A DNA stretch of 36,822 nucleotides from Chitinophagales bacterium (lineage in GTDB: Bacteria; Bacteroidota; Bacteroidia; Chitinophagales; CAIODY01). The translations under genes were made by a program, and so were the position numbers. The DNA lies in assembly GCA_947449695.1 (NCBI GenBank), contig CANFST010000028.1, forward strand, positions 1-36,822. The letters are read 5' to 3'. This document shows, piece by piece, positions 1 to 36,822 of this stretch. The notes under the pieces were generated by a model that was not told where the DNA came from, did no database searches, and was given only the letters and a program-made list of their open reading frames with translations. How positions within the stretch are numbered: the stretch's first letter is position 1; every line of letters begins with the position of its first letter.

Positions 1-3000
1 AAGTAACGGTTACAAACCCAAGTGGTGGCACAACACCTTATTCATATTCGTGGAATACTTCACCAATTCAAAATACTCAAACCGCCAATTCCTTGCCAGC
101 TGGCACTTACATGGTTACTATAAAAGATGTTAACAATTGTTCGCTTACTTCTTCAACGATTGTAACCCAACCAGCAGCACTGTCAAACGTAACGGCATCA
201 ACACTTTTAAATGATTCATGTTTTGGATTCTCAAAAGGAAAAGTGGCGGTTACAAACCCTACTGGTGGTACGACACCTTACTCGTATTCCTGGAATACTT
301 CGCCAATTCAAAATACTCAAACCGCCAACTCCTTACCAGCTGGCACTTACACGGTTACTGTAAAAGATGCGAATAATTGTTCGCTCACTTCTTCGACTGT
401 AGTAACTCAGCCAACCGCATTGTCAAACGTAACTGCATCAACACTTTTGAATGATACTTGCTTTGGTGGAACAATAGGAAAAGTTACGGTAACCACACCG
501 AGCGGCGGCACATCCCCTTATTCTTATAGTTGGAATACCACACCTAATCAAAACACACAAACCGCAACAGGCTTACCAATCGGCACTTACACAGTAGTTG
601 TGAGAGATGCAAATAATTGTTCGCTCACTTCTTCTACCGCAATTACACAACCATCAGGGCTTTCAAATGTAATCGCTTCAACGCTTTCCAACGATTCATG
701 CTTTGGAAGTAGTAATGGGAAAGTAACAGTATCCTCACCAACAGGTGGCACTGCACCGTATAATTATTCATGGAATACAACACCCATTCAAACGACACAA
801 ACGGCTGTGGGATTGACTGCTGGTACTTATACTGTTACTATCAGCGATGCACATCATTGTTCAACTGTAATTGATTCGGCAATTGTAACACAACCATCAC
901 CTTTAGCAAACGTTGTAGCATCAGCAGTTTCTAACGTTTCATGTTTTGGAGGAAGTAACGGAAGTGTAACAGTTTCAAATCCAAGCGGAGGTACAACACC
1001 TTATTCATTTATTTGGAATACATCACCTATTCAAAATACACAAACTGCCAATTCATTGCCAGCAGGCACTTACACGGTTACTGTAAAAGATGCACACCAT
1101 TGTTCACTCAACTCATCCATCAGCATTTCACAGCCCAACGCTTTAAGTAATGTGATAGCTTCGACATTAACCAATGTAAATTGTAATAGCAAAAATACGG
1201 GCAGTGCAACAGTTTCAGCGCCAATAGGCGGAACAGCACCTTATCATTTTAGTTGGAATTCATCACCCACTCAAAATACACAAACTGCCAATTCATTGCC
1301 AGCAGGCACTTTCACGGTTACTGTGAAAGATTCAAACAATTGCAGTTTAACTTCTTCAACAACGATTATCCAGCCTGCACCGCTTGCAAATGTGCTTGCA
1401 TCGGTAGTTTCTAATGTTTCATGCCATGGCGGAAACAACGGAAGTGTAACTTGTACAACACCAACAGGTGCAACTTTACCTTATCATTTTAGTTGGAATA
1501 CAACACCCATTCAACTCACACAAACCGCTACAGGATTGGTTGCTGGTACTTATACTGTTTCAGTGACCGACTCTTTTAGGTGTGATACTTTAACTTCAAC
1601 GATTATTGTTACTGAACCGGCGCCGTTAGCAAACGTAGTAGCATCAACGCTTTTGAACGATTCTTGTTTTGGTTACTCCAAAGGAAAAGTAACTGTAACA
1701 ACCCCAACAGGTGGAACAGCACCATATTTTTATAGTTGGAATTCTTCACCGATTCAAAGTACTCAAACTGCTATAAACTTGCCGGTCGGCACTTATACAG
1801 TAACGGTAACCGATGCACATAATTGCCCTGCAATTTTAGATTCGACCATTGTAACACAACCTAGTGTACTCTCAAACGTAGTGGCATCAGTAGTTTCAAA
1901 CGTTACATGTTTTGGTTTAAATAATGGAAGTGTAACAGTTTCAAATCCAAGTGGTGGCACATCTCCTTATTCTTATAGTTGGAATTCTTCACCTGTACAA
2001 AATACACAAACTGCCAATGCCTTGCCAGTAGGTACTTTCACGGTTACAGTAAAAGATGGCAATCATTGCTCTTTAACTTCTTCAGCAACAATCACACAAC
2101 CAAATACATTAGCAAACGTAGTAGCATCAATGACTTCAGCCATTTCATGTCATGGTGGAAGTAATGGAACTGCAACTTGCACCACACCAACAGGTGGAAC
2201 ATTGCCTTATCATTTTAGCTGGAATACATCGCCCATACAAACCACACAATCGGCTACCAACTTGAGCTATGGCATTTTTACTGTTACTGTGAAGGATTCA
2301 AATAATTGTTCATTAACCGACACCGTATTAATTACGGAACCGGCTGCGATTTCAAATATAACTGCAGCAACTATAACCAATGAGTTTTGTTTTGGTGGTC
2401 ATAATGGAAGTGCATCAGTAAGTACCCCAACAGGCGGAACACCGCCATACACTTATAGTTGGAATTCATTACCAGTTCAAACAACACAATTGGCAGTGAA
2501 TTTATTACCAGGCACTTACACAGTTTCTGTTGCCGATTCACATAATTGTCCGGCAATAACTTCAACAGCAACAATCACCCAACCACCAGCATTGACGGGT
2601 ATTACAGCGTTCACCATCAAAAATTTAACTTGCAGTAGTGGCAATGATGGTATGGTTTCATGCACCACCCCAACAGGCGGAACACCGCCATATAGCTATA
2701 GTTGGAATTCATCCCCCATTCAAACTACGCAAACTGCTATAAACTTGCTAGTCGGCACTTATACAGTAACCATAACCGATGCTCATCAATGCGCTTATTT
2801 CAGTGCTTCGACTGCTGTAACTGCACCGGCTGGTCCGATTAATTCTTTAACTTCTATTGTATTAAAAAATGTAAGTTGCTATGGCAATAAAGATGCTGCA
2901 GCAACTGTGCTTACACCGCTTTATGGTAAACCTCCTTTTTCATATATCTGGAATTCTATTCCATCACAGTTAACACAAACCGCCACTCAATTAGCTGCTG

Positions 3001-3548
3001 GCAATTATAGTGTATCTGTAATAGATAGCTTAGGTTGTGTTCAGATGGGAAATATTATAATAACCCAGCCATTCCCTTTAAAAATCAATATTCATCAAGC
3101 AATTAATATAAGTTGTTATGGTGGAAATGATGGATATATTGTTGCTAATACTGCATGGGGGGGAACCTTACCTTACGCCTATAAGTGGAATACAACACCG
3201 CCACAATATTCGAATTTTGCAACTAATTTAAAGGCTGGTCAATATATTATTGAGGTTACAGATTCAAACAGATGTACTACTAGTGATACCGTAATTTTGA
3301 ATCAACCCCCTATACTTCAACCCGGAATTATTTCTACATTCAATAATCCTTGTAACTCAGTAAGCGGTGGTTGGGCAGATATTTCAAATACAACTGGAGG
3401 AACATCACCATATCAATATTTATGGAATTCAACACCAGCACAAACAGGCCATAAAGCTTTGCATTTACAAAGCGGCAACTATACAGTTACAATAACTGAT
3501 TCAAATTTTTGCTCAACAACTCAGTCAACAACAATAAATACTGAACCT
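1..3548 (+). repeat. Tandem ~246-bp DNA repeats encoding SprB units
   Basis: The protein repeats are also visible as DNA repeats. Blocks such as CAAACCGCCAA followed by TCCTTGCCAGCTGGCACTTA recur nearly unchanged in the upstream units, for example around 75-112, 315-352, 1045-1075 and 1285-1315. The last four units (from about 2800) match each other and the upstream ones much less. This suggests recent duplication or gene conversion in the upstream part and older divergence towards the C-terminus. Confidence 0.85.
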
Positions 3549-4076
3549 AGCGTTCAGGCTATTGCTTACACTGATACAACAATTAATTTAGGTGATAATT
3601 TTACTTTAAATGCTTATCAAAGCATTGGAATTAATTCTGCTACTAACTACCAATGGTATTCATCTTCGGATGTTTTATTAGGTAGTTCCAACACATTAAA
3701 TATTTCACCTATCAAAGATGATTACTATTATTTGAAAATATTTAATGACAGTCTTTGCCCCTCAATTGATAGTGTGTTTATCAAAGTTGCCCAATGCGGA
3801 ATTGTTATTTTACCCAATGCGTTTTCTCCAAATGGTGATGGCTTGGATGATGTATTTAAAATAATCAATCCCGAAGATATTGAATCAATTACTCGTTTTG
3901 AAGTGTTTAACAGATGGGGAAATCCTGTTTTTACAACTTCTAACAAATATGAAGGTTGGGATGGATTCATTAATGGCAAACCTCAACCACTTGATACGTA
4001 TGTATATAATTTACATGCAAAATGCTTTGGAGGCAAACAAATTCACCTAAAGGGAGACGTAACACTAATGCGATAA
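1..4076 (+). CDS. Giant SprB-repeat adhesin, T9SS type B cargo (5' truncated)
   Basis: The reading frame is open from base 3 of the window, so the N-terminus lies outside; the first ATG at 93 falls inside a repeat and is not a credible start. About 15 tandem repeats of roughly 82 residues (the first is cut) end near base 3548. Each carries a Cys near its start, a GGTxPYSYSWN core, a QTAxxLPAGTYTV segment and a second Cys, the pattern of SprB repeats. An Ig-like linker follows (about 3549-3790). The last ~95 residues start with LPNAFSPNGDGLDDVF and end in VTLMR, matching the gliding-motility-associated C-terminal domain used for type IX secretion. Known members are cell-surface adhesins involved in gliding or attachment. 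The role is inferred from architecture; no partner gene is visible here because the upstream side is outside the window. Confidence 0.93.
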   Translation, partial: VTVTNPSGGTTPYSYSWNTSPIQNTQTANSLPAGTYMVTIKDVNNCSLTSSTIVTQPAALSNVTASTLLNDSCFGFSKGKVAVTNPTGGTTPYSYSWNTSPIQNTQTANSLPAGTYTVTVKDANNCSLTSSTVVTQPTALSNVTASTLLNDTCFGGTIGKVTVTTPSGGTSPYSYSWNTTPNQNTQTATGLPIGTYTVVVRDANNCSLTSSTAITQPSGLSNVIASTLSNDSCFGSSNGKVTVSSPTGGTAPYNYSWNTTPIQTTQTAVGLTAGTYTVTISDAHHCSTVIDSAIVTQPSPLANVVASAVSNVSCFGGSNGSVTVSNPSGGTTPYSFIWNTSPIQNTQTANSLPAGTYTVTVKDAHHCSLNSSISISQPNALSNVIASTLTNVNCNSKNTGSATVSAPIGGTAPYHFSWNSSPTQNTQTANSLPAGTFTVTVKDSNNCSLTSSTTIIQPAPLANVLASVVSNVSCHGGNNGSVTCTTPTGATLPYHFSWNTTPIQLTQTATGLVAGTYTVSVTDSFRCDTLTSTIIVTEPAPLANVVASTLLNDSCFGYSKGKVTVTTPTGGTAPYFYSWNSSPIQSTQTAINLPVGTYTVTVTDAHNCPAILDSTIVTQPSVLSNVVASVVSNVTCFGLNNGSVTVSNPSGGTSPYSYSWNSSPVQNTQTANALPVGTFTVTVKDGNHCSLTSSATITQPNTLANVVASMTSAISCHGGSNGTATCTTPTGGTLPYHFSWNTSPIQTTQSATNLSYGIFTVTVKDSNNCSLTDTVLITEPAAISNITAATITNEFCFGGHNGSASVSTPTGGTPPYTYSWNSLPVQTTQLAVNLLPGTYTVSVADSHNCPAITSTATITQPPALTGITAFTIKNLTCSSGNDGMVSCTTPTGGTPPYSYSWNSSPIQTTQTAINLLVGTYTVTITDAHQCAYFSASTAVTAPAGPINSLTSIVLKNVSCYGNKDAAATVLTPLYGKPPFSYIWNSIPSQLTQTATQLAAGNYSVSVIDSLGCVQMGNIIITQPFPLKINIHQAINISCYGGNDGYIVANTAWGGTLPYAYKWNTTPPQYSNFATNLKAGQYIIEVTDSNRCTTSDTVILNQPPILQPGIISTFNNPCNSVSGGWADISNTTGGTSPYQYLWNSTPAQTGHKALHLQSGNYTVTITDSNFCSTTQSTTINTEPSVQAIAYTDTTINLGDNFTLNAYQSIGINSATNYQWYSSSDVLLGSSNTLNISPIKDDYYYLKIFNDSLCPSIDSVFIKVAQCGIVILPNAFSPNGDGLDDVFKIINPEDIESITRFEVFNRWGNPVFTTSNKYEGWDGFINGKPQPLDTYVYNLHAKCFGGKQIHLKGDVTLMR

Positions 4077-4103
4077 ATTCACAAATGATACTATTTTTAA
4101 ATT

Positions 4104-4137
4104 AAAAAAGCCGAATCAAATTTGGTTCGGCTTTTTT
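4104..4137. terminator. Bidirectional intrinsic terminator
   Basis: A perfect 12-bp stem (AAAAAAGCCGAA with TTCGGCTTTTTT, arms 4104-4115 and 4126-4137) encloses a 10-nt loop. It has an A-run on one side and a T-run on the other, so it can end transcription of the adhesin (plus) and of the sugar operon (minus), whose stops lie 27 bases upstream and 4 bases downstream. Confidence 0.9.
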
Positions 4138-4141
4138 AATT

Positions 4142-4873
4142 TTAGCTGATGCGTTTCAAATACCCGTCCAGGCCTTCGGTAATCATTAATTTATTGTCGA
4201 TATTTTTATCAATCTCAAAATTTTTATTGTGCTTCAAAAACTCCCAAACCGCTGTCATCGGGTTGTTGCCCACATCCCAAGGTCTATCCTTTACATAACC
4301 TTTCGGAAAAAATTCAACAAAAGTATCCGGGCATAGAATATAACTTCCAACCGTAACCATCGGCGAATACATTTCCAATTCTCTCAAAACATGCTCGTGT
4401 GTGTGGTTTGAATCTAACGCCACCAACACAGTTTTTTTGCCTTCGGTGTGTTTGCGAATTTTCTCCACAATGGCTTCATCAGTGCTGCTACCTTCATACA
4501 TCGTGATGCGTTTCATCATAGGATGTTTTTCGATTTCATCACGATTGTGTTTGCGAATATCAATGTCAACCGCTACCACTTCACCATGCCCAATCAATTC
4601 TAACATCGAAGCTGAAAAGATAATACTGCCACCATGCGCAATACCTGTTTCAATAATCACATCTGGCTTTAATCGCCAAATTATTTCCTGCATAATCACA
4701 ATATCGCTCGGATATTTAATAATGGGGCGACCCATCCATTCGAAGTTGTAAGTATATTTATATTTGTCGGCATGCAACATCCAGTCCAACGATTTTTGAC
4801 GTAATGCAGAATCGTTGCCCATTTCAGCGATTGCCTCTTTGCGTTCTTTTTTAAATTCTTCTATTGGATTCAT
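4142..4873 (-). CDS. CmcI/cephalosporin-hydroxylase-family SAM methyltransferase
   Basis: This 243-residue protein has the SAM-binding loop ETGIAHGGS at residues 75-83, an acidic strand end (VAVDIDIRKHN, near residue 98) and the ALDSNHTHEHV segment near residue 154, the hallmarks of the CmcI-like family. Despite the 'cephalosporin hydroxylase' name, many relatives in polysaccharide loci are sugar O-methyltransferases. It is the last gene of a four-gene minus-strand run with two SDR enzymes and a 3,5-epimerase, 56 bases after the preceding gene. A role in O-methylating a deoxysugar for LPS or exopolysaccharide is therefore the best inference; the actual substrate cannot be read from the sequence. 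The terminator at 4104-4137 ends the run. Confidence 0.85.
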   Translation of the reverse strand: MNPIEEFKKERKEAIAEMGNDSALRQKSLDWMLHADKYKYTYNFEWMGRPIIKYPSDIVIMQEIIWRLKPDVIIETGIAHGGSIIFSASMLELIGHGEVVAVDIDIRKHNRDEIEKHPMMKRITMYEGSSTDEAIVEKIRKHTEGKKTVLVALDSNHTHEHVLRELEMYSPMVTVGSYILCPDTFVEFFPKGYVKDRPWDVGNNPMTAVWEFLKHNKNFEIDKNIDNKLMITEGLDGYLKRIS

Positions 4874-4929
4874 TTCAGTTTGTAAAATTTTTATTTTATG
4901 AAAGATGTAAAGATAGAATTGGAAAAACT

Positions 4930-5862
4930 TTATTTCAGCAATTCGATAATCTTTTTGATTTCGGTTTTAATCGCATTTTCATCATCCACATTTTCAACAC
5001 CCAAGTTTTTAATTTTTTCGATGCTAATATGGAAACTATTGGCAGCATTGGGCTTGTCACTCTTCACAACTAATTCAACCTGCCGATTAAATTCACTTGC
5101 AAAAACTTCTTGCGTAAATTTTGCAACCTCCACAATCGAAAAATTGTTTTCAGAAGCAATGTTATACAGTTGATAATCTATAGATAAATTATTCAAAATC
5201 GCTTCTGTACTTTTTGCTACATTTTGCAACGAAATAAAATTTCGCAACTGCTTGCCCGATGATAAAAGTGTGATGTTATTTTTTTCAATCGCTTCTTTTA
5301 TAAAACAATTGGGCACCAAACTCCAGCGTTCAATTTGTGCATCCATCATTGCACCATACACGTTGGAAGGGCGAACTGATGAGGCTTTCAAGCCATTTTT
5401 TTTCGATGCCATTGCTACATATTCTTCGGCAATTAAATGATTAAAGGCATAATCATTTACAGGTTTTGAAATCGTTTGTTCATCATAATTTCCATTCAAC
5501 TCCGATTCATACACTTGCATCGTTGAAAAGAAAATGAATTGCGGAATGTTATTTTTCACACAAACATCGATTGCATTTTTTGTTCCGATTAATGATAACT
5601 CCACTCCATTTTGGAAATTTTTAGAAACGATATCATTAGCACTTGCTAAATGAATCATGTTATCAGCCTGTATTTGCAAGTTTTTAAAATCATCACTCAT
5701 CACATCCATTTCCAGCAATTCACAATCGTGCAATTGTTTTTTTACTTCCGTAAAATATTTTCGAGAAACACAAATCACATGATATTTTTTTTCAGAAAAA
5801 TATTTCGCTAAATAACTTCCAATGAAGCCATTAGCCCCCGTAATGATAATAGTTTCAGGCAT
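4930..5862 (-). CDS. NAD-dependent epimerase/dehydratase (extended SDR) with altered YxxxK motif
   Basis: The N-terminus holds the NAD-binding GxxGxxG (GANGFIG, residues 9-15), an HLAS strand near 71-74 and an FFST segment before VYE, as in nucleotide-sugar 4-epimerases, reductases and dehydratases. The catalytic YxxxK reads Y138-A-F-N-H142, so the usual Lys is His (codon CAT). The 310-residue length is normal for the family. It starts 3 bases after the stop of the 3,5-epimerase gene, so they are surely co-transcribed and perhaps translationally coupled. A 4-ketoreductase or epimerase step on an NDP-deoxysugar is the likely job. Activity with the His substitution is uncertain. Confidence 0.85.
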   Translation of the reverse strand: MPETIIITGANGFIGSYLAKYFSEKKYHVICVSRKYFTEVKKQLHDCELLEMDVMSDDFKNLQIQADNMIHLASANDIVSKNFQNGVELSLIGTKNAIDVCVKNNIPQFIFFSTMQVYESELNGNYDEQTISKPVNDYAFNHLIAEEYVAMASKKNGLKASSVRPSNVYGAMMDAQIERWSLVPNCFIKEAIEKNNITLLSSGKQLRNFISLQNVAKSTEAILNNLSIDYQLYNIASENNFSIVEVAKFTQEVFASEFNRQVELVVKSDKPNAANSFHISIEKIKNLGVENVDDENAIKTEIKKIIELLK

Positions 5863-5865
5863 TTA

Positions 5866-6417
5866 TTAAATTTCTATAGGTTCAAAATTTTCATCTACAA
5901 ATGGAATAGCTGCATCTTTTTCGGAAGTAAGCAACACGGGTAATTTCCATTCAATGCCCACCTTAGGGTCGGCATGATGAATACCACCTTCAGCTTGCTT
6001 GTTGTAAAATGCTCCTACCAAGTAAGTGATTTCCGTTTCTTCTTCCAACGATTGAAAACCATGCGCAAAGCCTTCTGGCACGTACATCATGTTTTTCTTT
6101 TCGGCAGATAATTCGATGCCAACCCATTGTAAAAAAGTAGGTGAGTTTTTTCGACAATCCACAATCACATCAAAAATGCTGCCTTTGATACATTTCAACA
6201 CTTTTACTTCCGCATATGGCGGACGTTGAAAATGCATACCTCTGATAATTCCTTTACCAAAAGTGCCGCTATGATTGGCCTGTACAAAATGTTGTTTCAA
6301 ATTGTGTTGTGCAAACTCATTTTCACAAAATGTACGAGTAAAAAAACCACGTTCATCTTTAAATGGCTCCACTTCAATATGGTAAGCACCTTTCAATTTT
6401 AGTTCGGTAAATTTCAT
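5866..6417 (-). CDS. rfbC: dTDP-4-dehydrorhamnose 3,5-epimerase family (RmlC-like)
   Basis: This 183-residue cupin matches the RmlC family in full length. It has the early FKDERGFF segment, the catalytic-His motif GIIRGMHFQ (His62), FDVIVDCR, the YVPEGFAHGFQ loop, Tyr132 and the ending ADPKVGIEWKLP. The family epimerises C3 and/or C5 of dTDP-4-keto-6-deoxyglucose or related 4-keto sugars. Neither rfbA, rfbB nor a canonical rfbD is beside it, so the sugar may not be rhamnose; relatives in O-antigen loci act on other 4-keto-hexoses. It lies 6 bases after the upstream SDR gene and 3 bases before the downstream one, inside a tight operon. Confidence 0.9.
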   Translation of the reverse strand: MKFTELKLKGAYHIEVEPFKDERGFFTRTFCENEFAQHNLKQHFVQANHSGTFGKGIIRGMHFQRPPYAEVKVLKCIKGSIFDVIVDCRKNSPTFLQWVGIELSAEKKNMMYVPEGFAHGFQSLEEETEITYLVGAFYNKQAEGGIHHADPKVGIEWKLPVLLTSEKDAAIPFVDENFEPIEI

Positions 6418-6423
6418 TGTATT

Positions 6424-7470
6424 TTATTTATTCCAGAATAATTGTTCATTAATCAAATGCTTATCCATCAATGCATTTAACACATTTAATCGCATAAAAC
6501 GACCTTTGCGAAAATCAGCATCGTTGAATTGAATAGCTTGCAAACCGCTTACCAAATCTTTAATAGTTTGTTGCAAATTATATTTGGGTTGATGCAATGG
6601 TGCTAACTTTTCGAACAAACTAAAATCAACTTTATAACTTCTTTTATCAGGTGCAGCATTTGGATTTACAGTTACCGAAACGCCTGTTAATTCTGCAGCT
6701 ACGGCTTCTGCCAATTCTTTCACTTGATAGTTCCATACATTGCTGCCAGCATTCACAATCACAAAATTTCCACCAGTATTTTTATCTCGAACTATCCCCC
6801 ACTCCATTGCCAACGGCATATCTTTTACATTAATTAATGGTCGCCAAGGTGTACCATCGCTCAAAATAGAAATCTGCCTAGCTGTGATTGCACCAGCCAC
6901 AAAATCATTCAACACCAAATCTAATCGCAATCTGTCACTCATGCCGCAAGCGGTTGCAAAACGCAAACAAGTAATCGTGAAATTATCATCAGCAAAAGGT
7001 TTCAGTGCTTCTTCTGAAAATACTTTTGATTTGGCATAAGCCGTTAAAGGATTTAATTCAGAAGTTTCAGTTCGCGGTTTATCATCAGCAAAACCATATA
7101 CACTGCAACTGCTGGCAAATATGAAGCGCTTTACTCCTGCTGCTTTTGCCATTTCAGCAATTGTTTTTGTAGAGCCAAAATTGGTATCCAAAGTTGGCGT
7201 TTCAAATTTATTCCCCATCGGGTCGTTACTAATAGCGGCTAAATGCACCACAGCATCTACGCCATTCAATAATTCTTTTGGGAAATGTCGCACATCGCCA
7301 AAATATTGTTCGTTTAATAAATGCTCTGCACCGATTATTGGATTAGTGAATTGCACATTAAAAAATGCGGTATCAAAACCAAGTAAATGTGCTGTGGGAA
7401 ACACTTTGCGAAAGTGACTGATAACACCTGGACCAACATAACCAAGATTCCCTGTTATTAATATTTTCAT
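6424..7470 (-). CDS. NAD-dependent epimerase/dehydratase (extended SDR)
   Basis: The protein (348 residues) opens with an NAD-binding GxxGxxG (GNLGYVG, residues 7-13). It has a DAVVHLAA strand, a SSCSVYG serine motif and an intact catalytic YAKSK. The closest well-known group is the SDR enzymes of O-antigen and antibiotic sugar loci that act on NDP-hexoses. It is the first gene of the four-gene sugar operon and reads away from ccmE. A possible -7 element (TAGATTTG on the minus strand, 7506-7513) lies about 36 bases before the start; no clear -33 box goes with it. The exact reaction (4-epimerase, dehydratase or reductase) is not determined. Confidence 0.88.
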   Translation of the reverse strand: MKILITGNLGYVGPGVISHFRKVFPTAHLLGFDTAFFNVQFTNPIIGAEHLLNEQYFGDVRHFPKELLNGVDAVVHLAAISNDPMGNKFETPTLDTNFGSTKTIAEMAKAAGVKRFIFASSCSVYGFADDKPRTETSELNPLTAYAKSKVFSEEALKPFADDNFTITCLRFATACGMSDRLRLDLVLNDFVAGAITARQISILSDGTPWRPLINVKDMPLAMEWGIVRDKNTGGNFVIVNAGSNVWNYQVKELAEAVAAELTGVSVTVNPNAAPDKRSYKVDFSLFEKLAPLHQPKYNLQQTIKDLVSGLQAIQFNDADFRKGRFMRLNVLNALMDKHLINEQLFWNK

Positions 7471-7557
7471 TGATTAATATCCTATTTGTTTTTTGAAAAT
7501 TACTGCAAATCTACAAAGGAATATATTAGCTAAAAGAAGTAATCAAAAAGAAAATAA

Positions 7558-7591
7558 TTGACGAACTAACAAATTGATTTCAATATCTTTG
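7558..7591 (+). promoter_or_regulatory. Putative Bacteroidota-type promoter of ccmE
   Basis: TAtcTTTG at 7584-7591 is an exact match to the TAnnTTTG (-7) consensus. A TTG at 7558-7560 could be the -33 element with a 23-base spacer, at the long end of the allowed range. The start codon is 12 bases downstream, giving a very short leader. Confidence 0.5.
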
Positions 7592-7603
7592 CAACTGAGA
7601 GAC

Positions 7604-8020
7604 ATGAAAAAAACATACTTAATAGGATTAATTTTAATTGCAATTTGCATAGCAGTAATTGTAACATTGGTGGGCGATTTCAGCAGTTATGAAACATTTG
7701 CTTCAGCACGAAAAATGCCTGCTACACAATTTCACATTGTGGGTACTTTAGATACTTTACACAAAACAGAATACAATGCTTTACAAAATGCTAATCAGTT
7801 TTGCTTTTATATGAAAGATAAAAATGGTGAAAGTGTAAAAGTGATTTACCCTGATGTAGAACCAAAAGATTTTAAACGAAGCGACCAGATAGTTGTGGTT
7901 GGAAAGATGAATGGAACTGATTTTCAGGCTTCGTCCATGGTGTTAAAATGCCCGAGTAAATACACCGATACCAAAAATGCTCAAAAAGAATTCAGAGCTA
8001 CTGGCAAGATGCCTACCTAA
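7604..8020 (+). CDS. ccmE: Cytochrome c maturation haem chaperone CcmE, CxxxY type
   Basis: The ATG at 7604 (MKKTYLIGL) is preferred over the in-frame ATG at 7574, because the latter lies upstream of the TAtcTTTG element and the lysine-led membrane anchor starts here. The 138-residue protein has one N-terminal membrane segment (about residues 5-24) and an OB-fold-like body including VKVIYPDVEPKDF and VVVGKMNG. Its C-terminal motif is KCPSKY, with Cys116 and Tyr120. CcmE normally binds haem through His in HxxxY; the Cys form (CxxxY) is a described variant. It would act at the outer face of the inner membrane, handing haem to apocytochromes c. No other ccm gene is in the window. Confidence 0.85.
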   Translation: MKKTYLIGLILIAICIAVIVTLVGDFSSYETFASARKMPATQFHIVGTLDTLHKTEYNALQNANQFCFYMKDKNGESVKVIYPDVEPKDFKRSDQIVVVGKMNGTDFQASSMVLKCPSKYTDTKNAQKEFRATGKMPT

Positions 8021-8021
8021 A

Positions 8022-8058
8022 AAAATTGCCTGCTGCGAATTTCACAACAAGCAATTTT
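8022..8058. terminator. Probable bidirectional terminator
   Basis: An AAAATTGC / GCAATTTT stem (8022-8029 and 8051-8058) with an imperfect inner stem lies between the convergent ccmE and bacilliredoxin genes. The A/T flanks suit both directions, but the inner part has mismatches. Confidence 0.55.
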
Positions 8059-8082
8059 AACATAAAATATTTTCTGAAGCAA

Positions 8083-8493
8083 TTAGCAATATTGTTCGAA
8101 AGCGCCAATTAAATTTTGCGCAATCATTTCGGGGCTTCTGCCTTCAATATGATGACGCTCAATAAAATGAACTAATTGCCCATCTTTAAACAAAGCAATA
8201 CATGGGGATGATGGTGGATAAGGCAAAGTATAAGTACGGGCTTGTTTGGTTGAAGCAATATCGAAGCCTGCAAACACCGTAGTAATATGGTTTGGGCGTT
8301 TTGGATGTTGAATAGCCATTTTCACACCCGGACGGGCAGTACCTGCCGAACAACCACAAACAGAATTGAAAAACAATAAAGTGGTGCCAGGTTGTTGCAT
8401 CGTAGCATCTACTTTTTCGGGAGTTAATAATTCTTCAAAACCTACAGCCGTTAATTCGGCTTTCATGGGGTTCACAATTTCTGCTGGATACAT
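8083..8493 (-). CDS. BrxA/BrxB-family bacilliredoxin
   Basis: The 136-residue protein is the full family length, with the N-terminal YPxExVxPMxxEL motif and the CGC active site (Cys46-Gly47-Cys48 in NSVCGCSAG). Family members in Firmicutes remove bacillithiol from oxidised cytosolic proteins, and bacillithiol-like chemistry also occurs in some Bacteroidota. It is convergent with ccmE and divergent from the GSCFA gene. A -7-like TAacTTTG sits 23 bases upstream on the minus strand (8517-8524). It forms a monocistronic unit. Family assignment is firm; the thiol used in this organism is inferred. Confidence 0.9.
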   Translation of the reverse strand: MYPAEIVNPMKAELTAVGFEELLTPEKVDATMQQPGTTLLFFNSVCGCSAGTARPGVKMAIQHPKRPNHITTVFAGFDIASTKQARTYTLPYPPSSPCIALFKDGQLVHFIERHHIEGRSPEMIAQNLIGAFEQYC

Positions 8494-8597
8494 TTTTATT
8501 TATTTTTTTGAGTTAGCAAAGTTAATACTTGTAAAAGCAATTTGAAAACAACAGGCGCATCAATTAGTTCACAACAATTCTTTATTTTCGCTGCATC

Positions 8598-9581
8598 ATG
8601 CAATTGCAAACAATCGTTCCGCAGCCCTCCTACCCTTTTCAAATCAATCATTCAGACCAATTGATTACAATGGGGTCATGTTTTACCGAAAACATTGGTA
8701 ATCGATTTTCCGAATTAAAATTCAACACATTTGTCAATCCATTTGGACAACAATACAATCCTGCTTCTATTGCCAATGGCATCAACAGAATTGTGCGGCA
8801 GCAATGGTTTAGCGATGATGATGTAATTTATCAGGATGAATTATTTCATTGCTGGCAGCATCATTCTGATTTTTCGAAACCAACAAAAGAAGAACTAATT
8901 ACTTCAGTAAATTCAATTTTAAAAGAAACTTTAGATTGGTTTAAACATGCAGATTATCTGATGCTCACGTTTGGCACATCGCATATTTACGAATGGAAAA
9001 AGGATGGAAGAATTGTTTCTAACTGTCATAAAATTTCGGGTTCCGAATTTGATTTACGTTTTCTTTCGCCAGATGAAACTGTTGAAAGAATAAACAATAG
9101 TTTGGATGCTTTAAAGAAATTAAATCCTAACCTGAAAATCTTTTTAACCATCAGCCCAGTGCGTTATCTGGCTTTTGGTTTCTATGAAAACAATTTAAGC
9201 AAAGCGAATTTGTTTGTTGCCATAGAAAAATTACTGAGACACCGCACCGATTGTTTTTATTTTCCTGCTTATGAAATTGTGATGGACGAACTAAGAGATT
9301 ATCGCTTTTTCACTGAAGATTTATTGCACCCTACCCGATTAGCTTCTCAAATTGTTTGGGAAAAATTATGCAACAGTTTGATGAACGACGAAACAAAAAA
9401 ACTGAATGATGAAATCACGAAAGTATTAGCAGCGCTGGCACACAAGCCACGAAATCCAAATTCAGTGGCGCAAGAAAAATTTAAAAAATCTACTTTAGAA
9501 AAAATAAAATTGCTGCAATCGAAATTGCCCGAAACGAATTGGGAAAATGAAATTTTGAAATTAGAAAATAGTATTTTTTAG
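8598..9581 (+). CDS. GSCFA domain protein
   Basis: This 327-residue protein carries the family's name-giving motif near the start (ITMGSCFTENIG, residues 23-34), a LTFGTSHIYEW segment and a late TEDLLHPTRLASQIVWE block. The GSCFA family resembles SGNH/GDSL esterases; the Ser in GSCF and the late D-x-x-H-P arrangement would be the catalytic pair. There is no signal peptide, so it is probably cytosolic. The substrate is unknown, and acyl-ester hydrolysis or transfer is only an inference from the fold. A TAttTTCG element at 8583-8590 lies just before the start. The stop is 6 bases from the convergent small gene. Confidence 0.88.
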   Translation: MQLQTIVPQPSYPFQINHSDQLITMGSCFTENIGNRFSELKFNTFVNPFGQQYNPASIANGINRIVRQQWFSDDDVIYQDELFHCWQHHSDFSKPTKEELITSVNSILKETLDWFKHADYLMLTFGTSHIYEWKKDGRIVSNCHKISGSEFDLRFLSPDETVERINNSLDALKKLNPNLKIFLTISPVRYLAFGFYENNLSKANLFVAIEKLLRHRTDCFYFPAYEIVMDELRDYRFFTEDLLHPTRLASQIVWEKLCNSLMNDETKKLNDEITKVLAALAHKPRNPNSVAQEKFKKSTLEKIKLLQSKLPETNWENEILKLENSIF

Positions 9582-9587
9582 AATCGA

Positions 9588-9857
9588 TTAATACCCTTGC
9601 CCTCTTTGATGATTGGAAATTGCTTTATCTCTGAAATCATTAAACTCATCTTCAAACAAGGGAATATCATTGTAATAATTGCCAACACAAGCAACATATT
9701 TATAGAGCATATCAACATAAATAATTTGCAGTTTTAAAATAGTGCCCTTGTCGTTGTATTCAACTATTTGTCCTTCGCTGCCGAGCAATTTATTTTCGCT
9801 AAAACTAAAAGTAAGCGCCTCATCATAAACTTTATAATAAAAAGACTGCTTGCTCAT
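9588..9857 (-). CDS. Small conserved-looking hypothetical protein
   Basis: The ATG at 9857 gives 89 residues; a TTG three codons earlier is less likely. The protein is acidic and rich in Tyr and Phe, with no signal peptide, membrane segment or motif that I recognise. It begins 23 bases after the stop of the arginase-fold gene, so it is probably the last gene of the helicase-galE-arginase-like run. Codon use resembles its neighbours. Function unknown. Confidence 0.65.
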   Translation of the reverse strand: MSKQSFYYKVYDEALTFSFSENKLLGSEGQIVEYNDKGTILKLQIIYVDMLYKYVACVGNYYNDIPLFEDEFNDFRDKAISNHQRGQGY

Positions 9858-9880
9858 TGCGTACAATTTAATTCAAAAAA

Positions 9881-11041
9881 CTACTCTGCCACTTTCAACC
9901 ATTTTTCAGGATATTGTTCAAAGTTAGCAGCAGCTTCATAATCAGAATAACTGCATGGTACCATTTGATGCATGCCTTTATTTCCTTTAGGCACTTTCAT
10001 CCACCAACGGCTGCTTTTGCGGCTTTTATAAAAATCAATATTCTGATTTTCACTTTGGAAATGAACAGTGTATTTCAAGAAATCCTTTTCGCTGATGATA
10101 GGATAATCACCTACTCTGCCCATTACACCATCCATAAAATACCAGATAATTTGAGCAGCTAATTGTGTGGTTTGATTGCGTAAATCTAAATGAGGATTCA
10201 CTTCATACAACCCGAAACTACTTACTTTATCGCTCATGCCAGCATATCGAGCTAAGGCACAAATTTCATTTCCAAACAAACCATTAGGTGAAGCATTGCC
10301 ATTACCTGGTGCTTCGCTGCAACGAACAATACTCATATCCATCGAAAACAAATCGGCATCACGTACAAATGGTTCCATCTCTCTGTAATCTTCTTGCAAA
10401 GCACCCAGGCGAACTTGGTCGAAATTCATTTGTCCTAAAATTTTCAGCAAATTAAAATCAACCAGATACGATTGATAACCCAGTAAAGTAAAATTCTTTA
10501 AAAAATTAGGTGATTGTGTAAAAACCTGCGACAGAAAATTGTTTGATTTTATTTCTTCCTGCAAAAAACTTACATCCAATCGGGCATCAGCATGAACCAT
10601 GTTGATTTCCATTTCCATATCTTTATAACCCATGAATTGCCCATACAGCAAGTCATTCGAGCCACCAATGATAACAGGAATAATATCATTGCGTAATAAA
10701 AAAGCAACCACATTGCCCAAAGCAAAATAAGTATCACGAGGCGATGAGCCTTCTTTGATGTTGCCTAAATCTGCAATTTTTACTAAATAATCAAATGAGG
10801 ATAAAGCATACAATTCGCTGCGAACCAAATCAGGCGCATCCATACAACCTATGTTATTAAAAGCATTGCGTTCTTCGCCTACACCAATAATAGCAATTCT
10901 CACATCTTCCAAATCGGGCAATTCCTGTTGATGAATCAACATCGTATTACCTAATTGATAAGGCGAAAAATTATCGTTCTTAGCAAGAATAGTGTCTTTT
11001 ACAGGCACTAAAAATTCTTTTATTAAATCGAAATCACTCAT
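9881..11041 (-). CDS. Arginase/formimidoylglutamase-fold protein with degenerate metal site
   Basis: The ureohydrolase fold is recognisable through the ordered motifs, but metal ligands are missing. The GGDHS motif reads GGSND (residues 126-130), DAHxD reads DARLD (152-156), and SxDxD reads SMDMS (233-237); the later Glu in LYEVNP (Glu280) is kept. Of the six ligands of a classic binuclear Mn site, three aspartates (152, 156, 235) remain, while two His and one Asp are Asn129, Arg154 and Ser237. Automatic annotation would call it formimidoylglutamase, but canonical Mn-dependent hydrolysis looks unlikely. It lies 21 bases after galE, and no hut genes are present. A structural or regulatory role, or different chemistry, is inferred. 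Confidence 0.8.
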   Translation of the reverse strand: MSDFDLIKEFLVPVKDTILAKNDNFSPYQLGNTMLIHQQELPDLEDVRIAIIGVGEERNAFNNIGCMDAPDLVRSELYALSSFDYLVKIADLGNIKEGSSPRDTYFALGNVVAFLLRNDIIPVIIGGSNDLLYGQFMGYKDMEMEINMVHADARLDVSFLQEEIKSNNFLSQVFTQSPNFLKNFTLLGYQSYLVDFNLLKILGQMNFDQVRLGALQEDYREMEPFVRDADLFSMDMSIVRCSEAPGNGNASPNGLFGNEICALARYAGMSDKVSSFGLYEVNPHLDLRNQTTQLAAQIIWYFMDGVMGRVGDYPIISEKDFLKYTVHFQSENQNIDFYKSRKSSRWWMKVPKGNKGMHQMVPCSYSDYEAAANFEQYPEKWLKVAE

Positions 11042-11062
11042 TCGGAAAAAGTTAATTGTTGT

Positions 11063-12085
11063 TTATTTAGTAGCCATTTGTTTTTCCCAATTCCAGGCTG
11101 AAAGCATCATCTGTTCAATGTTTCGCTGTGGTTGCCATTGCAAAATGTCTTTCACTTTATCAATGTTGGCATACACTGCAATCACATCACCATCGCGTCT
11201 TTCTCCCACTTTATAATTCAGTTTTGTACCACTCACTTTTTCAAAAGCGTTGATGGCTTCTAACACTGTAACACCATTTCCACTGCCCAAATTAAATACA
11301 TCCACATTTTTTTTCGGTGCATCATTTAATAAATATTTCATCGCACAAGTGTGGGCATGTGCAACATCCGATACATGTATGTAATCGCGAACGCAACTAC
11401 CATCACGTGTATCATAATCACCACCAAACACAGTTAATTGCTGCATTTTTCCAATAGCAGTTTGTGTAATGATAGGCACTAAATTATTAGGTTTATCATA
11501 AGGCACTTCACCAATGATGGCCGATTCATGTGCTCCAACCGGATTAAAATAACGCAACAGAATGAAATTGATATCGGCATGAATGGCTGCAAAATCTTTA
11601 ATCATTCTTTCGCCAATTTGCTTGGTAAAGCCATAAGGCGATTCGGCATATTTCAAAGTGGTAGCTTCAGTTACAGGCAATTCATCTGCATTGCCATACA
11701 CCGAACAACTGGATGAAAAAACAAATTCTTTAACACCAAATTGAGCAGTTGCTTTTAAAATATTTACCAGCGAAGCTATATTGTTATGATAATACAACAA
11801 TGGCTCTGCAACTGATTCGGGAACAGATTTCAAAGCAGCAAAATGAATGATGCCATCAATGTTTTTTTCTTCTTTAAAAATATTTTCTACCGCATCCCAA
11901 TTGCACAAATCAACCGCATAGTTTTTTATTTTTTTGCCTGTGATTTTTTCAACGCCATCTAACTGTGTGGCACGGCTTCGCAAATGATTATCAACGCTAA
12001 TCACTTCAAACCCATGTTCGATTAAATCAACCAAAGTATGACTACCAATATATCCGCAGCCGCCAGTCACCAATATTTTTTGCAT
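11063..12085 (-). CDS. galE: UDP-glucose 4-epimerase
   Basis: The ATG at 12085 gives MQKILVTGGCGYIGSH and 340 residues, the usual GalE length; an in-frame TTG seven codons earlier is not needed. It has the NAD-binding GxxGxxG, the SSSCSVYG serine motif, catalytic YGFTK, the NLGSG motif and the C-terminal RRDGD segment. GalE interconverts UDP-glucose and UDP-galactose in the cytoplasm and supplies galactose for surface glycans. It lies 33 bases after the helicase gene and 21 bases before the arginase-fold gene, so it is probably co-transcribed with both. Confidence 0.95.
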   Translation of the reverse strand: MQKILVTGGCGYIGSHTLVDLIEHGFEVISVDNHLRSRATQLDGVEKITGKKIKNYAVDLCNWDAVENIFKEEKNIDGIIHFAALKSVPESVAEPLLYYHNNIASLVNILKATAQFGVKEFVFSSSCSVYGNADELPVTEATTLKYAESPYGFTKQIGERMIKDFAAIHADINFILLRYFNPVGAHESAIIGEVPYDKPNNLVPIITQTAIGKMQQLTVFGGDYDTRDGSCVRDYIHVSDVAHAHTCAMKYLLNDAPKKNVDVFNLGSGNGVTVLEAINAFEKVSGTKLNYKVGERRDGDVIAVYANIDKVKDILQWQPQRNIEQMMLSAWNWEKQMATK

Positions 12086-12118
12086 CTGAATTTTTGAATT
12101 GAACAACGAAAATAATAA

Positions 12119-14308
12119 TTAATCTACAACATATTTAGTGGCATTTTTCAAATGCGCCAAAGCCATTCTGATTTCGCCAAAAGTAAAATCATCACCCAAT
12201 TCTGATTTGATTGGACTCATTTTATCGAAACCTATTTTTTTAGCAACGGCTGCAATTTGTAATAATTTATCGTTTGAAATAAATTTATGAATATCCAGTT
12301 CACCACTTTCAATATAAACCGCCAAATGGCTTTCAATAGTAGTTTTGGAGAGACTTCGTTGTTTTGAAATATCCTCTACACTCATTCCAGCTTTATAAAA
12401 ATTGTAAGTCTCTTTATGCGTATCGCCTTTAGCAGTTTTGCGTTGAATTTTTTCTTTCAGTTCGTTGGAGGTTTGCTTTCTTTCAAACGAATCGCCTTTG
12501 TAAAAAATGGTTTCGTTGTATTGCAACTTTTGCAATTGCTCAATTTTATTCCACCACAGGCTTTCAATTTCAACAGCTTCTTTTAAATATTGTTTCACTT
12601 TTGGCTTGCCATACAAATCGGCAATATGAGCATTTAATGGCTTGATAAATTTAGTGTGCAACTCGTTGCAATAGTATGGTATGGCTCGTTGCAACAAATC
12701 ATTCAACTTCTCAAAATCATCTGCCAGCAAGGCTTTCTGCAACTGCGGCATAAATTTATCAGAAGTGTCGGATAAATTTTTATTGCTATCAGCAATTAAA
12801 TTTATCATGGTTTGTGCTTTTTCTTTTTCAGGCAATTGTTTGTTCTCCACCAGCATTTTCAATTCATCCACACTTTTGTTCATTCTGTTCCAGTCAAAAG
12901 TTTTCACCAAAACAGTTTTTTGATACACCTTCTTTTCGTCTTCCAGCAAGTGTTCCAGCTCTTCTGTCTGGTTTTGCAATTGTTCAAATGCAATAATGCG
13001 TTCGTCGGTTGTTACAGCCGATGCTGAAATATTCGAACTCAAAAATAAGCCTTCTATATCTGTGCAACGACTTAAAGCAACATACACTTGCCCAGGTGCA
13101 AACGATTGACCAGCATCAATCACAGCTTTTTCAAATGTTAAACCCTGACTTTTATGAATAGTAATTGCCCAGGCTAATTTGATAGGAAAATGAGTGAAAG
13201 TACCAATCACATCTTCTTCAATTTTATTGGTTTCGCCATTCAGTTTATACTTCACTTTTTTCCACGTTTCGGTTCGCAATTCAAAATCCTGATTGTTGTC
13301 TTTAAATCGTACCGTTATTTTATCATCGCTTATTCGCTTGATGGTGGCCAATTTGCCGTTGTAATATCTTTTTTCAATGTCGCTATCGTTTTTAATAAAA
13401 ATCACCTGTGCACCAACTTTCAAATGCAAATCGTATTCCATCGGAAATTCACGAGCTTCAAAATCGCCAGTAATTTCACCTTCGAAAGTGTGCAGCTCGG
13501 CATCTAATCTTTGCAATTGTGTCTGATTAATTTTATCAGCTTTCCAGTTGTGTGTGGTGAGTGTGATATGATTTTCCAATCCTTCCAAAGCCTCGGGCTG
13601 AAAGCGATTGTTGAGCATTTTATAATCATCCTCTTCCATTTTATTGTTTCTGATTTTATTCAAAAGAGAAATAAAACGCTCTTCGTTTTGCCTGTAAATT
13701 TTCTTCAACTCAATATAAACCGGCATGTTTTCTTCCAACACTTTGGCACTAAAAAAGAAAGGTGTTTCGTAAAAATCTTTTATCTCGTCCCACTCTTTCA
13801 CCACCGGTGGCAACTGAAACATATCGCCAATAAACAAAACCTGCACACCGCCAAAAGGCTCATTGCGCTGCCTGCGGAAGCGGCGAAGAATGGTATCAAT
13901 ACAATCCAGATAATCGCAACGCAACATACTCACCTCATCAATAATCAACAATTCCAGCTCACGATATAAATCAATTTTGAGTTGATTAAAATGTGTTCGT
14001 TGAAAAAAAGAATTGGCATCTACCGAATTGTTTTCACCCCCGAATCCACGGGTATATGCTTCAGGAATAAATGGCTGAAATGGCAATTGAAAAAAAGAAT
14101 GCAACGTCATGCCGCCAGCGTTGATAGCTGCAACGCCAGTAGGTGCAAGCACAACGGTGTTTTTTTGTGAATGCGATTGAATGTATTTTAAAAAAGTAGT
14201 TTTGCCTGTGCCTGCTTTGCCTGTGAGGAAAATATTCTTGTTGGTATGCAAAACAAATTCGGCAGCCAGTTTAAACTCTTCATTAAATTCGGTGAAAGTT
14301 TCTTGCAT
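12119..14308 (-). CDS. PIF1/RecD-like superfamily 1 DNA helicase with C-terminal HTH
   Basis: The 729-residue protein has Walker A (GKAGTGKTT, residues 30-38), Walker B (LLIIDEVS, Asp124-Glu125), a TLHSFF motif, the GDMFQLPPV motif III, the KSQGLTFEKA motif and the VALSRC motif VI near the UvrD-C-like end. These place it with PIF1-like 5'-3' helicases. After a helical linker, the last ~90 residues form a helix-turn-helix unit (AGMSVEDISKQRSLSKTTI) like the HTH tail found on Bacteroidota PIF1 and RecQ homologues. It probably acts on replication forks or structured DNA. It heads the minus-strand run with galE. Its start borders the repeat-rich region. Confidence 0.92.
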   Translation of the reverse strand: MQETFTEFNEEFKLAAEFVLHTNKNIFLTGKAGTGKTTFLKYIQSHSQKNTVVLAPTGVAAINAGGMTLHSFFQLPFQPFIPEAYTRGFGGENNSVDANSFFQRTHFNQLKIDLYRELELLIIDEVSMLRCDYLDCIDTILRRFRRQRNEPFGGVQVLFIGDMFQLPPVVKEWDEIKDFYETPFFFSAKVLEENMPVYIELKKIYRQNEERFISLLNKIRNNKMEEDDYKMLNNRFQPEALEGLENHITLTTHNWKADKINQTQLQRLDAELHTFEGEITGDFEAREFPMEYDLHLKVGAQVIFIKNDSDIEKRYYNGKLATIKRISDDKITVRFKDNNQDFELRTETWKKVKYKLNGETNKIEEDVIGTFTHFPIKLAWAITIHKSQGLTFEKAVIDAGQSFAPGQVYVALSRCTDIEGLFLSSNISASAVTTDERIIAFEQLQNQTEELEHLLEDEKKVYQKTVLVKTFDWNRMNKSVDELKMLVENKQLPEKEKAQTMINLIADSNKNLSDTSDKFMPQLQKALLADDFEKLNDLLQRAIPYYCNELHTKFIKPLNAHIADLYGKPKVKQYLKEAVEIESLWWNKIEQLQKLQYNETIFYKGDSFERKQTSNELKEKIQRKTAKGDTHKETYNFYKAGMSVEDISKQRSLSKTTIESHLAVYIESGELDIHKFISNDKLLQIAAVAKKIGFDKMSPIKSELGDDFTFGEIRMALAHLKNATKYVVD

Positions 14309-14728
14309 GCAATGGTTTGATATGACTTGTCAAAAGTACGATGCAAAAAGCTAAGAAATTATCATTCTGAGCGAAGCGAAACATCTTTACACCAATTATT
14401 TTCAAGGTTGCACTTTTAAAATCAATGCCCGAATGGATAGTTTTCAAAATTTTCCTGACCAGTTTCATTGTTGCTGTGATTGAAAAAAGTTTTGAACTGA
14501 TTGATTTCAAATTTTTTTCAATTGGTTTGTAATTGAAATAATGAATGCGAAATCTGTTTTAATTGAAAAAATTATTGAGCAAATTAACTTGATTTTTGAA
14601 CCAATCATTTTTGGTTTTGAAATGATTGTTTGCATTTTGAAATCAATTGTTTTAAATTTTTTTCAAGCGTTTATATTTTGAAATTGATTGGTTTAGAAAC
14701 TATTTCGATTGAAAAAATTGTTGAGCAA
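14309..14728. other. Gene-free AT-rich region with degenerate repeats
   Basis: I see no credible gene here. At 14361-14386 there is a sequence beginning ATCATTCTGAGCGAAGCGAA, resembling a short dispersed repeat common in Bacteroidota intergenic DNA (from memory). Between 14488 and 14695 a degenerate TTTTGAAATnATTGTTT-like motif occurs about five times in both orientations. A 22-base motif (starting ATTGAAAAAATT) occurs at 14562-14583 and again, with one mismatch, at 14708-14729, just touching the first palindrome of the left array. Confidence 0.6.
14361..14386. repeat. Possible dispersed intergenic repeat (ATTCTGAGCGAAGCGAA)
   Basis: The 26-base element containing ATTCTGAGCGAAGCGAA sits 52 bases before the helicase start. 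Similar sequences are scattered in many Bacteroidota intergenic regions to my knowledge, but only one copy is visible here, so repeat status cannot be shown within the window. Confidence 0.35.
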
Positions 14729-15006
14729 AAGTTCGTCGAACTTGTACTATTATGAAACGCTAACATTTCAATGTTTCTATGATGCTAACCTTTAGAAGTT
14801 CGACGAACTAAAAGCAATCGACCAAAGTTGGTTGAACTTACATAAGTAAAAGGCAAAACACTTGTATGTTTACTGGTGCTAATTAAAAAAGTTCAACGGA
14901 CTAAAACACAACAACGCAGCCAGAAAAGTTCGTCGAACTTATTTCTATTAAGAGTTGTGAAAATAAAAAATAGCACCACACTTTATTACCAAAGTTCGAC
15001 GAACTA
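14729..15006. repeat. Left REP array (six palindromes, three inverted pairs)
   Basis: Palindromes lie at 14729-14743, 14796-14810, 14825-14839, 14889-14902, 14926-14940 and 14992-15006. Start-to-start distances are 67, 29, 64, 37 and 66. The central base is T in the first and fifth copies and A in the second and sixth, so the members of a pair are inverted relative to each other. The middle pair is degenerate (AAGTTGGTTGAACTT and AAGTTCAACGGACT). The last palindrome ends 30 bases before the transposase start. Confidence 0.9.
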
Positions 15007-15025
15007 AATTAATGCAAAACTTTTT

Positions 15026-15033
15026 TATTTTTG
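15026..15033 (+). promoter_or_regulatory. TAttTTTG element at the transposase start
   Basis: An exact match to the -7 consensus TAnnTTTG ends 3 bases before the ATG at 15037. If used, the transcript would be nearly leaderless. No TTG at a suitable -33 distance is seen, so the assignment is weak. Confidence 0.3.
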
Positions 15034-15036
15034 TTT

Positions 15037-15630
15037 ATGGCAAAAACAAATCACTATTACACCAAGTTAGAAGCCAGAGGTATTTATCATATTTATAACC
15101 GAGCAGTATCCAACGAATTGCTTTTTCGTAATGATGCCAACTACAATTTTTTTCTAAAAAAATATGAGCATTATTTATCCTACTATGTAGATACTTATGC
15201 ATGGTGTTTAATGCCCAATCATTTTCACTTCATGATTCAAGTAAAACAAAAAATAGCTACCAATTTATCTGTTGAAGAATTTATTAGTAGGCAATTCAAA
15301 AAACTTTTTCAATCTTATGCCTTGGCATTTAATAAACAATACCATCGACATGGTTCGTTATTTCAAAACCCATTTAAACGCAGTGAAGTAAAAGATGAAA
15401 AATATTTTTCACAGTTACTGTTTTATATCCACAGCAACCCTGCACACCATGAGTTGGTAAAAGATTTCAGAAATTATAAATGGACATCGTATCAAACCAT
15501 TTTAAGTTCATCACCCACTAAATTAAATCGGGAAATAGTTTTAAATTGGTTTAATGGCATTCCAGATTATATTAATTTTCATCAACAGACTGTAAAAACA
15601 GAAAATACAGATGAATGGGTGATAGAGTAA
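15037..15630 (+). CDS. REP-associated tyrosine transposase (RAYT, Y1_Tnp/HUH)
   Basis: The ATG at 15037 gives 197 residues; a TTG two codons earlier overlaps the promoter-like element. The protein has the N-terminal GIYHIYNRAV segment, the HUH metal motif in WCLMPNHFHFMI (His62, His64), the GSLFQNPFK segment, and the Tyr helix YIHSNP (Tyr130, YxxxN form) followed by YKWTSY. The set is complete, so it could be active. RAYTs are single-copy, chromosomally vertical relatives of IS200/IS605 transposases that nick single-stranded REP hairpins. The flanking palindrome arrays are the expected substrate. Confidence 0.93.
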   Translation: MAKTNHYYTKLEARGIYHIYNRAVSNELLFRNDANYNFFLKKYEHYLSYYVDTYAWCLMPNHFHFMIQVKQKIATNLSVEEFISRQFKKLFQSYALAFNKQYHRHGSLFQNPFKRSEVKDEKYFSQLLFYIHSNPAHHELVKDFRNYKWTSYQTILSSSPTKLNREIVLNWFNGIPDYINFHQQTVKTENTDEWVIE

Positions 15631-15651
15631 TCGTAGAAAAGTTTGCTGTAA

Positions 15652-15937
15652 AAGTTCGTCGAACTTGAACTATCAGAAGCACTAACATTTTAATATTTTC
15701 ATATTGCTAACCTTTAGAAGTTCGACGAACTAAAAACAATCTCCCCAGGTTCGTTGAACTTACATAAATAAAAAAGCAAGACACTTGCATGTTTACTGCT
15801 GACAATTAAAAAAAGTTCAACGAACTTAAAAAAACTTACTGCAACTTAGATATAAATAAGTTCGACGAACTTGTGTAAATAGAAAACACTGTTATTTCAA
15901 TTTTCATACTACTAACCTTTAGAAGTTCGACGAACTT
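15652..15937. repeat. Right REP array (six palindromes, three inverted pairs)
   Basis: Palindromes lie at 15652-15666, 15718-15732, 15747-15761, 15813-15827, 15858-15872 and 15923-15937. Start-to-start distances are 66, 29, 66, 45 and 65, nearly the same as in the left array. The middle pair, AGGTTCGTTGAACTT and AAGTTCAACGAACTT, is again an inverted pair with one mismatch. CTAACCTTTAG precedes the second member of pairs 1 and 3 and also of left pair 1. The stretch from 15938 to the next gene (16074) holds no further palindrome. Confidence 0.9.
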
Positions 15938-16073
15938 TAAAAAACTACTGCCAATAATTAGCCAGCACTTGCTATTGATTTTGTGCTTTTAGATGGTTTA
16001 TCTTTACTGAAATTATTTTTAAAAACGATTTTTTAAAAACAGGAACGCCGAAAACTGTGAGAGTAGGTAAAAA

Positions 16074-17903
16074 ATGAAATTTAAAGAATTTAAAATAAAG
16101 AATTTCAGAGGGATTGAGAATATAATCGTCAATCTTGATAAATCACCTAACGCCAATATTTATACGTTAGTGGGATTAAATGAAAGTGGAAAAACGACTA
16201 TTTTAGAAGCGATAAATTTTTTCAATCCGAGTGAAAATGGAATAAATGCGTTAGCATTGCCAGGAGGACTAATTGACGATTTAAACAGTTTAATTCCAAT
16301 TAGTAGTAGGGATAATTTTAATGGCGCTGTACAGATTGAAGTCACAATTAAACTTGACGATAATGATTTGCTTAAAATTAATGAATTTGTAAATTCGAAC
16401 ACCGAATTCAGAAATATAAAACCATTACAAGAAATAGTCTATTATAGGAATTATAATTTTAAAAATTCAAAATTTGTAAATAAAGAATTCAAATGGACTG
16501 GATTTACGGGCTACTTGAAAACCTCCGAGAATGATGATGAGATTAGAATTGCAAAACATGACATAAAATCTAATTACAAGGTATATGATTTTTGCAGCAA
16601 ATTAATTCCTAGTATTCTTTATTTCCCAAATTTCCTGTTCGACTTTCCCACAAGAATTTATTTGGAAAGTAAAACGGTTTTAACACCGAAAGAAAAATTT
16701 TATCTTGAATTGATTCAGGATATACTTTATTCGTTAGATAATGATACTGATTATAACACTCACTTGATTCAAAGAGCCAAAAGCCATGACAAAAATGATA
16801 AAAGAAATTTAGACAGCCTATTGAAAAAAATGAATAAACAGGTGTCTGATGTTGTATTTGATGCATGGAATAAAATTTTCAAAAGAGATATTAAGGACAC
16901 CCAGGTTATTATTAAATGCGATATTGATGAGGAGGGAAAAACATTTTTAGAATTTGAAATTGAAGCACAAGACGGCATTTATCAAATAAATGAACGCTCT
17001 TTAGGATTTCGTTGGTTCTTTACATTTCTATTATTTACTCAATTTAGACCTTTCAGGAAAGATGCACCCCAAAATGCAATTTATCTTTTTGATGAACCTG
17101 CATCCAATCTCCATTCCTCTGCTCAAAAACAACTATTAAGAAGTTTTGAAAACCTAACAACAAATAGTAAAATAATTTATACTACACATAGCCACCATCT
17201 AATTAATCCAAATTGGTTAGAAAGTACTTATGTTGTGAAAAATGAAGGCTTAAAAATTGAAGACACTGACACATACAACATCAAGAAAACAAATATCAAA
17301 ATTGAATCTTATAGAGATTTCGTTATAAAACATCCTCACAATACGGCATACTTTCAACCAATACTAGATGTGCTTGACTATAAACCAAGTAATCTTGAAC
17401 TCTTACCCAATTGTATATTTTTAGAAGGGAAAAATGATTATTACACAATTGCTTATTTTCAAGATGTTATCCTAAACAAAAAGGATAAGTTAAATCTATC
17501 ACCAAGTACTGGTTCTGGTAATCTTGAAACATTAATTAGTTTATACATCGGATGGGGAAAGGAATTTTTAATATTACTTGATTCGGATAAAGAAGGAAAT
17601 AAACAAAAACAACGTTACTTAGATATTTTTGGACCAATTTTGGAATCAAGAATTTTTACGATTGAAAATGTTAATCCTATTTGGAAAAAACATGCTTTAG
17701 AAAAACTATTTACTAATAACGAAGCTTTAAATTTCCAAAAGACTTCATACCCAACTTCTGATAAATTCAATAAAATTCACTTTAATAGGACAATTCAAGA
17801 GTGTCTTATTAATAAGAGAAGTCATGATTTTGACGAACAAACTAAAGATAATTTTGATAAAATATTAACCTTTCTAAAAAATAAACTTCACAGCAGAAGT
17901 TAA
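16074..17903 (+). CDS. OLD-family ATPase with TOPRIM nuclease domain (standalone)
   Basis: This 609-residue protein begins with the SMC/RecF-like FKIKNFRGIENI segment and has Walker A (GLNESGKTT, residues 34-42), an ABC-signature-like ERSLGFRW (307-314), Walker B (YLFDEPASNLH, Asp340-Glu341) and an H-switch (THSHHL, 371-376). The C-terminal third holds TOPRIM acidic residues: Glu451 in FLEGKND and Asp503/Asp505 in LLDSDKEG. This is the OLD architecture, known from phage P2 Old, GajA and retron or PARIS effectors. No UvrD-like (GajB), reverse transcriptase or AriB-like partner is adjacent, so it resembles a class 1 solo OLD. A possible ribosome site (GAGAGTAGG) lies 10 bases before the ATG. 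An anti-phage role is inferred. Confidence 0.9.
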   Translation: MKFKEFKIKNFRGIENIIVNLDKSPNANIYTLVGLNESGKTTILEAINFFNPSENGINALALPGGLIDDLNSLIPISSRDNFNGAVQIEVTIKLDDNDLLKINEFVNSNTEFRNIKPLQEIVYYRNYNFKNSKFVNKEFKWTGFTGYLKTSENDDEIRIAKHDIKSNYKVYDFCSKLIPSILYFPNFLFDFPTRIYLESKTVLTPKEKFYLELIQDILYSLDNDTDYNTHLIQRAKSHDKNDKRNLDSLLKKMNKQVSDVVFDAWNKIFKRDIKDTQVIIKCDIDEEGKTFLEFEIEAQDGIYQINERSLGFRWFFTFLLFTQFRPFRKDAPQNAIYLFDEPASNLHSSAQKQLLRSFENLTTNSKIIYTTHSHHLINPNWLESTYVVKNEGLKIEDTDTYNIKKTNIKIESYRDFVIKHPHNTAYFQPILDVLDYKPSNLELLPNCIFLEGKNDYYTIAYFQDVILNKKDKLNLSPSTGSGNLETLISLYIGWGKEFLILLDSDKEGNKQKQRYLDIFGPILESRIFTIENVNPIWKKHALEKLFTNNEALNFQKTSYPTSDKFNKIHFNRTIQECLINKRSHDFDEQTKDNFDKILTFLKNKLHSRS

Positions 17904-17930
17904 GCTGCATTAGTTGTTTCTTCGCCAATG

Positions 17931-17986
17931 TTCGTGTCCCCACGAAAATCAATTATTTATTTCGGTTAGTGAGAACACTAACCGAG
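17931..17986. repeat. Two related short hairpins in opposite orientation
   Basis: TTCGTG-TCCC-CACGAA (17931-17946) and TCGGTTAGTG-AGAA-CACTAACCGA (17962-17985) are perfect stem-loops with tetraloops. Read on opposite strands both fit TTmGTGTyCyCACkAA, so they look like inverted copies of one small element. They lie in the 228-base gene-free gap between the OLD and glycosylase genes. Confidence 0.6.
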
Positions 17987-18007
17987 GCAAAGAAAAATCT
18001 TTTTCAG

Positions 18008-18051
18008 AAAAAGGACGGAAGTGTTGAAATACACAACCGTCCTTTTTTTTT
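18008..18051 (+). terminator. Intrinsic terminator downstream of the OLD gene
   Basis: The stem AAAAAGGACGG / CCGTCCTTTTT (18008-18018 and 18037-18047) has an inner GTGT/ACAC stem and is followed by a T-run to 18051. It would stop plus-strand transcripts from the OLD gene before the glycosylase gene, which therefore needs its own promoter. Confidence 0.88.
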
Positions 18052-18131
18052 ATTTTTACTCCGCCTAACAGATGTTTTTGAGTACAAGAAACTCGGCAGC
18101 AATAACGGCGGCAATTTCAATTCAATAAAAA

Positions 18132-18707
18132 ATGGACAACCTGATTTTACAAATAAGAAACTGTAAAGAATGCCTGCCTCATCTTAATGATGGTGTAAAT
18201 CCAATTATTGCAGCCAGCTTAAAAAGTAAAATAATAATCATTGGCCAGGCACCCGGGCGAATAGTTCATAATACAAGTATTCCATGGAATGATAAAAGTG
18301 GTGATAACCTTCGGAATTGGTTAGGCATTGATAAAACAACTTTTTATGATGCTGAACAGATAGCTTTAATGCCGATGGGGTTTTGTTATCCGGGAACAGG
18401 TAAAACAGGTGATTTACCACCACGACCTGAATGTGCACCTTTGTGGCATAATAAATTATTAGCCATGATGACGAATGCCGAACTCACTTTATTAATCGGC
18501 AATTACGCACAGAACTATTACTTAAAAGACAAAGCAAAAAACACGTTGACTGAAACTGTTCATGATTTCAAATTATATTTACCAAAGTACTTTCCACTTC
18601 CACATCCTTCGCCACGAAACAATATCTGGCAAGCAAAAAACGAGTGGTTTGGAAAAGAAATATTACCCGAACTGAAGAAGAAAATTAAAACCATTTTAGC
18701 TGCCTGA
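18132..18707 (+). CDS. Uracil-DNA glycosylase family protein with Fe-S cysteines
   Basis: The 191-residue protein has motif A GQAPG (residues 38-42), a PWNDKSGDNLRNWLG segment and motif B HPSPRN (158-163). Four cysteines (Cys11-x2-Cys14, Cys85-x15-Cys101) match the spacing of the 4Fe-4S ligands of family 4/5 glycosylases. These enzymes excise uracil (or related damage) from DNA for base excision repair. The GQAPG form with Gln, rather than GEAPG, and a His at residue 46 set it apart from textbook family 4, so substrate preference is open. It is preceded by the terminator of the OLD gene and is probably expressed alone. Confidence 0.88.
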   Translation: MDNLILQIRNCKECLPHLNDGVNPIIAASLKSKIIIIGQAPGRIVHNTSIPWNDKSGDNLRNWLGIDKTTFYDAEQIALMPMGFCYPGTGKTGDLPPRPECAPLWHNKLLAMMTNAELTLLIGNYAQNYYLKDKAKNTLTETVHDFKLYLPKYFPLPHPSPRNNIWQAKNEWFGKEILPELKKKIKTILAA

Positions 18708-18712
18708 ATATT

Positions 18713-18943
18713 TCAAACTCTGCTGGCAATCGTTTGTAGCAGAGGATTTAGCCAAGAAAATTTTAACAATTCTTTTATTGTTAATGCAACCTCTTTTGAA
18801 ACTTTTTCGACTATAGTAATGTATAAAGGTTCATTATTAACAATGCTTGCAAAGCAAGTATTTATCTGTTCACCGAAGCGATAACTCGATGGCAAAGCAG
18901 AACAATAAAAGGAGTAGCTAACACAACATTTTGTTTCACTCAT
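18713..18943 (-). CDS. Possible small hypothetical protein
   Basis: An ATG-started 76-residue frame ends 5 bases from the stop of the convergent glycosylase gene. Codon choice (GAA, AAA, TTA, AAT) is like that of real genes here, and the protein has three Cys near the N-terminus and an amphipathic C-terminal half. No motif is recognised. It fills most of the otherwise empty 18708-19035 gap; the remaining 92 bases before the FnIII gene show nothing clear. It could be a chance frame. Confidence 0.4.
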   Translation of the reverse strand: MSETKCCVSYSFYCSALPSSYRFGEQINTCFASIVNNEPLYITIVEKVSKEVALTIKELLKFSWLNPLLQTIASRV

Positions 18944-19035
18944 TCATCAAAAAAAACAACTGCTTGCCCCTGCCACTTAAGCGCAACACCTAAATAAAAA
19001 TCTATTGCTGGGTAAGTGCAAAAATTTCATTCAAG

Positions 19036-19653
19036 ATGAAATCAGTTAAATTTGGTTTGGGCGGATTGCCTGTTCCGTTATTAATTCAGTTTTGCCGTGA
19101 AGTGGTTACTAAAATGACTGGTAATGCCAATTTCACAACTCCAAGCCCAACATTGGCAACTATTACTGCTAATATAAATGCTTTGGAAGCCGCTTACACC
19201 AATGCTTTGGATGGTGGTAAATCATTAAAAGCTTTGGTTCGTGTTAAAAAACAAACACTGTTGGATAGTATGCGTTTGCTGGGTAATTATGTACAAAATG
19301 CAGCAGGAGGCGATGAAACAAAAATTTTGAGCAGTGGCTTTGCTTTGAAAAAAGCTGCTGTAAAAAACAATGAATTGCCTGATGCGCCAGTTGGGTTATT
19401 AGTAAAATCAAGTGTTGCAGGTTCATTGGATATTAAATGGGCTCCGGTAGCTGGTGCTTTAGTGTATGAATTGCAAGCTACTACAGTTGCTGATGCAACT
19501 ACTGGTTGGGTACATATTGGTAACAGTTCAAGTACAAAATTTACTTACAGTGGTTTAGTTGCTGGCACTAAATACTGGATCAGAGTAGCTGCTATTAACA
19601 GAAACGGACAAAGTGCTTATAGCGATGTAGCACATGGTATGGTAATTGGCTAA
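19036..19653 (+). CDS. Fibronectin type III domain protein without export signal
   Basis: The 205-residue protein has a helical N-terminal part (about residues 1-115, beginning MKSVKFGLGGLPVPLL) and one C-terminal FnIII domain (about 118-205) with the typical core Trp (IKWAP), Tyr (VYELQ) and GTKYWIRVAAIN strand. I see no signal peptide, lipobox or T9SS tail, which is unusual for FnIII in bacteria. Similar two-part proteins occur in Bacteroidota from memory, with unknown function. A strong terminator follows directly, so it is a single-gene unit. Codon use (GCT, GGT, AAA, GTT) is uniform, which may point to high expression. Confidence 0.8.
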   Translation: MKSVKFGLGGLPVPLLIQFCREVVTKMTGNANFTTPSPTLATITANINALEAAYTNALDGGKSLKALVRVKKQTLLDSMRLLGNYVQNAAGGDETKILSSGFALKKAAVKNNELPDAPVGLLVKSSVAGSLDIKWAPVAGALVYELQATTVADATTGWVHIGNSSSTKFTYSGLVAGTKYWIRVAAINRNGQSAYSDVAHGMVIG

Positions 19654-19687
19654 TAAAAAGAGTGGGTTTTGATTTTTCGCATAAAAG

Positions 19688-19728
19688 AAAACGGTTGCAC
19701 TTTACTGAAAAGTAGCGGCCGTTTTTTT
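19688..19728 (+). terminator. Intrinsic terminator after the FnIII gene
   Basis: AAAACGGTTGC / GCGGCCGTTTT (19688-19698 and 19715-19725, two G-U pairs) is followed by a T-run to 19728, 34 bases after the stop codon. It separates the FnIII gene from truB. Confidence 0.85.
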
Positions 19729-19906
19729 ATTTTAAAAATATTGATAGCTGGTATGCCAGACAAAGTCAGCAGCCGGATTGAATTTTCAGTTGAAGTCAAT
19801 TGTTTGTGCGCCGTTCAATTTTACATAAGTGAATTTAATTTCAAATCTTCACATCCATCAGCAGGCTGAATCATTTATTTTTATCTTCGTGCACCAAAAA
19901 TAAATC

Positions 19907-20602
19907 ATGTACGACTTTGAAGCCGGAGAAATCATCTTAATCAATAAACCTTTACGCTGGTCATCATTTGATGTGGTGAGAAAAATTCGTTCTACTATTA
20001 AATTCAGAAAAATTGGTCATGCCGGCACATTAGATCCTCTGGCTACTGGCATATTAATTTTAGCTACCGGAAAAAAAACAAAATCAATTTCAGCATTGCA
20101 GGCAACCACAAAAGAATATACCGGAACAATTACTTTAGGCGGCACCACACCCTGCTTCGATATGGAAATGCCGATTGATAAAGTATTCCCTACCGAACAT
20201 ATTACGGATGAAATGATTTACGCAACTGCTAAAAAATTTGAAGGCGAACAAACACAATATCCACCTATTTATTCAGCAGTAAAACAAAATGGAAAACCAT
20301 TGTATCTGGCTGCCAGAAAAAATGAAGAAGTAGAGCTAAAAAAGAGAAACATTACTATCTCAGAATTTGAAATCACTAAAATAGAAATGCCCGTTGTTCA
20401 TTTCAGAGTAGTTTGCACAAGTGGTACTTATATCAGAAGCCTGGCTAATGATTTTGGAAAAGCATTAGAAAGTGGTTCGCATTTATCTTCATTATGCCGC
20501 ACAAAATCAGGCGACATAAGCATTGCGCAAACTACGGATCTGGAAAAATGGATAACGGATTATAAAAATATGATGGAAAGTTCTATTCAAAAATCTGAAT
20601 AA
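19907..20602 (+). CDS. truB: tRNA pseudouridine(55) synthase TruB
   Basis: The 231-residue protein carries the TruB signature: NKPLRWSSFDVV and GHAGTLDPLATGIL with the catalytic Asp43, then KEYTGTI, YPPIYSAVKQNGKPLY, and TSGTYIRSLANDFG. The enzyme makes pseudouridine 55 in the T-loop of tRNAs. The length fits the short bacterial form without a PUA extension. A TAtcTTCG element (19882-19889) lies 17 bases before the ATG. Its stop codon is only 2 bases from that of the convergent hpf. Confidence 0.96.
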   Translation: MYDFEAGEIILINKPLRWSSFDVVRKIRSTIKFRKIGHAGTLDPLATGILILATGKKTKSISALQATTKEYTGTITLGGTTPCFDMEMPIDKVFPTEHITDEMIYATAKKFEGEQTQYPPIYSAVKQNGKPLYLAARKNEEVELKKRNITISEFEITKIEMPVVHFRVVCTSGTYIRSLANDFGKALESGSHLSSLCRTKSGDISIAQTTDLEKWITDYKNMMESSIQKSE

Positions 20603-20604
20603 AA

Positions 20605-20904
20605 TCAGTTCATCATTTTTTCTTTTTTCTTGATAAGCTGTTTTTTGATCTGATCAATAGCTAAATCCAAAGCAGCTTCAAACATATTGCTCGATTGGCT
20701 GGTAAATAAATCAGCACCAGGAATATGCAATCTTATTTCAATTACTTTTTCTTTCACTATTGCATCATTATTATCTAATTTCAAATAAACATCGGCTCTT
20801 TCAATTTTTTGATGAAAATGCTCGAGTTTGCTGACTTTTTCTTCAATTACTTCTTTCAATTTTGTGTCTGGAGAGAAATGGATGGAATGAATTTGAATGT
20901 TCAT
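20605..20904 (-). CDS. hpf: Ribosome hibernation-promoting factor, HPF/YfiA family (short form)
   Basis: The 99-residue protein is the short HPF form. It starts MNIQIHSIHFSPDTKLKEVI, has the basic/acidic strand pattern of the family (ADVYLKLDN, VIEIRLHIPG) and a helical end with ALDLAIDQIKKQL. It binds the 30S decoding region in stationary phase and promotes inactive ribosomes. It lies 101 bases after xerC in the rpsU-xerC-hpf block, an order often found in Bacteroidota. Its 3' end abuts truB with a 2-base gap. Confidence 0.93.
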   Translation of the reverse strand: MNIQIHSIHFSPDTKLKEVIEEKVSKLEHFHQKIERADVYLKLDNNDAIVKEKVIEIRLHIPGADLFTSQSSNMFEAALDLAIDQIKKQLIKKKEKMMN

Positions 20905-21005
20905 ACTTCACGTTTTTTTTGTGGTTATTAAATATTGTTTCAAAAAATCTATTCAACGAAATTACATTTTGAACCTCTAAAGTCAATACGTAAAATCATT
21001 TATTT

Positions 21006-21887
21006 TTATGCTCTTGGATGAGCTTGTTTAAATGCCTTTTTTAGTTTTTCAATGGTGTTATGTGTGTAAACCTGCGTTGCTGCCAAACTGGAATGACCTA
21101 ATAATTCTTTTATAGCATTCAAATCTGCGCCTTCATTGCTAAGATGCGTAGCAAAGGAATGGCGAAGCACATGAGGGCTTTTTTTATCAATAGTTGTAAC
21201 TAAATTCAAATATTTTTTGACCAGTTGGTAAACAAATTTGTCATACATTTTTTTGCCATTATCCATCACCAACAAAAAATTATGAGCAGTTGCCATTTCG
21301 ATAATATTTCGTTGTTCTAAATATCTGGATACCATCTCTTTTAGTTTAGGATTTAACGGAACAATTCTTTCCTTATTGCCTTTTCCCAAAACTTTTAATT
21401 GCAGTTGTTCTAAATCAAGATTTGGTATTGTTAGATTAATGATTTCACTTCGTCTGAATCCGCCACTATATAATAGTTCAATAGTTAGTTTATCACGTAA
21501 GCCTGTAAAATTGTCTGGGAATCCAATCTCATTTAATAGCGTTTCCATGTTTTTCTCTTCAACAAAAACAGGTAATCGTTTGGATGGTTTGGGAGACACT
21601 ACTTTTTGTAGCGGATTTTTAGTCAGGATATTTTGTCGGATCAAAAATTTATAGAATGATTTCAAAGATGAAAGTTTGCGCCTCACAGTTCGGGCTGAAG
21701 ATTTGTCTTTCATTAATTCAACTAACCAAGAACGAATATGTTGATGGGTTATTTCTTTTTCAGTGGTTGCACCAAAAGCAGATTCTATAAAAAAGAAAAA
21801 CTGCTTAAGGTCTTCACCATAAGCAGTTAATGTATGTTTTGAATACTTTTTTTCGAATTCTAAATATTGCAAAAATTGTTCAATCAT
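21006..21887 (-). CDS. xerC: Tyrosine recombinase XerC/XerD-like
   Basis: The 293-residue protein has the SAM-like N-terminal core-binding domain (about 1-90) and a complete catalytic set: Arg145 (SGGFRRSE), Lys169 (GKGNKER), His239-x2-Arg242 (PHVLRHSF), His265 (LLGHSS) and Tyr274 (TQVYTH). Length and lack of mobile-element features suggest the chromosomal Xer recombinase that resolves chromosome dimers at dif. It sits between rpsU and hpf, the usual Bacteroidota place for this gene. XerC and XerD cannot be told apart by eye with certainty. No dif-like site was found nearby. Confidence 0.92.
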   Translation of the reverse strand: MIEQFLQYLEFEKKYSKHTLTAYGEDLKQFFFFIESAFGATTEKEITHQHIRSWLVELMKDKSSARTVRRKLSSLKSFYKFLIRQNILTKNPLQKVVSPKPSKRLPVFVEEKNMETLLNEIGFPDNFTGLRDKLTIELLYSGGFRRSEIINLTIPNLDLEQLQLKVLGKGNKERIVPLNPKLKEMVSRYLEQRNIIEMATAHNFLLVMDNGKKMYDKFVYQLVKKYLNLVTTIDKKSPHVLRHSFATHLSNEGADLNAIKELLGHSSLAATQVYTHNTIEKLKKAFKQAHPRA

Positions 21888-21928
21888 CTCTACCTACAAA
21901 AGTAAGGATAGATTTTGATTGAAAAAAA

Positions 21929-22123
21929 TTATGCATTCTGAGTGCCGTAAGTTTCTCTAACGTAAATTGCTTTTAACACTTCTTTTCTACGACGAACTGA
22001 AGGTTTAACAAATGCCTGACGACCTCTTAATTCTTTTACGGTTTGAGCTTTGTCAAATTTCTTTTTGTACTTACGCAATAATTTATCTACTGTGTCGCAA
22101 TCTTTGTTGGTAATAACTAACAT
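21929..22123 (-). CDS. rpsU: 30S ribosomal protein S21
   Basis: The 64-residue basic protein matches bS21, including DKLLRKYKKKFDK, a FVKPSVRRRKEVLKAIYV core and a short tail. S21 sits on the 30S platform near the anti-Shine-Dalgarno helix. It is the first gene of the rpsU-xerC-hpf unit (41 bases before xerC) and has a well-formed promoter upstream. Confidence 0.97.
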   Translation of the reverse strand: MLVITNKDCDTVDKLLRKYKKKFDKAQTVKELRGRQAFVKPSVRRRKEVLKAIYVRETYGTQNA

Positions 22124-22147
22124 ATCTGTTTATAAAATTTTGGAGGG

Positions 22148-22178
22148 CAAAAGTAAGTATTTTTTTGAAAGTTGCAAA
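22148..22178 (-). promoter_or_regulatory. Bacteroidota sigma-factor promoter of rpsU
   Basis: On the minus strand, TTTG (22175-22178) is followed after a 19-base spacer by TActTTTG (22148-22155), an exact fit to the TTG-N17-23-TAnnTTTG consensus. It lies 25-55 bases before the rpsU start and 18 bases after the upstream oxidoreductase gene. Confidence 0.85.
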
Positions 22179-22196
22179 TAAAATCTTGCAAATTCT

Positions 22197-23783
22197 TTAT
22201 TGATTAAACCCTGCGAACGCAATCATTTTTTGAACCGCATTAGCACAATTCTCTCCATCTATAGCTGCACTTACAATTCCGCCTGCATAACCAGCACCTT
22301 CACCACAAGGAAATAAACCAGTAATTTGCGGATGTTGTAAGGTTTCTTTATCTCGTGGAATACGCACAGGTGAAGATGTTCGGCTCTCGGTAGCAACTAA
22401 TACAGCTTCATTGGTATAATAATTTTTCATGCGTTTGCCCCATTGTTTAAATGCACCTTGCAAACTGTCAGCAACAAATTTTGGCAATGCCTTTTTCAAA
22501 TCAATGCTTGCAATACCAGGCTGATAGCTGCATAAAGGCAATGAAGAAGAATTTTTGTTTTGTACAAAATCAATCATGCGTTGTGCAGGTGCAACTAATT
22601 TTCCACCGCCCAGTTCAAAACATTTTTGCTCTACAGATTTTTGAAAATGTAAAAACGTTAAAGGAGAATTTACATCAATTGACAATCCGCTACTGATTAT
22701 TGACTGTTTTTCAACTTGCACTACCATGCCCGAATTGGCAAATGGATTATTTCGTTTAGATGGACTCCATCCATTAACTACCAGTTCGTTTGGAGCTGTT
22801 GCAGCCGCAGCAATAATTCCACCCGGACACATACAAAAAGAAAATACACCAGTACCATTTATTTGCGCTACCAACGAATAAGAAGCTGGCGGCAAATTCT
22901 CATCTCTTATTTTGCAATGATATTGTTGTGCATCAATAATGTGCTGCGGATGCTCAATACGAACGCCTAATGCAAAAGGTTTTGCTTCAATCAAAATATT
23001 TTGCTGGTGTAATAATTCAAAAATATCTCTTGCGCTATGACCAGTTGCTAAAATTAAAGCATCAGCTTCAAACTTAATATTATCAGCACATTCAACACCT
23101 TTTAATTTATTATCGGCAATTAAAAATCTGGTGACTTTTTTATTAAAATGTACTTCACCTCCACAAGCAATTATTTCCTCACGAATGTTTTGAATAATGT
23201 TGGGCAAATGATTAGTACCAATATGAGGATGAGTATCAATCAGTATTTCGGGCGTTGCACCATGTTTTACCAAGCGATGTAAAATTCGGTTAATGTCGCC
23301 CCTTTTGCTGCTTCGGGTGTAGAGTTTTCCATCACTATAAGTTCCTGCACCACCTTCGCCAAAACAATAATTCGATTCAGGATTTACTTCGCCATCCCGA
23401 TTTATTTTTGCTAAATCTCTTCTTCTTTCTCTAACATTTTTTCCTCTCTCTAGCAAGATTGGTTTCAGCCCTAACTCAATCAAACGCAATGCAGCAAACA
23501 ATCCTGCTGGTCCGGCACCTACTACAATCACTGATTTTTTTTGCAAAACATTTTGCTCTACAAAATCAATTAATGGTGGTAAAGTTTTTGGCTCATCAAT
23601 AAAAATCTGGATTTGCAACACATAAAAAATTTGTCGGCTTCTGGCATCAATACTCCTTCGTAAAATGCTGTAATCAGAAATTTTCTGCGGAGGCAAATTG
23701 ATTTCTTCAGCGATTAACTGTTTTAAATGCATAGAATTGAAAGCCTCATTAGGTGTGGCTTTTACCGAAATTATTTTTTGCAT
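22197..23783 (-). CDS. FAD-dependent dehydrogenase (COG2509-like)
   Basis: The 528-residue protein has an N-terminal ~80-residue extension with a SIDARSR segment, then a Rossmann FAD site VVGAGPAG (residues 87-94). These are followed by NYCFGEGGAGTYSDGKLYTR, ALILATGHSARDIF, FCMCPGGII and a final GAGYAGGIVSAAIDG that closes the flavin site. This is the pattern of the widespread uncharacterised NAD(P)/FAD-dependent oxidoreductases of COG2509. The natural substrate is unknown. It lies 53 bases after the MscS gene and just before the rpsU promoter. Confidence 0.9.
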   Translation of the reverse strand: MQKIISVKATPNEAFNSMHLKQLIAEEINLPPQKISDYSILRRSIDARSRQIFYVLQIQIFIDEPKTLPPLIDFVEQNVLQKKSVIVVGAGPAGLFAALRLIELGLKPILLERGKNVRERRRDLAKINRDGEVNPESNYCFGEGGAGTYSDGKLYTRSSKRGDINRILHRLVKHGATPEILIDTHPHIGTNHLPNIIQNIREEIIACGGEVHFNKKVTRFLIADNKLKGVECADNIKFEADALILATGHSARDIFELLHQQNILIEAKPFALGVRIEHPQHIIDAQQYHCKIRDENLPPASYSLVAQINGTGVFSFCMCPGGIIAAAATAPNELVVNGWSPSKRNNPFANSGMVVQVEKQSIISSGLSIDVNSPLTFLHFQKSVEQKCFELGGGKLVAPAQRMIDFVQNKNSSSLPLCSYQPGIASIDLKKALPKFVADSLQGAFKQWGKRMKNYYTNEAVLVATESRTSSPVRIPRDKETLQHPQITGLFPCGEGAGYAGGIVSAAIDGENCANAVQKMIAFAGFNQ

Positions 23784-23836
23784 AGTGTCAGGTTTTTATC
23801 CTAAAATTTATTACATATTTAAACCACAAATGTTAT

Positions 23837-24922
23837 TTAAACAATCTTTTGCATGCTATCATTTTGAGCAAATTCTATAGTATTATTTTTTAAAATTTTA
23901 ATCACTGAAAAATTGATATGCTGCTTTATTTCATTAAAAGTTTTAATATCTATTTGCTGAACTAAAAACACAACCTGAATTTCAAACGAAAAAGTATTGA
24001 TAGCATTGAACAAAACTGTAAACTCAGGTTCAATAAGTGCTTCGGAGGTTAAAGCTATTTTAATTTCTTCCATAGCGTTAGTTAATTTCGCAGCATCAGT
24101 ATTTTGATTGAGTTGTAATTTTATTTCAACTCTGCGATGGGTTCGTTCGGTAATATTATCTAAAAATGAATCTACAATTTGTTTGTTGGGTACAGTTACG
24201 AAAGTTTTATTTTCTGTTCTGATTCTTGTACTTCGAAAACCAACCCTTTCAACAATACCTGTTACGCTGCCTACCTGCACCATATCTCCCACATGAAATG
24301 GTTTATCAATAAAAATTGTGAATGAGCCCAGTAAATTTTCTAAACTTTCCTTCGCTGCCAAAGCCACTGCCAATCCACCAATTCCAATACCAGCAAGAAT
24401 ACCTGCTACATTTAATTTATATATCAAACTCAACCCTAAAATTATTGTGATAATAACCACCACCACTTTTGCGCTATCTTTTACAAACGGGACTATCTGC
24501 TCGTCAATTCCTTTTTCGTGTGTTGAATACTTAAGATGAAAAATATAACTCATAAAATCAATTATCCGCAGCAACACCCAGGTAATAGCTACAGCACCAA
24601 TAGTTTTCATGAGTTTATTTAAGATACTTTTCAGATGTAAATCTTCATTACCCAATTCGAGCGATGAAGGATAGTGTAAAGTTTTAAAAGCCAGATAAAC
24701 CGTGATAAAAAGAATCAAAAGTTCCATTGGTTTTCCGAGCAAAGCCACAAATTTTTTTCCTTCGTTATCTGTTGAAAATTTTCTAAATGGCTGATACAAG
24801 AGCGTTCCGAGGATATTGGAAATATATTTTTTCACCAGATATGCCAGCAACACCAGTAAAATAAATTTACCCCAACGTTCAACACTATTGTCCCAAAAAG
24901 TAAAATCTAAAAAGTCGTGCAT
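23837..24922 (-). CDS. Small-conductance mechanosensitive channel, MscS family
   Basis: The 361-residue protein has several N-terminal membrane segments (about 15-35, 65-85, 105-125 and 150-170). A Gly/Ala-rich pore helix (GILAGIGIGGLAVALAAKE) and the beta domain with IDKPFHVGDMVQVG, GIVERVGFRSTRIRT and TVPNKQIVDS follow. These are defining MscS features. It sits in the inner membrane and opens on membrane tension during osmotic downshift. A minus-strand TAttTTTG lies upstream. It reads divergently from the ferredoxin gene. Confidence 0.95.
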   Translation of the reverse strand: MHDFLDFTFWDNSVERWGKFILLVLLAYLVKKYISNILGTLLYQPFRKFSTDNEGKKFVALLGKPMELLILFITVYLAFKTLHYPSSLELGNEDLHLKSILNKLMKTIGAVAITWVLLRIIDFMSYIFHLKYSTHEKGIDEQIVPFVKDSAKVVVVIITIILGLSLIYKLNVAGILAGIGIGGLAVALAAKESLENLLGSFTIFIDKPFHVGDMVQVGSVTGIVERVGFRSTRIRTENKTFVTVPNKQIVDSFLDNITERTHRRVEIKLQLNQNTDAAKLTNAMEEIKIALTSEALIEPEFTVLFNAINTFSFEIQVVFLVQQIDIKTFNEIKQHINFSVIKILKNNTIEFAQNDSMQKIV

Positions 24923-25025
24923 TTTCTTTTAAATTTTGTCCAAAAATACTTTAATAGGATGAATAACTTTTACTAAAAACTTTTGTTTAGCAAATTATCT
25001 TTTAACAAGAATTTTTTTTGATGCA

Positions 25026-25037
25026 CTTTTGCACTAA
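25026..25037 (+). promoter_or_regulatory. CTTTTGCACTAA motif upstream of the ferredoxin gene
   Basis: This 12-base motif, which contains a TTTTG like the -7 element, lies 15 bases before the ferredoxin ATG. The same 12 bases occur before the next gene (25429-25440). No good -33 box goes with it. Confidence 0.4.
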
Positions 25038-25052
25038 GATCAATACTCAACA

Positions 25053-25385
25053 ATGAATACCATTACTTTTAATTTTGAAGAAAAAAACAAACAGCCAATT
25101 ACTTTAAATTGTCCAAAAGGTGAAACCATTTTAGAGATTGCATTGCAACATGATTTAGGCTTGCATCATAATTGTGGGGGTGTTTGCGCATGCAGTACTT
25201 GTCATGTTTACATCAATAGTGGCATGGAAGTATTAGAAGAAATTACTGACAAAGAAGAGGATTTTATTGATAGAGCTAAAAGCCCTAAGCTGAATAGTCG
25301 TTTGGCTTGTCAATGCTTATTACTCAGTGAAAACAAAAGCGTTTCAGTTACAATTCCTGACCAATCTGTGCTGCTCGGAGATTAA
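25053..25385 (+). CDS. 2Fe-2S ferredoxin, adrenodoxin/ISC type
   Basis: This 110-residue protein has the plant/adrenodoxin-type cluster motif Cys41-x5-Cys47-x2-Cys50 (NCGGVCACSTC) and a fourth Cys at 86 (SRLACQC). The spacing and the C-terminal VTIPDQS segment resemble the Isc/adrenodoxin ferredoxins that donate electrons in Fe-S assembly or to cytochromes P450. Extra cysteines at 45 and 88 are present. No isc genes are adjacent, so the partner is not evident. It is followed after 64 bases by the redoxin gene on the same strand. Confidence 0.92.
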   Translation: MNTITFNFEEKNKQPITLNCPKGETILEIALQHDLGLHHNCGGVCACSTCHVYINSGMEVLEEITDKEEDFIDRAKSPKLNSRLACQCLLLSENKSVSVTIPDQSVLLGD

Positions 25386-25428
25386 TTTTTTACATTTCAA
25401 TTACAAAAAAGAAATTTAGCAACGTAGC

Positions 25429-25440
25429 CTTTTGCACTAA
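25429..25440 (+). promoter_or_regulatory. CTTTTGCACTAA motif upstream of the redoxin gene
   Basis: Identical to the motif at 25026-25037, here 9 bases before the ATG at 25450. It suggests that the two neighbouring genes are each served by a similar promoter. Confidence 0.4.
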
Positions 25441-25449
25441 CTTTATACA

Positions 25450-25971
25450 ATGAAAAAAATATTTTTATTCATTGTTTTAATCAGTGCTGTAAACACTTTA
25501 AAAGCGCAGGAGTATGAAAAGCCAGTGTTCGAAGTTGACTCATTGAAAGAGGCAGATACTTTGCCCAACTTCACTTTTTACACTGTGAAAGACAGCCTGA
25601 AATTTACACCCAAAATGCTCAAACGAGATCTGCCGGTGTTATTCATTTCCTTTAATACCGATTGCGATCACTGCCAAAACGAAGTAGAAAATATCAAAAA
25701 ATATATTGATGAATTTAAAAATATTCAAATCGTAATGGTTTCTCGTCAGCCAAAAAAAGAAGTTCGTAATTTTTATTTTTCAAAGCGCATTAATGAATAT
25801 CCAATCATAATGTTGTTTGATGCAGATAATCAATTACACAAACTTTTTGATTTTGATTACATTCCCATGATTAGGCAATATAATGCTCATTGGAAAAGAA
25901 TTGCAGCGTTTAACCAGCAAGCGCCTGTTATGCTATTGATTGAAAATTTTAAAAGGAAAAAAGGGAGATAG
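25450..25971 (+). CDS. Exported thioredoxin-like (TlpA/redoxin) protein
   Basis: The 173-residue protein starts with a signal peptide (MKKIFLFIVLISAVNTLKAQ) and has a thioredoxin fold with a CxxC motif Cys72-Asp-His-Cys75 in FNTDCDHCQNEV, and a Pro in YIPMIRQY that fits the cis-Pro position. It probably acts as a periplasmic thiol-disulfide reductant of the TlpA/ResA kind. ccmE in the same window would fit a role in cytochrome c maturation, but the two are 17 kb apart. It ends before a bidirectional terminator. Confidence 0.85.
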   Translation: MKKIFLFIVLISAVNTLKAQEYEKPVFEVDSLKEADTLPNFTFYTVKDSLKFTPKMLKRDLPVLFISFNTDCDHCQNEVENIKKYIDEFKNIQIVMVSRQPKKEVRNFYFSKRINEYPIIMLFDADNQLHKLFDFDYIPMIRQYNAHWKRIAAFNQQAPVMLLIENFKRKKGR

Positions 25972-26087
25972 GAAAACTTATTTTTAGAAATTAACCCCGA
26001 CACTCTAGTATTCAAATAGTCTGTAACTAAAACCAAAAACGTTAAAAGCAAAATTACTTTTTTCGTCGAAAATATTTTACATAAAAC

Positions 26088-26124
26088 AAAAAATGCTTCC
26101 TGAAAAATTCAGAAAGCATTTTTT
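26088..26124. terminator. Bidirectional intrinsic terminator
   Basis: AAAAAATGCTT / AAGCATTTTTT (26088-26098 and 26114-26124) with an inner CTGAA/TTCAG stem lies between the convergent redoxin gene and the giant PKD gene. A- and T-runs suit both directions. Confidence 0.9.
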
Positions 26125-26143
26125 ATGCTAGTTAACAAAAACT

Positions 26144-29100
26144 CTACCTCAACAAAGTAATTGTTCCTATTTTACTAAAATTTTTGCCATCATAACTCAT
26201 TCCTTTCCATACGGATTCATTGGTGAATTGTGCTTCAATTTTCCAGACATAAGCATCTTGCGGCATTAACTCTCCTTTAAATGTTCCATCCCAGAATTCA
26301 GTTGGAGAGCCATGTTCATCCAATGCTGTGCTTTCCCACAATTTTTCACCCCATGTTGAATATACCCACACATGGTAAGTTGCTAAACCATAGCCTTTGG
26401 GTTTGAAAACTTTTACATCATCGTTGTTGCCTGCATTTGGCGACATGGCATTTGGTACATACAAGCCTGTTGTATATTCTGTGTGAATTTTTTTGAGTGT
26501 AGTATCCATACAACCATCAGCATTCACGGCAATCAATTCAACTTGATAATCACCCGTTGTTCCGTAGATATGGGTTGTATTAACATCATTTGTGGTAACT
26601 GATGCAGAGCCATCGCCAAAGTTCCAGATGAATTGCGAAGCGAATTGTGAATTGCTTGTAAAGTTCACATTTACCGCTGGTGGTGGGCTATTGGCATCAT
26701 CATATATAAATGAAGCAACAGGCGTTTGCAATACATTAATATAACCAACTCTGTGAATACTATCAATACACACATGATTCAAACCCTCCACTCTTAGTGT
26801 TACATCATACAATCCGGCATTTTGATAAGTATAATGCGGTGTGAAATTATTTGTTGCATTGCCGCCATCGCCGAAAGTCCAGTATTGATAATAGCTTGCA
26901 GTTGTTGTATCACTGAATGTTACAAACAAAGTTTGACAACCTGTTGCAGGTGTTGCTGTAAATCCTGAATGCAATGGTGGATAGTCAGTTATTTTTTTTG
27001 AAGTTGTGTCATAACAACCAAAAACATTTCCAGCAATTAATTGCAAATTATAATTGCCACCTGCTGTATAATTGAAGGTTGGATTAGAAATAGTTTGCGT
27101 ATTTCCTTGTCCATCATTCCAAGTATAAGCATTTGCAGCAATTGAAAAATTATTTGTAGAAATTGTGAATGGCTCAACACATGGTGCTGAACCCGTTATG
27201 CCAAAAGCCGCTGTAGGCTTAGGATAAACAGTGATTGTAAAATTAGCTGTATCAGCACAACCAAAATTATTTGAAGCAATGTATTGCAAAGGATAATTTG
27301 CAACCGAATAATTTACGCCAGCATTTGTATAAACATAATTGAAATTAGCTTGTGAAGTATTGCTCGTGTTTCCATCACCAAAAGTCCAACTATGAAATGT
27401 AGCAGCAATAGTATTATTGGCAATTTGAACGGATAAAGGCTGACATCCAAAAACAGGTGATGGTGTTACATGCAATACAGGGGTTGGTAAAATATGTATT
27501 ACTTTTTTTGCCGAATCTGTACAACCATAAGTGGATGATGTACCAATCAAAGTTACGGTGTATAAGCCACTAGCAGTGTATTGATGTACAATTGGATTCA
27601 ACAAACTTGTTGTGCCATCACCTAATTTCCAATTAAAACTGCTCAAAAAATTATTAACAAAAGAAAAAGCAATTGGTTTGTTTGCACACACCGAATCTTT
27701 GGAATAAATAATACTCAAAGATGGATTTGGTTGCACAGTGATAGAAACCGCTATGGGCAAGCCTGCACAGCTATTGGCAGTTGGAGTAATGTTATAAGTT
27801 GCTGTGCCAACTGCATTTCCTGTGGTGGTTAATATTTGATTGATAACATTCCCAATGCTATTAAAGCCGCCAGCAACGCCACTTTGCACAATTGTCCAAG
27901 CGTAAGTGGTTCCACTCACTGCACTTGTTAAATTGATAGTTGGTTTTGTTCCCGAACAAATTGTTTGAGCCGAAGGAGTTGTGATAACAACTGGGATTGG
28001 GTTCACTGTTGCCACTACATTCAAAGGATTTCCAGCACAACCATTGGCTGTGGTTGTAATAGTATAAGTTGCCGATGCAATGGTTGTTCCCAATGAATTT
28101 AAAGTTTGTGCAATTACACTTCCACTTCCACCTGAAGCACCGCTTACATTCGAATTGGCTACTATCCAGCTAAATGTTGAACCTGTAACCGATGATGTTA
28201 AATTAATTGAAGTGGCTGTGCCCGAGCATATAGTTTGATTGGCTGGCGTTGCTGTAACCACTGGAATTGGATTGACTGTAATTGTAACAGTAATAGCATT
28301 TCCAAGGCAACCATTTGCTGTAGGGGTGATGGTATAAATGCAAGTACCTGTTGAGTTGCCTGTGGTTGAAATGTGATGATGAATCAAACTGCCATTGCCT
28401 GCAACTGCACCACTAACGCCATTTTGAGCCACGGTCCAGCTGAAAGTTGTGCCTACCACATTGCTGCTCAAAGAAATGTTGGATGAATCGCCAGAGCAAA
28501 TTGTTTGTGCAGTTGGTGTTGCAGTAACTAATGGAATTGGACTTACTGTTATTGGAACATTTATCGAAGTGCCTGTACAGCCACCAACAGCAGGCGTTAC
28601 AGTGTAAGTGGTTGAACCTGCAACGGTTGATGTGGCTGTTAATGTTTGATTGATGTTTGCCCCTGAAGCATTAGATGCACCTGCTACCTGACTTGATGAT
28701 TGTGTCCAAGAAAAACTTGTTCCAGCTACATTACTTGATAAACTGATTGCAGTTGAATTGCCTGAACAAATTGTTTGTGCAGTTGGTGTTGATGTAACTG
28801 TAGGAATTGGATTCGCAATTACAACCACATTTATCGGTGTGCCAATGCAACCATTTGCAGTTGGTGTAATCGTGTAAGTGGCTGTACCACTGGTGTTTCC
28901 AGTCGTTGTTAAAGTTTGACTGATGATAGTTCCTGAACCACTTGTTGCGCCTGTTACGCCTGATTGCACAACTGTCCAACTGAAACTTGCACTGGTATCA
29001 GTGCTAGTTAATGTGATGTTTGGAGCAGTGCCAGTGCAAATAGATGCAGAGCTTGGAGTTGCTGTAACATTCGGTACATTGTTCACCGTGATATTCACTG

Positions 29101-32100
29101 GAACAGCTGCACCAGCGCAGCCTGCATAATTTGGCGTAACTGTATAATTTGCAAATCCAACATGAGGATTTACTGTAAATAATGTTTGATTAATCGTTGA
29201 ACCAATGGCACTCGATGCACCTGTAACATTGTTTTGCGTAACTGTCCATGAGAAAGTTGTTCCTGCAATCGAACTGCTCAAATTCACTGTTGGCGCACTT
29301 CCCGAGCAAAGTGTAACCGCCGCAGGTGTCGCCGTTGCAACTGGCATCAAACCAACATTCACTGTGTCTTTTATTGAAGAACCAACGCATCCATAAGTAG
29401 ATGGAGATGGTGTGATTAAATAAATGGCGCTGCCTGGTGTTGCGCCTGTCAAACTCAATGCCTGACTGATTCCCAAGCCCGAACCATTGCTTGCACCTGT
29501 AACACCATTTTGTGTAACCGTCCAACCGAAAGTTGTTCCTGCTACTAAACTACTCAAACTAATATTGGTTGCATTGCCCGAACAAATGCCTTGTGGCGAA
29601 GGTGTTGCAATCACATTCGGTACTGGATAAACTGTAATCGCAGCAGTTGCTGTATCGAAACTACAACCATTATTAACGCTCAAATAAATTGTGTAAGTGC
29701 CAGCTTGTGTGTAGATAGTTGAATCAACATTTTTGTTAGAATAATTTCCATTGCTAAAATTCCAACCAATATTATTTCCACCAGTTGAAAAATTATGAAC
29801 TACTACTTTCAAAGGCGCACAACCGTTTGTAGGTGTAACATTAAAGAATGCATTCACTGTGTTTGGATGAACCAAAATTGTGTGTGAAGTCGTATCATCA
29901 CCACAAGCATTGTGAACGATTAAAGTAATGATGTAAGTGGTATCTAGTGTTCCTGTATGATAGACATGTACTGGAGGAGTTTTGGAAGTATCAGTCGCAC
30001 TACCATCACCAAAACTCCATAAATAACTTGTTGGATTTCCAACTGAAACATTTGAAAAATGAATTGGTAAAGGTGAACATCCAACACTTAAATTGGTTCC
30101 GAAACTGGCATGTGGCGAAGGATGCACCAAAATTGAATCTTGATAAGAAACATTGCCACAAACATTTGAAGCAATCAAATAAACATGATAAAGTGTATCG
30201 CCTTTAAATGGTTCGGGATAAGTTGTTGTTGGAGGAACTGTACCAGTATATTGATTGCCGTTGTAGCCTAAATCCCACAAGTAGCTTGGATTGTAGCCAC
30301 TTCCAAAATTTTGAAAATTCACTACCAAAGGTCCACAACCCACATGCGGATTCAATGTAAATGAATCTTTCGGCACTGTAACGGTTGTTATGGTGTGTGT
30401 GATGGAATCAATGCAACCATCTGTAGTGGTGCAAATTAATTTCACCTGGTAAGTGCCAACTGCCGTATAACCATGATTAGGACTGATGATTCCAGTATGT
30501 GCGCTACCATCACCCCAATTCCAATCATTCGTTACAATTGAACCTGTTGATGTATTGGTGAATAATGCACCTACATTCAAACAAGCAGGAGAAGGATTGG
30601 TGAAATTCACCACAGGCAATGGTTTTACGGTAATGACAACATTGTTAGAATCAATACAATTGTGAATATCCGTTTCAGCAATGATGTAAGTTGTTGTTAC
30701 AGTTGGTGTAACCACATCATTCGGAGATGTAGAGCTATAGCCGCTTGGGGTACTGTGCCAAGTGTATGTGCTACCCAAAACTTGTGCCGCACCAATATTT
30801 GCAGATTGATTTTTACAGATGGTTTGATTGATGCCTGATAACGCAGCAGGTCGAGGGAACATGTGCACAAACACACTATCAAACGGACTATAACATCCTC
30901 CGATAAATTGTTGGCAGTAATAATAACCAGTATCAGGGTATAATGAATGAGGATGATTTGGATTTTGTAATGATGAAGAAAACCCATTTGGTCCATTCCA
31001 AGTATATGTTGCGCCTGCATTTCCGCTTGCAGTTAAACTAATAGTTGAATACCAACACACAGGGTTATTACTTCCTAAAGTAGGCGCAACAGGCAATGGT
31101 ACTACTGTTACAAGCATTGTATCTTTTTTATAACAACCAGTGATGTTGTCCGTTTGCAACAAAATATAAGTTGTTGTGGCTGTTGGTGAAGCTGTTGGAG
31201 TGGCTGAAGTAGCAGTGTTTAAGCCTATTACAGGACTCCATGCATAACTATAACCAGCGGTTGCACTCGTTCCGATGGTTGCACTTGTTCCAAAACAAAT
31301 AGTTTGGTCAAGCCCTGCATTTGTTGCTGGTAGTGGATTTACAGTTACCAAGGTGCTATCTGTAATTGAGCAACCTTGTGTATTTACAGCCGTAACAAAA
31401 TATTTTGTAGTTACCGTTGGTGAGGCAATCACCACTGCGCCAGTTGTAGTGTTTAAGCCTATTGCAGGACTCCAAACATAACTCGAAGTTCCACCCGAAA
31501 CATGAATCGTATCCACAGTTTGATTTTTACAAACAGTAGAATCAGAATGCATAATTGTCAAATCAGCAATTGGTTTTACAACCGCCACCACATATTGTGT
31601 ATCCTGGCAATTCGCTCCATTTTGTCCAGTAACAACATAAGTTGTGGTTACGGTTGGTGAAGCAATTACAACCGAGCCAGTTGTGGTATTCAAGCCTGTT
31701 GCAGGACTCCAGCTATAAGTTGATGCACCCCCTGCTGTTAGTGTATTTGGATGTCCTGGGCAAGTAACAGGCAGAGATGCTGATGCAGTAACGGTTGGTA
31801 ACCCATTCACATTTACAACAACAGCAATGGAATCTTTGCAATTGTTGATGGAAGTGCCAATCAAAGTGTAAGTTGTTGTAGTTGTTGGTGATGCTGTTAC
31901 AGTTGATGAAGTGGTAGAACTTAATCCTGTAGTAGGTTTCCATTGATAAGTATTTGCTCCAAATGCAGTTAATGCAACTGAATTTCCTAAGCAAATAAAA
32001 TTATTTGTTGATGGTGAAACGGATAAATTTGGTAAAGGATAAACTGTAACATAAGTAGATTGTGTACTGCTGCACGTATTAGGAGCAGTTCCTGTAACTG

Positions 32101-34582
32101 AAAAATTTCCTGAAGAAGTTGGAATTGCTGAAACATTTGCTCCAGTCGTACTTCCCAAGCCCGAACCACTCCATGAATAAGTTGTTCCAGCAATTGTACT
32201 TGTCGAATTTAAAGCAACTGAATTTCCATAACATACTGCATTAGGTATTGCGCTGATAGTTACAACTGGCGCAGGTTTTACGTTTACAATCACGGAATCA
32301 CTTCCACTACAACCGTAATAATCTGAAACGGATAAATAGTAGGTTGTAGTAGTTGAAGGATTTACTGATGGACAGCAATAGCTTGACGCACTCGGCGACC
32401 ATGAATAATAATAAGAAGGTGTTCCGCTTGAAACACTTGAATTCAATATAGTTCCGCCAACATTATCACAAATGGTTTGGTCAGCGCCTGCATTTACAAC
32501 AGGAATTGGATAAGCTGAATAACCCACAGAAGCAGATGAGCTGCCACATTCATTCGTGGCTGTTACTTGAATTGAATGACTGCCTGATGTATTAAATGTA
32601 ACATTTCCTGGTGAAGCGCCTGTTGCTGTTGCTGGTGTTCCACCAGAATAGGTCCAAGCATAATTAGATATAGTTCCCCCACAAGGAGAAATGCCAAAAT
32701 AACTAGCTGGACTTGTTGTTGCAGGAGTACAACTACCGTATGATGCATATGTAGTGATGTAAGGAACATCTTTTACCACCGTCGAGTTTGTTGTTGAATA
32801 AGTTCCACAAACATTGGTAACACTTAATGTGATGGCATAATTACCTGGTGTGCTGAATGTTAAAGATGGATTGGCAGAAGTATTGGAGCCGCTGCTAAAA
32901 ATATAACTTCCCGAACTATAATAAACACAACCTGATGTGTAGCTAAGTGACCAACTATACCCCAACGAACTACAACCTGCACTACCCAACGAAGTATTAG
33001 TAATATTGATGACTGATGGCGAACATGCATTTGGTGGAGTCATTGTGAATGAAGGCGTTGGTGGCGGCACTACGCAAAGTATTTGCACCACAGTATCCAA
33101 TCCGCATCCATTCGTTGAGCCAGTAATCATTGTAATGGTATAGCTGCCAATGGTGGTGAAAGTTGCACTCAATGAATTTGAACCTGCTGACCATAAATTT
33201 GGGTCAGTCAACCCGAAAGTATTTCCAAAAGAACTTCCAGAAGTCCAGCCAGTTGCTGGAGAAATACTCCAAACTGCTGGTTGTGTGTTTTGATTACATA
33301 TTCCTGAAATTGGATCAATATCATAGCCAACTGTTGTATTGGTAAATGTGTTAGAACTATTTACACAAATCACTGGTATATATGAAAAAGAACCGACAGG
33401 TGGGGCAGAAACATAAATCGGAACAACCGATCCAGCACTTGTTCCACAAGGGTTTGTAGCTGTGATTGATGCTGAATAAGAATTCGGATAACTATTGGTT
33501 CCATTTGAACTTGTTGTACCACATGATGAAGTGTTGAATGTGTGTGATACAGTTGTTGGAGGTGGATGGGTAAAATTTACAGGAGCACTTCCATCATTGA
33601 ACACCACAGTATATGTAGTTCCTGGTGGATTATTTGCAGTTCCTGTAATTGGGAATGTTAAAGTATTTGGTCCGCAAATGGTTGTATTGCCTGGGTTTCC
33701 GATACCTACTGCAGGATTTGACCCCACGAAAACATTATAGTTAATTGTATTCGTACAACCATTTCCACCTGTAACAGTATATGCCAAAGTATAAATTCCG
33801 ATGGCGTAAGAATGCGTTTGTGTTGGTCCCCATGAAGTTGTTGAAGTAAAATTTGGCGAACCATCCCCCCAATTAATTACATAGTTGGTATTTGTTGCAG
33901 TGGTTGTTGAAGTATTAGTAAAGGTGAATGTTGCAGTTGAATTGCTTGTACATTGTTTGAAATAAGGTTGCCCATTAATTGTACTTGAGCCGGTGCCACC
34001 CATTGCTGCGCTTGGTAATTGCTTCACAGTAACATTATGTGAAACTGTTGCAGAACAACCATTCGAACTAGTTACTGTAAATGTTGCTGAAAAAGTTTGA
34101 TTACTATTTCCAATGGCTGATGAGTACGTATTGGTAGGACTCAACAGAGTAGAAGTATTACCATCGCCAAAAGCCCAAGCATAATTTAAACCAGTGCCTG
34201 TGGCAGTTCCCGTAAATACAATTGGAGTATTTGCACATGGTGGTATTGTTGGTGTGAATGTAAAAGCTGCAGTGGGTAAAGGTTTTACAGTAACCACGAT
34301 TGTTGTCGAATCTTTGTGATTATTGGCACAAGTACCAACTACTTTATAAGTTGTTGTTACCAGTGGTGATGCAGTAACAGTTGCGCCCGTTGTGCCACTC
34401 AATCCTGCGGCTGGCGACCATACATACGTAGAAGCTCCACTGGCTGTGATGGTGGCTGTTGTTTGCAATCTGCAAATGGACGCCGAAGTTGGTGAAACAT
34501 TAACTGTGCATTGCGCCGTAACAAAATTTCTAACACAAAAAAATAAAAAAAATCCAACTAATAGTTTTTTCCAAAAAGACAT
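26144..34582 (-). CDS. Giant PKD-repeat surface protein, T9SS type B cargo (2812 aa)
   Basis: The intact frame begins with a signal peptide (MSFWKKLLVGFFLFFCVR, cut near Ala23-Gln24). Many PKD and PKD-like units follow, with FGDG/WGDG motifs near residues 148, 1357, 1524, 2319, 2390, 2565 and 2655. A stretch with ASPTVTTTYxV repeats covers about 880-1180. Seven tandem ~90-residue units cover about 1653-2285. The last ~100 residues (LYVPNAMSPNAGNNDD to GTITLLR) are the gliding-motility-associated C-terminal sorting domain. The protein is almost free of charged residues and rich in Thr/Ser/Asn/Pro. It should be exported by the T9SS as an adhesin or filament. It lies 58 bases after the PorP/SprF gene, its likely dedicated partner, and ends at a terminator. 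Confidence 0.95.
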   Translation of the reverse strand: MSFWKKLLVGFFLFFCVRNFVTAQCTVNVSPTSASICRLQTTATITASGASTYVWSPAAGLSGTTGATVTASPLVTTTYKVVGTCANNHKDSTTIVVTVKPLPTAAFTFTPTIPPCANTPIVFTGTATGTGLNYAWAFGDGNTSTLLSPTNTYSSAIGNSNQTFSATFTVTSSNGCSATVSHNVTVKQLPSAAMGGTGSSTINGQPYFKQCTSNSTATFTFTNTSTTTATNTNYVINWGDGSPNFTSTTSWGPTQTHSYAIGIYTLAYTVTGGNGCTNTINYNVFVGSNPAVGIGNPGNTTICGPNTLTFPITGTANNPPGTTYTVVFNDGSAPVNFTHPPPTTVSHTFNTSSCGTTSSNGTNSYPNSYSASITATNPCGTSAGSVVPIYVSAPPVGSFSYIPVICVNSSNTFTNTTVGYDIDPISGICNQNTQPAVWSISPATGWTSGSSFGNTFGLTDPNLWSAGSNSLSATFTTIGSYTITMITGSTNGCGLDTVVQILCVVPPPTPSFTMTPPNACSPSVINITNTSLGSAGCSSLGYSWSLSYTSGCVYYSSGSYIFSSGSNTSANPSLTFSTPGNYAITLSVTNVCGTYSTTNSTVVKDVPYITTYASYGSCTPATTSPASYFGISPCGGTISNYAWTYSGGTPATATGASPGNVTFNTSGSHSIQVTATNECGSSSASVGYSAYPIPVVNAGADQTICDNVGGTILNSSVSSGTPSYYYSWSPSASSYCCPSVNPSTTTTYYLSVSDYYGCSGSDSVIVNVKPAPVVTISAIPNAVCYGNSVALNSTSTIAGTTYSWSGSGLGSTTGANVSAIPTSSGNFSVTGTAPNTCSSTQSTYVTVYPLPNLSVSPSTNNFICLGNSVALTAFGANTYQWKPTTGLSSTTSSTVTASPTTTTTYTLIGTSINNCKDSIAVVVNVNGLPTVTASASLPVTCPGHPNTLTAGGASTYSWSPATGLNTTTGSVVIASPTVTTTYVVTGQNGANCQDTQYVVAVVKPIADLTIMHSDSTVCKNQTVDTIHVSGGTSSYVWSPAIGLNTTTGAVVIASPTVTTKYFVTAVNTQGCSITDSTLVTVNPLPATNAGLDQTICFGTSATIGTSATAGYSYAWSPVIGLNTATSATPTASPTATTTYILLQTDNITGCYKKDTMLVTVVPLPVAPTLGSNNPVCWYSTISLTASGNAGATYTWNGPNGFSSSLQNPNHPHSLYPDTGYYYCQQFIGGCYSPFDSVFVHMFPRPAALSGINQTICKNQSANIGAAQVLGSTYTWHSTPSGYSSTSPNDVVTPTVTTTYIIAETDIHNCIDSNNVVITVKPLPVVNFTNPSPACLNVGALFTNTSTGSIVTNDWNWGDGSAHTGIISPNHGYTAVGTYQVKLICTTTDGCIDSITHTITTVTVPKDSFTLNPHVGCGPLVVNFQNFGSGYNPSYLWDLGYNGNQYTGTVPPTTTYPEPFKGDTLYHVYLIASNVCGNVSYQDSILVHPSPHASFGTNLSVGCSPLPIHFSNVSVGNPTSYLWSFGDGSATDTSKTPPVHVYHTGTLDTTYIITLIVHNACGDDTTSHTILVHPNTVNAFFNVTPTNGCAPLKVVVHNFSTGGNNIGWNFSNGNYSNKNVDSTIYTQAGTYTIYLSVNNGCSFDTATAAITVYPVPNVIATPSPQGICSGNATNISLSSLVAGTTFGWTVTQNGVTGASNGSGLGISQALSLTGATPGSAIYLITPSPSTYGCVGSSIKDTVNVGLMPVATATPAAVTLCSGSAPTVNLSSSIAGTTFSWTVTQNNVTGASSAIGSTINQTLFTVNPHVGFANYTVTPNYAGCAGAAVPVNITVNNVPNVTATPSSASICTGTAPNITLTSTDTSASFSWTVVQSGVTGATSGSGTIISQTLTTTGNTSGTATYTITPTANGCIGTPINVVVIANPIPTVTSTPTAQTICSGNSTAISLSSNVAGTSFSWTQSSSQVAGASNASGANINQTLTATSTVAGSTTYTVTPAVGGCTGTSINVPITVSPIPLVTATPTAQTICSGDSSNISLSSNVVGTTFSWTVAQNGVSGAVAGNGSLIHHHISTTGNSTGTCIYTITPTANGCLGNAITVTITVNPIPVVTATPANQTICSGTATSINLTSSVTGSTFSWIVANSNVSGASGGSGSVIAQTLNSLGTTIASATYTITTTANGCAGNPLNVVATVNPIPVVITTPSAQTICSGTKPTINLTSAVSGTTYAWTIVQSGVAGGFNSIGNVINQILTTTGNAVGTATYNITPTANSCAGLPIAVSITVQPNPSLSIIYSKDSVCANKPIAFSFVNNFLSSFNWKLGDGTTSLLNPIVHQYTASGLYTVTLIGTSSTYGCTDSAKKVIHILPTPVLHVTPSPVFGCQPLSVQIANNTIAATFHSWTFGDGNTSNTSQANFNYVYTNAGVNYSVANYPLQYIASNNFGCADTANFTITVYPKPTAAFGITGSAPCVEPFTISTNNFSIAANAYTWNDGQGNTQTISNPTFNYTAGGNYNLQLIAGNVFGCYDTTSKKITDYPPLHSGFTATPATGCQTLFVTFSDTTTASYYQYWTFGDGGNATNNFTPHYTYQNAGLYDVTLRVEGLNHVCIDSIHRVGYINVLQTPVASFIYDDANSPPPAVNVNFTSNSQFASQFIWNFGDGSASVTTNDVNTTHIYGTTGDYQVELIAVNADGCMDTTLKKIHTEYTTGLYVPNAMSPNAGNNDDVKVFKPKGYGLATYHVWVYSTWGEKLWESTALDEHGSPTEFWDGTFKGELMPQDAYVWKIEAQFTNESVWKGMSYDGKNFSKIGTITLLR
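27728..29623 (-). repeat. Seven tandem ~271-bp units within the PKD protein
   Basis: Each unit codes for about 90 residues with the pattern (I/V)PxVTATPxxQTICSG, GTTFSWTVxQxGVxGA, and TxTYTITPTANGCxG. The first unit starts at 29623 and the seventh ends at 27728. The units are clearly related but not identical in DNA, so the array is older than the SprB array at the left end of the window. Confidence 0.85.
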
Positions 34583-34640
34583 AAATTAAACATTCAAAGG
34601 TTGAGGAATTAGGTTTTGATTTTTTCAAATGGAGAAATTT

Positions 34641-35714
34641 CTAAAATGAAAAGCAATTCATTCTTTTGTTGCTATTCTTATTTTTATGCATATAAATATC
34701 TTTAAACCAAAAGAACAAGCCAATTTCATGTGCGCCAGGTGCTGAACTTCCTAATTTGTTAATCGTAATATCGTAACTATAGCACACTTTCATTAATGTT
34801 GCATCACCCATCGGCACTTCCAATCCAATATCAGCTACCAAAGCATCAACATCTTTTGATAGCCCAGGTAAACTTCTACTTCTAAAAAATAAACCTCCGA
34901 AAATTGGACTTTTCACAGCATTCACTCCGACTACAACCTGACGAAATTTATCTTGCGCTTCAAACAAAAATGCAGGGACTAACAAACCTGAATATTTTCC
35001 TGACAAAGAATAGTTGAATGGAATTATCACATTGCCTTGCGATGAAAATTTAATCGGCAATTTCGCATCAACACCCATCAATGATTGATCAGGACTTGTA
35101 ATGTGATGAAAAGCAATTGCAAAATTAGAGGTGATTTTATATCGCTTATTCATCTTTCTGAAATAGAAATTCTTGACCATCGCACTGCCTACACTAAAAT
35201 CAACAAAAGATTTACTTTGGTCTGGAGTTGGCACTGTACCTATGTTTGTTGGGGTAATCAAACCATATCGAGCATCTAATTGGTCAGCAAAAACTAATTT
35301 ACTAAAGTCTAATCTTTGAGTAAAAACGGTAGTTTGAAAACCAACTTGGACTATAAAATCTCGTGGTTTCAATGTGATGCGATAAGCATAGGCACCGCCT
35401 ATACTTTGCGTTGTTAAATATCCTTCACCTTCTAAATCGCTACTTGCTACAATGCCCAAACCGCCGCCATAGTTCAATGCTTCCACATCAGCAGCACAAT
35501 CAAATGTGTTAAACTTGCCTGGTACTTTTGTCCAAAGATTTCTATATAAAGCACCAATTCGTAAGCCATCATTGATTCCAACTAATGCTGGATTATTTTG
35601 AATAGGTTGATTATAAAATTGCGAAAAATTAGGGTCTTGTGCATACAACAATTTGTTGCACAACAAAGTTAGAACACTTATGAGGATAAGGTGTTGAAGT
35701 AGATTTTTTTTCAT
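34641..35714 (-). CDS. Type IX secretion system PorP/SprF-family membrane protein
   Basis: The ATG at 35714 gives 357 residues with a signal peptide (MKKNLLQHLILISVLTLL, ending YAQ). The family opening DPNFSQFYNQPIQNNPALVG follows, then alternating beta strands of an outer-membrane protein, and an end with YSYDITINKLG and HEIGLFFWF. PorP/SprF proteins are needed for secretion or surface display of their neighbouring giant cargo (as SprF is for SprB). The gene precedes the PKD protein with a 58-base gap, the classic arrangement. An 11-base inverted repeat reaches its start codon. Confidence 0.93.
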   Translation of the reverse strand: MKKNLLQHLILISVLTLLCNKLLYAQDPNFSQFYNQPIQNNPALVGINDGLRIGALYRNLWTKVPGKFNTFDCAADVEALNYGGGLGIVASSDLEGEGYLTTQSIGGAYAYRITLKPRDFIVQVGFQTTVFTQRLDFSKLVFADQLDARYGLITPTNIGTVPTPDQSKSFVDFSVGSAMVKNFYFRKMNKRYKITSNFAIAFHHITSPDQSLMGVDAKLPIKFSSQGNVIIPFNYSLSGKYSGLLVPAFLFEAQDKFRQVVVGVNAVKSPIFGGLFFRSRSLPGLSKDVDALVADIGLEVPMGDATLMKVCYSYDITINKLGSSAPGAHEIGLFFWFKDIYMHKNKNSNKRMNCFSF

Positions 35715-35779
35715 GATAATCGGGGGAGTAAATTTACAACAAAAGTCTAAAAAGTAGAAGTTTTGCCGCCCGATTATCA
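35714..35779 (-). promoter_or_regulatory. 11-bp inverted repeat around the porP/sprF promoter and start
   Basis: On the plus strand TGATAATCGGG (35714-35724) is matched perfectly by CCCGATTATCA (35769-35779), 44 bases apart. One arm ends on the A of the porP start codon. The enclosed segment holds a TAGACTTTTG promoter-like stretch (minus strand). It may be an operator for a dimeric regulator or, if transcription starts further upstream, a stem that hides the start codon. Confidence 0.5.
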
Positions 35780-35834
35780 CCTGTTTAAACTTTCATTTTT
35801 TACAAGTAACCAGAAAGAAGTTACTCAAAACTGT

Positions 35835-36822
35835 TTACGCCATCGCTCTGTGCCCAACCCACACAAATCTGCGGTTCACAAATTCAGCATTGGTGAAAGT
35901 AGCGTTGCCAGCAGGATTGCCGCCTGTAACATGGAAATCACTAAAGCCAGCATGTTGATTCACCCATATAAATCCTGTTAAATTCATGCTTACAGGAGCG
36001 AACACCTGACTCATTTCATCTTCAATTTTTGCTGCTATATTTTCATCAGTTGTATACGCAGCACAAGTAATTGCTCCATGATTAGCACACATTTCTTTTG
36101 CTAAAGCAATTGACTGGTCAGTATTTTTTGTTTTGATTAAAATCACAATTGGTCCGAATAATTCTTGTTCGTAAACGCCTTTGTCTGCTGCATCGCAAAT
36201 GATGATAGAAGGCGAACAAGTTCTTGCTTCAGGAAATTCTTCATTCGCCACACGAATAGAAGCCAACTCTACTTTACCTCCAACTTTTGAAATATTCAAA
36301 ACTCTATTTAATGTTACTTCATTCTGAATGGCACCTAAAGTTCCAGCAGCCATTTTCGGATTAGTAACTAAACCATTTAAGGCAGTTTTGAATTTTGTAA
36401 CGGCTTCTTCAAAAGTGATTTCAGCATCACCATTTTTTATTTTTTCAGGAATGAAAAAGTTTTGCGGCGCAGTACACATTTGCCCTGAATATAAAGAAAC
36501 ACTGAATGCTAAATTTGAAAATACATCATCCAGATTTTTTGCAGAATCGATGATAACGCTGTTCACACCTGCTTTTTCGGTGAATACAGTTTTGCCTTGT
36601 AAACTTTCAACATAATTGCCAAATGCTGAACCACCAGTGTAGTCAATCAATTTTACAGCTGGATGTTCGCATAATTCTTTTGTAATTAAATGTGCTGAAG
36701 TATCACAAGCCAATTGCACAGTATTTACATCAATACCTGCAGCTTTGAATGCTTTTTGCATTTCAGCTACTGCAATTGCAATTGGTAAAATTGCTTTTGG
36801 ATGAGGCTTCACAATGGTTGCA
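35835..36822 (-). CDS. PaaN-like aldehyde dehydrogenase (5' truncated)
   Basis: The frame runs off the right edge, coding ATIVKPHP at the edge, so only the C-terminal ~329 residues are present; the N-terminus lies beyond base 36822. Features of the aldehyde dehydrogenase superfamily are a cofactor-domain DYTGGSAFGNYVE, a Glu in FTEKAGVN at the general-base position, and the nucleophile Cys in YSGQMCTAPQN. The YSGQMCTAPQN form and the C-terminal FVWVGHRAMA resemble PaaN of phenylacetate degradation. No other paa gene is visible. A weak AGTAAC/GTTACT hairpin follows the stop (35805-35825). Confidence 0.85.
   Translation of the reverse strand, partial: ATIVKPHPKAILPIAIAVAEMQKAFKAAGIDVNTVQLACDTSAHLITKELCEHPAVKLIDYTGGSAFGNYVESLQGKTVFTEKAGVNSVIIDSAKNLDDVFSNLAFSVSLYSGQMCTAPQNFFIPEKIKNGDAEITFEEAVTKFKTALNGLVTNPKMAAGTLGAIQNEVTLNRVLNISKVGGKVELASIRVANEEFPEARTCSPSIIICDAADKGVYEQELFGPIVILIKTKNTDQSIALAKEMCANHGAITCAAYTTDENIAAKIEDEMSQVFAPVSMNLTGFIWVNQHAGFSDFHVTGGNPAGNATFTNAEFVNRRFVWVGHRAMA

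Follow-up and report, generated by a model that had tools for sequence, protein, structure and literature searches.

Why is a gene for an arginase-fold protein kept intact when half of its metal ligands have been replaced? The gene that raises this question, here called ARG, lies at 9881–11041 on the complementary strand of a 36,822-nucleotide stretch of DNA from a Chitinophagales bacterium, the whole of which is referred to as the window. A previous sequence-only reading had described ARG as intact, and rightly so: the open reading frame has an ATG start and no internal stops, and encodes 386 residues of which 48–302 match the Pfam Arginase family (PF00491) with a score of 75.9 bits, where the cut-off is 22. 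Comparison with the orthologue in a congener (98% identical) gives a dS of 0.39, a dN of 0.010, and a dN/dS of 0.027, and ARG is therefore under strong purifying selection. No signal peptide is apparent by eye and the protein is thus presumably cytosolic. A single-sequence AlphaFold2 model of the whole protein has a pLDDT of 37.8, and a scan of genome contigs with the ARG protein as the single query returned one near-copy only.

Metal-site residues in ARG and its relatives

Human arginase binds metal A through His101, Asp124, Asp128, and Asp232 and metal B through His126, Asp124, Asp232, and Asp234. This six-ligand pattern, H-D-H-D-D-D, reads N-D-R-D-D-S in ARG and departs from that of a binuclear ureohydrolase. 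The counterpart of GGDHS is GGSND (residues 126–130; 10652–10666, complementary strand as for all ARG features), with N129 in place of the metal-A His101; the counterpart of DAHxD is DARLD (residues 152–156; 10574–10588), with R154 replacing the metal-B His126 and with D152 and D156 kept; and the counterpart of SxDxD is SMDMS (residues 233–237; 10331–10345), with S237 replacing the metal-B Asp234 and with D235 kept. E280 (10202–10204), the counterpart of arginase Glu277, is present as previously claimed, though not strictly kept, being Glu in 104 of the 163 relatives described below. Sequence alignments with solved formimidoylglutamases place the three ARG motifs opposite GGxHx or GGDNS, DAHxD, and SxDxD, which confirms that three of the six ligands are substituted and that they are not simply located elsewhere.

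The three substitutions are not equally informative. At the first of these positions, Asn is also found in HutG of B. subtilis (3m1r, GGDNS) and in the T. cruzi formiminoglutamase (2a0m/4mxr, GGGND), the activity of which is confirmed (PMC12203737), and the Zymomonas mobilis arginase has a GGDCL motif there and still binds two metals (PMC6988801). N129 alone is weak evidence because genuine formiminoglutamases share it, which leaves two telling losses, namely the replacement of His126 by Arg154 and of Asp234 by Ser237, the ligands that only metal B uses.

These two losses extend across the family. From 238 retrieved proteins 168 distinct sequences were kept, and the 163 scoring over 150 bits were counted as relatives. 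None has all six metal ligands together; His is kept at position 154 in seven (otherwise Arg, Lys, or other residues) and Asp at 237 in three (otherwise Ser, Gly, or Asn), such that both metal-B-only ligands are absent in 153. Position 129 is Gln in 89, His in 40, and Asn in 18, with Glu also occurring, and neither the window's genus nor the sister genus has the metal-A His. Of the three substituted positions, 154 and 237 therefore show losses throughout the family, and N129 is of no diagnostic value. All seven canonical arginase paralogues fetched from ARG-bearing genomes read HDHDDD and lack the C-terminal extension of ARG. Judging from these alignments, the ARG family very probably cannot form a binuclear metal cluster and would be no ureohydrolase, and formimidoylglutamase and arginase would both be wrong names for it. 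The earlier view that ARG is kept for a purpose other than standard binuclear ureohydrolysis is supported by the family-wide ligand losses and by purifying selection.

An alternative is an enzyme that acts on a new substrate with a single metal, or with none; the three aspartates and His, Gln, or Asn at position 129 would then hold one metal at site A. D152 is kept in 144, D156 in 138, and D235 in 145 of the 163 relatives (about 85–89%), all three together in 129, and His at 129 plus the three aspartates in 37; the joint retention would fit a residual metal site, and to that extent it also speaks against the accessory role that we propose below. However, position 129 drifts among His, Gln, Asn, and Glu, at least two of the aspartates are lost in 21 relatives, Glu280 is inconstant, and the residues that vary least are elsewhere. 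Among the residues checked, G254, G268, F337, W346, and C363 are present in all 163 relatives, and since these lie outside the old active site, three of them in the C-terminal extension, we count them for repurposing and against a mononuclear enzyme, which we consider unlikely.

ARG and known ureohydrolases

The closest solved relatives of ARG by sequence are the HutG proteins (TIGR01227; B. subtilis 3m1r, V. cholerae 1xfk, and T. cruzi 2a0m/4mxr). One rival reading is that ARG is a working formimidoylglutamase or arginase despite its substitutions. Like ARG, 3m1r and 2a0m have Asn at the first ligand position, and this Asn in active formiminoglutamases, together with the GGDCL motif of the Z. 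mobilis enzyme, is in favor of such a function, as is the presence of urocanase (HutU) in 53 of 60 relatives in an order-level genome set, including the window's genome. ARG differs from HutG in lacking the metal-B His and Asp, in carrying an 80-residue extension, in its location outside hut loci, and in its score against the NCBIfam HutG model, which at 88.5 bits is 140 bits short of the 229.15 cut-off.

The genomic evidence also opposes a HutG function. FtcD provides another route for removal of the formimino group and is present in 46 of the 60 relatives, with all six from the window's family among them; it can do this step in the window's genome and 45 others, and because the window's genome has both urocanase and FtcD, there is no need to assume that ARG is its HutG. 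None of 49 genomes has ARG and hutU within 10 kb of each other, and two genomes (G034 and G046) have a canonical arginase-fold gene 1–2 kb from hutU and ARG elsewhere. Complete genomes that lack HutU (G022, G024, G035, and G047) carry ARG as well. We therefore rejected ARG as this genome's HutG, given the presence of FtcD, the separation from hutU, and the score below the TIGR01227 cut-off, and with both metal-B-only ligands lost a working ureohydrolase is very improbable. The warning that automatic annotation as formimidoylglutamase would mislead was well founded, on the grounds of both score and FtcD.

Two arginase-fold pseudoenzymes offer parallels. MetCb of metformin hydrolase is, as ARG would be, a bacterial arginase-fold pseudoenzyme without metals; it lacks five of the six ligands, and adjoins and caps the active MetCa (PMC11271267). 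ARG could similarly assist an active ureohydrolase as a subunit without catalytic activity of its own, but it has no such partner, as it is the sole arginase-fold match in its own genome at E≤0.001, and an adjacent active partner is not seen in the relatives; this explanation is largely refuted and we give it hardly any credence. The second parallel is an arginase-like protein of T. brucei in which the Mn cluster is absent (Hai et al. 2015, as cited in PMC10820115), an orphan pseudoenzyme that keeps the arginase fold after loss of key catalytic residues, as ARG does. The T. brucei protein is eukaryotic and from a single lineage, whereas ARG is bacterial and class-wide and is set apart by its extension and its genomic setting. 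Few, isolated examples of pseudo-ureohydrolases are known so far, and ARG is one that purifying selection has retained across about 93% of the genomes sampled from its class.

A conserved C-terminal extension and class-wide presence

Three features were missed by the sequence-only reading: ARG is near-universal in its class, it has a conserved C-terminal extension of its own, and it recurrently neighbours genes of the type IX secretion system (T9SS). The extension corresponds to residues 307–386 (80 residues; 9884–10123), is absent from canonical ureohydrolases, and is strongly conserved, with F337, W346, and C363 invariant and W347 and Y368 nearly so. Modelled alone it is predicted to form four strands and two helices, with a moderate pLDDT of 74. 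With this model Foldseek gave no match below E 0.58 and the best VIA-align Z score was 3.9, and a Pfam search of the extension gave no match below E 0.08. Weak, repeated matches to PARP1/2 entries (Z about 2.5) pointed to a WGR domain, which we did not accept as evidence of identity.

ARG matches are present in 58 of the 60 order-level relatives, of which two (G002 and G005) are just a weak match and a contig-end fragment, and in 274 of 295 genomes of the class, presumably Bacteroidia in view of its T9SS genes, at E≤1e-20 (~93%). The matches listed outside the class are ordinary arginases, which stop at about residue 320 or before it and do not have the extension. The ARG family is vertically inherited and mostly single-copy. 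In a quick tree, which has long branches and in which fine placement is unsure, two canonical arginase sequences split off from ARG with full support.

Gene neighbourhoods and the T9SS

Up to 20 kb around ARG was collected from 119 other genomes to give 120 loci, in which neighbouring genes were clustered and the families named by NCBIfam; because some of the genomes are related, the resulting counts should not be treated as independent. ARG adjoins T9SS genes in 53 of the 120 loci, in two arrangements. In 39 loci (about 31 family codes) it is beside gldK, mostly with gldLMN, and the usual order on a single strand is topA-ARG-porP-gldK-gldL-gldM-gldN, with a topA-ARG gap that is often <60 bp and, typically, about 145 bp between ARG and porP. 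A further 14 loci, which represent about 9 family codes and come mainly from the window's order, have ARG beside convergent murF-gldJ-porP followed by porU and porV. In the set of 60 relatives, 19 of 54 genomes have no more than 10 kb between ARG and gldJ; for the controls HutU and FtcD the counts are 0 of 48 and 0 of 40 (Fisher p 1e-9). In the family tree the gldKLMN-linked members cluster (11 changes versus 32.8 in shuffles) and the gldJ-linked members are dispersed, for the most part within the window's order. As would be expected of a T9SS component, members of the family are recurrently linked to T9SS core genes, though such linkage is absent in the window, where GldJ and GldM are encoded on other contigs of the genome.

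Co-occurrence with the T9SS is less than strict. SprA, the T9SS translocon, is present in 286 of the 295 genomes of the class, and 271 genomes have both ARG and SprA, three ARG only, 15 SprA only, and six neither (Fisher p 5e-6, to be taken as a guide only as the genomes are related). Genomes G061 and G618 have ARG without SprA, and G618 also has no GldK over the cut-off; the bond between ARG and the T9SS is therefore not strict.

The reading that we tentatively prefer, with somewhat under even confidence, is that ARG, a pseudo-ureohydrolase, now serves in the cytosol as an accessory or regulator of the T9SS/gliding and envelope machinery. Retention of the fold, the three acidic residues, and the invariant module points to a platform for binding or sensing that is built from the arginase fold and the C-terminal extension, and T9SS adjacency in two arrangements suggests the T9SS or the envelope as its setting. 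By analogy with other arginases ARG would act in the cytosol as a homo-oligomer; it could contact the cytosolic face of the motor, for instance, and is perhaps tuned by a ligand or by one metal bound at the three aspartates that are left. Any physical link between ARG and the T9SS would be one suggested by gene adjacency. A stronger version, in which ARG is an unrecognised, near-class-wide cytosolic T9SS/gliding component or regulator with a dismantled catalytic site and a C-terminal module that binds, seems rather unlikely.

A role in the T9SS has to be weighed against the finding that ARG is closest to topA or convergent to murF, so a transcript may not be shared with the T9SS genes. ARG could instead be a pseudo-ureohydrolase with a housekeeping role unrelated to the T9SS, the adjacency reflecting an inherited topA-linked order next to gldKLMN plus one rearrangement to murF-gldJ. 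The tight topA-ARG spacing is consistent with this, as are the retention of ARG without SprA in G061 and G618, the existence of T9SS genomes without ARG, and the lack of a T9SS neighbour in about half of the fetched loci. It does not readily account for two different T9SS neighbourhoods in different lineages (the 31 and 9 family codes noted above), for control genes that are never near GldJ, or for decayed members of family f17 that are still beside gldJ, and although a serious contender we consider it doubtful. A repurposed accessory or regulator would differ from the established constituents of the T9SS core loci (gldKLMN and gldJ-porP-porU-porV), to which ARG is a frequent neighbour yet has no homology to known T9SS parts. 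The T9SS is an intensively studied secretion and motility machine, and ARG, repeatedly next to its core genes, is not mentioned in the literature searched: we found no T9SS work in the open literature naming an arginase-fold protein and no relevant paper there joining formimidoylglutamase or arginase with gldK or the T9SS, and with subscription papers mostly outside the search novelty is unproven. The frequent T9SS adjacency of a protein that has lost its metal site hints at a second job for ARG that has so far gone unstudied.

Within the window, a galE-type UDP-glucose 4-epimerase gene (11063–12106, complementary strand) is 21 bp upstream of ARG and likely co-transcribed with it, and next to galE, on the side away from ARG, is a gene for a PIF1-like helicase with a C-terminal HTH_40 domain (12119–14308, complementary strand). 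The sequence-only reading took this operon to be informative, but it is kept in the congener (98% and 89% identical, respectively) and not in the next genus, and we ruled it out as a functional clue as the linkage stops at the genus level.

The window also encodes T9SS cargo. The gene at 93–4076 on the forward strand encodes a 1327-residue protein that has SprB repeats as well as a CHU_C T9SS C-terminal signal, and at 26144–35780 on the complementary strand a 2812-residue PKD-repeat protein is encoded next to a PorP/SprF gene (34641–35780), a typical pair of T9SS adhesin and PorP. Many of the loci that lack T9SS neighbours, 18 in number, have a divergent NAD-dependent epimerase (HpnA-like) gene directly upstream of ARG (e.g. 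L204:10656–11675). In loci L085–L161 a conserved array upstream of topA contains groEL, two small genes, a 170-residue gene without an NCBIfam name, and a sigma-54-type regulator, followed by topA, ARG, and the T9SS genes. Very divergent members with the family code f17 (E 1e-12 to 1e-25) lie some 2.6 kb away from gldJ in G034, G046, and G058, three of the four genomes concerned, and L221, L223, and the C19 match of G058 are strongly decayed ARG relatives with short or partial matches, in which position has outlived sequence.
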